DNA from: Candidatus Kapaibacterium sp.
Lineage (GTDB): Bacteria > Bacteroidota > Ignavibacteria > Kapaibacteriales > UBA2268
Assembly (NCBI GenBank): GCA_937927515.1
Contig: CALBDO010000002.1
Location: 139,001 to 203,000, forward strand
Length of the DNA: 64,000 nt
Direction: 5' to 3'
Below are positions 1 to 64,000 of the stretch, one piece after another. A program made the position numbers and the translations under genes. How positions within the stretch are numbered: the first letter of the stretch is position 1; every line of letters begins with the position of its first letter. The notes below the pieces were generated by a model. The model was not told the DNA's origin, did no database searches, and worked only from the letters and a program-made list of their open reading frames with translations.

Positions 1-715
1 ACCTACCTTCGCCACCGCCATTTGGATGGTCGATGGGATTCATTGCCATACCACGAGTTTGTGGGCGAATTCCAAGCCAACGCGAACGACCTGCTTTCCC
101 AAGCATAATATTCTCGTGGTCCGGGTTACTTACTCGTCCGATTGTTGCATAACAAGTATTTAAAATGTTTCGAATCTCGCCAGATGGCATTTTTACCTGA
201 GCATATTTCTCGTCCAATCCCACAAGTTGCGCAAACACACCAGCAGAGCGGGCAATTTGCCCACCTTTCCCAGGCTTCAATTCGATGTTGTGTATGAACA
301 TACCGATTGGTATATTCTTTAGAGGCAAAGCGTTACCATCTTTGTAATCAGCATCAGGCCCAGCTTTTAATTTATCTCCCACTTTTAAGCCATCGGGAGC
401 TAGAATGTATCTATACTCACCATCTTCATATTTCAAGAGCGCAATACGAGCACTCCTATTTGGGTCGTATTCTATAGTCTCTACCGTGGCAAATATACCT
501 CGTTTGTCTCGCTTAAAATCAATAATGCGATAACGTCTTTTATGTCGGCCTCCTCTATGACGCGAGGTGATTCGCCCAGTATTATTTCGTCCTCCGGTTC
601 TTTTCAAGGAAACAACCAGGGGTTCGAATGGTCTTTCCGTTGTAATCTCTTCAAATGTAGAGACTGAATAAAATCTTGTTCCTGGAGTTATTGGCTTTAA
701 AACTCTAATACCCAT
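1..715 (-). CDS. rplB: 50S ribosomal protein L2, C-terminus cut by window edge
   Basis: Large-subunit protein that supports the peptidyl-transferase centre by binding 23S rRNA. Reading leftward from the ATG at 715, 238 residues are visible: the N-terminal oligonucleotide-binding part, then the SH3-like domain, and the L2 signature HPNGGGEGR exactly at the window edge. L2 proteins are usually about 275 residues, so roughly 35-40 C-terminal residues lie outside the window. The gene is the last visible member of the ribosomal operon, 13 bases after the rplW stop. No anomaly is seen in the visible part. Confidence 0.97.
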
Positions 716-728
716 CTTTACACCTTAA

Positions 729-1025
729 TTAAGTTTCTGCCCCAGATACCAATTCTATTGAATATCCTTCTTGCAATGTCACATAAGCTTTTTTGCGCTG
801 AGGAGTTTTCCCATAGTTAAAACCACGTCTAGTAAATCTCCTCTTTACTTTTCCCTTTAATCTAACTGTTCGAACAGATTCAACCTTAACATCAAACATT
901 TTCTCCACAGCTTGTTTAATTTGAATTTTATTCGCTTCGACGTCGACTTCGAAAACATACTGCCTTTGTTCCCCCAACTTCATCGCTTTCTCTGTAATAA
1001 TCGGTTTCTTAATTATTTCTATCAT
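729..1025 (-). CDS. rplW: 50S ribosomal protein L23
   Basis: Binds 23S rRNA domain III near the polypeptide exit tunnel and forms part of the docking site for trigger factor and SRP. The protein starts MIEIIKKPIITEKAM and is 98 residues, normal for the family. I chose the ATG at 1025 because a GAGGAG Shine-Dalgarno lies at 1032-1037. A longer reading from the TTG at 1043 would overlap the rplD stop and place this Shine-Dalgarno inside the gene. The C-terminal half carries the basic loop typical of L23. Co-transcribed between rplD and rplB. Confidence 0.96.
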   Translation of the reverse strand: MIEIIKKPIITEKAMKLGEQRQYVFEVDVEANKIQIKQAVEKMFDVKVESVRTVRLKGKVKRRFTRRGFNYGKTPQRKKAYVTLQEGYSIELVSGAET

Positions 1026-1039
1026 TTTCAACTCCTCAA

Positions 1040-1666
1040 TCAATTACTAAAAGTGGACTGAATCTGCTCGAGAGCGCTCTTGAAAATCAACAACTTTTTG
1101 TTTGCCAAAATATGGTATGTAGATACTTTTGTAGCTTCGAGAACAGAGACACCATCGATATTTCTTGCGGAGAGATACAGCGTATTAGTATTATTTGGCA
1201 ACAGGACAAGTGTTTTCTCGCCCTCAATTTTCAAATTTTTAAGTACCTGGTAAAATTCTTTGGTCTTGGGTTTTTCGATTTGAAAGTCTTCGACAACGAG
1301 AATATTACCTTCGTGCAATCGCAGGGAAAGGGCACTTTTGCGAGCGAGAGCCTTCAATTTTTTATTTATTTTCATAAAATAGTCACGAGGCTTTGGTCCA
1401 TGAATAGTACCGCCATGAACCCAAAGTGGCGAGCGAATGGAGCCAGCACGAGCTGTACCACGTCCTTTTTGTCTCCAGGGTTTCTTCCCACCGCCACGCA
1501 CTTCGGAGCGAACTTTGGTTTTATGCGTACCTTGTCTTTGGTTAGCGAGGTACGCCACGACAGCCATGTGCATTGCGTGTTCGTGCGGTTCAATAGCAAA
1601 GATATCGTCACGAACTTCAATTTGACCTATAACTTGACCTTCTTTGGAATAAACGTCTACCAACAT
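1040..1666 (-). CDS. rplD: 50S ribosomal protein L4
   Basis: Early-assembly 23S rRNA-binding protein whose long internal loop lines the exit tunnel. The 208-residue product has the L4 loop signature KTRSEVRGGGKKPWRQKGRG near residues 50-70, followed by the GSIRSPLWVHGG segment, and the usual alpha/beta C-terminal domain. In some bacteria L4 also represses its own operon; no leader for that is visible here, because the gene is internal to the operon. It starts 7 bases after rplC and stops just before rplW. Confidence 0.97.
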   Translation of the reverse strand: MLVDVYSKEGQVIGQIEVRDDIFAIEPHEHAMHMAVVAYLANQRQGTHKTKVRSEVRGGGKKPWRQKGRGTARAGSIRSPLWVHGGTIHGPKPRDYFMKINKKLKALARKSALSLRLHEGNILVVEDFQIEKPKTKEFYQVLKNLKIEGEKTLVLLPNNTNTLYLSARNIDGVSVLEATKVSTYHILANKKLLIFKSALEQIQSTFSN

Positions 1667-1673
1667 TTTTTGC

Positions 1674-2300
1674 CTACAACTTAACTATTTCCAACAATCC
1701 ATTAATATGTCCAGGCACACTACCTTTGACGAGCAATAAATTTTCCTCTGGAATAACATCGACAACTTCCAAATTTCGAATGGTAGTTCTTTTACCGCCC
1801 ATTCTACCAGCCATACGCATTCCTTTGAAAACACGAGAAGGGAACGAAGAAGAACCTATCGAACCAGGAGCTCTCACACGGTCCGATTGCCCATGTGTTG
1901 TCATACCTACGCCTCCAAAATGGTGCCTTTTTACTACTCCTTGAAATCCACGGCCTTTGCTCTTTCCAGATATCTTTATTTTATCGCCTTTTTTAAACAA
2001 ATCTCCAACCTTAAGTACATCGCCAGGCTTCAAGCTGGTATCGAGCACTCTAAACTCTTTTAAAAACATTGTTGGTTGCACTCCAGCCTTTTTAAAATGC
2101 CCCATTTCTGGCTTGTTAACCCTCTTTGGAGAGCGAACACCAAAACCAATTTGCACCGCCTCGTAACCATCGCTCTCGATTGTATTAACCTTGACAACGG
2201 GGCAAGGCCCAGCTTCGATAACGGTAACAGGAATCTGCTGACCCTTATCTGTAAAGTAGCTCGTCATACCAACTTTTTTTCCTAATAATGCAGCTCCCAT
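1674..2300 (-). CDS. rplC: 50S ribosomal protein L3
   Basis: Large-subunit assembly initiator whose central extension reaches the peptidyl-transferase centre. The 208-residue product begins MGAALLGKKVGMTSYF. It carries the glutamine-containing loop FGGVGMTTHGQSDRVRAPGS near residues 125-150, a target of PrmB methylation in other bacteria. The start is 8 bases after the rpsJ stop, so translation is probably coupled. Length and motifs are standard. Confidence 0.97.
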   Translation of the reverse strand: MGAALLGKKVGMTSYFTDKGQQIPVTVIEAGPCPVVKVNTIESDGYEAVQIGFGVRSPKRVNKPEMGHFKKAGVQPTMFLKEFRVLDTSLKPGDVLKVGDLFKKGDKIKISGKSKGRGFQGVVKRHHFGGVGMTTHGQSDRVRAPGSIGSSSFPSRVFKGMRMAGRMGGKRTTIRNLEVVDVIPEENLLLVKGSVPGHINGLLEIVKL

Positions 2301-2308
2301 GGTTTCAC

Positions 2309-2620
2309 CTAAACCTTAACTTCAACATCTACACCTGCTGGAAGTTCCAGTTTCATTAGCGCGTCTATTGTTCTTTGAGACGAGCTGTAAATATCAATCA
2401 ATCTCTTATGAACTCTGATTTCAAATTGTTCCCGAGATTTTTTATCTACGTGTGGCGACCTATTTACTGTCACAATCGTTCTCTTAATCGGAAGTGGTAC
2501 TGGACCAGACACTATCGCACCGGTCTGCTTCACAGTTCTAACTATTCTTTCGGCGGATTTATCTATCAGGTAATGGTCGAAAGATTTTAACTTTATCCTT
2601 ATCTTTTGTGTCGCTGCCAC
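2309..2620 (-). CDS. rpsJ: 30S ribosomal protein S10
   Basis: Small-subunit head protein, also the NusE partner of NusB in transcription antitermination. The 103-residue product has the family signature [23 protein letters not shown] in its centre and the C-terminal [11 protein letters not shown] strand. It follows tuf after a 50-base gap and heads the S10 block (S10-L3-L4-L23-L2). This order, directly behind tuf, is common in bacteria that keep the str and S10 operons fused. Confidence 0.97.
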
Positions 2621-2670
2621 TTTTTACTCCTAAATTAAACTACTTGCTCGAGAAAGAGCAAAGAATTATC

Positions 2671-3882
2671 CTATTCAATAATTTTTGTTACAACGCCAGC
2701 ACCAACAGTGCGTCCACCTTCGCGGATTGCAAATCGAAGTCCCTCTTCCATAGCGACTGGGGTTATTAGCTCGATTGTAATATTGTCCAAATTATCTCCA
2801 GGCATGACCATATCGACGCCCTCGGGTAATTTGATAACGCCGGTTACGTCTGTTGTTCTAAAATAGAATTGTGGTCTATAACCAGAGAAGAATGGCGTAT
2901 GGCGCCCACCTTCTTCTTTCTTCAAAACATAAACTTGAGCGTTGAATTTAGTATGAGGCGTAATCGTACCTGGTTTAGCAATAACCATACCTCTTTCGAG
3001 CTCATCTTTGTCTATGCCACGAAGCAAAAGCCCAACATTATCGCCAGCAACACCTTCTTCCAATATTTTTCTAAACATTTCTATACCTGTAACAGTGGTT
3101 TTTTTGTGCAATCCGAAACCAACTATTTCAACTTCTTCATTCAATCGAATAATACCTCTTTCAATTCTCCCAGTACCTACGGTACCACGACCAGTTATCG
3201 AAAACACGTCCTCAACTGGCATAAGGAATGGCTTATCAATATCTCTTTGGGGTGTTGGGATAAAGTTATCGACAGCATCCATAAGCTCGTATATCGGTTG
3301 GAGTCTTGGGTCGTTGGCTGTTGCGTTCGGGTCCAATCCAGCTTGCATTGCTTGGAGAGCAGAACCACGAATGATAGGTACATCGTCGCCTGGAAATTCA
3401 TATTTATTTAGCAACTCACGTACTTCCATTTCAATAAGGTCAATTAATTCTGGGTCTGCTATATCTACTTTATTCAAAAACACAACAATGTAGGGCACGT
3501 TTACTTGCCGAGCCAGAAGCACGTGTTCGCGTGTTTGCGGCATAGGCCCATCATCGGCAGCAACAACTAAAATTGCACCATCCATCTGAGCAGCACCAGT
3601 AATCATATTTTTGATGTAGTCTGCGTGACCAGGGCAGTCGACGTGGGCATAGTGCCTCTTCTCGGTTTCATATTCGACGTGAGCAGTATTAATTGTAATA
3701 CCTCGTGCTCTTTCCTCGGGAGCATTGTCAATCGAATCGAATGTACGTGGTTGAGTATTCGTTCCTTTTTTCGCAAGAGCCATTGTGATTGCAGCAGTAA
3801 GCGTAGTCTTACCATGGTCGATATGACCTATGGTGCCAATGTTAATATGAGGCTTCGATCTTACAAATTTTTCTTTTGCCAT
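2671..3882 (-). CDS. tuf: translation elongation factor Tu
   Basis: GTPase that delivers aminoacyl-tRNA to the ribosomal A site. The 403-residue product has the P-loop GHIDHGKT at residues 19-26, the switch II segment DCPGHADY, and the NKVD and GSAL guanine-specificity motifs. The two beta-barrel domains follow in normal length. The ATG at 3882 is preceded by an AAGGAG Shine-Dalgarno. It sits between fusA and rpsJ in the str operon. The protein is complete and no second copy is present in the window. Confidence 0.98.
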
Positions 3883-3947
3883 TATTAAACTCCTTAGTTA
3901 AACCTACATAATTACTATATTTAACATTATCAAATAAAAATTCAATT

Positions 3948-6008
3948 TCACGATGTAAAAGATTTTTGCTCTACAACAGGTTCGTAATGAGAAAACTCCA
4001 TTGTGAAAGAGGCTCTGCCCTGGCTTAGCGACCTAAGGTCTGTTACATAACCAAACATATGCGACAATGGTGCACTGCCTTTGATTATTTGGAAATTGCT
4101 TCTTTGTTCTATAGCTTCGATTTTACCTTTTCTTGCATTGAAGTCTGCAATAATGTCTCCAACATATTCCTCGGGGGAAACAACCTCTACTTTAAAAATT
4201 GGTTCCAAAAGAATTGATTTTGCTTTGCGAAGAGCCTCGCGAACTGCCATTGAAGAAGAAATTTTATATCCCAATTCGGTGTATGTTTCTCTCTCGTAGC
4301 GTCCATCGATAACATCAACACCAACATCGGTGAGAGGATATCCAAGAAATCCAATCTGCAGACCCTCTTTGATTCCCTCTTCAATAGAGTTCCAATATTG
4401 TTTTGGTACATAATTTTCATCAATAAGAAAGTGAATCTGGTTGCCTTTCCCTCGCTCAACTGGTTTTAATTTTAATCTTACATATCCAAAATTGTTCTTA
4501 CCTGCCAATTGCTTGTCGAAAAAGAACTCTTGCTCGACCTCTTGGGCTATTGTTTCACGATATGCAACTTGTGGCTTGCCAATTCGCACTTCAAGGTTAT
4601 GCTCCCGTTTAAGTCTATCGACAAGGATTTCCAGCTGAAGTTCACCAACGCCACTAATAATTATTTCCCCGCTCTCCTCGTCGTTGGTAAATTGAAAAGT
4701 GGGGTCTTCTTCGGCGAATTTTGCAAGGCACTCGATTAATCTTTCTCTATCTTGCTGGGTCTTGGCTTCAATTTTTTGATTTATAACGGGTTCAGCAAAC
4801 GTTATTTTTTCGTATAAAATTTTATGTTTTTCATTGCAAAGTGTATCTCCCGTCTTTGTTGCTCGTAAATCGGGAAGAGCAACTATTTCGCCACTGAATA
4901 CTTCGGGAATTTCCTCCTTTCTATTCGCATACAACCGGAGTATCTTTTGTACTCGCTCTCGTTTACCAGAATTGGAGTTGAAAACAGATTCACCTACTTT
5001 TAAAGTTCCAGAGTAAACTCTTACAAATGTAAGTTTCTTTAAGAATGGGTCCGATAGTATCTTGAAGGCTAATGCGGAGAATGGCTCATCATCACTTGCT
5101 TTTCTATGTATTTTCTTATCGTGGTTATTAAAGTCGTAACCAGAGAAAGTCCCTATATCGGCTGGGGATGGTAGATACTTAATCACTGCGTCGAGCAATG
5201 GCTGTACACCGATGTATTTCTTCGAGGAACCACACAATACGGGCACCAATTTGTTTGAAATTGTTGCTTTACGCAAACCATTTTCAATCTGTTCGACAGA
5301 CAAAGTGCCATACTCTAAGTAATAATTGAGCAACTCATCATCAGTTTCTGCCACAGCATCTACTAATTTTTCCCGCCATTGGTTGGAGATTTCGACCATA
5401 TTTTCTGGTACGTCTGAATAGGTAAACTTAAACCCCTTTGTATCTTCATCAAAGAAAATCGACCTTTGATTAATTAAATCAACTACACCAGCAAAATCAT
5501 CCTCGGCACCGATAGGCAATTGAATCACAGCTGGTTTAGCATTCAGCTTTTCCTTCATCATCGAGACCACACGAAAGAAGTCTGCTCCTAAACGGTCCAT
5601 CTTATTAACATAAGCGATACGAGGAACATTGTACATTTCTGCTTGGTGCCAGACAGTTTCGGATTGTGGTTCAACTCCACCAACAGCACAAAAAATTGCA
5701 ATGGCTCCATCGAGTACTCGCAGCGAACGCTGGACTTCGGCGGTGAAATCCACGTGCCCAGGTGTATCAATTAAATTAATCTGATGGTCCAGCCAATAGA
5801 AAGTAGTAGCGGCAGAGGTGATTGTTATTCCACGCTCTTTTTCCTGCTCCATATAATCCATAAAGGCAGTACCATCGTCGACCTCACCGGGTCGATGTAA
5901 GAATCCTGTGTAGAACAAAAATCTCTCTGTAGTGGTTGTTTTCCCCGCATCAATGTGAGCCATAATTCCAATATTTCTAACTTTCTCTATTTGAGTTTTG
6001 CGGGGCAT
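3948..6008 (-). CDS. fusA: translation elongation factor G
   Basis: GTPase that drives translocation and, with RRF, ribosome recycling. The 686-residue product has the P-loop [14 protein letters not shown] near residues 17-30, DTPGHVDF in switch II, and NKMDRLGAD as the guanine-binding motif. The full set of EF-G domains runs to a C-terminal segment ending in SHYEPV. Location in the str operon between rpsG and tuf marks it as the housekeeping copy. No strong Shine-Dalgarno is visible before its ATG, and a 44-base gap separates it from rpsG. Confidence 0.98.
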
Positions 6009-6052
6009 AACACACTACCAGCACATCAATTGACAAAGAACAAACATAATCA

Positions 6053-6520
6053 TTACCATTTGAAATGCGCAAAAGCTTTGTTAGCTTCTGCCATTCGGTG
6101 CGTATCTTCGCGCTTCTTGACAGAGGCACCTTCACCGTTGGCTGCAGCGATAATTTCAGAGGCTAAACGCGCGCTCATGGTTTTGTCTTTTCTTTGCTTG
6201 GCAAACATTCTCAACCACCTTAATGCAAGCGAAATTCTTCTATCCTCGCGAACTTCCACTGGTACTTGATAATTGGCTCCACCTATTCGACGACTACGGA
6301 CTTCGACGAGTGGAGCAACATTAGAAACAGCCTTTCGGAATACATCCAGTGGGTTTTGCTTTGTTTTCTGAGCTATGATTTCCAAAGCACCGTAGACTAT
6401 CTTTCGTGCCAGACTCTTTTTGCCTTTGCGCAACACTGTATTTACCATTCTCGCAACTAGAATGTCGTTAAACTTTGGGTCTGGCTGTATTGGTCTTTTC
6501 TCTGCTCTTTTCTTCCTCAT
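6053..6520 (-). CDS. rpsG: 30S ribosomal protein S7
   Basis: Primary binder of the 3' major domain of 16S rRNA, at the decoding-site exit. The 155-residue product begins [19 protein letters not shown] and has the signature [18 protein letters not shown], a helical core, and the C-terminal [13 protein letters not shown]. It lies 14 bases after rpsL. In enterobacteria S7 autoregulates the str operon; whether that applies here cannot be read from the sequence. Confidence 0.97.
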
Positions 6521-6534
6521 AATATTTCAACTAA

Positions 6535-6921
6535 TTATTTAGCAACTGCTTGTTTAGGTCGTTTTGTTCCATATTTGGAGCGTCCTTGCTTTCTTCCATC
6601 TACACCTTGAGTATCTGCAACACCGCGAACTATGTGATATCTAACCCCAGGTAAATCCTTGACACGTCCTCCTCTTACATACACAATTGAGTGCTCTTGT
6701 AAATTGTGGCCCTCCCCCGGTATATATGCAATAACCTCGTATCCAGAACTTAATCGCACTTTAGCAACTTTTCGCAATGCTGAATTGGGTTTTTTCGGCG
6801 TAGTTGTGTATACACGGGTACACACTCCTCGCCTCTGAGGACAACTTTTCAGAGCGGGGGATTTGCTCTTCTTTCTCAGATTTCTTCTCGGCTTTCGTAT
6901 AAGCTGACTTATCGTTGGCAC
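6535..6921 (-). CDS. rpsL: 30S ribosomal protein S12
   Basis: Decoding-centre protein that checks codon-anticodon pairing. The 128-residue product contains the streptomycin-site loop [18 protein letters not shown] with the lysine of sensitive strains, and the [28 protein letters not shown] block. The start is a GTG at 6921, backed by an AGGAG Shine-Dalgarno at about 6929-6935. First gene of the str/S10 operon; an AT-rich promoter region of nearly 300 bases lies upstream. Confidence 0.97.
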
Positions 6922-7219
6922 CCAACAACTCCTAAACTTTAAACAAAAAATAATTTAAAGAGACTACAAAATTACAAAAAAAATTAATTCACAAAATTTT
7001 TTTTGAACTTTTTTCAAAAATTTTCTTAATAAATTTCTAACATTATAAATCTTTTCTTGATTTCCAAATTACTTAACTCTATTATCTAAATATTCTTCAA
7101 AAAGGCACAGAAAAGCTTTATTTTTCATCGTACTTTGGGACAAATAATTAACTTTCAATTACAATTTTCTAACAAAATTTATTCACAATCGTCTAAAGTG
7201 TTTTTTGAAAAAATTTCCA
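6922..7219. promoter_or_regulatory. AT-rich divergent promoter region, rpsL operon / msrA
   Basis: This 298-base gap separates the leftward ribosomal operon from rightward msrA and must carry promoters for both. It is extremely AT-rich. A TATAAT hexamer on the minus strand lies at 7042-7047, but no convincing -35 partner stands at the right distance. I see no hairpin with a T-run, no riboswitch-like folding and no credible small ORF. The assignment rests on position only. Confidence 0.45.
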
Positions 7220-7708
7220 ATGAGCAGCATGGAAAATGCCTATTTTGCTGGCGGTTGTTTTTGGGGAGTAGAGCATCTATTCAAAAAACTTCCAGGAGTT
7301 GTTTCCACAACTGTTGGTTATTCTGGTGGACATACGGAAAATCCCACATACGAGGAAGTTTGCAAAGGGGACACTGGCCATGCCGAAACAGTTGAAGTTG
7401 TATTCGACCCAGAGAAGATTTCCTTCCGCGAATTAGCCAAGTATTTTTTTGAAATACACGACCCCACTCAACTAAATCGACAAGGTCCAGATATTGGCAA
7501 CCAGTACCGCTCTGCAATCTTCTTTACCAATGAATCACAGAGAACAATTGCAAAAGAACTGGTCCAAATTCTAAAAGACAAGGGCTACGATGTAAAAACA
7601 GAAATCCTACCATTTAGGAAATTTTGGAAAGCAGAGGACTACCATCAAGACTATTACTCGAAAACTGGTGGGGTGCCCTATTGTCATTTTTACCAAAAGA
7701 GATTTTAA
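7220..7708 (+). CDS. msrA: peptide methionine-S-sulfoxide reductase MsrA
   Basis: Reduces the S-epimer of methionine sulfoxide in proteins and free methionine, using thioredoxin. From the ATG at 7220 the product is 162 residues with the catalytic GCFWG motif at 12-16 (nucleophile Cys13), the GYSGGH and GHAE segments, and HDPTQLNRQGPDIGNQYRS. A second cysteine near the C-terminus (PYCHFY) is a likely resolving cysteine. The ATG at 7229 is an equally possible start, and a TTG at 7205 extends the frame; no Shine-Dalgarno decides. It overlaps the next, convergent gene by 4 bases. Confidence 0.95.
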   Translation: MSSMENAYFAGGCFWGVEHLFKKLPGVVSTTVGYSGGHTENPTYEEVCKGDTGHAETVEVVFDPEKISFRELAKYFFEIHDPTQLNRQGPDIGNQYRSAIFFTNESQRTIAKELVQILKDKGYDVKTEILPFRKFWKAEDYHQDYYSKTGGVPYCHFYQKRF

Positions 7709-8391
7709 TCTTCACGAAACAGGCGAAGAATATATGCATTTTCATTAAGCCATTTTTCCTTTTCCAAATAGTTTGGTGAATATTTCGCTACAAAATATTT
7801 GAACTGTCTCGAGTGATTTTTGTACACAAGATGAGCCAACTCGTGTATTACAATATGAGCAATAATTTCCCTCGGAAGCAAAACCAATCTCCAGTTCAAA
7901 TTAATAACACCATTTTTACCGCAGGAACCCCACAACCTCTTAGCATTTTTCAACCGAAATCCATTGTAATGCAGGTTCATCACTTCCGCCCAATGGTCAA
8001 GCTCTATTTTTAGGATTTCGCTTGCTTTAACAAGATAAAATTGCATGAGCTTTCGTCTTAAAGTAGTTTTATCCCCAAAGGGTAAGTAAAAAATCTTTTT
8101 CTCGGCATCGATAAGAATTTCATTTTTATTATGTAAAACTATTGAGTAATTTTCACCCAAATAAAGAAGAGTGTCGCCTTCTTTTAAATTCAGATTATTT
8201 ATTTTTTTGTTGTTTTGAAGGACAAATTGACGAGTTCGAACAATCCAATTGAATTTTTTCTGCACAATTTTCTTGATTTCATCCTCCGAGGCATAATATG
8301 GGGCAATCACTATTAAATCCCCATTGTTATCTATTCGAAGACAAATACTTTTCCTGTTGGTGATAATTAACTCTTTAATGACGATTTCCAT
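7705..8391 (-). CDS. YgjP-type (DUF45) zinc metalloprotease family protein
   Basis: Member of the SprT/WSS1-like metallopeptidase group often named M48 or DUF45. The substrate in bacteria is not established; homologues neighbour restriction or housekeeping genes. The 228-residue product has the family motif RLWGSCGK at 152-159, the zinc-binding HELAH at 183-187, and the downstream histidine in NHS at 192-194 as third ligand. I use the ATG at 8391 because the longer reading from 8475 overlaps the glmS 3' end. It sits 37 bases behind glmS and may be transcribed with it. Function beyond a metal-dependent hydrolase is unknown. Confidence 0.85.
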   Translation of the reverse strand: MEIVIKELIITNRKSICLRIDNNGDLIVIAPYYASEDEIKKIVQKKFNWIVRTRQFVLQNNKKINNLNLKEGDTLLYLGENYSIVLHNKNEILIDAEKKIFYLPFGDKTTLRRKLMQFYLVKASEILKIELDHWAEVMNLHYNGFRLKNAKRLWGSCGKNGVINLNWRLVLLPREIIAHIVIHELAHLVYKNHSRQFKYFVAKYSPNYLEKEKWLNENAYILRLFRED

Positions 8392-8428
8392 AGAACAAAG
8401 CAGAGGTTGAACAATTTCAACAAGGATT

Positions 8429-10261
8429 TTATTCAACAGTAACGCTTTTTGCCAGATTTCTTGGCTGGTCGACATTGTATCCCAGCTCTACTGCAATGTA
8501 ATAAGCAAGCAATTGCAAAGGTATTACGGAAAGAATTGGTGTCAACATAGGTAATGTTTCTGGTATGTAAAACACTTTTTCGGCATATTTTTTAATTCTC
8601 TCATCTTTTTCAGTTGCAATCACTATGACTCGGCCTTTGCGAGAGCGAACTTCTTCGATGTTTGAAATAACTTTGTCGTAGATTTCATCTTTGGGTGCAA
8701 TAAAAACAACAGGCATATTCTCATCAATCAATGCAATTGGTCCGTGTTTCATTTCTGCAGAGGGGTAGCCCTCGGCGTGTATGTATGTAACTTCCTTCAT
8801 TTTTAAAGCACCTTCCAATGCGACCGGGAAGTTGTAGCCTCTACCTAAGTAGAGAAAATTACGAGAATACGAAAATTCCTTTGCAATCGCCTTAATTTGG
8901 TCTGCTCGTTCTAATATCTGCTCGACTTTCGAGGGCAATTCAGAAATCCCACGAGCAATCTGAATACCATCAAGCTTCGACAAGTTTCGCATTCGCCCGA
9001 GAAGCAATGACAATAGAGAAAGAACAACTAATTGTGATGTAAAAGCCTTTGTAGAGGCAACTCCAATCTCTGGTCCAGCATGGATATATACTCCAGCGTC
9101 GGTGGCTCTCGCTATCGAACTACCGACTACGTTGACAATCCCAAGGACAGTAGCACCCTTTTGCTTTGCTTCTTGAACAGCAGCCAAAGTATCAGCGGTT
9201 TCGCCGCTTTGAGATATCGCTATCACGATATCGTTCTTCCTTATAATAGGATTTCTATATCTAAATTCAGAAGCATATTCGACTTCGACCGGTATTCCAC
9301 ACAAGTTTTCAATTAAGTACTCACCAACCAAGGCAGCGTGCCATGAAGTCCCACATGCTGTAAGAATAAACCTATCCACATTTCGAAGATTATCGAACAC
9401 TGGCAATAACCCACCCAGACGTGCATTACCATCATCGACAAGAAGACGACCACGGCAAGCATCCCGAATTGTTTGGGGTTGCTCGAAAATCTCTTTCAAC
9501 ATAAAGTGCTCGTATCCACCTTTCTCTATTTTGCTTAGGTCGAAATCTACAAGATGTATGATGGAGTTGGTTAATCTATTATCAATGGTTTTAGTACTAT
9601 AACTTTCCCGATTTAAGGTAACCATTTCATTATCGTCGAGGTAAATTACCTGACGAGTATATTGAATAATCGCAGCTGCATCGGAGGCTACGATGTATTC
9701 GTCTTCGCCTATACCAACAATCATTGGACTTCCACGACGAGCTGCGACAATTTTATCTGGTTCTTTCGCCGATAGGATTGCAACACCGAAGGTGCCTTGA
9801 ACTTCGGAAAGAGCTGCTCTAATGGCTTCTTCCAAATCTTGCGTTTTGTCGTAAAAATAGCCAATTAAAACTGCAAGTACCTCTGTATCCGTTTCGGAAA
9901 CAAAATGAAAACCTTTGGCAAGCAACATTTGCTTCAAAGAGTGATAATTCTCTATGATACCATTATGAACAATTGAGATGGTATTTGAATTATCCGTGTG
10001 GGGATGCGCGTTAATATCGTTTGGCTCTCCGTGGGTTGCCCATCGCGTGTGGGCAATACCAACAGAGCAATTTATTTGTTTCTTTTCAAGCAATTTCACC
10101 AATTCAGCGACTTTGCCTTTCCTTTTAAAGGTCAGTAAAGTACCATTTTCAATTACGGAGAGACCAGCAGAATCGTACCCACGATACTCCAGCCTTTGTA
10201 GTCCATTCAACAAAACCTTTACTGCATCCCTTTTACCGATGTAACCTACTATTCCACACAT
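8429..10261 (-). CDS. glmS: glutamine--fructose-6-phosphate aminotransferase (isomerizing)
   Basis: Makes glucosamine-6-phosphate from fructose-6-phosphate and glutamine, the entry to peptidoglycan and LPS amino sugars. The 610-residue product begins MCGIVGYIG, so Cys2 is the N-terminal glutaminase nucleophile. The Ntn domain carries HTRWATHGEPNDINAHPH. Two SIS isomerase domains follow, with ISQSGETADTLAA and the terminal PRNLAKSVTVE. Length is typical. No glmS ribozyme is recognisable in the short 45-base upstream gap. It is divergent from comEC. Confidence 0.98.
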   Translation of the reverse strand: MCGIVGYIGKRDAVKVLLNGLQRLEYRGYDSAGLSVIENGTLLTFKRKGKVAELVKLLEKKQINCSVGIAHTRWATHGEPNDINAHPHTDNSNTISIVHNGIIENYHSLKQMLLAKGFHFVSETDTEVLAVLIGYFYDKTQDLEEAIRAALSEVQGTFGVAILSAKEPDKIVAARRGSPMIVGIGEDEYIVASDAAAIIQYTRQVIYLDDNEMVTLNRESYSTKTIDNRLTNSIIHLVDFDLSKIEKGGYEHFMLKEIFEQPQTIRDACRGRLLVDDGNARLGGLLPVFDNLRNVDRFILTACGTSWHAALVGEYLIENLCGIPVEVEYASEFRYRNPIIRKNDIVIAISQSGETADTLAAVQEAKQKGATVLGIVNVVGSSIARATDAGVYIHAGPEIGVASTKAFTSQLVVLSLLSLLLGRMRNLSKLDGIQIARGISELPSKVEQILERADQIKAIAKEFSYSRNFLYLGRGYNFPVALEGALKMKEVTYIHAEGYPSAEMKHGPIALIDENMPVVFIAPKDEIYDKVISNIEEVRSRKGRVIVIATEKDERIKKYAEKVFYIPETLPMLTPILSVIPLQLLAYYIAVELGYNVDQPRNLAKSVTVE

Positions 10262-10291
10262 TCTTTGAAAATTTTGTAATTTGGTTTTGAG

Positions 10292-10307
10292 TTAATTTGC
10301 AAATTAA
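10292..10307. repeat. perfect 16-base palindrome between glmS and comEC
   Basis: The sequence TTAATTTGCAAATTAA is a perfect dyad that fills the centre of the 45-base gap between divergent glmS and comEC, and its last base is the first base of the comEC ATG. It could be an operator for a dimeric regulator or overlapping promoter elements. In such AT-rich DNA it may also be chance. Confidence 0.35.
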
Positions 10308-12190
10308 TGGAAAAATTCAACATAAATTCACTCCCATTAATAAAACTTTTAATATTTATTATTCCTTCCTTAATTATTGGAATTCAATTACCAAGTTCTT
10401 TTACTCTTTTATTCGTACTCTTTTTTAGCATTTTGGGCATTGTTTTATTAATTTTTAAAAAACATAACTTTTTTTATGTGCTATTGTCGATTACCATAGG
10501 ATTAATTCTATCGTTAAATTTTAGACAAGCCAAAACATTAAAATCAACTAATCATTACAAAACCATTTATTCAAGTATATTTGGTAAAGTTACCGATTTC
10601 GCACTTTTCGACACCAACAAAGTGATATTAAGAGTTTCTGGATACATACAAGATGAAAATTTAGGAAAATACAGCACTTCCGTTCAATTAACAATTTACG
10701 ACACAACTCCAGCAGTGAGAATGATTGAAGTTGGGGACTACATTCTTTGCAAATCGTGGATAAGACTTCCAAGAAAATCTAAACTGCCAACAGACCCACC
10801 AGAGGTACACATTGCCCTCATTAATGATGTTGAATTTTTTGGTACAGTTTACTCCAATGGAGTTGTTAAAATTTGGAAAGAAAGGACATCTGTTCAGAAG
10901 TTTTTAAAAAACTTAAATGTATTCGTATCAGACAAGTTGAGTAGGGCTTTCGAACCGCCGAGCCAGCCCTATTTCTTTGCCTTATTGCTTGGAAATAGAA
11001 AATATCTATCAATAGAGCAAAAAGAGAAATTTGCCATTACTGGGATGTCCCACATCCTTGCATTAAGCGGGTTCCACTTTGGCATTCTGGCTACAATTTT
11101 GTTTTACCTATTCTCTTTTCTTAAAAATAAATGGCTAAAATTTGTTTTGATAAGCATAGCACTAATAGCATATTTAATTGCTGTTAGCCTACCACCTTCA
11201 GGTATTCGAGCGACAATAATGATTTTGGCTTTTCTTTTTGCACTGACTTTAGAACGTGATGTTCAATTTCTAAATATACTTGGATTAATATTAATTGTTG
11301 TATTAATCTTTTTCCCTACTACAATTTTCACAATAGGTTTTCAGTTGTCATTCGTGGCGGTTCTGGGGATTGGACTATTCTACAAAAAATTTTATCAGTT
11401 CTTCATTAATTTACTATCAATTAAAAACAAATTGATTTTATACATAATCTCGGTATTATGCCTTACACTATCGGCGCAGGTTTTTACCACTCCTCTGGTG
11501 GCATATTATTTTGGCTATTATACTTTTATTTCTTTCTTTTCAAATCTAATCTTATTGCCATTATTTACTTTGTCTATCATATTCGGCTTTGTAACTATTT
11601 TAATATCTTTTATCTCTTCGCAATTGGGAAAGCCTTTTGCCACGACCGCAGATTTCATTCTCTCCCTTGCTAACGGTATAAATGATTGGATTGCAAGCAA
11701 GTTTGAAACATTTGTTGTAACTGAGAACGGAGTTACTATTCTATCAATCATTGTTTCTATTGCAGTAGTTTGGATTTTAATGGAGAGACAACCCAAACGC
11801 ATTTTGGTGAAATTTCTTTTTGCTGTATGCTTAGTATGTCTTTTGGTATACAATATAAAAGAGAGCTACAGCGAAAGTACCATAGAAATTTATCCCAGAT
11901 TGAAATACGTTGCTGTTGTCTTAAAGTCGAGAGACAAAAATTATTGCTTGTTATTGGATAGAAAGCCACATCAGTTCCCATCGAACGACAAGCCGATGGT
12001 GGATTACCTTGCAAGACTACCCGGTAATTTGCTGCTCGGAGTCTCTGGGAATGCTGGTATAGCGGTCTCGGATAATCTAAAAGCAAGAAGGAAAGTTACT
12101 TTAGTGGAAGTTCCAAGTGAAGTACAAAGGAAAATTTCCTATGCGATTTTTGGGGATTTAAGTTTATTCAAGAGGTGGAATGGATTTTAG
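10307..12190 (+). CDS. comEC: ComEC/Rec2-family DNA-uptake channel protein
   Basis: Inner-membrane channel proposed to take single-stranded DNA into the cytoplasm during natural transformation. The 627-residue product has N-terminal membrane helices (about 10-70), an OB-like DUF4131 region (about 85-180), and the competence domain with the signature GMSHILALSGFHFGIL at 246-261 and then about eight further helices to near residue 500. A soluble tail of about 120 residues closes it. The C-terminal metallo-beta-lactamase domain of Bacillus ComEC is absent, as in many Bacteroidota. It overlaps pgeF by 11 bases, so the two are translationally linked. Confidence 0.88.
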   Translation: MEKFNINSLPLIKLLIFIIPSLIIGIQLPSSFTLLFVLFFSILGIVLLIFKKHNFFYVLLSITIGLILSLNFRQAKTLKSTNHYKTIYSSIFGKVTDFALFDTNKVILRVSGYIQDENLGKYSTSVQLTIYDTTPAVRMIEVGDYILCKSWIRLPRKSKLPTDPPEVHIALINDVEFFGTVYSNGVVKIWKERTSVQKFLKNLNVFVSDKLSRAFEPPSQPYFFALLLGNRKYLSIEQKEKFAITGMSHILALSGFHFGILATILFYLFSFLKNKWLKFVLISIALIAYLIAVSLPPSGIRATIMILAFLFALTLERDVQFLNILGLILIVVLIFFPTTIFTIGFQLSFVAVLGIGLFYKKFYQFFINLLSIKNKLILYIISVLCLTLSAQVFTTPLVAYYFGYYTFISFFSNLILLPLFTLSIIFGFVTILISFISSQLGKPFATTADFILSLANGINDWIASKFETFVVTENGVTILSIIVSIAVVWILMERQPKRILVKFLFAVCLVCLLVYNIKESYSESTIEIYPRLKYVAVVLKSRDKNYCLLLDRKPHQFPSNDKPMVDYLARLPGNLLLGVSGNAGIAVSDNLKARRKVTLVEVPSEVQRKISYAIFGDLSLFKRWNGF

Positions 12191-12908
12191 AATCATAGAA
12201 CCACAGATATTTCCAAAAGAAGATATTATTGCAGGATTGACAGAGAGGAATCAACACCTTTTCCCAGATGGATTTTCCTTTGGTTCGACTGAATACTTCG
12301 ACGTAGAAACAACAACAAAACATCGTCAAATTTTAGCAGAAGTGTTGAAAACAACGCCGAAGGACTTTGCATATTTAAAGCAAACTCACAGCGATATTGT
12401 ACATATTGTGAATCGCAACTATCAAACGAAAGAGGGGGATGCGCTCGTTACAACAATTAAAGGTAAAATTTTGGTCGTTAAAATAGCAGACTGTGCTGGT
12501 ATTTTGCTCTACGACCCAGTCCGAAAAGTTGCATCTGCAGTTCATTCTGGTTGGCGAGGAAGCAGTAAAAAAATTGTACAAAAATCTATTACTACCATGG
12601 AAAAACATTACAAATGCAGACCAGAGGACATACTTGTTTGGGTCTCGCCTTTGGCATCGGCGGAAAGATACGAAGTTGGTGAAGAAGTTGCAAAACTATT
12701 TCCAAAAACTACCGAAAGAAGAGAGAACGGAAAATATTATTTCGACAATCGGAAGGAAATACAAAATCAACTGCTTGAAGTTGGAATTTTGGAACAAAAT
12801 ATAGAAATCTCCACAGAGTGCACAATTTCTAATATAAATTTGCATTCTTACCGACGAGATAAAGAAAAATCCGGAAGGATGGCTTGCTTTATTGGGATAA
12901 AAAATTGA
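12180..12908 (+). CDS. pgeF: PgeF/YfiH-family purine nucleoside phosphorylase (laccase-domain protein)
   Basis: Zinc enzyme of the multicopper-polyphenol-oxidase-like (YfiH, LACC1) family. Members phosphorolyse purine nucleosides, and some act on mis-incorporated peptidoglycan precursors. The 242-residue product shows the three metal-ligand motifs KQTHSD (His70), ADCAGILLYD (Cys105) and AVHSGWRG (His122). The C-terminal region has the RDKEKSGRMACFI segment, usually RR..TGRM. Start at 12180 inside the comEC 3' end is supported by the first conserved residues and the lack of a later ATG. It is convergent with rfbD. Confidence 0.9.
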   Translation: MDFRIIEPQIFPKEDIIAGLTERNQHLFPDGFSFGSTEYFDVETTTKHRQILAEVLKTTPKDFAYLKQTHSDIVHIVNRNYQTKEGDALVTTIKGKILVVKIADCAGILLYDPVRKVASAVHSGWRGSSKKIVQKSITTMEKHYKCRPEDILVWVSPLASAERYEVGEEVAKLFPKTTERRENGKYYFDNRKEIQNQLLEVGILEQNIEISTECTISNINLHSYRRDKEKSGRMACFIGIKN

Positions 12909-12925
12909 AATCGTAGTCAGAAGAT

Positions 12926-13777
12926 TTAATTTTTTCGTGCAAATACAGCTAAAAAGTTGTTAAGTTCCTCACGCCAAGGTGGAATAGTAATCCCAAGTAA
13001 TTCAGATATTTTTCCATTACACATAGCAGAGAATTTGGGTCGCCGAGCCGGTAGTTGAAACTCCTCGCTTTTTGCTGGAATGACATTTACACGAAGGCCA
13101 AGCTCTTTTTTTAAAGCAAGAGCCCATTCGTAACGAGAGGCAAAGCCAGAATTTGTAAGATGATACAAACCAGTCAACCCCTCCTCAACTGCTTTCATAG
13201 AGACATTTACAACAGTATGGGTTGATGTGGGTACAGATATTTCATCGACAGGAACACGAACAGTGTCGCTTTCTTCACTCCAATTTAGAAACTTTATGAT
13301 AAAATTCTGAGTGCCAAAGCCATACAACCAACTTACACGAAAAATCAAAAATTCCTTCAATTCTTCGATGATTGCCTCTTCACCAAAAAACTTACTTAAC
13401 CCATAAAAATTGACTGGGTTTGGTTTGTCCTCCTCTATGTATGGTGAAGGTTTCTCTCCATCAAAAACATAGTCGGTGCTATAGTGAACTAAAAAAGCAC
13501 CATATTTTTTGCAAATATATGCAAGGTTTCTCACACCAATTGTGTTCACTTTTAAGCAGTTCCATTTATCATTTTCTGCGTGGTCTACGAAATTGTAAGC
13601 AGAGCAATTTACTACAACATCTGGTCGATGTAAGCTTAAAAATTTATCCACATCATCTAATTTACTTACATCGAGGGTTGGCAAGTCTGTTTCAACGTAA
13701 TCAATCGAATTCCTTAAGAAAAAATTTTTGAATTCGTTTCCCAATTGTCCAAAGCTTCCAATAAGCAAATATTTCAT
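12926..13777 (-). CDS. rfbD: dTDP-4-dehydrorhamnose reductase
   Basis: Last step of dTDP-L-rhamnose synthesis, NAD(P)H-dependent. The 283-residue product has the nucleotide-binding GSFGQLGNE at residues 7-15, STDYVFDG, and the YGLSKFFGE catalytic Tyr-Lys pair. It begins within the last 4 bases of rfbB (13774-13777), so the two are translationally coupled. The activated rhamnose would feed O-antigen or other surface glycans. Confidence 0.95.
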   Translation of the reverse strand: MKYLLIGSFGQLGNEFKNFFLRNSIDYVETDLPTLDVSKLDDVDKFLSLHRPDVVVNCSAYNFVDHAENDKWNCLKVNTIGVRNLAYICKKYGAFLVHYSTDYVFDGEKPSPYIEEDKPNPVNFYGLSKFFGEEAIIEELKEFLIFRVSWLYGFGTQNFIIKFLNWSEESDTVRVPVDEISVPTSTHTVVNVSMKAVEEGLTGLYHLTNSGFASRYEWALALKKELGLRVNVIPAKSEEFQLPARRPKFSAMCNGKISELLGITIPPWREELNNFLAVFARKN

Positions 13778-14835
13778 AATCTATTACCGTAATTTATTTC
13801 AATCCATTTAATATACTCCCCACTACGAACTTTATTCAGCCAATCTAAGTTGTTGAGATACCAATCTACGGTCATTTCTAATCCTTTTTCAAAAATAACC
13901 GTAGGCTTCCAGCCAAGTTCTGTTTTAATTTTGTCGCAATTAATTGCATATCTACGGTCGTGCCCAGGTCTATCCATTACAAACCTAATTAAACTTTTGT
14001 ATCTATTCGAGGGAACATTTGTTCTGCGAGCAACAAGTTCGCAAAGATATTCAACAAGGCGAATATTTTCCCATTCGTTCTCACCACCGATGTTATATGT
14101 TTCGCCAATTTTCCCTTTATTAAGAATTAACCAAACAGCACTACAGTGGTCCATTACATACAGCCAATCACGAATATTTTTGCCATCTCCGTAAACTGGT
14201 AGCTCCTTGCCCTCGAGCATACTTAAAATCATAAGAGGAATCAACTTCTCCGGGAATTGATATGGTCCATAATTATTTGAGCAAATTGAGATAGTAATCG
14301 GTATTCCATAAGTTGCAAAGTAGGAACGAACGAGATGGTCCGATGCAGCCTTTGATGCAGAATATGGGCTTCGGGGATTGTATGGTGACGACTCGTAGAA
14401 GTAACCAGTCGGTCCAAGCGAGCCGTAAACTTCATCGGTGCTTACATGGTGAAATCTAATTGATTTGCCTTTTTCTATTCTTTGACGAACTACCTCCAAA
14501 AGTGTAAATGTTCCAAAAACATTTGTTCTTATGAAGTCACTTGGTCCGACGATGGAACGGTCGACGTGCGACTCGGCAGCAAAATGTATAATGGTATCAA
14601 CTTCGTATTTGTCAATCAAGTTGGAGATTTTAGGAAAATCGCAAATATCTGCTTTTTCAAAGAAATACCTATCGGAGTATTTATGACTAATATCAGCAAG
14701 ATTCTCTGGATTGGCTGCATAGGTAAGTTTGTCTACGTTTACCACGATAAAATGCTCATCGGGCAAATCAAACAAGAACCGTATGAAATTTGTACCGATA
14801 AATCCACAACCACCAGTAACTAAAATTGACTTCAT
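13774..14835 (-). CDS. rfbB: dTDP-glucose 4,6-dehydratase
   Basis: Converts dTDP-glucose to dTDP-4-keto-6-deoxyglucose, with tightly bound NAD. The 353-residue extended short-chain dehydrogenase has GGCGFIGTNFIRF at residues 8-20, HFAAESHVDRSI, the STDEVYGSLG segment with catalytic Asp-Glu, and the YSASKAASDHLVRSY Tyr-Lys pair. The substrate loop NNYGPYQFPEKLIPL is intact. It lies 5 bases behind rfbC. The thymidylyltransferase rfbA is not in the window. Confidence 0.97.
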   Translation of the reverse strand: MKSILVTGGCGFIGTNFIRFLFDLPDEHFIVVNVDKLTYAANPENLADISHKYSDRYFFEKADICDFPKISNLIDKYEVDTIIHFAAESHVDRSIVGPSDFIRTNVFGTFTLLEVVRQRIEKGKSIRFHHVSTDEVYGSLGPTGYFYESSPYNPRSPYSASKAASDHLVRSYFATYGIPITISICSNNYGPYQFPEKLIPLMILSMLEGKELPVYGDGKNIRDWLYVMDHCSAVWLILNKGKIGETYNIGGENEWENIRLVEYLCELVARRTNVPSNRYKSLIRFVMDRPGHDRRYAINCDKIKTELGWKPTVIFEKGLEMTVDWYLNNLDWLNKVRSGEYIKWIEINYGNRL

Positions 14836-14840
14836 TTTAT

Positions 14841-15458
14841 CTAAGTTAAATAAGACAAATCAATCTCCCTTACAAATGGAGCGTTTGCATCTTTCGACGA
14901 TAAGATAAAATTTTTGTGTAGACTTGGCCAAGGTATGGCAATTTGTGGGTCGTTGAAACGAATAGTTCTATCGTGTTCTTTGGAGTACACATTGTCGGTA
15001 AAATAAAGTACCTCTGTCGATGGGACGAGAGTAAGATATCCGTGGGCAAATCCTTTGGGGATAAGGACTTTGTCTGGGTAAGCAACTTTAAAATCGTACT
15101 TTAGTTCACCTTTCGCTTCAATTGTATCCAGGTTCAACTCGGGAGCAGAAATAAGAAAAGTAACAAACTTTAAAAAGGTCTCACTTTTCGGTCGGATATC
15201 CACTGCTACATCGAAAATAGCACCCTTGGGGCAAGTAACAATTTTAGTCTGTTCAAATGGTTTAGCCTGGAAATGTAGCCCACGAAGTGTTCCAGCATTA
15301 GTGTTGTAGGAATGATTAACTTGAACTAATTTAAATTCGATACCAATTCCCTTTAAGGATTCTGTATTTACCAATTCAGAAAAGAAACCTCTTTCATCTG
15401 TGTAAATATCGGATGTAATAATAATAACCTCTGGGAGACATGTTTCCAATGTTAACAT
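14841..15458 (-). CDS. rfbC: dTDP-4-dehydrorhamnose 3,5-epimerase
   Basis: Cupin-fold epimerase acting between RfbB and RfbD. The 205-residue product has RGFFSELVN, the catalytic histidine in TLRGLHFQ, CPKGAIFDVAVDIR, and PKGFAHGYLTL. It is longer than the usual roughly 180-190 residues because of an insertion around residues 105-125 (APELNLDTIEAKGELKYDFK). First gene of the rfbC-rfbB-rfbD operon. A TATTTTTG promoter-like element stands 23 bases upstream on the minus strand. Confidence 0.95.
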   Translation of the reverse strand: MLTLETCLPEVIIITSDIYTDERGFFSELVNTESLKGIGIEFKLVQVNHSYNTNAGTLRGLHFQAKPFEQTKIVTCPKGAIFDVAVDIRPKSETFLKFVTFLISAPELNLDTIEAKGELKYDFKVAYPDKVLIPKGFAHGYLTLVPSTEVLYFTDNVYSKEHDRTIRFNDPQIAIPWPSLHKNFILSSKDANAPFVREIDLSYLT

Positions 15459-15480
15459 AAAAAATGTCTCTAATAAAGTA

Positions 15481-15488
15481 CAAAAATA
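15481..15488 (-). promoter_or_regulatory. candidate -7 element of the rfbCBD operon
   Basis: On the minus strand this reads TATTTTTG, matching the Bacteroidota -7 consensus TAnnTTTG, 23 bases from the rfbC start. No good TTTG partner is found at 19-21 bases, so this is a half-site assignment. Confidence 0.45.
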
Positions 15489-15571
15489 AGTATAAATAAG
15501 AGTGAAAAAAAATGGTGAATGATTTTATTCAAATGGGATAAGTTTATAAGTTATAATATTCTAAAATGAAT

Positions 15572-15579
15572 TAAATTTG
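15572..15579 (+). promoter_or_regulatory. candidate -7 element of the CAP/fibronectin gene
   Basis: TAAATTTG matches TAnnTTTG and lies 26 bases before the ATG at 15606. A TATAAT hexamer also occurs about 20 bases further upstream. No clear -33 TTTG is visible. Confidence 0.45.
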
Positions 15580-15605
15580 TAGTTTAAATTTCATGAGATT
15601 GACAA

Positions 15606-17396
15606 ATGAAAAAGGCACTTTACTTTATTTACATATTCGTTTTAAATTTTTGCTTATTTGGACAAGATGAAATCCTTATTTCAGCAAGCGAGCTATACGA
15701 TGTAATGCCCGAGGTTGCGAACTGTAACGAAGGTAAATTGAAAGAATCTGAAAAACTTAAAGCATTGCAATATGTAAATTACATTCGTTCTTTTCACAAT
15801 CTCAAAGAAGTCTATTACGCATCACAGTATGATAAGGAAACTGCCAAAGCCTCTTTAATTTCCGTTGCTAATTCTTTGTTGGACCATTTCCCTAAAAGTT
15901 CATACCAATGCTATACACAAGAAGGGTATACTGGATGTTCAACCTCGAATCTTTATCTTGGAGCAAACTATAACCCAAGCTCAGTCTTTCCAACAGAGAA
16001 AGGTATTATTTCTTGGATAATTGATAAAAACATCGAAGACTTGGGTCACAGAAGAAACCTGTTAAACCCATTTCTTAAATACACATCTTTTGGGCGAGTT
16101 GATGGATATTCTATAGCAAACCCAAATTACTTTCTCACTGGAATGGCGATAAAAGTTCATCAGCTTTCAGAATACCAAAATTTATTAGACTGGTCCTCTG
16201 AATTTGTCGCTTACCCACACAATGACTATCCAAGTTCCTATTTCGATGCAAGTTGGTATCTTTCTTTTACCCTTGTCGTAGATAAACAAAACATTTGGAA
16301 CAACGACAATAAAAAAATTGACTATTCACAAGCTACGGTAAAAGTTGTCGACCCAAATAATAACCAACTAACCATTTCAAGTCTAAAATACGACTACCTT
16401 GGTTACGGAGTACCAAATTGTATCTATTGGAAAGTTTCGGGATTGCAAAAAGATGTAAAATATACTGTTACTATTTCCAATGTAAAGGTCAATGGCACTC
16501 CGAGGGACTATACCTATTGGTTTAGAGTAACTGATAATCCTCCAACTGCAGGTTTACAGCCTCCGAATTTACTTTCCCCACCCGACAATGCTACCGACAT
16601 CCAAATTCCTGTGACACTTTCGTGGTCGAATGTCTCGGGAGCTCAATTCTATGCTTTACAAGTTTCAACTAACTCAACTTTCGACAACCTACTCGTGGAT
16701 GTAAAAAATATCACCAAAAATTCCTTTACACTAACTAACTTAAATGATAACACAACATATTACTGGCGGGTCTCCGCCATCAAAGATGGTAAGACAAGCA
16801 ACTGGTCTATTCCATTTTCCTTCAAAACAAAAGCTTTTCAGCTACTCGCACCTTTAGTTCACTCTCCTACTGATGGAGAAACGAGCGTTGCGCTCAATCC
16901 AACATTTATCTGGTCGCATGTCGATGGAGCAGAAAAGTACCACCTGCAAGCTTGCTTAGATGATACATTCGATGATTTTGCCCTTCTAATAAACAACAAT
17001 GAAATCGCCGATACATTTTATATCTCCCCGACAAAATTCTTCCCAAAAACGTTATATTACTGGCGTGTTCGCTCGATAAAAGGTAAAAGCTTCAGCAATT
17101 GGACGCAAACAAAGACATTCTGGACACTCGACCCATCTTCGGTCCCAGAGTATTCATTCGCCGTTAGTTACTCCGTGTTAATCGATAATATATTAAAATC
17201 TGTCATTTATGTACTTGGACCTGTTGAAACGGCTATCCTGAGTAATATTTATGGTGACAGAATTTACTTGGATAATTCAAGATTTTTGCCAAACGCTATC
17301 TTCATACCTTATGACGAACTTTCAACTGGAATCTGGCTACTGGAATTAAAAACAAACAAAACTATACTTAAGTTTAAGCTTTTAATTTTGAAATAG
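15606..17396 (+). CDS. secreted CAP-domain protein with two fibronectin type III modules and probable type IX sorting tail
   Basis: Exported protein of unknown target. A signal peptide covers residues 1-19 (MKKALYFIYIFVLNFCLFG). A CAP/SCP-like domain spans about 50-205; LGHRRNLLNP at 146-155 is the conserved CAP block, and two cysteines (102 and 111) may pair. Two fibronectin-type repeats follow at about 317-408 and 412-508, each with a TYYWRV or LYYWRV strand. The last 80 residues end STGIWLLELKTNKTILKFKLLILK, which resembles the type A C-terminal sorting domain of type IX secretion. The gene is monocistronic or co-transcribed with pdxH, which starts 6 bases later. Its role, perhaps adhesion or cell-surface hydrolysis, is inference. 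Confidence 0.8.
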   Translation: MKKALYFIYIFVLNFCLFGQDEILISASELYDVMPEVANCNEGKLKESEKLKALQYVNYIRSFHNLKEVYYASQYDKETAKASLISVANSLLDHFPKSSYQCYTQEGYTGCSTSNLYLGANYNPSSVFPTEKGIISWIIDKNIEDLGHRRNLLNPFLKYTSFGRVDGYSIANPNYFLTGMAIKVHQLSEYQNLLDWSSEFVAYPHNDYPSSYFDASWYLSFTLVVDKQNIWNNDNKKIDYSQATVKVVDPNNNQLTISSLKYDYLGYGVPNCIYWKVSGLQKDVKYTVTISNVKVNGTPRDYTYWFRVTDNPPTAGLQPPNLLSPPDNATDIQIPVTLSWSNVSGAQFYALQVSTNSTFDNLLVDVKNITKNSFTLTNLNDNTTYYWRVSAIKDGKTSNWSIPFSFKTKAFQLLAPLVHSPTDGETSVALNPTFIWSHVDGAEKYHLQACLDDTFDDFALLINNNEIADTFYISPTKFFPKTLYYWRVRSIKGKSFSNWTQTKTFWTLDPSSVPEYSFAVSYSVLIDNILKSVIYVLGPVETAILSNIYGDRIYLDNSRFLPNAIFIPYDELSTGIWLLELKTNKTILKFKLLILK

Positions 17397-17402
17397 GAAA
17401 AG

Positions 17403-18065
17403 TTGGAACAAGAAAAGGAAAGTCTCTTTCAAGCAATTCAATCCCTCCGTAGAGATTACACACAGGGCAGATTTGATGAGAAAACTGCTAAAGAGGACCC
17501 TTTCGAACAATTCAGTGAATGGTTCGAGCTGGTGTTGAAATCAGATTTTATCGAACCTACTGCTATGGTGCTTTCCACTGTAAATAAGGATGGTATACCC
17601 TCTGCCCGCGTGGTTTTGCTTAAAAAGTTCGACAAGCGGGGATTTGTGTTTTTCACAAATTATGAAAGCAAAAAAGGCAATGATATAGAAGATAATCCGA
17701 ATGTTTCATTATTATTTTACTGGGACAAGCTCGAACGACAGGTACGTATCATTGGTAGAGCGGAAAAAATCAGTAAGGAAGAGTCCGAGGAGTACTTTCG
17801 TACACGACCCTATTTATCGAGAATTGGAGCGTGGGCATCTAAACAAAGCTCCCCATTAAAGTCTCGTTTTACTTTGATGCGAGAAGTTGCCAGGTTGACA
17901 ATTAAATTTCCAAGCGAGGTTCCTTTGCCGCCCTTCTGGGGTGGTTATCGTGTTGTACCGAATTATTTTGAATTTTGGCAAGGGCGCCCAAGCCGACTAC
18001 ACGACCGAATTGCTTACATACTCCAAGAAGATGGAACTTGGACAAAACAAAGGTTGTATCCTTAA
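17403..18065 (+). CDS. pdxH: pyridoxamine/pyridoxine 5'-phosphate oxidase
   Basis: FMN enzyme making pyridoxal 5'-phosphate. The 220-residue product has the FMN-binding ARVVLLKKFDKRGFVFFTNYESKKG, the central YWDKLERQVRIIGRAEK, and the C-terminal PSRLHDRIAY substrate motif. The start is a TTG at 17403, with AGGAAAAG immediately upstream overlapping the previous stop; no in-frame ATG lies nearby. Length equals the family norm. It is convergent with the carboxyltransferase gene, with only 3 bases between. Confidence 0.96.
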   Translation: MEQEKESLFQAIQSLRRDYTQGRFDEKTAKEDPFEQFSEWFELVLKSDFIEPTAMVLSTVNKDGIPSARVVLLKKFDKRGFVFFTNYESKKGNDIEDNPNVSLLFYWDKLERQVRIIGRAEKISKEESEEYFRTRPYLSRIGAWASKQSSPLKSRFTLMREVARLTIKFPSEVPLPPFWGGYRVVPNYFEFWQGRPSRLHDRIAYILQEDGTWTKQRLYP

Positions 18066-18068
18066 TTA

Positions 18069-19676
18069 CTACATTCTAAACACACCATACTTCTGGTCTG
18101 GTATCGGAGCATTCAGAGCCATAGAAATTCCAAGAGCAAGAGCATTCCTTGTATCCAGTGGGTCGAGTATACCATCATCCCAAAGTCTTGCGGTGCTATA
18201 ATAAGGGCTAGCCTCGTCCTCGTATTTTTTTATAATTGGTTCACGAATAGCCCTAATTTCCTCCTCGGTCAAGGTTTTGCCTTGTGCTTCGAGTTGACGA
18301 ATCTTGACTGTTGCAAGCACATCTGCAGCTTGTTCGCCACCCATAACCGAAATTCTACCGTGAGGCCACATCCATAGCAAACGTGGATTGTACCCGCGCC
18401 CACACATTGCATAATTTCCAGCACCATACGAACCACCAACGATGACAGTGAACTTTGGCACATCCGCATTTGCAACAGCATGTACCAACTTTGCACCGTC
18501 TTTGGCTATCCCACCATGTTCATACTTCTTGCCAACTATAAACCCAGTTATATTTTGCAGAAAAATCAACGGAATTTTTCGAATTGTACAAAGCTCGATA
18601 AAATGAGCACCTTTTAAACTTGATTCAGAGAATAAAACTCCATTGTTCGCAAGTATTCCAACCGGATAGCCCATAATACGGGCAAAGCAAGTGACAAGGG
18701 TTGTGCCGTATAATTCCTTGAACTCTTGAAATCGGCTACCATCGACGATACGAGCAATTATTTCCCTAATGTCGAAAGGCATTCGAATATTTCGAGGGAT
18801 AATTCCATAAATTTCCTGCGGGTCGTAGTAGGGTTCTTCTGGCTCCTCTCTACCAATATCAAATTTTTCTGAAGTTCCAAGATTCTCTACAATGTTTCGT
18901 GCGATTTGCAAAGCATGTTCATCATTGAGAGCATAATGGTCCGAGACACCAGAGATTTTACAATGCACATCTGCTCCACCCAGTTCTTCGTCGGAGACAA
19001 CCTCGCCTGTTGCAGCTTTTACAAGGGGTGGTCCACCGATGAAAATTGTAGCCTGATTGCGAACCATTATGGTCTCGTCGCTCATTGCAGGGACATATGC
19101 CCCGCCAGCAGTGCAAGAGCCCATAACGACGGCAATCTGTGGAATATTCAATGCGGACATTCGTGCTTGATTGTAAAAAATTCTTCCAAAATGCTCTTTA
19201 TCGGGAAAAGTCTCCGATTGATATGGCAAGAATATCCCTCCCGAGTCAACAAGATAAATACAAGGTAGCCGATTCTGAATAGCAATTTCCTGAGCTCGGA
19301 CGTGTTTTTTAATTGTCATCGGGAAATAGGTTCCACCTTTAACCGTTGCATCGTTTGCAACAATCATACATTCTCGACCCTTTACAACCCCAATTCCAGT
19401 AATTATTCCAGCGCAAGGTGCTTCGTTGTCGTACATATCCCAAGCAGCAAGCGGTGACAACTCGAGAAAAGGAGTATCCGGGTCGCATAGCTTCCGAATT
19501 CGTTCTCTTGGAAGCAGTTTACCACGACTTACATGCTTCTGTCGGGCTTTCTCCGGTCCCCCTTGTTTTACAATTTCCAATCGCTCTCTTAGTTCTTGAA
19601 CTAACCTTAATGAATTTTCGTAGTTCTCTTTGTAATCAGGCGATTTGGTATTTACTTTGCTTTTAAACCTGTTCAT
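18069..19676 (-). CDS. acyl-CoA carboxylase carboxyltransferase subunit, methylcrotonyl-CoA carboxylase beta type
   Basis: Transfers carboxyl from carboxybiotin to an acyl-CoA. The 535-residue product has two crotonase-fold halves: N-terminal [17 protein letters not shown], the oxyanion segment [16 protein letters not shown] and [16 protein letters not shown], and the C-terminal [22 protein letters not shown]. The GGIFLPYQ and [13 protein letters not shown] sequences are typical of MccB (LiuB/AccD1) rather than of PccB, so 3-methylcrotonyl-CoA, a leucine-degradation intermediate, is the likeliest substrate. Geranyl-CoA is an alternative. Last gene of the leftward operon with ACAD, IcmF and a DUF6125-like protein. 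No biotin carboxylase is in the window. Confidence 0.9.
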
Positions 19677-19679
19677 ATT

Positions 19680-20198
19680 TTAATCTTTTAAAATAAATTT
19701 CCATATACAATAATAATCAGAATCGGTAATGTCTGGTGGACACGAAATTACTTCTGTGTCAAAACGATTATCGATGGTTTTTGCAAAAAGCGAATATTCA
19801 ATCAAACCCACAGATTTACAAGGAAAATCTGGGAGATTTTTTCTTCGCCTTGCTTCTTGCACCCTACAAGTTTTAACATAATGCACCAAAGTATTCTTCC
19901 CTTCAACTTTAGAAAATTGTTCATTAATAGTTGAATACAAACGTAAAGCAAGAGCCTTTTTCAAGCCTTCTATTCCCGAACATTCTCCCAAATTCAAGAA
20001 TTCCTTCAAGCGTCTTGCTTCAATTTGAGTAAACTGCCCCCAAGAGTCACGGTCCAATTCAATTGCTTTGTCGATGCCAAGTTTCTTTTCAATTGCAAGG
20101 AACCAACAACCATCGTGTGCCAACCAATTTTTTGCATAAATTTTTAGTAGCTCGAGTAGTTGCTCCCTACTCAATGTTTCAATAATACTTTGTTCCAT
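19680..20198 (-). CDS. DUF6125-like protein of unknown function
   Basis: Cytosolic protein of 172 residues with no signal peptide or membrane segment. It resembles the family databases call DUF6125: an N-terminal helix, the WLAHDGCWFLAIEKKLG block at about 24-40, a central helical part, and a C-terminal part with CRVQEARRRKNLPDFPCKSVG and VISCPPD. The cysteines in those segments and the conserved His-Asp-Gly could bind a metal or act catalytically; this is speculation. It overlaps the IcmF stop by one base and lies 3 bases before the carboxyltransferase gene, so it is built into the acyl-CoA operon. I recall the family from memory only. Confidence 0.7.
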   Translation of the reverse strand: MEQSIIETLSREQLLELLKIYAKNWLAHDGCWFLAIEKKLGIDKAIELDRDSWGQFTQIEARRLKEFLNLGECSGIEGLKKALALRLYSTINEQFSKVEGKNTLVHYVKTCRVQEARRRKNLPDFPCKSVGLIEYSLFAKTIDNRFDTEVISCPPDITDSDYYCIWKFILKD

Positions 20199-23100
20199 TA
20201 CATTCCTCTTCGGTATTTGCCTCCGATATCGTATAGTAGGTGGGTAATTTCACCCATGGTACAATGCTCAACTGCATTGAGCATTTCCTCGAAAATATTA
20301 CCTTTAGATATTGCGACATTTCGCAATCTATCGAGAGCTTCTTGTTTTCTATCTTTGTGTCTTTCCTTGAAGTCGGCTACTTGTTGCAGACGCTCCTCTT
20401 TCTCTTCGATGGAGGCACGAGTAACTTTCATATTGTCGTAATAATTTATGGGATTCTCGTTTAAAAACGTATTTACCCCTATAATTGGATATTCACCAGT
20501 TTCTTTTAATGACTCGTAATACAAAGACTGCTCTTGGATTTTGGAGCGCTGGTATTGAGTTTCCATAGCACCAAGAACACCACCCCTACGAGACAAAGCA
20601 AGGAATTCATCCAACACAGCTTCTTCGACCAAATCTGTCAATTCCTCGATAATAAACGAGCCCTGATTGGGATTTTCGTTTTTCAAAACGCCAAACTCTT
20701 TTGCAAGAATAAGTTGAATAGCCATGGCTCTACGAACCGACTCTTCTGTAGGAGTAGTTATTGCTTCGTCGTAGGAATTTGTATGAAGGGAATTACAATT
20801 GTCGTACATAGCAAGTAGCCCTTGTAGCGTGGTTCTAATGTCGTTAAAATCAATCTCTTGGGCGTGTAGACTTCTTCCAGAGGTTTGGATGTGATATTTT
20901 AATTTTTGACTTCTTTCGTTTGCACCATAAACATATTTCATAGCAATAGCCCAAATCCGACGAGCAACCCGACCAATAACGGAATACTCTGGGTCCATAC
21001 CATTGGAAAAGAAGAAAGAAAGATTAGGAGCAAAGTCATCGACCGGAATGCCACGATTCAAAAAGTATTCTACGTAGGTAAAACCATTTGCAAGTGTAAA
21101 TGCCAATTGGGTAATTGGATTTGCACCTGCCTCCGCAATGTGATAACCACTGATACTTAGAGAATAATAGTTTCTAATCTTATGCTTTGAAAGGTATTCT
21201 TGCACATCACCAATCAAGCGCATCGCAAAGTCGATTGAAAAAATACAAGTATTCTGCCCCTGGTCCTCCTTGAGCATATCTGCTTGAACAGTGCCCCGTA
21301 ATTTTCGGAAGGTTGCAATTTTTAACTCTTCTTTTTCTTCATCGGTAAGTTCTATCCCTTTTGCTTTCAATTTTTCCAACTCACGCTTATAGGCAACAAT
21401 AAAGTAGAACGCAACCATAATGGGTGCAGGGGCATTGATAGTCATCGAAACCGAGGTTAGGGGGTCTGTTTGGTCGAATCCTTGCAAAAGAACATCCATA
21501 TCTTCAACTGTACAAACACTGACCCCACTTTCGCCAATCTTACCGTAAATATCTGGGTCTCTGGCTGGGTCTTCTCCATAGAGAGTCACACCGTCGAAAG
21601 CAACAGAAAGTCGCTTGGCTGGGTCGTTCTTTGTTAAATAGTGAAATCTTTTGTTCGTACGAGCAGGACCGCCCTCGCCGGCAAATTGTCGTTTGGGGTC
21701 CTCTGTTACTCGTTTGAATGGGAAAACGCCAGCAGTATAGGGAAAGTATCCGGGAAGATTTTCTAAATATAAGAATTTCAATAAATTACCCCAATCCTCA
21801 AACTTTGGTAATGCCACCTTTGGTATATTTGTCCCGCAAATAGATTTGTTGTAAAGGTCTATTTCGAGCTCCTTGTCCATAATCTTGTATTTCAACTTAT
21901 CTTGCTGATAAAGGCGCTTACGTTCTTCCCATGTTAAAAGTAATTCTTGAGAATCTTTGGACAATTCCGACCATTTCTTTTGGAAAAGTTCGTTCAATTG
22001 TGTAAGTAACACACCATTTTTATTTTCTTGCTTGAGTACATCCGTAGACTTTTTTAATGAATAAGCTTCCTCGGCAATTTTACTTTGCTCCCTAACCATC
22101 TTTTTGTACTTTCGAACAGTTTCGGCAATTTCGGCAAGATAATTTATCCTCTTGCTGTTAATCAATCCATAATCGCGTTCTAATGTGGTTGGTAGCAAAT
22201 CGATTACTTCCTCTTTTACACCATAATCTCCACCTTTCTTTTCAAGTAAAAGTTTCAACAGAGCTTTGAAAAACTTATTTACCCCGTGATTGTTGAATTG
22301 ATTGCTACTGCAAGCAAAAATGGGTAAATCAAGAGTTTCGAGTGGTACACCACGAGGCACATTCATTTGATGTGTTCGAATGTAATGGATAATAACTTCT
22401 CGGAGAGCATCCTCGGAGCCGATTTTTTCAAACTTATTTATTACAATATAATCTGCCAAGTCGAGCATGTCAATTTTTTCGAGCTGACTCGGAGCCCCAA
22501 ACTCTGCAGTCATAACATACACAGAATAATCGGTAAGAGATTTGATTTGACTATCGCCTTGGCCGATTCCAGGAGTCTCTACAAATATCAAGTCGAAACC
22601 ACATGTTTTAAGCAAATCAATTGAATCCCGTACAAATTGTCCAACATCGCTACCACTGTTTCGAGTAGCAAAACTCCTAAAAAACACTCTGTCGTCGTAA
22701 ATATGATTGTATCTTATCCTATCGCCAAGCAAAGCTCCACCAGTTGTGCTCTTTGTTGGGTCGCTTGCCAGAACAGCAATACTTATCTTTGGGGCATAAG
22801 CAAGGAATCTACCAATAATTTCATCTATTAAAGAACTTTTGCCGCAGCCACCCGGTCCAGTAAAACCAACAACAAGGGATTTACTCTTGTCATAATTGTG
22901 TATCCTCTTTCGTAATTCATCAGCGTCAGCTCGAGTTGATAATTGCTCCTCGATAAAAGTTATTTGCTTGGAGATTAGATAATGGTTTTCGGGACTGTTG
23001 TTTATCAATAATTCATCGGAGATGTCTTTCAACCATTTTGATTGTATTTTAGGTTTGTTCTCATTAATTCTTTTTATGATGTCGTCGGCAATACCATTGA

Positions 23101-23464
23101 TGCCCATTTTTTGGCCATCGACAGCGTGATAAAGCCTTGTCACCCCATATTCTTCCAATGCTTTAATCTCGGAGGGCAGTATAACACCACCACCGCCACC
23201 GAAAATTTGCTTTTCTTCTGCACCATACTTACGAAGTTGGTCCACGAGAAAGCGAAAATATTCATTATGACCACCCTGGTAAGAGCTAATAAGCAAAGCA
23301 TCAACATCTTCCTGAATTGCAACGGTTACAACTTCGCGAACCGAGCGGTTATGCCCAAGATGAATTACTTCTGCACCACGCCTTTGAAGAAGTCTTCGAA
23401 AAAGATTTACAGAAACGTCGTGTCCGTCGAATAAAGCAGTTGCTGTAAGCAATTTTATATTCAT
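20198..23464 (-). CDS. icmF: fused isobutyryl-CoA mutase with GTPase chaperone
   Basis: Adenosylcobalamin enzyme interconverting isobutyryl-CoA and n-butyryl-CoA, with its own repair G-protein. The order in the 1088-residue protein is that of IcmF: a B12-binding domain at about 1-135 (DGHD at 13-16, lower-ligand His15; GLGHNRSV-like segment), a MeaB-like GTPase at about 195-430 (P-loop GPGGCGKSS 203-211, ETPGIGQGD 296-304, NKFE 343-346), a linker, then the substrate-binding TIM barrel from about 565 (PYTAGVFPFKR). Phe580 and Gln736 occupy the positions that are Tyr89 and Arg207 in methylmalonyl-CoA mutase, which favours isobutyryl-CoA over methylmalonyl-CoA. Overlaps the following gene by one base. 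Confidence 0.95.
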   Translation of the reverse strand: MNIKLLTATALFDGHDVSVNLFRRLLQRRGAEVIHLGHNRSVREVVTVAIQEDVDALLISSYQGGHNEYFRFLVDQLRKYGAEEKQIFGGGGGVILPSEIKALEEYGVTRLYHAVDGQKMGINGIADDIIKRINENKPKIQSKWLKDISDELLINNSPENHYLISKQITFIEEQLSTRADADELRKRIHNYDKSKSLVVGFTGPGGCGKSSLIDEIIGRFLAYAPKISIAVLASDPTKSTTGGALLGDRIRYNHIYDDRVFFRSFATRNSGSDVGQFVRDSIDLLKTCGFDLIFVETPGIGQGDSQIKSLTDYSVYVMTAEFGAPSQLEKIDMLDLADYIVINKFEKIGSEDALREVIIHYIRTHQMNVPRGVPLETLDLPIFACSSNQFNNHGVNKFFKALLKLLLEKKGGDYGVKEEVIDLLPTTLERDYGLINSKRINYLAEIAETVRKYKKMVREQSKIAEEAYSLKKSTDVLKQENKNGVLLTQLNELFQKKWSELSKDSQELLLTWEERKRLYQQDKLKYKIMDKELEIDLYNKSICGTNIPKVALPKFEDWGNLLKFLYLENLPGYFPYTAGVFPFKRVTEDPKRQFAGEGGPARTNKRFHYLTKNDPAKRLSVAFDGVTLYGEDPARDPDIYGKIGESGVSVCTVEDMDVLLQGFDQTDPLTSVSMTINAPAPIMVAFYFIVAYKRELEKLKAKGIELTDEEKEELKIATFRKLRGTVQADMLKEDQGQNTCIFSIDFAMRLIGDVQEYLSKHKIRNYYSLSISGYHIAEAGANPITQLAFTLANGFTYVEYFLNRGIPVDDFAPNLSFFFSNGMDPEYSVIGRVARRIWAIAMKYVYGANERSQKLKYHIQTSGRSLHAQEIDFNDIRTTLQGLLAMYDNCNSLHTNSYDEAITTPTEESVRRAMAIQLILAKEFGVLKNENPNQGSFIIEELTDLVEEAVLDEFLALSRRGGVLGAMETQYQRSKIQEQSLYYESLKETGEYPIIGVNTFLNENPINYYDNMKVTRASIEEKEERLQQVADFKERHKDRKQEALDRLRNVAISKGNIFEEMLNAVEHCTMGEITHLLYDIGGKYRRGM

Positions 23465-23490
23465 TTTAAACTTAACAAATGTTCAACAAA

Positions 23491-24630
23491 TCACTTCAAT
23501 AGATGCCGAGCGATAACCAATCTTTGAATTTCGCTGGTGCCCTCGTAAATTTCTGTAATTTTAGCATCACGGTAGTAGCGTTCGACATTGAAATCCTCGG
23601 TGTAGCCGTAACCACCATGTATTTGAATTGCTTTACGAGCAGCATCCATTGCAACCTCGGATGCTTTCAGCTTTGCTAAGGAGGCTTCGGCTGAGTACGG
23701 CAAACCTTTGTCTTTCATAACTGAAGCACGCCAAGTAAGTAGCCAAGCTGCGTTGTATTCCATCCACATATCTGCAAGCATCCACTGTATTGCTTGGAAG
23801 TTTGCAATTGGCTGGTCGAATTGTACACGCTCTTTTGCGTATTTTACAGAGTCCTCTATGCAAGCGCGTGCAATACCAAGAGCTTGAGCTGCTATGCCCA
23901 ATCTACCACCATCGAGGGTTACCATAGCAACTTTAAAGCCCTGGTTCAATTCACCAAGCATATTTTCTTCGGGTACTTCTACATTTTCGAGAATAATCTC
24001 TGCAGTGGACGAGGCACGAATACCAAGTTTCCTTTCCAATTTTCCAATACGATAACCCGGCATATCTTTCTCGACAATAAAGGCACTGACGCCTTTAGTC
24101 TTTTTCCCCGGGTCGGTAGAGGCAATTAATACAAAGACATCAGCTTCGGCACCATTTGTTGCAAACAATTTAGAGCCATTCAAAATCCACTTATTTCCAA
24201 CCTTTGTCGCCGTTGTTTTAGTGTTGCCGGCATCAGAACCTGCCTGGGCTTCCGTAAGAGAAAAGCTACCTATTTTCTTGCCAGAGAGTAGCTCGGGCAG
24301 GTATTTTCTCTTTTGTTCCTCAGTACCAAATCTATAGATTGGGTCGCAGACTAGTGAGGAGTGGGCAGAGATTATTACACCAGTAGAGGCGCACCAGCGC
24401 GAAATCTCCTCAATAGCAAGAAAGTATGAAACAAAATCCATCCCAGCGCCACCATACTCTTGGGGATATGCAATTCCCATCAATCCAAGTTCACCAGCTT
24501 CGCGAATAATCTCCCATGGGAAACGGTGATTACGCTCGTTTTCGCTTGCAACAGGAGCAATTTTTTCCTTTGCAAATTTCGATACCATGTCGCGAAGCAT
24601 CCTCTGTTCTTCTGTCAGTAAATAATCCAT
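23491..24630 (-). CDS. acyl-CoA dehydrogenase
   Basis: FAD flavoenzyme that makes 2,3-enoyl-CoA and passes electrons to ETF. From the ATG at 24630 the product is 379 residues with N-terminal helices, the FAD/substrate segment SLTEAQAGSDAGNTKT, TLDGGRLGIAAQALGIA, IHGGYGYTEDF and EIYEGTSEIQRLVIARHLL, whose Glu is the usual catalytic base. I prefer 24630 because GGAG lies 7 bases upstream; the frame extends to a TTG at 24645. First gene of the leftward operon with icmF. Chain length cannot be deduced; short or branched acyl-CoA fits the neighbours. Confidence 0.93.
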   Translation of the reverse strand: MDYLLTEEQRMLRDMVSKFAKEKIAPVASENERNHRFPWEIIREAGELGLMGIAYPQEYGGAGMDFVSYFLAIEEISRWCASTGVIISAHSSLVCDPIYRFGTEEQKRKYLPELLSGKKIGSFSLTEAQAGSDAGNTKTTATKVGNKWILNGSKLFATNGAEADVFVLIASTDPGKKTKGVSAFIVEKDMPGYRIGKLERKLGIRASSTAEIILENVEVPEENMLGELNQGFKVAMVTLDGGRLGIAAQALGIARACIEDSVKYAKERVQFDQPIANFQAIQWMLADMWMEYNAAWLLTWRASVMKDKGLPYSAEASLAKLKASEVAMDAARKAIQIHGGYGYTEDFNVERYYRDAKITEIYEGTSEIQRLVIARHLLK

Positions 24631-24768
24631 AATATCTCCAAACAATGAAACACAAATTTAATTTGAATAATTAAAAAAATTTTATTAATATTACTTTTTC
24701 AATATATAAAAAAATAAATTAATCAAAAAAGCAGAATTTTCATTATGTATATTATAACCCATTAATTA

Positions 24769-25929
24769 ATGAACAACAAACATAATTTAACAGAAGAGCA
24801 GCAACTACTACGAGAAACAGTCCGTAAATTTGCAGAAGAGGAAATCAAACCGATTGCAAAGGAACTTGATGAAAAAGAACAATTCTCCTACGAGTTGGCA
24901 AAGAAAATGGCAGATTTGGGGTTTTTTGGTTGTTTCCTTCCCGAAAATTATGGCGGGTCCAACCTAGATTACCTTTCCTACATCATAATTGTAGAGGAGC
25001 TTTCCAGGGTAGACAGTTCTCAAGGAGCAACAATTGCAGCACATAATTCACTTGGTGTTGGACCAATATACTACTTTGGCAACGAAGAGCAAAAGAAAAA
25101 GTACTTACCAAAGCTCGCCTCTGGGTATCTCTGGGGCTTCGGTCTCACAGAGCCTGAAGCCGGTAGCGACGCTGGCAACACCAAAACTGTAGCTGTTAAA
25201 TCGGGCAACAAGTGGATAATTAATGGAACAAAAATTTTCATCACTAATGCTTCGACCGACATTACGCTTGGCTCTACTATATTGGCAGTAACTGGAACAC
25301 TGCCAAATGGAAGGAAAGAATACACTTGCTTCCTTGTCGAAAACGGTACCCCCGGATTTACAGCACGACCTATGAAAGACAAAATGATGTGGCGCGCTTC
25401 GAACACAAGCGAACTATTCCTCGAGGACGTCGAAGTGCCAGATGAAAACATTCTTGGCAAGCGAGGCGATGGTTTCAAGCAGATGATGAAAACGCTCGAC
25501 AATGGGCGACTTTCTATCGCTGCAATGGGATTGGGACTTGCTCAAGGTGCATTTGAATATGCATTAAATTACGCAAAGACACGAAAAACCTTCGGACAAC
25601 CAATTTCTACACATCAAGCCATTGCATTTAAACTTGCAGATATGCAAATGCATATCGATTTAGCTCGAACATATCTATACAATGTCTGCCGAATGCTGGA
25701 CAGAAATCATAAAATAACCATGGAATCTGCCATAGCTAAGCTCTATTGTTCCGAAGTTGCTCATTTGTGCGCAAATCATTGTGTTCAAATTCTCGGCGGT
25801 TACGGTTTAATGAAAGAATATGATGCAGAACGCTTTTACCGAGACCAAAAAATCCTTGAAATTGGCGAGGGCACTAGCGAAATTCAAAGGTTGGTCATCG
25901 CTCGCTCTATTGGTTGCTATGATGTCTAG
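24769..25929 (+). CDS. acyl-CoA dehydrogenase
   Basis: Second FAD-dependent acyl-CoA dehydrogenase, 386 residues, divergent from the first across a 138-base gap. Motifs: GLTEPEAGSDAGNTKT, TLDNGRLSIAAMGLGLAQG, ILGGYGLMKEYDAERFYRD and EIGEGTSEIQRLVIARS with the probable base Glu. It is clearly a paralogue of the 23491 gene but differs through much of its length, so the two probably use different acyl chains. The next gene begins 8 bases after its stop, which makes it the head of the HMG-CoA synthase operon. Confidence 0.94.
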   Translation: MNNKHNLTEEQQLLRETVRKFAEEEIKPIAKELDEKEQFSYELAKKMADLGFFGCFLPENYGGSNLDYLSYIIIVEELSRVDSSQGATIAAHNSLGVGPIYYFGNEEQKKKYLPKLASGYLWGFGLTEPEAGSDAGNTKTVAVKSGNKWIINGTKIFITNASTDITLGSTILAVTGTLPNGRKEYTCFLVENGTPGFTARPMKDKMMWRASNTSELFLEDVEVPDENILGKRGDGFKQMMKTLDNGRLSIAAMGLGLAQGAFEYALNYAKTRKTFGQPISTHQAIAFKLADMQMHIDLARTYLYNVCRMLDRNHKITMESAIAKLYCSEVAHLCANHCVQILGGYGLMKEYDAERFYRDQKILEIGEGTSEIQRLVIARSIGCYDV

Positions 25930-25937
25930 GAATTTTT

Positions 25938-26648
25938 ATGGCAATAGATAAATCCTTTATACAAAACTTACCTACAAACCCATTGATGGGCGAAACTAAA
26001 ATTATTGAAGAATATCGAAAACTGGCCGACGAAGCAAACAAAAAAGGGAATAGAGAAACATTTTACGAAGACTTCTTGGATTTATTCAGCCTATATCAAG
26101 TATATGCAGCAAAGCATTCCTTAGATATACTTTTTCCACCACTGACTAATGATAGGAAAATCAACACTGGCATAATAATAAACTTTTTCGAAACAAGACA
26201 AAAAGATATCAATGAACAACTGGAAGATATAATGTCGATGAAAACTCTCCTCGAGAAGAAATCCACATTCGAGACAATGTTGAGAGAAGATGTAACTTAT
26301 CATCTCTCGGACAAGGATTTAAATTCACTCTACCGTAAATTAGATTTATTAATCGATGCAATTAATGATGATTTCGACATCAAAAGAAGCATAAAGACAA
26401 GATTGATTAATCATCTCGGGATACTTAAAAAAGACCTAAAACCAAATATGCATAATTTCGATAGGTTCTGGGCTTTAGTCGGATACACTGGAATTCTTTA
26501 TGGTCTATATGAAGAGAAAGTGATGAAAATACTCGACATGATTAATAGTGTGTTGAATTACATATGGAAAATACAAGCAAAAGCCGAGGGTCTACCTTCG
26601 ACAAATCCAGTGCTTACAATTATATTCAAAGAAATTTCACCAAAATAG
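25938..26648 (+). CDS. uncharacterised helical protein in the HMG-CoA synthase operon
   Basis: I do not recognise this 236-residue protein. It has no signal peptide, membrane helix, cysteine cluster or nucleotide-binding motif. The composition is charged and apparently almost all alpha-helical, with heptad-like stretches around 85-130 (QKDINEQLEDIMSMKTLLEK) and a more hydrophobic C-terminal part (FWALVGYTGILYGLYEEKVM). It lies 8 bases behind an acyl-CoA dehydrogenase and 25 bases before HMG-CoA synthase on the same strand, so it is almost certainly co-transcribed. A structural or accessory role in that pathway is inference. Confidence 0.75.
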   Translation: MAIDKSFIQNLPTNPLMGETKIIEEYRKLADEANKKGNRETFYEDFLDLFSLYQVYAAKHSLDILFPPLTNDRKINTGIIINFFETRQKDINEQLEDIMSMKTLLEKKSTFETMLREDVTYHLSDKDLNSLYRKLDLLIDAINDDFDIKRSIKTRLINHLGILKKDLKPNMHNFDRFWALVGYTGILYGLYEEKVMKILDMINSVLNYIWKIQAKAEGLPSTNPVLTIIFKEISPK

Positions 26649-26673
26649 TATTTTAAACAAATGGAGAACTGAT

Positions 26674-27726
26674 ATGATTGGAATTGTTGGATATGGGGCA
26701 TATGTTCCAAATTACAGAATCAAAAGCTCGACAATAGCCAACCAATGGGGGAACGACCCTGTATCAATCGAAAAAGGGCTATTGTTGGTTGAAAAAACTG
26801 TTCCGGGTATGGACGAGGACACAATCACCATCTCGGTGGCAGCTGCAAAAAATGCATTGAAGCGAGCTCGCATCGACCCACAGAAAATCGGAGCTGTTTA
26901 CATTGGGTCCGAGTCTCATCCTTATGCAGTAAAACCCTCTGGGACTGTCTTAATTGATGCTCTGGGAATTGGACCCCATGTGCATGTTGCCGATTTCGAA
27001 TTTGCCTGTAAAGCCGGAAGCGAGGCTATGTATGTAGCATATAGCCATGTCAAAAGTGGAGAAATGGACTATGCTATGGGAATTGGAGCAGACACCTCGC
27101 AAGGTGCTCCCTCTGATGCTTTAGAATTCAGTGCCTCGGCTGGGGGCTCTGCTTTTATCTTCGGCAGGGAAAATGTCGTGGCAGAAGTTCTTTTCACTCA
27201 CTCTTATACTACCGATACAGCAGACTTCTGGCGTAGAGACCATCAATCCTATCCAAGACACGGCGGGCGATTTACTGGTGAGCCAGCTTACTTCAAACAT
27301 ATTCTCGGTTGTGGTAGGGCTCTGCTCGAAAAATCTGGAATGAAGCCAGAGGATTTCCAATATGCTGTGTTCCATATGCCAAACGGACGATTCCCTCTCA
27401 AAGCCGGAAAAGAACTGGGATTCAAACAAGAACAAATGAACGAAGGTTTAATTGTGCCTATTATGGGAAATACCTACTCTGGTTCTTCTATAACTGGATT
27501 GACAGCTATATTAGATGTTGCCAAGCCTGGGGACAAAATCTTTATGGTCTCTTTTGGTTCTGGTGCAGGAAGCGACGGATTTATATTCCAAGTTACAGAA
27601 AAAATTTCCGAGGTACAAGACTTAGCCCCTAAAACAAGGGATATGTTAAACAATCCAAAGAAAGTCTATTTAGACTACGGCAAATATGTAGTTTATCGAA
27701 GAAAAATTTTATTTAATGAATATTAA
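26674..27726 (+). CDS. archaeal-type hydroxymethylglutaryl-CoA synthase
   Basis: Condenses acetoacetyl-CoA and acetyl-CoA to HMG-CoA, or runs in reverse. The 350-residue thiolase-fold protein has the triad expected for HMG-CoA synthases: Glu80 (GSESHPYAVKPSG), Cys112 (FACKAGSEA) and His234 (VFHMPNGRFP). It has the compact archaeal form, beginning MIGIVGYGAYVPNYRI, rather than the longer Gram-positive MvaS form. The adjacent thiolase and DUF35 genes repeat the archaeal gene order, in which the three proteins form one channelling complex. Here it may serve leucine-type acyl-CoA flux or a mevalonate route; no HMG-CoA reductase is in the window. Confidence 0.92.
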   Translation: MIGIVGYGAYVPNYRIKSSTIANQWGNDPVSIEKGLLLVEKTVPGMDEDTITISVAAAKNALKRARIDPQKIGAVYIGSESHPYAVKPSGTVLIDALGIGPHVHVADFEFACKAGSEAMYVAYSHVKSGEMDYAMGIGADTSQGAPSDALEFSASAGGSAFIFGRENVVAEVLFTHSYTTDTADFWRRDHQSYPRHGGRFTGEPAYFKHILGCGRALLEKSGMKPEDFQYAVFHMPNGRFPLKAGKELGFKQEQMNEGLIVPIMGNTYSGSSITGLTAILDVAKPGDKIFMVSFGSGAGSDGFIFQVTEKISEVQDLAPKTRDMLNNPKKVYLDYGKYVVYRRKILFNEY

Positions 27727-27745
27727 AAAAACAATGAGGTGATAA

Positions 27746-28894
27746 ATGCGTGAAGTAGCAATAATAGGAGTAGGATTGACGAAGTTCGGCGAACTTTGGG
27801 ACCAAAACATTAGAGATATGTTCGCCGAAGCAGCATTGAAAGCTATGGAGAATGCAAAGGTAGAAAAAATCGATGCTTTATATGTTGGGTCTATGTCTAG
27901 CGGTTTGTATGCATATCAGGAGCATCTTGCTTCACTTATGGCAGATTACATAGGGCAAATTGGTGTTCCAGCGGCGCGAATAGAGTCTGCTTGTTCCTCT
28001 GGTGGTCAGGCTGTAAGAATCGGCTATATGGATGTGGCTACTGGAATGCACGATATTGTACTCGTCGGAGGTGTGGAGAAGATGTGGGATGTAGAAGATG
28101 GAACATTTGTACTTGCGACCGCTGCCGACCAAGAATACGAAGTCTACAATGGTGTAACCTTTCCAGGTCTATACGCAATGATTGCAAAGGCTTATATGGA
28201 AAAATATGGTCTCACACGGGAGGAGCTCGCGCAAGTTCCAATCAAAAACCATAAACACGCAGTGAACAATCCCAATGCCCAATATCCTTTCGAAATTGAT
28301 TTAAAAACTGTTTTAAATTCCACAATGGTGGCAGACCCACTCCGATTGATGGACTGCTCGCCTATTACCGATGGTGCTGCTTGTATCATTCTCTGCCCAT
28401 TGGAGCGGGCAAAGGAATTTACAGACAAGTATGTTAAAATACGTGGTGTCGGCGCAGCAACTGGACCAATTGCACTACACGACCACAAAGATTTAACTCG
28501 ATTGGAAGTTGTTCATCTTGCTGCTCAAAGAGCTTATCAAATGGCTGGCGTTGGAGCAGAGGATATCGACTTTGTCGAAGTCCACGATTGTTTCTCCATT
28601 GCAGAAATTGTCGTAGCAGAGGAACTTGGATTTTTTGAATACGGAAAAGGTGGAAAAGCAATTGCCGAAGGACAAGCTACATATGGTGGAAAAGTCGTTA
28701 TAAATCCAAGTGGTGGCTTAAAAGCAAAAGGACATCCAGTCGGTGCAACAGGAGTAGCACAGATAATCGAGGCTTACTATCAATTAACTTATCAAGCCGG
28801 CAAGCGGCAAGTAGAAAACGCTCGCCTGGGAATGACCCAAAATATGGGTGGCTCTGGTGGAAGCTGTGTTGTACATATTTTGGAGGGAATGTAA
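27746..28894 (+). CDS. archaeal/SCP-x-type thiolase (acetyl-CoA C-acyltransferase)
   Basis: Partner of HMG-CoA synthase that makes or cleaves acetoacetyl-CoA. The 382-residue product has nucleophile Cys83 in [11 protein letters not shown], the HDCF motif in [11 protein letters not shown], and [17 protein letters not shown] with the second catalytic histidine. It has the short archaeal form that lacks the long loop of classical bacterial thiolases and usually needs a DUF35 partner. The GGAGGG Shine-Dalgarno of the next gene lies inside its last codons. It starts 19 bases after HMG-CoA synthase. Confidence 0.93.
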
Positions 28895-28895
28895 A

Positions 28896-29288
28896 ATGGC
28901 AAACAGTCAAAGATATACTAGGGAAATACCTCGGCGCTATCGCTTGGAAGCTCAAAAGTTTCCAAGTGGCTTTGTTTCCTTGCCAAGAAGATACGTAGAC
29001 CCTATTTCTGGGAGCAAGGAATACGAAAACATCAAGCTCAAAGGTACTGGCACTATACTTACTTATACCATTATACACGTCACGAGCGACCAATTTAAGT
29101 TTATCACACCCTATGCAGTAGCTATAATCGAAACTGACGAAGGAGCACGAATAACAGCAATGATAACCGACACAAGCTTCGAGGATATCAAAATTGGTGC
29201 TCGAGTGGAATTGGTGTTCCGCAAAATAATGGAGGAAGGGCCAAGCGGAATAGTAAATTACGGATACAAAGCAAAAGTTATTGTTTAG
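28896..29288 (+). CDS. DUF35 OB-fold protein lacking zinc-ribbon cysteines, thiolase/HMG-CoA synthase partner
   Basis: Small acyl-CoA-binding scaffold that, in archaea, bridges thiolase and HMG-CoA synthase and shares a CoA channel. The 130-residue product starts at the ATG at 28896, one base after the thiolase stop, with GGAGGG at 28882-28887. The N-terminal helix, the PRRYVDP turn and the OB-fold (GTILTYTIIHV to C-terminal VNYGYKAKVIV) match DUF35. However, the rubredoxin-like ribbon CxxCG..PPRxxCPxCGS reads KFPSG..PRRYVDPISGS, so all four zinc ligands are replaced. The fold may stand without zinc. A longer frame from 28848 is an overlap artefact. Confidence 0.87.
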   Translation: MANSQRYTREIPRRYRLEAQKFPSGFVSLPRRYVDPISGSKEYENIKLKGTGTILTYTIIHVTSDQFKFITPYAVAIIETDEGARITAMITDTSFEDIKIGARVELVFRKIMEEGPSGIVNYGYKAKVIV

Positions 29289-29311
29289 TTGTGCTTTAAA
29301 CATATTTTCGA

Positions 29312-29349
29312 GGGTATTTTACATATGACCATGTAAAATACCCTTTTTT
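29312..29349 (+). terminator. rho-independent terminator of the HMG-CoA synthase operon
   Basis: Perfect 13-base stem, GGGTATTTTACAT at 29312-29324 and ATGTAAAATACCC at 29331-29343, with a 6-base loop and then six T. It lies 24 bases behind the DUF35 stop. The opposite strand has no T-run, so it acts rightward. Confidence 0.9.
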
Positions 29350-29412
29350 CCTACATAAGCAACAGCAGGGAATAAGCAAGCAAGATAAGTTACAGGGAAG
29401 CGTAATTGAAAA

Positions 29413-30678
29413 TTATGTTTTCAAAGTCTTTTTCTTTGCTGCGGGGAACAAGACATTATTCAAAATGAGGCGATAACCTGGAGAGTTTTTATGAAGACTT
29501 AGGTCTGTAGGTGGGTCACCAACGAGATGTTGATAATCTTCCGGGTCGTGACCGCCGTAGAAAGAGAACATTCCCCTGCCGAAGTTTCCATGTAAATATC
29601 TAACCTCGTCGGTACCTTCCCTAATACCCAAAATTGTAATACCCTTTTTGATTTTACTCAAATGAAAAGCAGTGGTTTGCCCCAGAAATCCTTTGATAAC
29701 ATTTACGTGATTTTGAGTTAACATAGTTGGAACTGGGTCAAATTTTGCTGAGAATTCGAATAAAGTAAAATAGTCATTGTTTTGGTCGATTTTTCTAATG
29801 TCGGGTGGGCAATCAATGTCGGAAAATTCGTAGTAAAAAGGGTCCATGATAAGATTGAAATTTTCGAATGCAAGTGTTTGAGAAAAATCGAGTTTTGAAT
29901 TAGCGTTTGGGTCGGCTGGGTCCCCATCGAAAACAGATTCGCAGATGTCCACATTATGAGCTGCAAGAGCAATGTCGTAAGTGTCCGTAGCACTACACAT
30001 AGCAAAGAGAAACCCACCATTGGCAACATATTCACGAATCTTGAATGCAACGGCAAGCTTCATCTCCGAGACTTTAGCGAAACCTAATTTCTTTGCCATT
30101 GTTTCGTTGAGAGTTACCTGCTCTATGTACCAAGGAGCATTTGAATAGGAAGCCCAGAATTTTCCGTACTGACCGGTAAAGTCCTCGTGATGCAAATGTA
30201 GCCAATCGTATTCGGATAATCTGCCCTGCAATACTTCTTCGTCCCAGAGTATATCGTGTTCAATTCCAGCGTAACTTAGAACAAGCAAAACTGCATCATC
30301 CCAAGGTTGTGTACCCGGAGAAGCATAAACGGCAATCTTTGGAGCTTTTTCTAAACGTATTAGTTCCATATTTTCATCTGGACTTTGAACGAGAGAGTAA
30401 ATTTGAGAAGCACTGGCTCCATCGAGAATTTCAAAAGTGACGCCCCGAATTCTTGCCTCGGTTTCGACAAGTGGATTGTAATCAGTAATAAAAGAGCCAC
30501 CACGGTAATTTAAAAGCCAATCCACAGCCTGACCCTGTTTCAAAGTCCAATATGCTAGCCCATAGGACTTCAAATGGTCTGTTTGAGTAAAATCCATCGG
30601 AATTAGCAACTTTTGTGAATATGCAATTGTTGCTGAAAAAAGAAAAAAGACAAAAATGTATAAAAAATTCCTTCCCAT
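29413..30678 (-). CDS. secreted protein of the family often labelled asparagine synthetase B
   Basis: Exported protein of 421 residues with a signal peptide MGRNFLYIFVFFLFSATIAYS. Bacteroidota relatives begin similarly (KLLIPMDFTQTDHLKSYGLAYW, LLNYRGGSF) and are database-named asparagine synthetase B, but neither an Ntn glutaminase nor the AMP-forming synthetase domain is present. The middle part (KIAVYASPGTQPWDDAV ... LSEYDWLHLHHEDFTG ... GGFLFAMCSATDTYDIALA) looks like a Rossmann or class I amidotransferase-like fold, with Cys in AMCSATD as a possible nucleophile. The substrate is unknown. It sits alone, 125 bases behind rpiB. Confidence 0.8.
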   Translation of the reverse strand: MGRNFLYIFVFFLFSATIAYSQKLLIPMDFTQTDHLKSYGLAYWTLKQGQAVDWLLNYRGGSFITDYNPLVETEARIRGVTFEILDGASASQIYSLVQSPDENMELIRLEKAPKIAVYASPGTQPWDDAVLLVLSYAGIEHDILWDEEVLQGRLSEYDWLHLHHEDFTGQYGKFWASYSNAPWYIEQVTLNETMAKKLGFAKVSEMKLAVAFKIREYVANGGFLFAMCSATDTYDIALAAHNVDICESVFDGDPADPNANSKLDFSQTLAFENFNLIMDPFYYEFSDIDCPPDIRKIDQNNDYFTLFEFSAKFDPVPTMLTQNHVNVIKGFLGQTTAFHLSKIKKGITILGIREGTDEVRYLHGNFGRGMFSFYGGHDPEDYQHLVGDPPTDLSLHKNSPGYRLILNNVLFPAAKKKTLKT

Positions 30679-30803
30679 AGTTTTTTCAATTGAGTAAACT
30701 TAAAAAACGATATGTCTAAAAGTATATTTCAAAATTGGAACTTTCAAAAAAAATAAAATTAAGCTAAAATTTCTTGTATATTAACTAATGAACGAAAAAA
30801 GGT

Positions 30804-31244
30804 TTAAAGCCCAGTTAACTGATGGATTTTAACTTTACGGCGTTCATGCCGGTTACCTTCGAACTTTTCGCTTAAAAAAGCGAGAGCAATTTCTTTGGCA
30901 AGCTCGAACGAAATCAAACGAGCACCAAGAGTGAGGATATTAGCATCATTATGCAATCGAGCTAACTTTGCCATTTCGACTGAACAACAGTTGGCAGCAC
31001 GAATACCATTTATTTTATTAGCAACGATGCTCATTCCTATACCAGAGCCACAAATCAAAATTCCAAAACTATATTCACCGGTGGATACACTTTTTGCCAA
31101 TGGATAAGCAAAGTCCGGATAATCACAAGATTCGTAGGAGCTACAGCCGAAGTCGACTACATTGTAGCCGACCTCGGCAAGAAATTCCTTCAATTTTTCT
31201 TTATATTCAAAACCAGCATGGTCGGAACCAATTGCGATATTCAT
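30804..31244 (-). CDS. rpiB: ribose-5-phosphate isomerase B
   Basis: Interconverts ribose-5-phosphate and ribulose-5-phosphate in the non-oxidative pentose phosphate pathway. The 146-residue LacAB-type protein has GSDHAGFEYKEKL at 6-18, catalytic Cys65 in LICGSGIGMSIVANK, and NDANILTLGAR. It begins 5 bases behind the nuoB stop and is probably read from the nuoA promoter. Confidence 0.95.
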   Translation of the reverse strand: MNIAIGSDHAGFEYKEKLKEFLAEVGYNVVDFGCSSYESCDYPDFAYPLAKSVSTGEYSFGILICGSGIGMSIVANKINGIRAANCCSVEMAKLARLHNDANILTLGARLISFELAKEIALAFLSEKFEGNRHERRKVKIHQLTGL

Positions 31245-31249
31245 AGAAA

Positions 31250-31804
31250 TTAAATTATAATATCTGCCATTGGCGTATGGTATTCTTCCTGTTTAGGAGT
31301 AGGCGAGACATTTTTTCCAAAATTGAATAAAATCGGCTTATGTTTCTTCTCGATTTTTTCTTGGATAATCATCAATGCTTTGATTAATGCCTCGGGACGT
31401 GGTGGACAACCAGATACATAAGCATCAACGGGGAGAAATTGGTCGATGCCTTGAACAACAGGATAGCTGCGAAACATACCACCGGTAGATGCACACACAC
31501 CCATAGAAATAACCCATTTAGGGTCTGGCATCTGGTCGTATATTTTTCGCACAACCCAAGCCATTTTGTAGGTAACCGTTCCAGCAACGATTAATAAATC
31601 CGATTGACGTGGCGTCATTCTAAAAACTTCAGAACCGAAGCGAGCAACATCGAAACGTGGCGAAGCAAATGCCATCATTTCAATGGCACAGCAAGAAATT
31701 CCCAAGGGCATTGGCCAGACGGAGCTTTTCTGTGCCCATTTCAAAAGCGATTCGACTGTTGTGGTTAGAAAACCATCCTGTCCCAATAATTTATCTAATC
31801 CCAT
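31250..31804 (-). CDS. nuoB: NADH-quinone oxidoreductase subunit B
   Basis: Complex I subunit that holds the terminal [4Fe-4S] cluster N2 next to quinone. The 184-residue product has the ligands Cys38-Cys39 in [10 protein letters not shown], then VCASTGGMF and [10 protein letters not shown]. The sequence is complete. It overlaps nuoA by 10 bases. The genes normally next (nuoC, nuoD and so on) are absent; rpiB follows instead, so the rest of complex I is encoded elsewhere. Confidence 0.96.
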
Positions 31805-32151
31805 TGTAATCCTCCTTTTTTTAATTCATAATAATAACCAGCAAAGAGAATAATTACAAAGACTATCATCGCCCAGAATCCAACAGAATCGAGCGAAGAA
31901 AAAGAAACTGCCCACGGATAGAGAAAGACAACTTCGATATCGAAGACAATGAAGCTCATAGCAATGAGATAAAATTTAACAGAAAATCTTTCGCGGGCCG
32001 TGCGAAATGGTACCATACCGCTTTCGTAAGTTGTTATTTTTTCGCGTGTTACACGGCGTGCTCCCATCCATTCGGAAAGAATTAGGAATACAAAGGCAAA
32101 CAAAAAACCCAAAGTGACCATCAAAATAAGCGGAATGTAACTTTCTATCAT
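31795..32151 (-). CDS. nuoA: NADH-quinone oxidoreductase subunit A
   Basis: Small membrane subunit of complex I at the hinge between arms. The 118-residue product has three membrane helices (about 8-28, 62-82 and 91-111). The loop between the first two has the [24 protein letters not shown] motif, and [11 protein letters not shown] follows. Start at 32151, 24 bases from a TATTTTTG promoter-like element. It heads the nuoA-nuoB-rpiB unit. Confidence 0.95.
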
Positions 32152-32175
32152 ACTGAAACAAAATTTTTAAAAAAT

Positions 32176-32183
32176 CAAAAATA
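32176..32183 (-). promoter_or_regulatory. candidate -7 element of nuoA-nuoB-rpiB
   Basis: Minus-strand TATTTTTG, a full match to TAnnTTTG, 24 bases upstream of the nuoA ATG. No good -33 TTTG at standard spacing. Confidence 0.45.
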
Positions 32184-32272
32184 GTAAAAAAGTTTAAACG
32201 AAAATACATCTAATTATTGCATAGTGAGTATTTTGTCATTTAAGTTAATTTTATTAAATTGCATTTCGGTGT

Positions 32273-32347
32273 GGGCGGATAGCTCAGCTGGTATAGAGCG
32301 CCTGCCTTACAAGCAGGAGGTCGGGAGTTCGAGTCTCTCTTCGCCCA
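32273..32347 (+). tRNA. tRNA-Val (anticodon TAC)
   Basis: 75-base cloverleaf. The acceptor GGGCGGA pairs with TTCGCCC, the D-arm is GCTC/GAGC, the anticodon stem CCTGC/GCAGG closes loop CTTACAA with anticodon TAC, and the T-arm is GGGAG-TTCGAGT-CTCTC. The discriminator is A and CCA is not encoded. A TTTG with TAAATTG 19 bases later lies about 40-20 bases upstream, near the Bacteroidota promoter pattern. Confidence 0.97.
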
Positions 32348-32356
32348 CAAGAATTT

Positions 32357-32442
32357 GCAGAAGTGGCGGAACTGGCAGACGCGCTGGACTCAAAATCCAG
32401 TGGGCTTAAAAACCCGTGCGGGTTCGACTCCCGCCTTCTGCA
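32357..32442 (+). tRNA. tRNA-Leu (anticodon CAA)
   Basis: 86-base class II tRNA, 9 bases after tRNA-Val and probably in the same transcript. The acceptor GCAGAAG pairs with CTTCTGC; the anticodon stem TGGA/TCCA closes a loop with CAA, which reads UUG. The long variable arm TGGGCTTAAAAACCCG forms its own stem, as expected for leucine. The T-arm is GCGGG-TTCGACT-CCCGC. CCA is not encoded. Confidence 0.97.
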
Positions 32443-32599
32443 CAAGCAAGGCCATCTTCTAAGCTTCAAATACTCAACAGGATATTTCCTCTACGCTTGG
32501 CGCAATGATTGAAACTACATAAGGATTATCGAATTCAATTTTTAGACATTTTGAGCGTAAAAAAACTTTTATCAATAAATATCCAGTGAAATCTTAATT

Positions 32600-35101
32600 T
32601 CAATTTGACTTTGAATTTTGTTTTTTCTTTGAAATAGATAAATAGACTCCAAAGCCAATGACAATTATTGTTAAAACATTTGCAACAAGCGAATATGTTT
32701 TGCCGCGCTCAAAGCCAGGGGAAACAAATTTCATTTCGATTGTATGTCTACCAGCAGGAACTACAATTGCACGAAATGCATAGTTTGCTTTGATTATATT
32801 AATTTCTTTACCATCGATATAAGCTTTCCAATATGGATAATATATTTCCGAAATAAACAACAAAGACTTCACTTTCGTTTCGGTTTCCAACTTTATCAAT
32901 TCGTTTTTGCGCTCCAAGAAATTCACTACAGCAGTTGTGTCGAAACCAATATCAGAGATATCGATAGGATTTTCAATAAACATTGTATCGACTGGATTGA
33001 AATCGCCACGTTTCAAATGGTAAAGGATTTCAATTGGTTTTTGAACTACTGCATTTCGGACAAAAAATGCTCTTGGATAGTAACCATCATTTGGATAGAC
33101 AAAAGCTTCGAAATTTAGACCTCGGTAAATTGGTTCGATGCCATCGAGCTTTCTAGTCAAAACAATGTATTTGACGTTTAATAAATTCCATAAAAAGGGA
33201 TTGTAAAGTTGCGAGGTAGAACCCTGCATCCCCTCCACATTTGCCACATCCATTAAGTCCTGATAAACTCGAAGCTTAGCTGCGTGATAGCCGTTAATGT
33301 TTTCCACAAGGTAGTAAGCAGTGAGATTTGCTGGATTGGTGGAGAAATCGGCAATTCGGTAGATTGCAGTGTCTCTTTTAATAAAATCGTATATGTCTTT
33401 TCTGGACTCGAAAAATGCAGATGTGCCTTCTTCCTTTGAATACTCCATTCTTTCGCTATCAATTCTAAATAAATCTAAAACCGTTATCAAACCAAACACA
33501 AAAATCAAGGTCGCATACTGGATTTTGTTTTGAATAAATAACGCAGAAATAAAACCAAAAGCCACAAGGAAGATAGCATTTACGTAGAAGTCTTGAATAG
33601 TTTTAGCCCAAACGAATTCTTGAAGTTCACGCACAATTTCGAAGCCATAAGCTTTTGCATATGCTTGAAAATTCTCCGAAGCGCCGACCGCACTGATATA
33701 AGAGGACTTCATAAATGCCGAGAAAAAGAATGCCACAAGAAGGAAAATTAAAGGTAGGGCAACTAACCATACAATGAACTTTTTGTATCGACTTGGATTT
33801 TGTCTCATTTCAACTATTGCTTTGATGCCGAAAGCAGCCAATATTGGAACAGAATAATGCACCAAAACCAATGCCATAGAGGGAGCACGAAATTTACTAA
33901 ATGAAGGAAAGTAATTGTAAAACAAATTGTAAAGAAAGGATAGATTTTTTCCGAAGGATAAAAACACTCCAAATAAAGAAATTAAAAACAAAGCTTGAAC
34001 AAAAACATCCTTGCGAAAATAAATAAGACCAACAATCCCAAGAGCTAAAACAATAATACCCATATATGGCGGAGAATCTTCAGATTCTTTTGTTCCCCAA
34101 TAAGTTGAGGCTTTACCACGTTGATAATCCCTAATGCCATAGCCGTAATAGCTTGGAACGATAAAAGTTAATAGTTCTTTAGGATGATACGACCACATTG
34201 TAGCATAATCGTAATCACTTTTGTCGACTTTTTGGGATTTATCTGTATGAACCTTTACTATTGGAGCTGAACCACGAACGGAATATGGAGCATACTCGAA
34301 CGTGGATAGATACCTATCGGCAGACATAAGGAATGCAATTGCAAGAGAGACTGCGACAATGAAAGCAGTGCGAAGACGAGACAAAACATTTTCTCTCTTA
34401 ATGGCACCAGCAATAAAATCGTAGATAATATAGATTGCCAACGCAAGCCCACCATAGAATATCATTTGCAGATGGTTCCCGACAAACATAACAGCAAAAG
34501 CCACAATGAGTAAACCAAAATTTATTAATGAAAATTTTTCTTTCAGTTTCTCTACGAAAAGAAACAAATATGGAAACATTCCCAAGACAATAGGCTTTGT
34601 ATTGTGACCAATCATAATCCAAGTAATAACATAAGTGGAGAAAACTGCAGCAAAAGAAGAAAACAAAGCAGTGGTTTTATTAAATTTTTTATAACGCAAT
34701 AGCCAATAAATTCCAAAGCCATATAACAAATAGAAAAATATTACACGTGCAACATCGCTACCAAAAATACCACCAAAACCAGTACTAATATTTATGATAA
34801 TTATGCCAATAATGTCCCATACCCGATTCCCAGTAACAAGCAAAGATGCATATGCAGGCATTCCACTAAATATTAATGGTATCCACAAAGGAAAGTTACC
34901 TGATTTGTTTGCTTGCTCCACAAAAGGACGGAATGCAAAAGAGGATAGATTGTCGAAATCAATAAATCCACCACCGGTGATTGCCCCCCAGAAGAAACCA
35001 AAAACTAATACAGCCAAAATAATTAACGCCAACCAGTCCTGATACTTCTCTGGTATCAAAGGCTTTTTTACTTGTTGTTTTCTTACGACCTGTTTTGCCA
35101 T
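32600..35101 (-). CDS. YfhO-family membrane protein (putative GT-C type glycosyltransferase)
   Basis: Large polytopic inner-membrane protein. In Firmicutes YfhO glycosylates lipoteichoic acid or similar polymers; in Bacteroidota the substrate is unknown. From the ATG at 35101 (AGGAG 8 bases upstream) it has 833 residues: a short basic cytoplasmic start (MAKQVVRKQQVKKPL), about 12-13 membrane helices up to near residue 580, then an extracytoplasmic C-terminal domain with a beta-rich YPYWKAYIDGKEINI segment, and a final helix. The first large loop (FIDFDNLSSFAFRPFVEQ) carries the acidic residues typical of GT-C enzymes. The frame extends to 35164 without support. Confidence 0.85.
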   Translation of the reverse strand: MAKQVVRKQQVKKPLIPEKYQDWLALIILAVLVFGFFWGAITGGGFIDFDNLSSFAFRPFVEQANKSGNFPLWIPLIFSGMPAYASLLVTGNRVWDIIGIIIINISTGFGGIFGSDVARVIFFYLLYGFGIYWLLRYKKFNKTTALFSSFAAVFSTYVITWIMIGHNTKPIVLGMFPYLFLFVEKLKEKFSLINFGLLIVAFAVMFVGNHLQMIFYGGLALAIYIIYDFIAGAIKRENVLSRLRTAFIVAVSLAIAFLMSADRYLSTFEYAPYSVRGSAPIVKVHTDKSQKVDKSDYDYATMWSYHPKELLTFIVPSYYGYGIRDYQRGKASTYWGTKESEDSPPYMGIIVLALGIVGLIYFRKDVFVQALFLISLFGVFLSFGKNLSFLYNLFYNYFPSFSKFRAPSMALVLVHYSVPILAAFGIKAIVEMRQNPSRYKKFIVWLVALPLIFLLVAFFFSAFMKSSYISAVGASENFQAYAKAYGFEIVRELQEFVWAKTIQDFYVNAIFLVAFGFISALFIQNKIQYATLIFVFGLITVLDLFRIDSERMEYSKEEGTSAFFESRKDIYDFIKRDTAIYRIADFSTNPANLTAYYLVENINGYHAAKLRVYQDLMDVANVEGMQGSTSQLYNPFLWNLLNVKYIVLTRKLDGIEPIYRGLNFEAFVYPNDGYYPRAFFVRNAVVQKPIEILYHLKRGDFNPVDTMFIENPIDISDIGFDTTAVVNFLERKNELIKLETETKVKSLLFISEIYYPYWKAYIDGKEINIIKANYAFRAIVVPAGRHTIEMKFVSPGFERGKTYSLVANVLTIIVIGFGVYLSISKKKQNSKSN

Positions 35102-35175
35102 AAACAATTCTCCTTTTTTTACATTGATTTTAAATATTTTTGCAAAATATAATTTTTTGAACAAAGAATAAAAGA

Positions 35176-36090
35176 ATGAAAATCGAAGAAGCGAAAATTG
35201 TCTTTATGGGCAATCCAGAGTTTGCCATCCCTGCACTGGAGAAAATACACCAAGCTTTCGGGATTTGCTTAGTTGTTACAAACCCCGACAAACCTGCTGG
35301 CAGAGGACTGAAACCAACACCGACGCCTGTTAAAATCAAAGCAACAGAATTGAATATTCCTGTGCTACAACCGGATAAACTCAAAGACTCCACTTTTTGC
35401 GAACGAATCAAAGAAATATCCCCAGATATTATCGTTGTGATTGCTTTTAAGATTCTTCCCCCAGAGGTTTTCACTTCTGCAAGGATTGCCAGTTTCAATG
35501 TTCATCCTAGCTTGCTACCGAAATACCGAGGTCCAGCGCCTATCAATTGGCAAATTATCAACGGAGAAAAAACCACAGGTTTGACAACCTTTGTGCTCCA
35601 AGAGCAAGTTGATGCTGGTAATATTTTACTTCAATGGGAATATCCAATACCCGAGGGTTTCACCGCGGGCGACCTTCACGACTTCCTCGCTCCATTGGCT
35701 GGGGACATTGCAGTAGAAACTTGTAAAATTCTACTCAAAGGTAATTATACTCTTCGCAAACAAGACGAACAATCTGCAACCAAAGCCCCCAAAATATTTC
35801 CACATCAATGTCAGATAAATTGGGAGCAAAATTGCGTTGCTCTTCGCAATTTTATACACGGAGTGTCTCCAAATCCTGGCGCTTGGACAATTTTGGATGG
35901 TAAGCGATTTAAAATCTACCGCTGTAGTTACGAAATCAAACAACACACTACTCCGTTTGGCAAAGCCATTATTGATTCTGGCAAAATGCAATTTCCTTGT
36001 CTTGATGGTTACATTATTCCTCTTGAAATACAAATCGAGGGCAAGAAAGTAATGAAAATTGACGATTTCCTGCGTGGCTACCGACCCTGA
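35176..36090 (+). CDS. fmt: methionyl-tRNA formyltransferase
   Basis: Formylates the initiator Met-tRNA using 10-formyl-tetrahydrofolate. The 304-residue product has the N-terminal Rossmann start VFMGNPEFAIPALE, the catalytic FNVHPSLLPKYRGPAPINW block near residues 108-126, the acidic QVDAGNIL segment, and the C-terminal OB-like domain. The def gene is not adjacent. Its 3' end overlaps the convergent lipoprotein gene by 13 bases. Confidence 0.97.
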   Translation: MKIEEAKIVFMGNPEFAIPALEKIHQAFGICLVVTNPDKPAGRGLKPTPTPVKIKATELNIPVLQPDKLKDSTFCERIKEISPDIIVVIAFKILPPEVFTSARIASFNVHPSLLPKYRGPAPINWQIINGEKTTGLTTFVLQEQVDAGNILLQWEYPIPEGFTAGDLHDFLAPLAGDIAVETCKILLKGNYTLRKQDEQSATKAPKIFPHQCQINWEQNCVALRNFIHGVSPNPGAWTILDGKRFKIYRCSYEIKQHTTPFGKAIIDSGKMQFPCLDGYIIPLEIQIEGKKVMKIDDFLRGYRP

Positions 36091-36407
36091 ATTTCCTTCT
36101 TTCTTAGCTCAATTACTTCACGAGCTGCTTGGTTTCGAATGGAATCCATCATTTCATTGAATTTCCTTACGTCTTTGGTTCGGAGTTCCCAAGAAAAATC
36201 GAGAAACTTTCGAAAGGTAAACCCATTGTGCTTTAAAATTTCCATCACCTTTTTATTAGCTTCTACAGAATCTTCGATGGTATAGCGCGCAATCAAAATT
36301 TCTTTATATGTTTTCATAAATTTCTTCTCTGCGGAACTGTATCTTTCCCTCTGACAAGAAAGAAGAATCAAAGAAAAGAAAAAAATGAAAATTAAACCTT
36401 TTTTCAT
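36078..36407 (-). CDS. small lipoprotein of unknown function
   Basis: 109-residue product beginning MKKGLIFIFFFSLILLSCQRE; the lipobox LLSC puts the acylated cysteine at 18. The mature part is helical and charged (KTYKEILIARYTIEDS, VMEILKHNGFTFRKFLDF, MMDSIRNQ). The layout resembles Bacteroidota DUF4296-type lipoproteins, but I cannot confirm the family. The ATG at 36407 lies 1 base after the MlaF-like ATPase stop, so it is coupled to that gene and might be its envelope partner. The longer frame to 36491 is an overlap artefact. Confidence 0.75.
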   Translation of the reverse strand: MKKGLIFIFFFSLILLSCQRERYSSAEKKFMKTYKEILIARYTIEDSVEANKKVMEILKHNGFTFRKFLDFSWELRTKDVRKFNEMMDSIRNQAAREVIELRKKEIQGR

Positions 36408-36408
36408 A

Positions 36409-37155
36409 CTATCCTGGTAATCTATTGAAAAAGTTGTAAACGAGAACATTATCTTTTCTATTTGCCAACTCAGTAGGTGTACCAGTAGCAATAATAGTTT
36501 TTGCAGATTTGTCGAGCATAATAACCCGATGGCTTATCCGCATAATACTTGCTAGGTCGTGTGTTACGACTATCATGGTAATTCCAAGCATTCTATTCAA
36601 ATTAATTATCAATTCATCAAGTGAAGCCGAGGTCACTGGGTCCAACCCAGAGGAAGGTTCATCGAAGCATAGTATTTGTGGGTCGAGAGCAAGTGCTCGT
36701 GCAATCCCAGCTCTTTTACGCATTCCTCCGCTTAGTTGCGAAGGTAAATATTCTTCGTAGCCGGAAAGTTGAACGAGATTTAACTTGAAACGCACTATTT
36801 GTTTAATTCTCTCCTCCGAAAGCTTTGTATAGGCTTTCAAAGGCAATTCAATATTCTCGTATAAAGTCATCGATGCAATCAAGCCACTCGATTGAAAAAG
36901 AACACCAAAGCTTTTCAAAATTTGATTTCGCTCTTTGTCTTTTGCCTTCGTAAGATTTCTTCCATTGATGATTATCTCCCCAGTAGTAGGAGTTTCCAAG
37001 CCAATTATCTGACGTAATAAAGTGCTTTTGCCACAGCCACTGCCGCCCACAATAACAAATATCTCGCCAGGATATATCTCTATATTTATATCTTTCAAAA
37101 TTAGTTGATTGTCGTATACAACTGATAAATTTTTAACTTGAACTATCGGATACAT
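36409..37155 (-). CDS. MlaF-like ABC transporter ATP-binding protein
   Basis: Cytoplasmic ATPase of the Mla/Mkl phospholipid-transport type. The 248-residue product has Walker A GGSGCGKSTLL near 36-46, the signature LSGGMRKRAGIARALALDP, Walker B ILCFDEPSSGLDP and the H-loop VVTHD. The MRKRAGIARA wording is characteristic of MlaF. The permease (MlaE) and substrate-binding (MlaD) genes are not next to it. Start ATG at 37155, with AGGGA just upstream, overlaps the murQ end by 23 bases. Confidence 0.88.
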   Translation of the reverse strand: MYPIVQVKNLSVVYDNQLILKDINIEIYPGEIFVIVGGSGCGKSTLLRQIIGLETPTTGEIIINGRNLTKAKDKERNQILKSFGVLFQSSGLIASMTLYENIELPLKAYTKLSEERIKQIVRFKLNLVQLSGYEEYLPSQLSGGMRKRAGIARALALDPQILCFDEPSSGLDPVTSASLDELIINLNRMLGITMIVVTHDLASIMRISHRVIMLDKSAKTIIATGTPTELANRKDNVLVYNFFNRLPG

Positions 37156-38089
37156 TATTCCCTTTAGCAATTTTAATTGCAATTTTAACAAAACCATTGG
37201 ATTTCTCAAGCAAATGCATGGCTGTTTCTCTATCCACACCAGCAAGCAACATAACCAGAGCTACTTTTACAGAACCATGGGATTTTGTCAAAAATGCTTG
37301 TGCAGTTTGGTAATCTACATTGCATATATCCATGATGATTTTTTTTGCGCGCTCACGCAGTTTGTTGTTTGTCAGTTGCAAATCCACCATAACATTGCCA
37401 AATGTCTTCCCTAATTTAATCATAGAGGCAGTGGAAAGCATATTCAGCACAAGTTTTTCTGCGGTACCACTTTTCATCCTTGTCGAACCTGCAATTACCT
37501 CTGGTCCGACAACGGGACATATATAAACATCTGCCTCAATACCGAGTTCCAATACCTTCTCAATAGGAGAAGATGCAATAAAAATCGTTTTGATACCTCG
37601 GTTTTTAGCCTCGGATATTGCTGCTTTAACAAAAGGTGTTCTCCCAGATGCAGCGAGACCTACTATTACGTCCGGTGGCTTTATCCCAAAATTTTCGATT
37701 GTTTTTCTTCCTTCTTCGATATTATCCTCGGCGCCCTCTTGGGCACGAAATACAGCCTCTTTTCCGCCAGCGATGATACCTTGAACCAATTCTGGGTCTG
37801 TCCCAAATGTTGGAGGGCACTCTGCTGCGTCGAGAATCCCCAATCTACCACTGGTACCTGCACCTACATAAAACAATCGGCCACCTTTTTTGAAAGCATC
37901 GACTATCAGCTCGACAGCCTTTGCAATGTTTGGTATCTCCTTTTCAACTGCAAAGGGGACCTTTTTGTCCTCCTCATTTATAATTTTCAATATCTCTTCT
38001 GTGGATGCTGTATCTATATTTTTCGTGTTAGGATTGTTTTGCTCGGTGGCTAAGAGCGATATTTCATTAAACAACTCGTTTCGGTCCAT
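37133..38089 (-). CDS. murQ: N-acetylmuramic acid 6-phosphate etherase
   Basis: Cleaves the lactyl ether of MurNAc-6-phosphate, giving GlcNAc-6-phosphate in wall recycling. The 318-residue SIS protein has the signature GAGTSGRLGILDAAECPPTFG near residues 77-97, GLAASGRTPFVKAA, and GSTRMKSGTAEKLVLNM. It is complete. Upstream partner kinase anmK or the PTS murP is not adjacent; a BadF-type sugar kinase is encoded at 58704. It overlaps the ATPase gene downstream. Confidence 0.95.
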   Translation of the reverse strand: MDRNELFNEISLLATEQNNPNTKNIDTASTEEILKIINEEDKKVPFAVEKEIPNIAKAVELIVDAFKKGGRLFYVGAGTSGRLGILDAAECPPTFGTDPELVQGIIAGGKEAVFRAQEGAEDNIEEGRKTIENFGIKPPDVIVGLAASGRTPFVKAAISEAKNRGIKTIFIASSPIEKVLELGIEADVYICPVVGPEVIAGSTRMKSGTAEKLVLNMLSTASMIKLGKTFGNVMVDLQLTNNKLRERAKKIIMDICNVDYQTAQAFLTKSHGSVKVALVMLLAGVDRETAMHLLEKSNGFVKIAIKIAKGNNVSDSSS

Positions 38090-38127
38090 AAATCAATTAA
38101 ATAATAAATTCAAAAATAACAATTTCC

Positions 38128-38472
38128 TTAGTCTTCAAATATTATATCCCTTTCTGGCAACCATAGGTGCTTGCTTAAATCAACCCTATCATCAACGAAA
38201 GTAACACCTTCGGAAACAAGCAAATCCCTCATATAAGTTGGAGATGGGAAATACTTTTTTCCAGTTAGTTCACCCTTGCGATTGACAACTCTATGGGCTG
38301 GTATATCCGTTTGTTGAAAAGCAATTGAATTTAAAGCCCAGCCAACCATCCGTGCAGAAATTTTCATTCCTAAGACCTGTGCAATATGACCATATGTGCA
38401 AACCTTCCCTTTTGGTATCATTCGAACTATTTCATAGACCTTTTGGTAAAAATCACGCTCTTGCATTTCCAT
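38128..38472 (-). CDS. alkyltransferase-like protein (ATL)
   Basis: DNA-binding relative of O6-alkylguanine-DNA alkyltransferase. ATLs flag alkylated bases for nucleotide excision repair without removing the alkyl group. The 114-residue product is only the DNA-binding domain: IPKGKVCTYGHIAQVLG, a helix-turn-helix with the arginine finger segment ARMVGWAL, then IPAHRVVNRKGEL, where the active-site PCHRV cysteine is alanine. It overlaps the phosphatase gene stop by 20 bases. Start could also be the ATG at 38466. Confidence 0.92.
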   Translation of the reverse strand: MEMQERDFYQKVYEIVRMIPKGKVCTYGHIAQVLGMKISARMVGWALNSIAFQQTDIPAHRVVNRKGELTGKKYFPSPTYMRDLLVSEGVTFVDDRVDLSKHLWLPERDIIFED

Positions 38473-41236
38473 CGGGCTTTACAACAACAATTGTTAAGTC
38501 GTCGTACAAAACATTTTCGTTCTCGAAGAAACAAACCTCGGATAGAATTTTTTCGGCTAAACTATTTGGTTGCAAATAGTGATTTTCTTTTAATACCTGA
38601 ATTAATCTATCTTCGAGTGAAATAATCTTACCGTTTTGATAATGCTCGACCACGCCATCGGTTATAAAAAGGAATACATCTCCATCAGAAAAATTAACCT
38701 CTACGCTTTTCAAAATTTGTGTGAATGTCTCCTGAGATACAATCCCTAAAGCTATCCCATCTGGTAGTATTCTTCTTATATCTTTGATTTTGCTGTCGTA
38801 ATAGTAAAGTCCAAGATGCCCAGCGCGTACAATTTCTGCTTTTTTCACTTTTGCATTGAATTGACAAACAATAGAGGAGATGAAATAATTTCTTTCGATG
38901 TTGTCGTAAAGTAGCGCATTTGCCTCGAGGAGCATCTCTAGTGGGGGCAAGTTGAAATTATGCAAGGTGCGAAGTATTCCTTGAATTTTCGACATATAAA
39001 GCGCAGCAGAAGTACCCTTGCCACTAACATCACCCACAACGAGTGTAAATTTATCAGAGCTAGTTAAAAAGTCGAAGAAGTCGCCGCCGACTTCGAGAGC
39101 TGGTATTGTCAAAGCTGCAATCGAAAGCCCATCAATTCTCGGCATATGTTTTGGTAGCGAAGATAGTTGAATGCGCTGTGCAATTTCCAATTCTTTCTTA
39201 TATCTTTCTTGTTTCGCAAGTTCTTCAATAAGAAATGAATTCACGATTGCAATAGCAACATTTTTTGAAACAATGTTTAGAAAATCAATGTCTTCGTAGG
39301 TATACTTGGTGTCCGAGAGTTTTTCTCCCAAAAGCAAAGCTCCAACAGTTTTGTCTTGGTGTTTGATAGGACTGAAATGTATGTAACCTGATTCACAGAG
39401 TTCTCGCGCAATGTCACCACCAATGATTTCTATAGGTGTCAATCCGTTGCTTCTTTCAGTTGCTGTAAATATCTCTTTGTAATTTGATTTTATTCGAGAA
39501 ATAATTTCTTCGGATTCCTTTGTGTAAAATTCTAAAACGGCCATGGACTCGTCCTTGAAAACAATTAGGCCGACCTTCTTCACCAACATTGAATTTGCCA
39601 CCTCGTTTAGCACGCTTTGAGTAATGTCTTTTAAATTCAAGTTCCTTATAATTAGCTCGGAGAATTCCATTGCAGTTTTCTTATAATCGAATTGTGCTCT
39701 GTAAAACTTCTTTTCCAAGATGGAGTTTGCTCGTTGTTTCAATTTTGACAATAGGTATACAAAAATAACAAAAAGCGCAGCCAAGGCAATTTTTTCATAC
39801 ATCAAGTTTCTCGCTGGTGGAAGCGGTCTCGTCAAAACCTCCAGTCGTGCACCACTGCGATGGACATTGGGAAATTTAATGGTGAGCGAACCAAGTAACG
39901 AGAGTGTTATTACCAATGATGCAATAAAAAGCAAATTCAAAAGGATTCTTGCAGTTACATAAAGCCAATTTCTTTTAATCCTATAGTAAATGTCGTAGAA
40001 CCGATATTTGCTTAAAATATAAAATAGAAAAATTGGGAATAAGCCAATTAAGGCGTAAAAAATGAATGCAAATAGGTACGAATAATTTGTCGTGTTTTTC
40101 AAAGAAAAAAGATAAGCTAAAATGAAAAGTAAAACTACCCAGAAAAACAATTGCAGTTTCTTGCCTATTCTTTTTTTATCCAGCTTAATTTCTTTTTTGA
40201 AAAACAAGGATAAAGCAAGGCGGTGGGCAAGTATTGGCAAAAAGGAAAAATTGGTCAAGAATTCTGTTAGAACATTAGACTCGAAAGCTAGGGAAAGGAC
40301 AATAGCTAAAAAGACAACAAAAGCAATTGAGTATATAGATAGAACAATTCCTTTTCTTCTAAGTAAATTTACTTGCTCGACGGGAAAATACAGAAGAAAA
40401 TGAGAAAGAAAAGCAAAAGAAAAACATAAAGCAAAAGCATCGACATAGAGCCAAGTTTTATCTCCAAATCTACTGTAAACAAGCAGAAGAACAACAGAAA
40501 TCATAAGGAACGAGAAAGAAAGAAGTCGTATTGGGAAGGAATCCGAGTGCTTCAACCCTAAAAGAAGAGAAAAGAACAAGTAAATAGCTGATACAAAGTA
40601 GCGAAAAACTGCATCAAAATTTATATTATAAGTTGTGAGGTTCACTTTTAATTTCAGTTTGTTACTTCCCCGAAGGATTTCATAAAGAATTGGCTTATCC
40701 GGAGAAGCATTAATTAAAATGTTATCCGCTTCTATAGAATTGCTGAAAGTTCTACCATTAATTGAAATAATTATATCGCCAGGTCTGAGACCCGATTTTT
40801 CGCTGGTTCCACCAGATTTTATCCAGTAAATTATAACAGCGGATTTTAGATACTCGAACTTGCTTTTGAAAAAAACTTGTTTTTCGACATAAATTGAACG
40901 CAACAAATTCTTGACTCTGTCGTAGAACTTTACATTTAATGGCTCCGATAAAAAGTTCTCTAAACTTTTCAACTGAAATGTGTCGCTCAATTCAATATTG
41001 TTAACTGAAACTACAAGACTACCTGCAGGAATTGTATCATTAATTAAATTATTGTTCACTGAATGAAAACCAGAGATTTCCTCTAGGTTTAAGATTCTCG
41101 AGGGTGGATTGGAGAAAAAATTCTCATCCGTTGGTAGTGAAATAGAGTTTATCTGAAGATAAACACCAATACCAATAAGCAAAAGAGCACTCGAAACAAG
41201 TATTAACCTAAATAGATTGTTTGGAATTCTTTTCAA
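38453..41236 (-). CDS. membrane PP2C/SpoIIE-type phosphatase with PDZ and GAF domains
   Basis: Signal-transducing serine phosphatase of RsbU/SpoIIE type, which usually acts on anti-sigma-factor antagonists. The 927 residues run: a membrane helix at about 10-28; an extracytoplasmic region with a PDZ domain at about 130-200 (SGLRPGDIIISINGR); seven to nine helices at about 205-505; a GAF-like region at about 530-690; then the phosphatase domain with GGDFFDF, VVGDVSGKGTSAALYMS, ITDGVVEHYQNG and YDDLTIVVV, which hold the metal aspartates. No partner STAS or anti-sigma gene is adjacent. It may sense envelope state through the PDZ region; that is inference. Confidence 0.9.
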   Translation of the reverse strand: MKRIPNNLFRLILVSSALLLIGIGVYLQINSISLPTDENFFSNPPSRILNLEEISGFHSVNNNLINDTIPAGSLVVSVNNIELSDTFQLKSLENFLSEPLNVKFYDRVKNLLRSIYVEKQVFFKSKFEYLKSAVIIYWIKSGGTSEKSGLRPGDIIISINGRTFSNSIEADNILINASPDKPILYEILRGSNKLKLKVNLTTYNINFDAVFRYFVSAIYLFFSLLLGLKHSDSFPIRLLSFSFLMISVVLLLVYSRFGDKTWLYVDAFALCFSFAFLSHFLLYFPVEQVNLLRRKGIVLSIYSIAFVVFLAIVLSLAFESNVLTEFLTNFSFLPILAHRLALSLFFKKEIKLDKKRIGKKLQLFFWVVLLFILAYLFSLKNTTNYSYLFAFIFYALIGLFPIFLFYILSKYRFYDIYYRIKRNWLYVTARILLNLLFIASLVITLSLLGSLTIKFPNVHRSGARLEVLTRPLPPARNLMYEKIALAALFVIFVYLLSKLKQRANSILEKKFYRAQFDYKKTAMEFSELIIRNLNLKDITQSVLNEVANSMLVKKVGLIVFKDESMAVLEFYTKESEEIISRIKSNYKEIFTATERSNGLTPIEIIGGDIARELCESGYIHFSPIKHQDKTVGALLLGEKLSDTKYTYEDIDFLNIVSKNVAIAIVNSFLIEELAKQERYKKELEIAQRIQLSSLPKHMPRIDGLSIAALTIPALEVGGDFFDFLTSSDKFTLVVGDVSGKGTSAALYMSKIQGILRTLHNFNLPPLEMLLEANALLYDNIERNYFISSIVCQFNAKVKKAEIVRAGHLGLYYYDSKIKDIRRILPDGIALGIVSQETFTQILKSVEVNFSDGDVFLFITDGVVEHYQNGKIISLEDRLIQVLKENHYLQPNSLAEKILSEVCFFENENVLYDDLTIVVVKPDGNARA

Positions 41237-41281
41237 CCCAAACCAGAAATATCCAAAACAAAAATAACGAAAATAATATGT

Positions 41282-41881
41282 TTAGGTTACATTTGGTTGG
41301 ACATCGAAGAGACGAATTTGCTCGTTGTGGGAGTCGTAAAAGCGAATGATATTATAAATCTCGGGTACGGAATTAGCAACATCCCAAAGGCGACTATGTT
41401 CTTTGCGCATAAAATTTTCATCGATTGCCTTTTCCAACTGATGTATCAGTGGTAGATAATAGTTATTGAGATTGGCAATAATGATAGGAGTTGAAATTAA
41501 CTTCAATCTTTTCCAAGTAATTGCTTGAAGAAGTTCTTCAAAAGTACCGCAGCCACCGGGAAGAGCAACAATACATTCAGCTTTTGAAATCATTATTTCC
41601 TCTCGTTCGTGCATAGTTTGTACCTCAATTAACTTAGTGACACCATTGTGTCCAAGTTCATACCTCTGCATAAACTTTGGAATAACCCCAATTATTTTAC
41701 CGTGGTTATCGAGCACACCTTGAGCAAGCCGTCCCATCAAACCAACTCTGCCTCCACCATAGATAACAGTTTTATTATTTCGAGCAAGGATTACTCCAAG
41801 CTCGTATGCAGAATCGAGGTAATATTGGTCGACCTTATTGCTGGATGCACAGAAACAGGTAATATACTCAATCATTGTCAT
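41282..41881 (-). CDS. LOG-family nucleotide 5'-monophosphate phosphoribohydrolase
   Basis: Rossmann-fold protein of the family once called lysine decarboxylase. Characterised members release base and ribose-5-phosphate from nucleoside monophosphates, including cytokinin precursors. The 199-residue product has GGGRVGLMG and the signature LPGGCGTFEELLQAITWKRL. A second ATG at 41875 is an equally good start. It is not close to the other LOG protein of this window (52762), which is longer. No operon partner is evident. Confidence 0.9.
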   Translation of the reverse strand: MTMIEYITCFCASSNKVDQYYLDSAYELGVILARNNKTVIYGGGRVGLMGRLAQGVLDNHGKIIGVIPKFMQRYELGHNGVTKLIEVQTMHEREEIMISKAECIVALPGGCGTFEELLQAITWKRLKLISTPIIIANLNNYYLPLIHQLEKAIDENFMRKEHSRLWDVANSVPEIYNIIRFYDSHNEQIRLFDVQPNVT

Positions 41882-41937
41882 AGAATTAAAATATTGATTA
41901 CGTTTTTCATCGAAATTAATTTTAGAGCGTAATTATC

Positions 41938-41945
41938 TAATTTTG
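41938..41945 (+). promoter_or_regulatory. candidate -7 element of the ZIP transporter gene
   Basis: TAATTTTG matches TAnnTTTG, 39 bases before the ATG at 41985. TTTTA near 41920 is a weak -33 candidate. Confidence 0.4.
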
Positions 41946-41984
41946 CTTTGTTTTCGTCTTAAGTATTTAATCGTATAGGTTGCT

Positions 41985-42785
41985 ATGGATAATAATGTGA
42001 TACTTGCCTTTGGTTTAACATTTCTTGCGGGCTTATCCACTGGCATTGGAAGTTTGCTGGCATTTTTATCGAAGGACTTTAGCCCAAAATTTCTTGCCGC
42101 TTCGATGGGATTCTCCGCCGGTGTGATGATTTATGTATCGATGGTAGAGTTGTTTAGCCAAGCAAAAAATTCCCTAATTGGGCATACTGGACCTTTTGCT
42201 GGATATTTATTTACTATCATCGCATTCTTTGCCGGAATAGCTTTGATAGCAATTATAGATAAATTCGTACCATCATTTGAAAATCCTCACGAAATTGGTG
42301 TAATAAATTCCGATGAAGCATACTTTAAAAACAAACGACTGCTTAGGGCTGGAGTGCTATCTGCTTTGGCTATTACGATTCATAATTTCCCCGAGGGCTT
42401 GTCCACTTTTTTTGCTGCGCTAAGTAATCCATTTCTCGGAATAAGCATTGCAATAGCAATCGCAATACACAATATACCCGAAGGTATAGTTGTTTCTATT
42501 CCGATATATTATGCGACACAGAGTAAAAAGAAAGCTTTCGTATATTCTTTTCTTTCGGGCTTTGCCGAGCCACTGGGCGCAATTGTAGGATACATTCTTT
42601 TAAAGAACTTTCTCAATCCATTTATATTTGGAATATCGCTAGCAGCTGTTTCCGGCATTATGGTCTTTATTTCTTTGGACGAGCTTTTACCGACTGCAGA
42701 AAAATTTGGTGAGCACCACCTTGCTATCTATGGATTAATTTGTGGTATGGGAGTAATGGCTTTCAGTTTGCTACTTCTTCAGTAA
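41985..42785 (+). CDS. zupT: ZIP-family divalent metal transporter, ZupT-like
   Basis: Inner-membrane importer of zinc and other divalent metals. The 266-residue product has eight predicted helices. The two metal-site signatures are HNFPEGLSTFFA in helix IV and HNIPEGIVVS in helix V. The start MDNNVILAFGLTFLAGLSTGIGSLLAF is typical of ZupT. No Zur-like operator is recognisable upstream. It is the first gene in a rightward block, 80 bases before rpmI, which has its own promoter. Confidence 0.93.
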   Translation: MDNNVILAFGLTFLAGLSTGIGSLLAFLSKDFSPKFLAASMGFSAGVMIYVSMVELFSQAKNSLIGHTGPFAGYLFTIIAFFAGIALIAIIDKFVPSFENPHEIGVINSDEAYFKNKRLLRAGVLSALAITIHNFPEGLSTFFAALSNPFLGISIAIAIAIHNIPEGIVVSIPIYYATQSKKKAFVYSFLSGFAEPLGAIVGYILLKNFLNPFIFGISLAAVSGIMVFISLDELLPTAEKFGEHHLAIYGLICGMGVMAFSLLLLQ

Positions 42786-42804
42786 TCTAAATTTTGAAAT
42801 TTAT

Positions 42805-42837
42805 TTTGGTTTAATAACACAAATTTTCTTAATTTTG
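42805..42837 (+). promoter_or_regulatory. Bacteroidota-type promoter of rpmI-rplT
   Basis: TTTG at 42805-42808 and TAATTTTG at 42830-42837, separated by 21 bases, match the Bacteroidota -33/-7 consensus. The rpmI ATG follows 28 bases later. This is the best two-part match in the window. Confidence 0.65.
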
Positions 42838-42865
42838 TAACTCTTTATTTTATGAAGGATATAAA

Positions 42866-43063
42866 ATGCCAAAATTAAAGACAAAATCATCAGCAAAGAA
42901 AAGATTTAAATTGACTGCAAGCGGGAAATTGAAGCGAGAGAAAGCTTATCGCAGCCATATTTTAACCAAAAAAGAAAGAAAACGCAAAAGAAATCTTCGT
43001 AAAAAGGATTTGGTGCATCCCAGTGATGCCCCAAGAATTAAGAAATTGCTCGGATTAGCATAA
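42866..43063 (+). CDS. rpmI: 50S ribosomal protein L35
   Basis: Small basic large-subunit protein, 65 residues, beginning [21 protein letters not shown] and containing the [14 protein letters not shown] block. Usually it follows infC; here infC is not adjacent and a metal transporter lies upstream, so the operon is the reduced rpmI-rplT form. An AAGGA-like Shine-Dalgarno stands about 10 bases before the ATG. Confidence 0.97.
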
Positions 43064-43096
43064 TTTTAAAGTGAATTAAGTCATTTTTAATATTAG

Positions 43097-43130
43097 TTAG
43101 CAAAAGGGGTCGATGCTCCCCCGTAGCTAA
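43097..43130 (+). promoter_or_regulatory. imperfect hairpin between rpmI and rplT, possible L20 control site
   Basis: TTAGC at 43097-43101 can pair with GCTAA at 43126-43130, and GGGG at 43106-43109 with CCCC at 43118-43121. It ends 5 bases before the strong AAGGAGG of rplT (43135-43141). L20 controls its operon by binding mRNA that mimics 23S rRNA in other bacteria, so a similar role is possible. No T-run follows, so it is not a terminator. Confidence 0.35.
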
Positions 43131-43146
43131 AAGAAAGGAGGTTGAT

Positions 43147-43494
43147 ATGCCAAGGTCAGTCAACAAAGTAGCATCGAGGGAACGTAGAAAAAAATTTCTA
43201 AAACTCGCCAAAGGCTTTTGGGGACGCCGAAAAAATGTCTGGACCATTGCAAAGCACCACATTGAAAAAGCACTTCAATATCAATATCGAGACCGACGAC
43301 TTAAAAAGAGGCACTTCCGACGGTTATGGATAGTTCGTATTAATGCAGCTTGTAGGTTGAATGGGACCACATACTCCAAACTCATTGGCGCTATGAAAAA
43401 GAAGAATATCGATATCAATCGAAAGATACTAGCCGACTTTGCAATGAATAAACCAGAGTTCTTTACGAAATTAGTTCGACAAGTTTTAAATTAG
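43147..43494 (+). CDS. rplT: 50S ribosomal protein L20
   Basis: Early-assembly 23S rRNA-binding protein, 115 residues, with the usual long N-terminal helix ([32 protein letters not shown]) and the globular C-terminal domain ([35 protein letters not shown]). An ideal AAGGAGG ends 5 bases before the ATG. A terminator follows the gene. Confidence 0.98.
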
Positions 43495-43524
43495 CTTTAG
43501 TTTACTTTGGAAATTTTATTTAAG

Positions 43525-43549
43525 CAAGGGGATTCTCCCCTTGTTTTTT
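43525..43549 (+). terminator. rho-independent terminator of rpmI-rplT
   Basis: CAAGGGG at 43525-43531 and CCCCTTG at 43537-43543 form a perfect 7-base stem with loop ATTCT, followed by six T. It ends the L35-L20 transcript before the pheS promoter. Confidence 0.9.
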
Positions 43550-43609
43550 AACGGTTGCAAATGTCCAACAATGTCTGGGAATGAAATAATTTAGTTGTCA
43601 ATTTAGTCT

Positions 43610-43617
43610 TAATTTTG
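43610..43617 (+). promoter_or_regulatory. candidate -7 element of pheS
   Basis: TAATTTTG matches TAnnTTTG, 14 bases before the pheS ATG, so the leader would be very short. It lies after the rplT terminator. No consensus -33 TTTG at standard distance. Confidence 0.45.
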
Positions 43618-43631
43618 TTTTTTTAATCAAA

Positions 43632-44645
43632 ATGATAGAAGAAATCAAAAAAGTTGAGGAAGAAATAAGAAATTATCTACACGAGCTCCGTACTCGCGAG
43701 GATTTAGAGAAATTTCGAAATACTTTTTTAGTAAAAAAGGGTAAAATACAACAATTGTTCGACCGAATGCGGGAACTACCAAAGGAAGAGAAACCCAAAA
43801 TTGGCCGACTCCTAAATGATTTGAGAAATTTGGCCGAAAATTTATTTAATGAACATCTGGATAAGATTTCACACACTGAATCGACAAAACCTAAATTGGA
43901 CTTAACATTGCCCGGACGCATTGATTACATTGGACACAGGCATCCTATTTATCAAACAATGGATAGAATGGTTGAAATATTCGTCTCTCTCGGTTTCAAA
44001 GTTGCAGAGGGACCTGATATCGAAGACGAATACCACAATTTCGACGCCTTAAATTTTCCCCCAGACCACCCAGCTCGCGATATGCAAGATACCTTTTTCA
44101 TAAAATCCGATAAAAAATTACTACTACGCACACATACATCACCGGTACAAATACGTGTAATGCATGCAACAAAGCCACCAATTCGATACATTATGCCCGG
44201 AAGGGTCTACAGAAACGAAGCAATTTCTGCTCGCTCCCTTGCAGAGTTCCACCAAATCGAGGGTCTTTACATAAATCATAATGTTACATTCGCTGAATTG
44301 AAAGGAACCATGATAGAATTCTCTCGTAGGATGTTTGGAGAAAATTTACGTTTTCGGTTTCGTCCATCATTTTTCCCATTTACAGAACCAAGCGCTGAAT
44401 TAGATATAAGCTGCTTTCTCTGCGGAGGCGAAGGTTGCCGTGTGTGTAAATACACTGGTTGGTTGGAAATTGCCGGCTGTGGAATGGTGCACCCAAACGT
44501 TCTCAGAGCTGGAGGTATCGACCCCGAGGAATATACTGGCTATGCATTTGGCTTAGGCATCGAAAGAGTGGCTATGCTCTTGACTGGAATCGATGATATT
44601 CGTATGTTTTACCAGAATGATTTGAGAGTACTTGCTCAGTTTTAA
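43632..44645 (+). CDS. pheS: phenylalanyl-tRNA synthetase alpha subunit
   Basis: Catalytic subunit of PheRS, class II synthetase. The 337-residue product has an N-terminal coiled coil (1-85) and motif 2 region YRNEAISARSLAEFHQIEGL. The substrate region GPDIEDEYHNFDALNFPPDHPARDMQDTFF and motif 3 GYAFGLGIERVAMLLTGIDDIR are intact. The bacterial cysteine block CFLCGGEGCRVCKYTGW is present. pheT is not the next gene, which is unusual, and must be encoded elsewhere. Confidence 0.97.
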   Translation: MIEEIKKVEEEIRNYLHELRTREDLEKFRNTFLVKKGKIQQLFDRMRELPKEEKPKIGRLLNDLRNLAENLFNEHLDKISHTESTKPKLDLTLPGRIDYIGHRHPIYQTMDRMVEIFVSLGFKVAEGPDIEDEYHNFDALNFPPDHPARDMQDTFFIKSDKKLLLRTHTSPVQIRVMHATKPPIRYIMPGRVYRNEAISARSLAEFHQIEGLYINHNVTFAELKGTMIEFSRRMFGENLRFRFRPSFFPFTEPSAELDISCFLCGGEGCRVCKYTGWLEIAGCGMVHPNVLRAGGIDPEEYTGYAFGLGIERVAMLLTGIDDIRMFYQNDLRVLAQF

Positions 44646-44662
44646 TAAATTTGCTATTGCAA

Positions 44663-45808
44663 ATGATTTACCTTAACAACGCAGCAACAAGTTATCCAAA
44701 GCCAAAGGAAGTTCAAGATGCCGTTTTGGCAACTTTCAATGGTCCACTCGTCCACGCCTCTCGGACTGGCTTGGAGCGAGAAGACGATGATATTATTTAT
44801 CTTTGTAGGTCTCGGCTTGCTGATTTATTTAACATTGACGACCCATTGCAAATTGTTTTCACCTCTGGAAGTACCGAGGCTTTGAATTTAGCAATTAAAG
44901 GTCTACCGCTCGAGGGAAGCAATGTTGTCATATCTGCAATTGAACACAACTCTGTAATTAGGCCAGTTAAAACTTTGGAAAAGGAAGGGAAAATTAGCGT
45001 TTCCATTGTTAAATGCGACAAAAACGGCTATATTGAACCCCAACAATTCGCAGAAGCAATTCGGGACGACACTCGTGCAGTCATCGTTAATCATTGTTCG
45101 AATGTAACTGGAGTGGTATTAGATATCAAGGAAATTGCAAAAATTGCCCACGCTGCTGGTGCCTACATTATTGTTGATGCCTCCCAATCTGCTGGGGCTG
45201 TTCCAATAAATTGCTCTGATTGGGAAATTGATATGCTTGCATTTACAGGTCATAAATCTTTATTCGGAATGCAAGGAATTGGGGGACTTTACGTGCGCAA
45301 AGGAATCGACCTTAAACCCTTAAAAGTGGGTGGCACCGGTGTATTAAGCGAGATATTACTCCAACCAGAAGGATTCCCAATTCATTACGAAGCTGGAACA
45401 CTAAACACACCAGGAATTGTCTCCCTTTACGCTGGAGTACAATTTATTTTACAAACTGGGCTGGACAAGATTATAGAGCACAAAAGGAAATTGTATGAAA
45501 TTCTTTTTAACGAACTTGGAGATAACCCAGACATCGAAATATATAGCCCACTCAAACACACATCATACTCAAATTTTTGTTTCAACGTAAAAGGAATGGT
45601 ACCCGAAGAAGTTGGCTATGTACTCGAAGTCTCCTTCGACATTTGGGTACGGACCGGTCTGCACTGCGCTCCTTTGATTTTGCCATTTCTTGGAGTGGAG
45701 CCGTGGGGAACTGTCCGAGCAAGCCATTCGTATTTTACGACGGAAGAAGAAATTTATAAGTTCACCGAGGCAGTGAAGAAAATAACAACTATTCCTAAAA
45801 GAAAATGA
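44663..45808 (+). CDS. cysteine desulfurase family protein (SufS/CsdB-like aminotransferase class V)
   Basis: PLP enzyme that releases sulfur (or selenium) from cysteine. From the ATG at 44663 the 381-residue product begins MIYLNNAATSYPKP, the hallmark of the TIGR01977-type family. It has the PLP-lysine in AFTGHKSLFGMQG and a catalytic Cys in VRTGLHCAPL. It is not next to scaffold genes of the Isc, Suf or Nif systems. Its last bases overlap the next small gene (ATGA), so the two are translationally coupled. A TTG at 44651 extends the frame by 4 codons. Confidence 0.9.
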   Translation: MIYLNNAATSYPKPKEVQDAVLATFNGPLVHASRTGLEREDDDIIYLCRSRLADLFNIDDPLQIVFTSGSTEALNLAIKGLPLEGSNVVISAIEHNSVIRPVKTLEKEGKISVSIVKCDKNGYIEPQQFAEAIRDDTRAVIVNHCSNVTGVVLDIKEIAKIAHAAGAYIIVDASQSAGAVPINCSDWEIDMLAFTGHKSLFGMQGIGGLYVRKGIDLKPLKVGGTGVLSEILLQPEGFPIHYEAGTLNTPGIVSLYAGVQFILQTGLDKIIEHKRKLYEILFNELGDNPDIEIYSPLKHTSYSNFCFNVKGMVPEEVGYVLEVSFDIWVRTGLHCAPLILPFLGVEPWGTVRASHSYFTTEEEIYKFTEAVKKITTIPKRK

Positions 45809-46101
45809 AAGTGGTCAAACAAAAAAAAGTAGATGACTGTTACGAAAGTAGCAATACAGTTGATTTTTTGCTCAGTGCCCCAATTACAAAGAGTTTTGCC
45901 GAGCATTTAGGCAAACTTGGAAAGTTGATACTTTTCGAGGAATTCGACATACCATATTTTAAAGTTATTGTGAAAGGGGAATACACTATCAAAGGTGCAT
46001 TTGGTAAAAAGACAATACGAATTCTCCTCCCCGAGGATAAAGAAAATTACCCGCTCGACAAACTTGTCAATCATATAGAGAATTTCATTAAACAGAAATA
46101 A
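45805..46101 (+). CDS. uncharacterised 98-residue protein coupled to a cysteine desulfurase
   Basis: I do not recognise this protein. It is soluble and basic, with predicted alternating strands and helices (FAEHLGKLGKLILFEEF, YFKVIVKGEYTIKGAFGKKTIRILLP, LDKLVNHIENF). One cysteine is present at residue 12. It starts within an ATGA overlap with the desulfurase stop and ends 2 bases before the carboxyltransferase gene, so it belongs to that operon. A sulfur-carrier or regulatory role is possible but not shown by any motif. Confidence 0.75.
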   Translation: MKVVKQKKVDDCYESSNTVDFLLSAPITKSFAEHLGKLGKLILFEEFDIPYFKVIVKGEYTIKGAFGKKTIRILLPEDKENYPLDKLVNHIENFIKQK

Positions 46102-46103
46102 TT

Positions 46104-47642
46104 ATGTTAAGACAATTAGTTGACTTCTTTTTTAAGAAGAAAAGGCAAATCGACGAAAGTGAACAAATTGCGAAGGAAAAGCAAAAAAAGCAAGGTAAGC
46201 TAACCGCTCGCGAACGAATCGAAAGAATTGTCGACCCGGGCTCTTTTCATGAATGGGATATGTTTGTCCAGCAAGCTTCAACGGAGTTGGGCCTGGATAA
46301 AAAATTTCTCCCACGCGACGGTGTTATTACCGGAACAGCTAGTATCATGGGGCATCCCATTTGCATCTATGCTCAGGATTTTTCTGTCGCTGGTGGTTCG
46401 CTTGGACTAGCACATGCACGCAAAATCACAAAAATTATGGACCATGCTATTAAACTGGGCATTCCAATCATAGGAATAAACGACAGTGGTGGTGCAAGAA
46501 TCCAAGAAGGTGTTAATTCACTTGCTGGCTATGGAGAAATATTTTATCGAAATACCAAAGCCTCTGGGGTCGTACCACAAATCTCAATCATCCTTGGTCC
46601 CTGTGCTGGGGGTGCAGTTTACTCACCAGCACTTACCGATTTTGTGTTTGTTGTTGATAAAATCTCGAAAATGTTTATCACAGGGCCCGAGGTAATTAAA
46701 ACTGTACTTGGCGAGGAAATATCGATGGAAGAACTTGGAGGCGCGCGAGTCCAAGCAGAAATTGCCGGCAATGCACATTTTTTTGCCGAATCCGAAGAAG
46801 AATGTTTCGAGCAAGTAAAAAAATTAGTCACATTTATTCCTTGGAATAACAAGAAAAAAGCAGACCCATTTCCTCCCAAGCCTCCAAAAGTCGATTACAA
46901 AATTTCTCAAATTATACCCGAGGACCCAAGGCAACCATACGATGCACGCGACGTGATTAAAGCAATTGTCGACGACTCCGACTTCTTGGAAATCATGCCG
47001 CACTTCGCACCCAACGTCGTCATAGGCTTTGCCCGAATGAATGGCGAAACCATAGGAATAGTAGCGAATCAACCATTAGTGCTTGCCGGTGTTCTCGATG
47101 TAGACTCTTCGGACAAAGCAGCTCGTTTCATACGATTTTGTGATGCTTTTAATATCCCTTTACTGACCCTTGTTGATATTCCCGGCTATTTGCCTGGTGT
47201 CGACCAAGAACACTCCGGAGTAATTCGTCACGGGGCAAAAATCCTGTATGCCTACAGCGAGGCGACCGTGCCGAAGATTACTGTTATTATGCGAAAAGCA
47301 TACGGTGGTGGCTACATAGCGATGTGCTCGAGGCATCTCGGGGCAGATTTTGTCTTTGCCTGGCCTATGGCAGAAATCGCCGTTATGGGACCAGAAGGTG
47401 CTGCAAATATCATCTATAAAAACGAGATTGCAAATTCGCCAAACCCAGAAGAAACCCGTAAACAAAAAGTGCAAGAGTACATCGAAAAATTCGCAAATCC
47501 ATTCGTAGCAGCTTCCAATGGCTACATCGATGCGGTGATTGAACCTGATGAAACACGTAAGTACGTGCTGCATTCGCTATTTATATCAAAAAATAAAATG
47601 GAACAGGTTTTGCCTAAAAAACATGGAATTCCTCCATTTTAG
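46104..47642 (+). CDS. propionyl-CoA carboxylase-type carboxyltransferase subunit
   Basis: Carboxyltransferase half of an acyl-CoA carboxylase or methylmalonyl-CoA decarboxylase. The 512-residue product has the two crotonase-like halves: LTARERIERIVDPGSFHE, GINDSGGARIQEGVNSLAGYGEIF and GPCAGGAVYSPALTDF in the N half, and VDIPGYLPGVDQEHSGVIRHGAK, MRKAYGGGYIAMCS in the C half. These wordings are those of PccB/MmdA, so propionyl-CoA/methylmalonyl-CoA is the likely pair. The biotin carrier follows 9 bases later, but no biotin carboxylase and no membrane decarboxylase beta subunit are present, so which direction it works in is open. Confidence 0.92.
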   Translation: MLRQLVDFFFKKKRQIDESEQIAKEKQKKQGKLTARERIERIVDPGSFHEWDMFVQQASTELGLDKKFLPRDGVITGTASIMGHPICIYAQDFSVAGGSLGLAHARKITKIMDHAIKLGIPIIGINDSGGARIQEGVNSLAGYGEIFYRNTKASGVVPQISIILGPCAGGAVYSPALTDFVFVVDKISKMFITGPEVIKTVLGEEISMEELGGARVQAEIAGNAHFFAESEEECFEQVKKLVTFIPWNNKKKADPFPPKPPKVDYKISQIIPEDPRQPYDARDVIKAIVDDSDFLEIMPHFAPNVVIGFARMNGETIGIVANQPLVLAGVLDVDSSDKAARFIRFCDAFNIPLLTLVDIPGYLPGVDQEHSGVIRHGAKILYAYSEATVPKITVIMRKAYGGGYIAMCSRHLGADFVFAWPMAEIAVMGPEGAANIIYKNEIANSPNPEETRKQKVQEYIEKFANPFVAASNGYIDAVIEPDETRKYVLHSLFISKNKMEQVLPKKHGIPPF

Positions 47643-47651
47643 AGTTTTATT

Positions 47652-47972
47652 ATGGAACACAAAGATAAACTCCAAGGATTCATTTTAGACGATACTAAGT
47701 ATTTTACACTGCTTACTAAAAAATTTCAAAAAAGGAAAAAATATCAGCCAAGCGACTACACAAAGCTTCGTGCATTCATCCCGGGGGTCATTCAAAAAAT
47801 ATATGTCGAACCGGGGCAAAATGTTCACAAGGGGCAACCTTTGCTTGTACTTGAAGCAATGAAAATGAAAAATGATGTACTCTCGCCCATAGATGCAAAG
47901 GTCCAGTCGATACTTGTCAAGGTTGGAGACGTTGTCTCAAAAGACCAAATATTGATAGAATTCCAAATATAA
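47652..47972 (+). CDS. biotin carboxyl carrier protein of an acyl-CoA carboxylase
   Basis: Carries biotin between carboxylase and carboxyltransferase. The 106-residue product has a variable N-terminal part of about 45 residues and a biotinyl domain with the EAMKMKNDV site, Lys in MKM being biotinylated, preceded by PGQNVHKGQPLLVL. It matches the gene just upstream. The methylcrotonyl-type carboxyltransferase at 18069 has no carrier of its own in the window and might share this one; that is inference. Confidence 0.93.
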   Translation: MEHKDKLQGFILDDTKYFTLLTKKFQKRKKYQPSDYTKLRAFIPGVIQKIYVEPGQNVHKGQPLLVLEAMKMKNDVLSPIDAKVQSILVKVGDVVSKDQILIEFQI

Positions 47973-48245
47973 TGACTTTTCTCTATCTTCGAAATGGTGC
48001 CACTGAAAGACGACTTTTTAAATGGAAAATAACGCATAATATTGAGAAGCAAAAGCAAACTGTAATGAATCAAGAAAAGTCGAATAATTTGTAAGGAATT
48101 ATTAAAACTTAGATGGATTTACCATCCTCAAACTTTACTGCAAGATAAAATGGCATGAACGAAAAAATTATTTTGAGTAATTTGAAGTAGAAATGAATTA
48201 AATACTTTCGTAGAGGCACAATGTAATTGTGCCTCTACATTAAAT
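47973..48245. other. 273-base convergent intergenic region, no gene seen
   Basis: Lies between the biotin carrier gene (+) and the oxidoreductase gamma gene (-). I see no credible ORF. The only notable structure is the palindrome at 48210-48238. Confidence 0.6.
48210..48238. repeat. perfect 13-base inverted repeat, REP-like or bidirectional terminator
   Basis: GTAGAGGCACAAT at 48210-48222 and ATTGTGCCTCTAC at 48226-48238, loop GTA. It stands between two convergent genes, which suits a bidirectional terminator, but neither side has a strong T-run. The GTAGAGGC...GCCTCTAC form resembles dispersed palindromes of the GTAGAGACG type common in many genomes. Only one copy is in the window. Confidence 0.7.
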
Positions 48246-48803
48246 TTAAATCAATACAGCAGTGTCCACATTAATTGCATTGTAACCACGCATAAATGCT
48301 TCTTGGTTAAGTGGGATTAACTTGTGATAGCGCTCGGGTAGAACAGATTCCAAGCCTTTCCAGATGGATTCGATTTTCACAACATTTGTAATTTTAATGA
48401 AAGCGCCAAGCATAACCATATTTAGAACTTTTGTATTTTTCAACTCGACAGTAATATCGCCAGCAGGGAGATAATAGATATGTATATCGGACCTTGTTGG
48501 TGGCTTCAGAGTTGTTGTTGTATCGAAAAGAATGTTGCCACCGGGTTTTACTGCTTTTTCAAATTTATCGATGGACGGCTGATTAAGAGCGACTACAGTG
48601 TCGAATTTAGAAATTATAGGGGAGCTAATCATTTCGTCGGAAACAATAGTGATGCAATTGGCAGTGCCACCACGCATTTCTGGTCCATAAGATGGCATCC
48701 AAGTAACTTCTTTACCCTCGAAAATAGCGGCATAGCCAAGTATCATACCCATAGTCAAAACGCCTTGGCCGCCAAAACCAGAGAAAACTGTTTCATGTGT
48801 CAT
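48246..48803 (-). CDS. 2-oxoacid:ferredoxin oxidoreductase gamma subunit
   Basis: Domain III subunit of a ferredoxin-dependent 2-oxoacid dehydrogenase. The 185-residue product begins MTHETVFSGFGGQGVLTMG; GFGGQGV is the family signature, and the SYGPEMRGGTANC block follows. It starts within 4 bases of the beta subunit stop and is the last gene of the four-gene operon delta-alpha-beta-gamma. Substrate preference cannot be read from this subunit. Confidence 0.94.
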   Translation of the reverse strand: MTHETVFSGFGGQGVLTMGMILGYAAIFEGKEVTWMPSYGPEMRGGTANCITIVSDEMISSPIISKFDTVVALNQPSIDKFEKAVKPGGNILFDTTTTLKPPTRSDIHIYYLPAGDITVELKNTKVLNMVMLGAFIKITNVVKIESIWKGLESVLPERYHKLIPLNQEAFMRGYNAINVDTAVLI

Positions 48804-49594
48804 TTTTTAACCTCCGGAACTTTAATATCACCTAAAGGATAGTATGGAATTAAAACATTTTGGACGTAATTATTCGATTCGATTGGAGTCATTTTCCAAT
48901 TGGAGGGACAGTTCGAAACAATTTCGACCAAACAAAATCCTAATCCCATTTTCTGATACTCTAACGCACGCTGTAGTGCTTTTTTTGTTCGACGAACGTT
49001 TTGAACAGTATTGACAGCTTGGCGAGTGACGTAGGCTACTCCTGGCAGTGGGGCAATTAGTTCACCGAATTTCAATGGCCAACCCATAGTCTTTGGGTCT
49101 CTACCGTAAGGCGAGGTTGTTGTGACCATCCCTTCAATAGTAGTCGGAGCCATCTGTCCACTGGTCATTCCATAGACAGCGTTATTTATAAATATAACGA
49201 GGAAGTTTTCACCACGGTTTGCAGCGTGGAGGGTTTCGTTTCCACCTATGGCTGCCAAGTCGCCATCACCTTGGTAAGTAAAAACAAATTTATCCGGCAG
49301 CATCCTTTTGATTCCTGTTGCAACAGCACAAGCCCTACCATGAGCGGCTTGTTGCATATCTACATCCATATAATTGTAAGCAAAGACGGCGCAACCTACG
49401 GGAGCAACCCCAATTATATCATTTTGAATTCCCATCTCTTCGACCACTTCCATGAATATCTTGTGTACAGTGCTATGTCCACAGCCGGGACAATAATGTA
49501 ATTCGACATCAAGCAAGGTCGAAGGTCTTCTATACACTAGATTTTCTGGTTTTACAACATCTTCTACCAAAACATCAACATTATCCACTGCCAT
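48800..49594 (-). CDS. 2-oxoacid:ferredoxin oxidoreductase beta subunit (TPP-binding)
   Basis: Binds thiamine pyrophosphate and probably a [4Fe-4S] cluster. The 264-residue product has HYCPGCGHSTVHKI near residues 32-45 and the TPP motif YQGDGDLAAIGGNETLHAANRGENFLVIFINNAVYGMTSGQ. It has the two-domain length of Kor/Vor-type beta subunits. It overlaps gamma by 4 bases and starts 2 bases after alpha. Confidence 0.94.
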   Translation of the reverse strand: MAVDNVDVLVEDVVKPENLVYRRPSTLLDVELHYCPGCGHSTVHKIFMEVVEEMGIQNDIIGVAPVGCAVFAYNYMDVDMQQAAHGRACAVATGIKRMLPDKFVFTYQGDGDLAAIGGNETLHAANRGENFLVIFINNAVYGMTSGQMAPTTIEGMVTTTSPYGRDPKTMGWPLKFGELIAPLPGVAYVTRQAVNTVQNVRRTKKALQRALEYQKMGLGFCLVEIVSNCPSNWKMTPIESNNYVQNVLIPYYPLGDIKVPEVKK

Positions 49595-49596
49595 TG

Positions 49597-50664
49597 CTAT
49601 TCTCCTTTAATAAACATTTTTTCAAAGTTTTCCAAGATTTCCTCTGGAGTTGGAACAACTCCTCCCATTCTACCATAAAATTCAACACGGGTGGCACCAG
49701 AGACGGCAAGTTTTACATCTTCGACCATCTGTCCAGAATTCATTTCTATATCGAGTATTCCTTTGACTCTTTGTGCAACTTCGGCGAAAATCTTAGTTGG
49801 GAATGGGAACAGTGTTATGGGGCGAATCCAACCTATTTTGTATCCTCTCTGCCTTCCCAAATCCATTGCCTTCATTGCTATGCGAGAGACCAAACCGAAT
49901 GCTGTAAAAATGTATTCGGCATCATCCAAATTCTTGGTCTGATAACGAACTTCCTCCTCTTGCATTTGTTTGTATTTTCTTTGCAATCTTAGATTAATCT
50001 CCTCCATTTTCTCTGGTTGTATGTGCAAAGAGGTAATTACCCGTCTTTCACCGTTCTTTGGTTTACCCGTAGTAGCCCAGGGGTATTCAATGTGGACTCT
50101 TTGTTCCTGGGGCGGGAGTTCAACCTTTTCCATCATTTGACCCAAAGCACCATCGGCAAGTATCATTACGGGATTTCTATATTTAAAAGCAAGTTCAAAG
50201 CCAAGTTTGACAAAATCAGCCATCTCCTGAACATTGTACGGTGCAAGTACAAGCAAGCGATAGTCGCCGTGACCACCTCCCTTGACGGCTTGGAAGTAAT
50301 CGCCTTGGGCTGGTTGAATAGTGCCAAGCCCCGGACCACCACGATTAATATTAGCCAATAGACAAGGTAATTCAGCACTGGCAATGTAGGACAAACCTTC
50401 TTGCATCAAGCTAATTCCAGGACTGGAGGAGGTTGTCATTGCTTTTTTTCCACAGCCTGCAGCACCATATATCATATTAATTGCAGCAACTTCGCTTTCC
50501 GCTTGGAGGACAACCATACCAGTACGTTTTGTAGCTTCACGAGAAAGATACTCTATTACCTCTGATTGTGGAGTAATAGGATAACCAAAATATGCATCGA
50601 CACCAGCACGAATTGCAGCCTCTGCCAATGCTTCATTGCCTTTCATTAATTTGACTTCCCCCAT
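49597..50664 (-). CDS. 2-oxoacid:ferredoxin oxidoreductase alpha subunit, VorB/KorA-like
   Basis: Pyrimidine-binding half of the TPP site. The 355-residue product begins MGEVKLMKGNEALAEAAIRAGVDAYFGYPITPQSEVIEYLS. KGNEA...YPITPQSE is the signature shared by VorB (2-ketoisovalerate) and KorA (2-oxoglutarate). The lack of a fused gamma domain and the separate ferredoxin gene match the four-subunit VOR form. A branched-chain 2-oxoacid would suit the neighbouring acyl-CoA genes, but 2-oxoglutarate in a reductive or oxidative TCA step is an alternative. Confidence 0.92.
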   Translation of the reverse strand: MGEVKLMKGNEALAEAAIRAGVDAYFGYPITPQSEVIEYLSREATKRTGMVVLQAESEVAAINMIYGAAGCGKKAMTTSSSPGISLMQEGLSYIASAELPCLLANINRGGPGLGTIQPAQGDYFQAVKGGGHGDYRLLVLAPYNVQEMADFVKLGFELAFKYRNPVMILADGALGQMMEKVELPPQEQRVHIEYPWATTGKPKNGERRVITSLHIQPEKMEEINLRLQRKYKQMQEEEVRYQTKNLDDAEYIFTAFGLVSRIAMKAMDLGRQRGYKIGWIRPITLFPFPTKIFAEVAQRVKGILDIEMNSGQMVEDVKLAVSGATRVEFYGRMGGVVPTPEEILENFEKMFIKGE

Positions 50665-50674
50665 TTTTGCTCCT

Positions 50675-50920
50675 TTAAGTTGTTTCTACTTGTTTAGTTT
50701 TTAGCACTTTTCGATACACTGTTATAACAGCATCTGGGCAGATAATTGCACAATTGACACATCCAGTACAATTATCATTTACTTTCACGACATATTGATA
50801 GCCTTTGTGATTCAAAGATTTACCCAAGGCAAGGGTTTGCTCTGGACAGGCTTGTATGCAAAGTTCGCATGCTTTGCACCTCTCAATATCGATAATGATT
50901 TCACCAACAACTTTTGCCAT
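50675..50920 (-). CDS. 2[4Fe-4S] ferredoxin-type delta subunit
   Basis: Electron-transfer subunit of the oxidoreductase. The 81-residue product has two cluster motifs, CKACELCIQACP near residues 14-25 and CTGCVNCAIICP near 50-61. It lies 10 bases before the alpha gene and is the first gene of the operon. It resembles PorD/VorD. Confidence 0.93.
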   Translation of the reverse strand: MAKVVGEIIIDIERCKACELCIQACPEQTLALGKSLNHKGYQYVVKVNDNCTGCVNCAIICPDAVITVYRKVLKTKQVETT

Positions 50921-51023
50921 TTTTGACCTTTAGAAAAAATTGAAAATGCAAATTAAAATAACTATCGCATTTATAAAATAATTTTTTAGCACATTAACTT
51001 TAAATTGTTGCAAAATAGTGTTT

Positions 51024-52706
51024 TTAGTCGTAAATATAAGAGGATAATTTAGAATTCGTCATAGCAAGGACAATACTTCGAAAAAGTGGGACAACGGTAC
51101 TGCTTGCATAAATAGAAGATTTTGGCTCATCAAGTAGTATAAGCATTAAAAATTTAGGATTTTCAGCGGGCAGGAATCCGACGAAAGTATTTGTGTATAA
51201 AGTCTTAGAATATTTCCCTTGCTCGAATTTTTGTGATGTACCTGTTTTTCCAGCAATTGAAATACCTTCGACTTTGGTGCCTGTTGCTGTACCGATGTTC
51301 ACTACATCTATCAAGTAGTTTTTCAATATATCAGTAGTTTCCTTTTTGAATATTGTATCTATAAGAGAAGTTTCCACCTCATCGAGAAGGATTTTTGCTT
51401 TTGGCAATAAGCCCGAATTTGCAATAGCACAATATGCCATCGCTACTTGCAGTGGCGTCGTATAGATTCCATACCCATATCCAATAAACATTCGCTGAAC
51501 AAGAGTAAGAGAATCCTCTCGTGTGATATAACCTTTCAACTCCCCGGGTAAATGGATACCAGTTTTACTCCCGAAGCCAAGTTTTTTCAAACTTTGCTCT
51601 AAAATTTCGGTTGGAATCAATCCAGCAATTTGAGCAAATGCAATGTTGCTTGAAAAAACTAATGCATCTTTCAAGGTCAATTTCGAAAAAGGATGCTCGT
51701 CGACAATTACAACATCTCCGAAGGTGAATTTTCCATTATACCCATCGAATAACTGTGCTTCGGATATAATATTCCGCTCGAGCCCAATAGCAGCAATCAA
51801 TGGTTTAAGCGTCGAGCCTGGTTCGAAAGCAAAATTCACAGCATAGTTATTTAAAGTTTCGTTGCTTAATTGTGAAGTATTAGCTGGGTCGAAATTTGGA
51901 AAATTTGCCAAGGCAAGTATCTCGCCAGTTTTTGGATTCAAAGCAATTATACACCCACCCTTGGCAGCGGTTTCTTGGACGCCCTTCGTTAAAAAGTAGG
52001 AAACCAATCTCTGTAAATTGATATCAATTGTCAATCTGATTGAGCGACCATCAATCGGAGGTACAGAGGGGAGTTCAATATCTGGAACTAAGCGTCCGAG
52101 AGCATCTTTAAGAAAGTAGGAAAATCCGTCTATACCTTTTAAAATCGAATCCAAAGAATACTCAATTCCAGCAACACCAACATTGTCCAGATTCGTCAAG
52201 CCAATCAAGTTGGAAACCGAATTACCATAGAGATAAAACCTCTTTGGCTGTGTCAAGGAAATTAAACCGGGGAAAGAAAATGTGTCTAACTCTCTTGGAT
52301 AATCAATTAAACCTCTTTTAACCCAAAGAAATCTCTTATTAGAACTTAAAACTTCGGAAAAAATTTGCTTTTCTAAACCCAAAATTTTTGTAAAAGAGAG
52401 AAATCTTTCGAGAGATTCATTGTTTTTGCGGACAATTAAAGGGTCGATTGCAAAGGAGCGGGAGTTCAATGTCGAAGCAAGAAGTACTCCGTTCCTATCG
52501 TAAATCTCACCTCGCTTTGCTTTTAGTTCAACTTTTCTTATATGTTGGAGTTCTGCTAGCTTTTTATATTTAGCCGAGTTGAAAATCTGAATATAAGCCA
52601 ATCTTGCAACAACAACACAAAATAGCAGAAGAAATGCAAAAAGAACCAATTTCAATCTATTTAAAGAGCGCTCATCAATTACTCGGTTGCTATCATTTGT
52701 TCCCAT
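51024..52706 (-). CDS. penicillin-binding protein 2 / FtsI-type transpeptidase
   Basis: Class B PBP that cross-links septal or side-wall peptidoglycan. From the ATG at 52706 it has 560 residues: a short cytoplasmic tail, membrane helix at about 18-40, a non-catalytic pedestal, and the transpeptidase domain with STLK (active serine), SSN and KTGT motifs (FEPGSTLKP, VFSSNIAFAQ, IAGKTGTSQ). A PASTA domain is absent. It follows murE and a LOG gene, the reverse of the common ftsI-murE order. The longer frame to 52847 would overlap the LOG gene. Confidence 0.93.
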   Translation of the reverse strand: MGTNDSNRVIDERSLNRLKLVLFAFLLLFCVVVARLAYIQIFNSAKYKKLAELQHIRKVELKAKRGEIYDRNGVLLASTLNSRSFAIDPLIVRKNNESLERFLSFTKILGLEKQIFSEVLSSNKRFLWVKRGLIDYPRELDTFSFPGLISLTQPKRFYLYGNSVSNLIGLTNLDNVGVAGIEYSLDSILKGIDGFSYFLKDALGRLVPDIELPSVPPIDGRSIRLTIDINLQRLVSYFLTKGVQETAAKGGCIIALNPKTGEILALANFPNFDPANTSQLSNETLNNYAVNFAFEPGSTLKPLIAAIGLERNIISEAQLFDGYNGKFTFGDVVIVDEHPFSKLTLKDALVFSSNIAFAQIAGLIPTEILEQSLKKLGFGSKTGIHLPGELKGYITREDSLTLVQRMFIGYGYGIYTTPLQVAMAYCAIANSGLLPKAKILLDEVETSLIDTIFKKETTDILKNYLIDVVNIGTATGTKVEGISIAGKTGTSQKFEQGKYSKTLYTNTFVGFLPAENPKFLMLILLDEPKSSIYASSTVVPLFRSIVLAMTNSKLSSYIYD

Positions 52707-52761
52707 AATGTATGCAGTCAGAAAAGTCGAAGCTAATAATTTACAAGTATTATAAAGTTTC

Positions 52762-53607
52762 TCAAAAACCGAGCTGTTTCTGTATAATCTCGAATGCTTC
52801 CTCTGGAGTATCTGCAAAATAGAAAATTTTGGTGTCGTTTTTGCCAATCATACCCATTTCAATCAAGAATTCGAAATTAATTACCTTCTTCCAATATTGG
52901 CTTGAGTAAAGAATAATTAAACGAGGCTTTTTCATCTTCCCAGTCTGACGCAAAGTAAGAATCTCCATCATTTCGTCGATGGTGCCGTATCCACCTGGAA
53001 ATACAATTAATGCTTGGGCGGGATAAACCAACCAGAACTTTCGCATGAAAAAGTAATGGAACTCGAAATTTAGTTCTTTTGTAATATACTCATTTGGTTC
53101 TTGCTCGAACGGAAGGCTTATGTTCAATCCTATGGTTTTCATCCCGGCATCGTGAGCACCTTTGTTTGCAGCTTCCATAATTCCTGGACCTCCACCCGTG
53201 CATATATAGAATCTATTACGAGGGGAGAAATTTCCACTCCATTCAGCAATTAATTTTGCAAGGCGATATGCATCTTCGTAATACTTAGCAACTGTATTTA
53301 GCTTATGCTCCAACTCCTTAATCTTGTTTCTAATTCTTGTTTTATCAATATCAGACACAACAGTTAGCTTCGATTTCAATTCAGCAATCTCATTTTGGTA
53401 TTGCTCGGTAGATTTTACTCTTGCCGAACCAAAGAAGATAATCGTTTTCTTTACCCCGTGCTTTTTCAAATGCTGTTCGGGATACAAATATTCTGCGATA
53501 ATTCTTATAATGCGTCCTTCGTTGCTATGGATGAATACCTTGTTGTCGTATGCTTTGATTGGATGCTTTGGATGTAATTCTTCTTCCGTAAATTTTTTCT
53601 TTTTCAT
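52762..53607 (-). CDS. LOG-family protein (TIGR00730-type), long form
   Basis: Rossmann-fold nucleotide phosphoribohydrolase-like protein. The 281-residue product has a roughly 100-residue N-terminal extension (to about residue 105) with a coiled-coil region EIAELKSKLTVV..IRNKIKELEHKL, then IIFFGSARVKS-type start, GGGPGIMEAANKGAHDAG, and the signature VFPGGYGTIDEMMEILTLRQTGK. It overlaps murE by 4 bases and is thus co-translated in the wall operon. The substrate is unknown. Distinct from the 199-residue LOG protein at 41282. Confidence 0.9.
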   Translation of the reverse strand: MKKKKFTEEELHPKHPIKAYDNKVFIHSNEGRIIRIIAEYLYPEQHLKKHGVKKTIIFFGSARVKSTEQYQNEIAELKSKLTVVSDIDKTRIRNKIKELEHKLNTVAKYYEDAYRLAKLIAEWSGNFSPRNRFYICTGGGPGIMEAANKGAHDAGMKTIGLNISLPFEQEPNEYITKELNFEFHYFFMRKFWLVYPAQALIVFPGGYGTIDEMMEILTLRQTGKMKKPRLIILYSSQYWKKVINFEFLIEMGMIGKNDTKIFYFADTPEEAFEIIQKQLGF

Positions 53608-55103
53608 TTTTGAACAGCCCCATACTTTTCTAATTGTTCTACATCACTAAAATGGTATTTTACTTCGCCTATTATTTGGTAATCCTCGTGACCTTTGCCA
53701 GCAACAAGAATAATATCGTTCTCACGGCTTAATCTGTAGGCATATTCTATTGCTTCATCGCGATTACCAATTTGGATTACTTTTTTCTTTCCTTCGTTTG
53801 TTATTCCAGCGTAAATTTGGTTGATAATTTTAATTGGATTCTCCCTCCGTGGATTGTCGTTTGTCAATACTACAAAGTCTGCAAGCTCGGAGGCAATTCT
53901 TCCCATTACTGGGCGTTTCTCTGCATCGCGTTCTCCCCCACACCCGAACACGCAAATTAATCGTCCTGGCAAATTAGCAGATATTAACAAATCTCTACAG
54001 GTTTCCAATGCCTTCTTCAATGCATCGGGAGTATGAGCATAGTCCACAATTCCAAGGGCTCCATTATCGAGAAAAACTTTTTGCATTCTTCCAGCAACGC
54101 CCGGGAAATCCTCTATTGCCTCGACAACTGGTTCCACACCTATACCTAACGAAAGAGCCATTGTAGCAGATAAAGCAAGATTCTCTACATTAAATCTCCC
54201 AAGCAATTTCGATTTAAAGTGAATTTCGCTTGCAATGAAGTAATCATTGTTGAATTGCAAATCAAATTCAGTGAGGTCGAAGCTAAACTTTTCGTTCGTA
54301 ATGACAACATCGGAATTTGGCTTGCGACCTACATAGAATATTTTTTTTACTTGGGTTTCACTTAACACTTTATAAACGTAGGGGTCGTCTTTGAAAACAA
54401 CGGCAATCGCTTCTGGAGGCAAACTTCTAAATAACATGGACTTTGCATTTGCATATTCATCCATATCCCCGTGGTAATCTAAATGGTCTTGTGTTAAATT
54501 TGTAAAAATTGCACCAGTGAAGTTGATTCCATATACTCGGTTCTGATGCAAGCTATGAGAGGAGACTTCCATTGCAACGAAATCTACATCCAAATCCGAT
54601 AACCTTTTAAAAATCCGAAATAGTTCGAAACTTTCTGGGGTTGTATTGCGCAAGGTTTCTGAGTAGCCCTCGGCAGACACTCCAAGTGTTCCTACAACAG
54701 CTGGATTTTTGCCAGCAGTTCTCATTATTCTCTCGAGCAGGTATGTGATAGTTGTTTTCCCATTTGTACCAGTAACACCGACAATCCGAAGATTTTTTGT
54801 CGGAAAGCCAAACCAGAAGTTAGACACTTTAGCAAGTGCTATTCGGGTATTATCTACGACAATGTAAGTGCAATTTTCACTCAAATTATCAGGCAAGCGT
54901 TCGCAGATAATAAATTTAGCACCACGCATGATTGCCTGCTCGATAAAATCGTGACCATCGGCTTTAGTCCCGGCAATAGCTACGAAAAGCGAGTACGGCT
55001 CGCACTTTAAAGAATTGTAACATACAGACGAGAAAGAACCAATTGCGTTTCCAACAATTTGTTTTGGTTGTAGCAATTCAATAATTTCCTTGATTTCTTT
55101 CAT
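53604..55103 (-). CDS. murE: UDP-N-acetylmuramoyl-L-alanyl-D-glutamate--2,6-diaminopimelate ligase
   Basis: Adds the third amino acid of the peptidoglycan stem. From the ATG at 55103 the 499-residue Mur ligase has an N-terminal UDP-binding domain, the ATP site GVTGTNGKTTITYLL, NTTPES and EVSSHSLHQNRV in the centre, and the C-terminal DNPRRENP. The DNPR motif indicates meso-diaminopimelate specificity. murF, mraY and the other dcw genes are not adjacent; the symporter gene lies upstream, 55 bases away. The extension to 55187 lacks support. Confidence 0.95.
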   Translation of the reverse strand: MKEIKEIIELLQPKQIVGNAIGSFSSVCYNSLKCEPYSLFVAIAGTKADGHDFIEQAIMRGAKFIICERLPDNLSENCTYIVVDNTRIALAKVSNFWFGFPTKNLRIVGVTGTNGKTTITYLLERIMRTAGKNPAVVGTLGVSAEGYSETLRNTTPESFELFRIFKRLSDLDVDFVAMEVSSHSLHQNRVYGINFTGAIFTNLTQDHLDYHGDMDEYANAKSMLFRSLPPEAIAVVFKDDPYVYKVLSETQVKKIFYVGRKPNSDVVITNEKFSFDLTEFDLQFNNDYFIASEIHFKSKLLGRFNVENLALSATMALSLGIGVEPVVEAIEDFPGVAGRMQKVFLDNGALGIVDYAHTPDALKKALETCRDLLISANLPGRLICVFGCGGERDAEKRPVMGRIASELADFVVLTNDNPRRENPIKIINQIYAGITNEGKKKVIQIGNRDEAIEYAYRLSRENDIILVAGKGHEDYQIIGEVKYHFSDVEQLEKYGAVQK

Positions 55104-55158
55104 TTCAAACTTTTTAAAAAAATGAACTTTACGAAAAAAAGATTCATTTATTTCGAAA

Positions 55159-56607
55159 CTATTTCTTTTCCAGCTTCGAAACCACAAAACTTACAGCTGC
55201 ATCACCTGTAACATTTGGTATAGTTCTCAGCATGTCGAGTATTCTATCCACCCCTAGAATCAATCCAATTCCTTGTGGTGGGATGCCAACTGACTGAAGA
55301 ATCATCACAAGCATGATTATACCGACTCCTGGCACAGGTGCAGTGCCAATTGATGCGAGTACCGATGTGATAAAAATCGTAGCCAACTGAGCAAAACTTA
55401 GGTCCAGTCCATAAAATTGAGCAATAAAAACTGCAGCAACACATTGATACAAAGATGTACCGTCCATATTAATCGTTGCACCAAGTGGTAGTACAAAACT
55501 GGCTATTTCTTTCGGAACTTTCAAATTTTCCTCTACACACTGAAAAGTTACAGGCAGTGTTGCAGCGCTCGAACTTGTTGTAAAGGCAACTAAGAATGCT
55601 TCTCGCATTCCACTGTAGAAACGCAAAGGATTTGTTTTGCCAACTAACCAAACTAACATTGAATACACAAGCGTAAATTGCAGAAATAAGCCAAGTACAA
55701 CAGCAAACATGTAGTATCCGAGTGTTGATAAAATCGAAACTCCAAAATCGGAAATCGCAACAGAAATCAGAGCGAATACTCCTATTGGAGCAAACCATAA
55801 GACAATCCGGACCATTCGAATAAATACTTGCGATACTCCATCAAAAAAGTCGATTATCAGTTTCCTTTTTGCCTCTTCGAGGAAAGTTAAACCCATTCCG
55901 AAAAAAATGGATAGAAAAATAATTTGAAGCATCTCGCCCTGGCTTAACGCTTTAAATGGATTTGAAGGCACTACATTAACAAGGAAATCTATAATATCGA
56001 ACTTGCCTTTAGCTTTTATCTTTTCTTCGACAATGGATTGGTCTACAATTTCAATTTGGCTTTTTACTTGCTCGGATATTTTTTTTCCAGGCTCTATCAC
56101 CTTTGCAATGGTTAAACCTATGAGAACAGCAAAACAAGTAGTAACTAAGTAGAAGAAAATTGTTCGAAGCCCTACCCTGCCCAGTGCTTTTGCGTTACCA
56201 AGGCTTGCTACCCCAACAATCATCGAAGCAATTACTAAGGGAATTGCAAGAAAGCTTAGTAAACGAAGGAATAAATTCCCAAGTGGTGAAATAAATTTTA
56301 AAACAGACTCATCAGACTTAATCTTTGCAACATCATTATACCAAATGTCATTGATTAGGATTGAATGAACATTTTCAAAATCACGTTTAAAAATATTTAT
56401 CAAATCGACTTTATTATTTGCATTTATAGTATCGTAAGTTTCTTGTCTTTTAACAACAATTTTAACTGAATGAATTTCTGCGATTTTTACTTGATTGCCA
56501 CTTTTAAATTCAATCAATATCGATTTTTCATCAGCTTTGAAAATAACCCCAGCAAGTATTCCTAAAACAAATCCAATTAATATCCAATAATGAATTTTAA
56601 ATTTCAC
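55159..56607 (-). CDS. dicarboxylate/amino acid:cation symporter with a large loop after helix 1
   Basis: Member of the DAACS (GltP/DctA) family that imports glutamate, aspartate or C4 dicarboxylates with H+ or Na+. From the GTG at 56607, preceded by a GGGGGA Shine-Dalgarno, it has 482 residues and the family signatures: the serine-rich TTSSSAATLPVTFQ hairpin, NMDGTSLYQ in helix 7, and the SIGTAPVPGVGI hairpin. Between helix 1 (about 7-24) and the PLGNLFLRLLSFLAIPLVI helix lies an insertion of roughly 70-75 extra residues, unusual for the family. The extension to 56661 overlaps the DUF1460 gene. Confidence 0.92.
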   Translation of the reverse strand: MKFKIHYWILIGFVLGILAGVIFKADEKSILIEFKSGNQVKIAEIHSVKIVVKRQETYDTINANNKVDLINIFKRDFENVHSILINDIWYNDVAKIKSDESVLKFISPLGNLFLRLLSFLAIPLVIASMIVGVASLGNAKALGRVGLRTIFFYLVTTCFAVLIGLTIAKVIEPGKKISEQVKSQIEIVDQSIVEEKIKAKGKFDIIDFLVNVVPSNPFKALSQGEMLQIIFLSIFFGMGLTFLEEAKRKLIIDFFDGVSQVFIRMVRIVLWFAPIGVFALISVAISDFGVSILSTLGYYMFAVVLGLFLQFTLVYSMLVWLVGKTNPLRFYSGMREAFLVAFTTSSSAATLPVTFQCVEENLKVPKEIASFVLPLGATINMDGTSLYQCVAAVFIAQFYGLDLSFAQLATIFITSVLASIGTAPVPGVGIIMLVMILQSVGIPPQGIGLILGVDRILDMLRTIPNVTGDAAVSFVVSKLEKK

Positions 56608-56657
56608 CGAACATCCCCCTAAAAATTTTAATAACTTTTCAAATAATAAATTGAAAG

Positions 56658-57506
56658 TCAAGGTTCAAGCAATTCAACAACTGTAATTCCCGTAGCAGTT
56701 TTATTTTCATTTAGATATTGAGCAATAGGCTTATCCAGTAGGACTCGATTAAATTTGGATGAAGCGTGGAGCAATCTTGCAACACCATCTTTAACCACAC
56801 TAATTCCAATGTGGCTGTAATCTAATCCTTTTTTGCTTGTTGCTATGAAAATAATATTTCCATTTTCAAGCCGATTTTCTACAGTTGGAACTTTACTTTT
56901 AAAAATCACATAATAGTAACGTTTTCTTATTTCTTGTTCAATTGCTTTAATTTTGTTTAAGAGTTCATTATTGTTATTTAATTGCTTGTATAGATGAGGA
57001 TTTTCGGACATATAATTTACCTTAAAAGATATCTTCGTTCCTCCAAGCTTTGCTGTGCGGTCTCGGACGACACCTTTACGGATATTGTCGTATATCCAAT
57101 CGGAAGAATAATGCAAGCGCGAGGAGTAGTCTTGGATTTCACCACCTCTGTATCGAGTGAATGTAACCTCGTCGACTAAATCATAAAATGTGAATTTCCT
57201 CTTCTTGATAATTCTAGCAAAACATAGAGAGACTTCAAAAAAAGTGAAACAATCGAAACCTTCGAAGGTCACGATGCATTTTTCCTCGAGGTCTACATCA
57301 AGTGAACCACCAAGATATGGAAAATCCAAAAACTCTTGGGCAACATTTACAAAAACTTCGGATACGGGGAGTGTACTCCAATTCTCATCTCTTGCTTTGT
57401 TTACGATATGATTGAAAATGTGGTTAAGCTTCGTCTCTTGCGAAATTAGCCATTTCGGAAGTAAAATAACATATGGTATTAATGAAATAAATTCACGTCT
57501 TTCCAT
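56658..57506 (-). CDS. DUF1460 protein, putative exported cell-wall amidase
   Basis: Predicted N-acetylmuramoyl-L-alanine amidase-like enzyme of the DUF1460 family, an NlpC/P60-type papain-like fold. The 282-residue product begins MERREFISLIPYVILLPKWLIS, a signal sequence with a twin-arginine-like RREF motif. The catalytic cysteine stands in EGFDCFTFFE; the SRLHYSSDWIYDN segment and the histidine of DYSHIGI complete the probable dyad. It follows lptG by 1 base. Role in wall recycling or remodelling is inference from family and neighbours. Confidence 0.85.
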   Translation of the reverse strand: MERREFISLIPYVILLPKWLISQETKLNHIFNHIVNKARDENWSTLPVSEVFVNVAQEFLDFPYLGGSLDVDLEEKCIVTFEGFDCFTFFEVSLCFARIIKKRKFTFYDLVDEVTFTRYRGGEIQDYSSRLHYSSDWIYDNIRKGVVRDRTAKLGGTKISFKVNYMSENPHLYKQLNNNNELLNKIKAIEQEIRKRYYYVIFKSKVPTVENRLENGNIIFIATSKKGLDYSHIGISVVKDGVARLLHASSKFNRVLLDKPIAQYLNENKTATGITVVELLEP

Positions 57507-58580
57507 CTAAGTTCTTGTTTTAAACAGAACAATAATTCCAAAAATTAGAAAGAGGAAATTTGCAATCCAGCCTCCAACGAATGGATGGAGACTTGTAGCA
57601 TAGACAAGTATTTGACCAATCTCTGTAAAAAAAAGATATAGAAAAGAGAAAGTCATTGCAGAAGCGATTTGCAAGGCTATTCCACCTCTTCGTTTAATCG
57701 ACCCAAAAGGCACTGCAAAAAACACAAGTATCAAACAAGAGAACGGGAATGCATAACCAGCGTAGTATTTTATCATTTGTCGGCGAACATCCTTTCCGCC
57801 TTTCGATAGTAAATCCAAGTAGTTTCGGAGTTCGTCGAATGTCATCTCTTCGGTCTTTTTTTGCAATTTAATTAATTGATTATGACCTATCTTCAACTTC
57901 AAATCAACAGAGTCTAGTACATAAAGCTTCCCTGCTTGAAAATCCCGAACAACAACATTGTACAGAACCCAGGAACTACTTCGAATGTCCCATCGAAATG
58001 TCTTTGCTTCTGTTCGTTTAATTATTCTGGGCTGGAATGACGAGGAGAAATCCTCGACAAAAATATACTGTCCACGATATTCATCAGGGTCGTAATATTG
58101 AAAGGAGACATTTCGAGTGGGCTCATCACGAAAGAAAAAGTTGTAAACAGAACGTGTCTCTATTTCTTTTTTTAAATATTTTTTTTCAATAGCAAAACGC
58201 TTTTCATTGGATTTAGGCACAATCCATCCGTTAAAATATAGAAGAGCAAAGCTTAAGGCAGAATTAAGTAAAATGTATGGAATTATCAATTGATATAAAC
58301 TAAATCCACCAGATTTCAAGGCAGTTATTTCATTAAAAGTGGAAAGTCTACCTAAAGAAAAAAGTACTCCAAGTAAGACAGAGATAGGGGTTACCAGGCG
58401 AATGACATCTGGTGCAAAAAAAATGTAATACTTAACGATTATTTCAATGGTTGCGTTGTTGTCTAAAAATTCATCCAAACTTTCAATCATGTTGACAATA
58501 ATAAAAACAGTAGTCAAAGCAATAAGCGAGAAAAATAGAATTTGAAGATAAAGCCTTAGAAGATACTTAAATACAATCAT
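57507..58580 (-). CDS. lptG: LptF/LptG-family LPS export permease
   Basis: Inner-membrane permease of the Lpt machine that extracts lipopolysaccharide. The 357-residue product has the YjgP/YjgQ architecture: three N-terminal helices (about 10-30, 50-75, 95-120), a periplasmic beta-jellyroll at about 130-255, and three C-terminal helices. I use lptG for the family; lptF is equally possible, and in some Bacteroidota one protein serves both. Head of the envelope operon, with TAATTTTG 19 bases upstream. Confidence 0.85.
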   Translation of the reverse strand: MIVFKYLLRLYLQILFFSLIALTTVFIIVNMIESLDEFLDNNATIEIIVKYYIFFAPDVIRLVTPISVLLGVLFSLGRLSTFNEITALKSGGFSLYQLIIPYILLNSALSFALLYFNGWIVPKSNEKRFAIEKKYLKKEIETRSVYNFFFRDEPTRNVSFQYYDPDEYRGQYIFVEDFSSSFQPRIIKRTEAKTFRWDIRSSSWVLYNVVVRDFQAGKLYVLDSVDLKLKIGHNQLIKLQKKTEEMTFDELRNYLDLLSKGGKDVRRQMIKYYAGYAFPFSCLILVFFAVPFGSIKRRGGIALQIASAMTFSFLYLFFTEIGQILVYATSLHPFVGGWIANFLFLIFGIIVLFKTRT

Positions 58581-58599
58581 AGCAAAAAGTAAATAAAGA

Positions 58600-58607
58600 C
58601 AAAATTA
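58600..58607 (-). promoter_or_regulatory. candidate -7 element of the lptG-murE envelope operon
   Basis: Minus-strand TAATTTTG, full TAnnTTTG match, 19 bases from the lptG ATG. A TTTG lies 12 bases further upstream, closer than the usual 19-21. Confidence 0.45.
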
Positions 58608-58638
58608 AAGAAAGAAATTCAAAATCGTGCTTATTTCT

Positions 58639-58646
58639 TAATTTTG
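58639..58646 (+). promoter_or_regulatory. candidate -7 element of the sugar kinase gene
   Basis: Plus-strand TAATTTTG, 57 bases before the ATG at 58704, in the same divergent gap as the lptG site. Confidence 0.4.
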
Positions 58647-58703
58647 TTTTCCGTTGGCACAGATTTTGAGGTTTCATTACGATTTGAACGAAAAAGAAAT
58701 TAT

Positions 58704-59651
58704 ATGCAAAACAAGTATGAGTATACGATAATTGGCGTCGATGGGGGGGGCACAAGGACCAGAGCGATATTGAAGAGGGGGAAGAAAATCCTTTCACACA
58801 CCACAGCTGGTACAACACGGGTCGGTTCTGTCGGAGTTGGCGAATCCTGCGAGCGTCTTTTAACAATAATATCAGAGCTATGCGATAACGCAGAAATAGA
58901 CACAAGTGAAGTCGACATAATCGTTGTTGGTTTAGCAGGTGTCTGGCTAGGAGAAGAAAAACAACGCTCGACGCATTTGCTAAGAACCTTGGCACGAACA
59001 CAAAACATACCACTCAATGATGTACTTATCGTCAGCGATGCAGAAATAGCAGTCGAGGGCGCCTTTGGCGGAGCAAATGGTATTGTACTAATTGCAGGTA
59101 CTGGCTCAATCGCTATTGGTAAATTGGGAAAAGACAAGTTTGTCCGTTGTGGTGGTTGGGGTATTGAACTCGACGACGAAGGTAGTGGCGCTTGGATTGG
59201 TCGCGAGGGCTTAACAGCCGTCGTACGCGCCCTAGACGGACGGGGAAAATACACTATGCTTGCGGATATGCTCTCGGATTTTAATCCTTTGATAGACATC
59301 GATAATCCAAGAACTATAGTGAAAGCTTACGCAGAGAGAACTTTTGAATATCAAATGCTAACACCAACAGTGATGCGGTGTGCGGAACTCGGCGACGAGG
59401 TTTGTTTGGATATTATTCACCGCTCGTCTCAGCATTTATTAGAACTCTTGGTGGCTCTTTATCCACATTTTAATACAAAGAAAGTCGATGTTGCTCTCCT
59501 CGGCGGAATTGTCGAATCTAAAAGCTTACTCGGAAGAATGTTGGTTGATGAAGTAAAAAAGGATAAAAGATTTAACATCGTAGAACCTTTGGGAACACCA
59601 CTCGATGGTGCAATCCTTCTGGGTAAAAGAACTCTCGATGCACAAGAGTAA
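58704..59651 (+). CDS. BadF/BadG/BcrA/BcrD-type ATPase, probable N-acetylglucosamine kinase
   Basis: ASKHA-fold kinase. The 315-residue product has phosphate-1 motif GVDGGGTRTRAIL near residues 9-21, the adenosine motif LIAGTGSIAIG, and GGWGIELDDEGSGAWIGREGL, which is typical of eukaryotic-type GlcNAc kinases and bacterial amino-sugar kinases (for example MurK). With murQ in the same window, a role in wall-sugar recycling is sensible but inferred. The ATG at 58704 is chosen over the frame start at 58644, which lies in the promoter region. Confidence 0.88.
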   Translation: MQNKYEYTIIGVDGGGTRTRAILKRGKKILSHTTAGTTRVGSVGVGESCERLLTIISELCDNAEIDTSEVDIIVVGLAGVWLGEEKQRSTHLLRTLARTQNIPLNDVLIVSDAEIAVEGAFGGANGIVLIAGTGSIAIGKLGKDKFVRCGGWGIELDDEGSGAWIGREGLTAVVRALDGRGKYTMLADMLSDFNPLIDIDNPRTIVKAYAERTFEYQMLTPTVMRCAELGDEVCLDIIHRSSQHLLELLVALYPHFNTKKVDVALLGGIVESKSLLGRMLVDEVKKDKRFNIVEPLGTPLDGAILLGKRTLDAQE

Positions 59652-59770
59652 ATTAGTCTCGAACTTTGAAAACATAATCAATACCTTTGGCTCGAAAGCA
59701 CTTGTTGATATAATTCAATAACTGTGTTTTTTACTCTTCTAATTTGACTAAACTTGGAAGAACAAAAATT

Positions 59771-59790
59771 GGGTACGCCGAAGCGTACCC
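59771..59790 (-). terminator. rho-independent terminator of maeB with UUCG tetraloop
   Basis: On the minus strand the stem GGGTACGC/GCGTACCC closes a TTCG tetraloop with a C-G closing pair, one of the most stable RNA hairpins. It is followed by AATTTTTG. It lies 21 bases behind the maeB stop. The same hairpin lies downstream of the sugar kinase on the other strand, but without a T-run. Confidence 0.85.
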
Positions 59791-59811
59791 ATACTATTAA
59801 GAAAAACATAA

Positions 59812-62082
59812 TTAATGATTCGACTTTTCTTTGTTTTGAGCATCGACAACAGCAATAGCAATCATCTCGAGAATTTCGTTGACAGTAGCACCGCGTTGCA
59901 ATACGTGGACGCTCTTGTTCATACCCAACAAAATTGGACCAATGGGATGGGCACCACCAAGTCTGGAAAGCAATTTATAGGCTATATTTCCACTATCAAG
60001 GTCTGGGAAAATCAAAACATTTGCACCCCCTTTCAATTCGCTGAATGGGTAAGTCTCGTCGATAATTTCTGGTACGACAGCGGTGTCTGCTTGCATCTCT
60101 CCGTCGACAACGAGGTCGGGTCGTTTATTCTTTATCAATTGCAATGCCTTTCGCATTTTTTCGGGAATTTCACCTTCTGCCGAGCCGAAATTACTATACG
60201 ACAAAAGAGCGATTTTTGGGGTAATATCGAAGTTCTTAACAAATTCAGCGGCTTGAAGTGTAATATCGCAAATGTCCTCCGCAGTAGGATTTAAGTTCAC
60301 AGTAGTATCGGAGAGGAAATAAACACCTTTTTTGAAGGAGAGAATATAAAGCCCAGACACTTTTGAATAGCGCTGGTCCCTTCCAATAATTTGCAAAGCT
60401 GGGCGAATTGTGTTTGGATAGTGCTTCGTCAAGCCAGAAATCATACCATCGGCATCTCCCATATGCACCATCATCGAGCCAAAGTAATTGGTACGATAAG
60501 TCATATCTTTAACAGCGGTTTCATAGGTAACGCCCTTGCGTTGTCGAAGTTTAAAGTATTCCTCAATGTAAAGTTGTAATTTCGGGAATGTTTCTGGGTC
60601 GATAATTTCGATACCAGTCAAATCATAATCATTATCTTGAGCGACTTTTTCAATTATATCCCTCTTGCCTAAAAGTATTGGCTTTGCAATTTTCTCTTGG
60701 ATGGAGAGAATAGCTGCGCGGATGATTTTGGGCTCGGTGCCTTCGGGAAATACAATTTTTTTCGGGTTGGAGGCGGCTTTATGGAAAATTGGTGTCATAA
60801 TCAGTTGTGCTCTTCCCATTCGAATATCCAATTGACGCTTGTACTTCTCGAAATCCTCAATCGGTTTTCGGGCAACTCCACTATCCATTGCCGCTTTTGC
60901 AACTGCGGGTGCAACCCAAGTGAGAACTCTCGGGTCGAATGGTTTTGGAATTATGTATTCACGACCAAATTTCAAATCCTTGACCGCATAGGCACGTTTT
61001 ACAATTTCTGGAACTTCCTCTTTTGCAAGACGTGCAAGAGCGTAGGCAGCAGCGATTTTCATCTCTTCGTTTATTGTTGTAGCTCGCACATCCAATGCTC
61101 CGCGAAAGATAAAAGGAAAACCGAGAACGTTGTTCACTTGATTTGGATAGTCCGACCTACCAGTAGCCATAATAACATCGGAGCGTGCCTCGAGGGCTTC
61201 CTCATAAGTAATCTCTGGGTCTGGATTTGCCATAGCAAATATGATTGGGTTCGGTGCCATAGAGCGAACCATCTCCTTTGTTAGAATACCACCTACGGAA
61301 AGTCCAACAAAGACATCGGCCCCGACCAAAGCTTCCTCCAATGTGCGTTTGTCTGTTTCAACAGCGAAGTATTCTTTGTAGGGGTTCATTCCTTTGGTTC
61401 GTCCTTTATAGATTACCCCAATGGTATCGCACATGATGATATTTTCTTTTTTTACACCGAGAGAAATATGGAATTTAGCACAAGCGATACCGGAAGCACC
61501 AGCACCATTATAAACGACTTTAATTTCATCGATTTTTTTGCCAGCAAGCTCGACAGCATTCAATAGAGCAGCACCAGAGATAATGGCTGTTCCGTGTTGG
61601 TCGTCGTGGAATACTGGGATTTGTAATGTTTCCTTTAATTTTTCTTCAATGTAGAAACATTCTGGTGCTTTGATGTCTTCTAAATTAATTCCCCCGAAAG
61701 TTGGTTCGAGAATCTGACAAACCCGGACAACTTCTTCGGGGTCCTCGGAGCGGAGCTCCAAATCGAATACATCGATATCAGCAAAGGCTTTGAAAAGCAC
61801 CCCTTTGCCTTCCATCACGGGCTTACCAGCTTCGGGTCCAATATTGCCCAAGCCAAGTACGGCTGTTCCATTCGTAACTACAGCCACAAGATTTCCTTTG
61901 GCAGTGTACTCGTAGACTTTTTCAATGTCTTTGTGAATTTCTCGACAAGGTTCGGCTACACCGGGCGTGTAGGCAAGAGATAAATCGCGCTGCGTAACAC
62001 AAGGCTTTGTAATTATAACTTCAATTTTACCTTTTCTACCAGATGAATGGTACTCAAGAGCTTCCTCACGTTGAATTTTCAT
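59812..62082 (-). CDS. maeB: NADP-dependent malic enzyme with phosphotransacetylase-like domain
   Basis: Oxidatively decarboxylates malate to pyruvate, making NADPH. The 756-residue MaeB-type protein has an N-terminal malic enzyme half ([14 protein letters not shown] near 38-51, [24 protein letters not shown], and the NAD(P) site [15 protein letters not shown]) and a C-terminal phosphate acetyltransferase-like half from about residue 430 ([15 protein letters not shown]), which in studied MaeBs is regulatory (acetyl-CoA) and not catalytic. The gene is monocistronic, with TAATTTTG upstream and a UUCG-loop terminator. Confidence 0.96.
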
Positions 62083-62114
62083 AAGAACCTCAAGTTATCA
62101 AAAAATTAAAAAGA

Positions 62115-62122
62115 CAAAATTA
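62115..62122 (-). promoter_or_regulatory. candidate -7 element of maeB
   Basis: Minus-strand TAATTTTG, 32 bases from the maeB ATG. A TTTA 18 bases further upstream is a near -33 match. Confidence 0.5.
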
Positions 62123-62189
62123 AGAATAATTTAACCAACATAAAGTAAAATAATGGTAGGAAAAGATTTATTTTTAGTTAATCTTTTAG

Positions 62190-62197
62190 TAAATTTG
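62190..62197 (+). promoter_or_regulatory. candidate -7 element of the TPR-SPOR gene
   Basis: Plus-strand TAAATTTG, 22 bases before the ATG at 62220, with TTTA 19 bases upstream as a near -33 match. Confidence 0.5.
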
Positions 62198-62219
62198 CTT
62201 TTTATTCAAAGGTATTGCA

Positions 62220-62984
62220 ATGAAATCGACCTTCTCGATTTTATTAATATTTTTCTGTCTGACATTCTACATCTACCCGCAATCGGAAAAAATTAAGGAG
62301 TATTTACGAATGATTGACGAAGGTAAAGTAACAGAGGTAAAGCTGGCACTACCCGACCTTCTTGCTGAATATCCGAACGACCCAGGTGTGCAATTTCTTC
62401 ACGCATCAGTTTTAGAGGACGCAAATAAAGCGATAGAAATTTACGAAAAAATTATTCGCACCTATCCAAAGAGTGAATACGCCGACGAATGCTACTGGCG
62501 TATTATACAATATTATGCACTAAAAGGTGAAATTGAACGAGCAGTTCGCGAGCTGGAAACTTACAAGAAAGAATTTCCAAATTCTTCGTACATTTCTCCA
62601 GCATCCGATTTAGTTCGTATGGCAATAAATATCTCTAAATACAATCCATCGCGACTAACATCACCTAAAAAAGAGGAGCAAACAAAAGATGCCCTAAAAG
62701 AATCTACCAAAGAGGCTCAAAAGCCTTTGCCAAAAATTGAGCAGGGCAAGAAAGACTCCTACGCACTTCAAGTAGGCTTATACTCCACAATTGAGGCAGC
62801 AAAAGCCGAAGCTGAAAGATTCAAATCAATGAGGCTCCGCGCCGACATTTATACTAAAGTTGTTGACAACGTAACAATGTATGCCGTTGTTATTGGAGAT
62901 TATCCAAGCCGTGAAAAGGCAGAGGCAGAGAAAGTCACCGTTCAAAATAAGTGCGGTTGCAATCCTATAATTATTCAGAAATGA
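62220..62984 (+). CDS. exported TPR and SPOR-domain protein
   Basis: Envelope protein of 254 residues. Signal peptide MKSTFSILLIFFCLTFYIYPQ; two or three tetratricopeptide-like repeats (about 40-140; DDECYWRIIQYYALKGEIERAVRELETYKKEFP); a charged linker rich in Lys, Glu and Gln (145-180); and a SPOR domain (about 183-254; YALQVGLYSTIEAAKAEAERF, YAVVIGDYPSREKAEAEK), which binds denuded glycan strands at the septum in other bacteria. Its stop overlaps the next start (ATGA). Confidence 0.87.
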   Translation: MKSTFSILLIFFCLTFYIYPQSEKIKEYLRMIDEGKVTEVKLALPDLLAEYPNDPGVQFLHASVLEDANKAIEIYEKIIRTYPKSEYADECYWRIIQYYALKGEIERAVRELETYKKEFPNSSYISPASDLVRMAINISKYNPSRLTSPKKEEQTKDALKESTKEAQKPLPKIEQGKKDSYALQVGLYSTIEAAKAEAERFKSMRLRADIYTKVVDNVTMYAVVIGDYPSREKAEAEKVTVQNKCGCNPIIIQK

Positions 62985-64000
62985 AAAAAATCTTTTTTAC
63001 TCTTTTTGTAATTCCATGTTTTCTTTTTTCACAAACAATCTTTCGTAAGCCAATCAGTGATTCCACATTCAATGATTGGATGGAATACATTCAAACATAT
63101 GCCCCAAGCGACAGCGCCTGGCAAGCATTCAAGCGGTTTCTAACTTACCATATCAATGCTAATAAAGCTCCTAAAGCCTATAAGATTTGGAAGGAACTTC
63201 TGGATAAATTTCCAGAGCAGAAAGATAAGGAAAAACAAATTCTAACAAGATATTTGCAAAACTTAAAAGAGTTTATCATCTATGGCAATCCCAAAGAAGA
63301 GGATTATGAAATACTTGAACAATTCATCGTTGATTTCGCTCCAGAGGAATATGCTTTTGTAGCATTACAGCGTAGAGCCGAAAACCTAATAAACTACCGC
63401 AAATGGGATTCTGCCTGCGCCGTGTTCAAAAAATTTCAACACTTATTTCCAAACAAAAAAAGACACATTGAAAAAATCATTGAAATTCTTCTTGCCCCAA
63501 GCGAGGGATTAGTGATTCGTAATCTCGGTCCGAACATTAATTCCTCTGCCGATGAGTGGGACCCATGTCCAACCCCCGACGGGAGGTATATATTTTTCTC
63601 AACTCGTGGTAGACCCGATAGTTACGGAAACTCTGACGTTTATTTTTCAAAGAACGAGAATGGAGTTTGGCAGAAAGCCCAGAATGCTGGTCCAAAAATA
63701 AATGCTAATAGAGATGAAACTATCGATAACATCGACCCCGATGGAAATGGAATGTGGCTTTCGGGAACCTTCGAAGGCACTTTTGGACAATTCGACATAT
63801 ATTACATCAAAAAAAATGAGTCGGGCTGGGAGCAATTGGAACATTTGCCATACCCTATTAATACACAATATGTAGACGAAGGGGCTTGCCTTTCCGCCGA
63901 TGGAAAAGTATTAATTTTTACATCCGATAGACCAGGCGGAATCGGAGAGTATCATCCCTATGGGTATTTATACCACGGAAGTATCATGGGAAATATGGAC
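62981..64000 (+). CDS. exported PD40 beta-propeller protein, 3' end cut by window edge
   Basis: 340 residues are visible, without a stop. The start ATG at 62981 overlaps the upstream stop and opens with the signal peptide MKKIFFTLFVIPCFLFSQ. A helical, TPR-like region spans about 30-175. From about 180 a WD40-like PD40 propeller begins: DEWDPCPTPDGRYIFFSTRG, DNIDPDGNGMWLSGTFEG, EGACLSADGKVLIFTSDRPGG. In Bacteroidota such propellers often precede an OmpA-like peptidoglycan-binding domain and occur in gliding or type IX secretion-associated proteins; whether one follows here is outside the window. Confidence 0.85.
   Translation, partial: MKKIFFTLFVIPCFLFSQTIFRKPISDSTFNDWMEYIQTYAPSDSAWQAFKRFLTYHINANKAPKAYKIWKELLDKFPEQKDKEKQILTRYLQNLKEFIIYGNPKEEDYEILEQFIVDFAPEEYAFVALQRRAENLINYRKWDSACAVFKKFQHLFPNKKRHIEKIIEILLAPSEGLVIRNLGPNINSSADEWDPCPTPDGRYIFFSTRGRPDSYGNSDVYFSKNENGVWQKAQNAGPKINANRDETIDNIDPDGNGMWLSGTFEGTFGQFDIYYIKKNESGWEQLEHLPYPINTQYVDEGACLSADGKVLIFTSDRPGGIGEYHPYGYLYHGSIMGNMD

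Follow-up and report, generated by a model that had tools for sequence, protein, structure and literature searches.

An archaeal-type HMG-CoA synthase module joined with IcmF and an MCC-type carboxyltransferase in a Candidatus Kapaibacterium genome: a possible lyase-free ending to leucine breakdown

Gene content and layout of the locus

The window, by which we mean the whole 64,000-nucleotide stretch of DNA analysed, contains a locus of nine genes arranged in two divergent arms:

18069–19676, minus strand: MCC-type carboxyltransferase (beta) subunit, 535 aa (assigned by PDB phmmer)
19680–20198, minus strand: DUF6125 protein, 172 aa (PF19620, 247 bits), kept in L016–L019
20198–23464, minus strand: IcmF, fused isobutyryl-CoA mutase/GTPase, 1088 aa (NF045497, 1589 bits, cut-off 1500)
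23491–24645, minus strand: acyl-CoA dehydrogenase 1, butyryl/short-chain type (best PDB matches 5ol2 at 452 bits and SCAD 1jqi at 411; IVD 1ivh at 285)
24646–24768, no strand: divergent intergenic region between the arms, 123 bp (computed gap)
24769–25929, plus strand: acyl-CoA dehydrogenase 2, candidate branched-chain acyl-CoA dehydrogenase (7szv, 382 bits; SCAD 1jqi, 315; IVD 1ivh, 277)
25938–26648, plus strand: 236-aa ORF without a family, at the corresponding position in four relatives
26674–27726, plus strand: archaeal-type HMG-CoA synthase (HMGS), 350 aa (TIGR00748, 513 bits, cut-off 353)
27746–28894, plus strand: acetoacetyl-CoA thiolase-type partner, 382 aa (PRK06064, 533 bits, cut-off 420)
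28896–29288, plus strand: DUF35/OB-fold scaffold protein, 130 aa from its ATG (PF01796, 68 bits, scored on the frame from 28848)

All nine frames proved to be real and to lie where the first-pass annotation had placed them, and eight of the nine fall into named families, the exception being the ORF at 25938–26648. The tight packing described there also held, with listed frames −47 to 26 bp apart within each arm; the −47 bp value comes from a DUF35 frame listed from 28848, which overlaps the thiolase gene, and the ATG at 28896, 1 bp past the thiolase end, is the more likely start. The gene order, whose conservation had been singled out for checking, recurs completely in four near relatives (L016–L019, with the carboxyltransferase of L019 running off the end of the sequence) and for the most part in a further one (L020, minus the DUF6125 gene and the family-less ORF), and because of this recurrence the arrangement is not due to chance.

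Among PDB chains matched to the carboxyltransferase, those named MCC beta score 667–788 bits and those named PCC beta at most 284, bar the top match, 9tps (808 bits), which was deposited as ‘propionyl CoA carboxylase beta subunit’. IcmF resembles its known counterparts in scoring above the NF045497 cut-off, in matching PDB IcmF 4xc6 at 1212 bits and in carrying the FAGEG and LKEDQGQN motifs, and differs from them in its setting, since in the window and in L016–L020 it shares one locus with HMGS and MCC beta. Both acyl-CoA dehydrogenases score higher against SCAD than against IVD, and each has the glutamate of EI.EGTSEIQ (EIGEGTSEIQ in dehydrogenase 2); isovaleryl-CoA dehydrogenase has a catalytic-base position of its own. 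The AlphaFold model of the DUF6125 protein is weak (mean pLDDT 61) and too uncertain for a structure search, as is the mostly helical, middling-confidence prediction for the 236-aa ORF, which has no match in NCBIfam and Pfam at E 0.001 and is 67–80% identical to its counterparts in L016–L019.

HMGS matches 6esq at 436 bits and carries SESHP, EFACKAG and FHMPNG motifs; by alignment and motifs, the stretches around the Glu, Cys and His residues, which we take to be catalytic, agree with those of 6esq. The thiolase keeps its catalytic motifs ([19 protein letters not shown]) and scores 535 bits against NF053570, under the cut-off of 600. The same three families make up the archaeal thiolase/HMGS/DUF35 complex, as described in PMC12329534, and their products in the window may likewise form a complex. 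Relative to that account, the window module differs in its DUF35 protein, which has no cysteine at all after the ATG and so lacks the zinc-binding ones (cysteine pairs are present in L037 and L093), in its link to MCC, and in the lack of an HMG-CoA reductase match in the genome.

Distribution and neighbours of the module

In a neighbourhood survey of 80 related HMGS loci, thiolase lies downstream of HMGS in 77 and DUF35 in 71. MCC beta lies downstream on the same strand in 20, spread over eight named groups, and 12 of the 20 also hold hydratase, biotin carboxylase and carrier genes; L076, a MAG labelled Caldithrix abyssi, has MCC beta and hydratase after HMGS. The co-occurrence of HMGS with both IcmF and MCC beta, which the first-pass annotation had proposed looking for, was found in L016–L020. 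Acyl-CoA dehydrogenase genes join some of the HMGS–MCC clusters; PCC/MmdA-like, MCM and epimerase genes are further additions in L067, L084 and L093; a Glu/Leu/Phe/Val-dehydrogenase-family gene occurs in the first two of these, and L067 has a butyrate kinase as well.

Genome-wide tests covered 51 HMGS genomes, namely the window genome and those of 50 of the 80 loci, hand-chosen to span groups. An MCC-type beta subunit with at least 60% identity is present in 40 of them; the other 11 include seven labelled Gemmatimonadota and two labelled Acidobacteria. In ten of the 11, HMG-CoA reductase is missing as well, which means that the module serves some other purpose in part of its range; the Gemmatimonadota without close MCC are not explained by the catabolic reading set out below. 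Evolutionarily, ten of the 11 HMGS sequences from genomes without close MCC share the window’s side of the deepest split in a tree of the window HMGS and 77 of the 80 loci (L050, L087 and L088 were left out for a stop in the matched stretch, probably an over-extended alignment). Among 19 genomes with HMGS–MCC operons, a strong HMG-CoA reductase occurs in three and a 52-bit match in one (L075).

A catabolic route for leucine and valine carbon

The first-pass annotation had set a catabolic and a synthetic reading side by side without choosing. The catabolic one is now favoured and the synthetic one less likely, because no HMG-CoA reductase (PF00368) was matched in the window genome (98.27% complete), the carboxyltransferase is of MCC type, and HMGS–MCC operons elsewhere stand beside catabolic genes. 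We thus consider it probable, with real room for doubt, that this is a branched-chain acyl-CoA catabolic locus in which leucine carbon reaches acetyl-CoA through HMGS working in reverse and valine enters through IcmF. The presence of VorB at 49597–50664 of the window (540 bits, cut-off 399) was also counted in favour.

Functionally, isovaleryl-CoA from leucine would be dehydrogenated and then carboxylated by MCC, with the beta subunit encoded here and the biotin carboxylase and carrier on another contig; the carboxylated product would be hydrated to HMG-CoA, which HMGS would open in reverse, and the acetoacetyl-CoA would be split at once by the thiolase, tethered to HMGS through DUF35. Overall, HMG-CoA + 2 CoA would give 3 acetyl-CoA + H2O. 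Free acetoacetate would never be formed, and therefore neither a CoA-transferase nor ATP would be needed for its re-activation. On the valine side, IcmF would turn isobutyryl-CoA into butyryl-CoA, and this would pass through the short-chain dehydrogenase and beta-oxidation to acetyl-CoA. The substrates and directions of the locus enzymes in this scheme are those that we infer.

The candidate MCC biotin carboxylase (L112:8359-9861) and carrier (L112:7858-8349) lie on contig C14, not on the window’s contig, and presumably belong with the window carboxyltransferase; they are 60% and 35% identical, respectively, to the operon types, the genome’s other two biotin carboxylases being at 53 and 56%. 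The reported absence of a methylglutaconyl-CoA hydratase is true of the locus; the genome has two enoyl-CoA-hydratase-family genes, one a crotonase and one divergent (L116), with LiuC-like motifs and 23–27% identity to the operon type. Both differ from the operon-type hydratase, which is missing from the window genome, and this counts against the catabolic reading, as does the unfavourable energetics of HMGS reversal by itself. In comparison with the Liu (leucine/isovalerate utilization) pathway, the window has the MCC-type beta subunit and acyl-CoA dehydrogenases, and candidates for biotin carboxylase, carrier and hydratase lie in other parts of the genome; the difference is that the genome’s only LiuE-family lyase sits in a citramalate-type context, with HMGS, thiolase and DUF35 in its place.

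The opposite reading is synthesis: three acetyl-CoA would yield HMG-CoA, and dehydration, decarboxylation and reduction would turn this into isovaleryl-CoA to supply iso-branched fatty acids, a route that myxobacteria use. HMGS would then work in its normal direction, and the M. xanthus route joins HMGS (MvaS) to Liu-pathway enzymes with LiuC switching direction (PMC9636800). A near relative probably cannot synthesize valine and isoleucine (PMC6338057), which could make a second supply of branched primers worth having. We nevertheless judge synthesis unlikely: whereas HMGS runs forward in the Myxococcus route, the window keeps MCC, which spends ATP in its carboxylating direction, and the genes found beside the operon in other groups belong to catabolism (PCC/MmdA-like, MCM, epimerase, acyl-CoA dehydrogenases, amino-acid dehydrogenase).

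HMG-CoA lyase, mevalonate and wider meaning

The earlier observation that no HMG-CoA lyase is seen stands for the locus; genome-wide, a sole HMG-CoA-lyase-family gene (L111:9373-10266, contig C8) lies in a citramalate-type operon (dehydrogenase–lyase–CaiB–LeuC–LeuD). Were this enzyme to cleave HMG-CoA as well, leucine breakdown would be classical and HMGS would have an unrelated task, which we regard as improbable. Such a role fits its score with the HMG-CoA lyase model (287 bits, cut-off 246), and another family contains a lyase, Rv2498c, that acts on both citramalyl-CoA and HMG-CoA (PMC6689899). The lyase operon, however, is conserved, with CaiB adjoining the lyase in nine of ten loci above the cut-off (the window genome’s own included), and queries with MCC, biotin carboxylase and dehydrogenase matched nothing near it; moreover, L018 (a MAG) keeps the whole locus with no lyase-family match at all, and none of the 19 HMGS–MCC operon genomes searched has one above the cut-off. 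Given this conserved citramalate-type operon, the gene probably encodes a citramalyl-CoA lyase, and in a tree of 27 rows (its own and 26 of 37 loci; for the remaining 11 the gene frame was not picked) its type is separate from the typical lyases; on operon context and tree position, a normal HMG-CoA lyase in this genome was set aside.

M. tuberculosis is described as degrading leucine with no TIM-barrel lyase of the LiuE type, its R-stereospecific route using the CitE-like Rv2498c (PMC6689899). The window genome differs in having no PF03328 match, and a CitE-like lyase was rejected for it on that ground; 22 of the 51 HMGS genomes have one above the cut-off, so that such a lyase may act in some of them, and six of the 19 operon genomes have a CitE-like protein above 100 bits. 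G230 (L025) combines HMGS and MCC with a divergent lyase-like gene. Like the reductase matches in operon genomes, these last two findings weigh against the catabolic reading.

Across a 198-genome phylum sample, HMGS was found in nine genomes and a lyase-family gene above the cut-off in 24 (27 at 1e-60). The four HMGS genomes with a lyase-family gene (the window genome, G055, G160 and G172) all have the citramalate type, and none of the nine has a typical lyase, a result that is not significant, typical lyases being too rare in this sample. MCC beta at 69% identity or more occurs in two of the nine and, without HMGS, in G109, G188 and G196, and among these three, lyase-family genes at 1e-60 appear in G196 alone; HMGS and lyase are thus not simple mutual replacements. 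The MCC control at 1e-170 is weak, as it kept matches from 50% identity upwards, and 20 at 50–54% may be other acyl-CoA carboxylases.

Mevalonate synthesis, the task of HMGS in archaea and one compatible with the HMG-CoA reductase found above the cut-off in eight of the 51 HMGS genomes (over 250 bits in seven of these), is extremely improbable here and was rejected, because the window genome is among the 43 of 51 without a reductase match and has DXS of the MEP route (787 bits), no mevalonate pathway having been found in the genome-wide check. Since the gene order is also kept in relatives, the conditions that the first-pass annotation had named as refuting do not refute its proposal. A reductase of this genome could only sit in its missing 2%.

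More broadly, and with slightly less confidence than for the locus itself, we lean towards a lyase-free leucine pathway in many uncultured bacterial groups, in which archaeal-type HMGS, thiolase and DUF35 would run backwards from HMG-CoA to three acetyl-CoA with all thioesters kept, and which in the window’s lineage would be joined with IcmF in a single valine and leucine locus. A search of open-licence papers found none on reverse HMG-CoA synthase in leucine breakdown. If this is true, leucine breakdown gains another ending in which one thioester’s worth of energy is kept, which would matter to energy-poor anaerobes, and an enzyme known for synthesis, HMG-CoA synthase, acts in catabolism too. 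The presence of archaeal-type HMGS in bacterial genomes without HMG-CoA reductase would likewise be explained, and reading mevalonate synthesis or ketogenesis from such an HMGS gene would call for caution.

Layout and gene families of the acyl-CoA locus

The divergent locus at 18069-29288 that the first-pass annotation described was borne out, with nine frames present and eight of them assigned to families; 123 bp separate the two arms, and the gaps inside the arms are at most 26 bp.

Genes of the locus, by arm
Minus strand, centre outward: acyl-CoA dehydrogenase 1, IcmF, DUF6125, carboxyltransferase
Plus strand, centre outward: acyl-CoA dehydrogenase 2, ORF without family (25938-26648), HMG-CoA synthase (HMGS, 26674-27726), thiolase, DUF35 (to 29288; start most likely 28896)

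Judged by sequence, the carboxyltransferase is of the methylcrotonyl-CoA carboxylase (MCC) kind: against PDB chains it scored 667-788 bits with those named MCC beta, 471 with geranyl-CoA carboxylase and at most 284 with those named propionyl-CoA carboxylase (PCC) beta, with the exception of its top match, 9tps (808 bits), which its depositors named propionyl-CoA carboxylase beta. IcmF exceeds its curated cut-off, aligns with 4xc6 over residues 3-1088, and contains the stretches FAGEG and LKEDQGQN, which we take to hold the substrate residues F and Q. HMGS matches 6esq at 436 bits and retains the Glu, Cys and His stretches. For each dehydrogenase, scores to short-chain enzymes exceed those to isovaleryl-CoA dehydrogenase, and either may take isovaleryl-CoA.

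Four near relatives share the whole gene order (L016-L019; HMGS 87-92% identical to that of the window), L016 being a contig of RCNO01, MS-B_bin-24, described as representing ‘Candidatus Thermonerobacter thiotrophicus’ (PMC6338057). The 236-aa protein without family occurs, among the best 80 HMGS loci, only in these four. DUF35 has no cysteine in the window or in L017-L019 and one in L016; some are kept in L020 and L021, and CxxC pairs in L037 and L093.

The rest of the genome and its lyase-family gene

In the window’s genome (2,389,372 bases, 41 contigs, 98.27% complete), a profile search gave no match for HMG-CoA reductase, DXS was found, and there are one HMG-CoA-lyase-family gene and two ECH-family genes, one crotonase-like and one divergent, the latter sharing GGG.GL..CD and SE motifs with the operon hydratase of other groups. 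A CitE-like protein had no match in this genome.

Genes elsewhere in the window’s genome
L111:8224-13259 (contig C8): conserved row dehydrogenase-‘HMG-CoA lyase’-CaiB-LeuC-LeuD
L112: biotin carboxylase, 500 aa, with 163-aa carrier
L113: biotin carboxylase without recognised adjoining carrier
L114: biotin carboxylase beside ACC-type carrier

Of these three biotin carboxylases, that of L112 is 60% identical (its carrier 35%) to MCC-operon proteins of other groups, and the other two reach 53% and 56% identity to MCC-operon biotin carboxylases. Two mutase frames besides IcmF, of 726 and 685 aa, look from their sequences like a two-subunit methylmalonyl-CoA mutase with putative subunit roles. Two PCC/MmdA-like carboxyltransferases score below the model cut-off, one at window 46104-47642 and one on contig C16; the former and a 2-oxoacid:ferredoxin oxidoreductase (48800-50664, with VorB at 49597-50664) are 17-21 kb from the locus, and a tryptophanase-family gene immediately precedes the latter (L130:7344-10292).

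The single NF004283 match (287 bits) is the lyase of the C8 row, whose dehydrogenase is isopropylmalate/isocitrate-dehydrogenase-like and whose CaiB is a CoA-transferase. Among ten over-cut-off lyase loci (L096-L105, the window’s genome being L099), nine have a CaiB neighbour, seven of these nine also the dehydrogenase, and both are missing at L096. Across the phylum sample of 198 genomes, lyases flanked by dehydrogenase, CaiB and LeuC (L136, L139, L144, L145, L146) or by CaiB (L150) are 50-57% identical to the window’s; the other 20 lyase loci show 26-39%, except L148 (53%), where a neighbourhood search found no CaiB. In three of those 20 (L138, L141, L143), a distant LeuC adjoins the lyase, with a distant CaiB farther away. 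In the lyase tree, 11 operon-type rows form a grade with L148, separate from ten typical rows (branch support 93/85) and five divergent ones. In G196, which belongs to the same family and has MCC beta present and HMGS absent, a divergent HMG-CoA-lyase-like protein (L155:6312-7046) lies beside an acyl-CoA dehydrogenase; this protein clusters with L153, L154, L156 and L157.

The predicted activities of the set fit acetyl-CoA + pyruvate <-> citramalyl-CoA <-> citramalate <-> methylmalate <-> 2-oxobutyrate, and the C8 row probably serves to make or to consume 2-oxobutyrate by way of citramalyl-CoA. The R-citramalyl-CoA lyase and citramalate CoA-transferase of Chloroflexus belong to the same two families as the operon lyase and CaiB. 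Both an R-citramalyl-CoA lyase and a succinyl-CoA:citramalate CoA-transferase are described as known enzymes (PMC8307300), and such a set could explain the leuCDB-like genes without leuA noted in PMC6338057. The row could easily be misread, its lyase as an HMG-CoA lyase and the set as a leucine synthesis pathway lacking leuA.

HMG-CoA synthase loci in other bacteria

Among the best 80 HMGS loci (63-92% identity; more exist), thiolase follows in 77 and DUF35 in 71, and 25 hold MCC beta at at least 60% identity: five in the window’s divergent layout (L016-L020) and 20 downstream on the same strand. The latter are labelled Aminicenantes (seven), Zixiibacteriota (four), Calditrichota or Caldithrix (two), Coatesbacteria (two), and KSB1, WOR-3, Cloacimonadota and Gemmatimonadota (one each), with one lacking a group label. 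MCC beta lies downstream in 17 of the 51 loci having at least 4 kb after HMGS, and is joined there by hydratase, biotin carboxylase and carrier in 12 of the 80.

The neighbours in these other groups are catabolic. Acyl-CoA dehydrogenase matches occur in 6/20 downstream-MCC loci. L093 carries a methylmalonyl-CoA-type mutase with separate B12 subunit, epimerase, MmdA/PCC-like carboxyltransferase, acyl-CoA dehydrogenase and a hydratase whose best models, PRK07468 and gamma-carboxygeranoyl-CoA hydratase, are both below cut-off; relatives of its mutase, epimerase and carboxyltransferase are in L067 and L084. L067 adds butyrate kinase and a Glu/Leu/Phe/Val-dehydrogenase-family gene (best NCBIfam model tryptophan dehydrogenase, below cut-off), of which L084, where MCC is not visible because the contig ends soon after HMGS, has a 47% relative. 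In L037 there are genes resembling those for alanine dehydrogenase and butyryl-CoA:acetate CoA-transferase, each scoring below cut-off. The HMGS of L012 is immediately preceded by an AtuA gene (L012:2-940; PF07287, 350 bits; acyclic terpene utilization), which has relatives in L035 (59%) and L046 (48%).

Across 51 genomes (the window’s own and 50 from the best 80 loci), MCC beta at at least 60% identity was present in 40, split over contigs in two, HMG-CoA reductase exceeded cut-off in eight (one a 52-bit match), and the lyase family in 11. Ten of these 11 show the citramalate-type context, G228 being counted through L150 (same place and score); only L096 lacks it, in a genome without MCC beta at 60%. 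Weaker lyase matches were L158 and L159 (63% and 62.5% identical to the window’s lyase, L159 beside dehydrogenase) and the divergent L157 (G230). Where MCC beta follows HMGS downstream (19 genomes), no lyase match exceeded cut-off; seven of these genomes gave lyase-model matches of 24-60 bits in 409-645-aa frames, which we take for other superfamily members. HMG-CoA reductase was strong in three of the 19, with a 52-bit match in one, a CitE-like protein exceeded 100 bits in six, and all three were absent by those limits in ten. Single absences are soft because nearly all these records are MAGs.

Direction of the pathway

Of the two opposite readings first offered, gene neighbours and absences favour, with moderate confidence, the catabolic one, leucine breakdown ending without HMG-CoA lyase, over synthesis. 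The predicted HMGS/thiolase/DUF35 complex would run backwards on HMG-CoA, coupled to thiolysis of acetoacetyl-CoA, while IcmF would provide a valine route via butyryl-CoA. Because thiolysis of acetoacetyl-CoA pulls while HMGS reversal resists, the pair would stand near balance. Reversal would require the arrangement described for the archaeal complex, in which DUF35 joins thiolase to HMGS and the two use a common CoA site (PMC12329534).

Against the catabolic reading, 11 of the 51 genomes have the module but no MCC beta reaching 60% identity (seven labelled Gemmatimonadota, two Acidobacteria); ten of the 11 also lack HMG-CoA reductase, and ten of their HMGS share a tree half with the window’s. 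In the phylum sample, MCC beta at 69% is absent from 7/9 HMGS genomes, and three genomes have it without HMGS: G196, with two lyase-family genes, one adjoining acyl-CoA dehydrogenase, and two with no lyase-family gene at 1e-60. The seven Gemmatimonadota-labelled loci (L036, L042, L044, L047, L054, L059, L066) have HMGS-thiolase-DUF35 without MCC beta at 60% or an HMG-CoA reductase match, and six of their seven genomes hold carboxyltransferases of 42-43% identity.

If the catabolic reading is true, one thioester would be saved relative to HMG-CoA lyase, and the locus would represent another form of leucine degradation rather than a separate kind of system.
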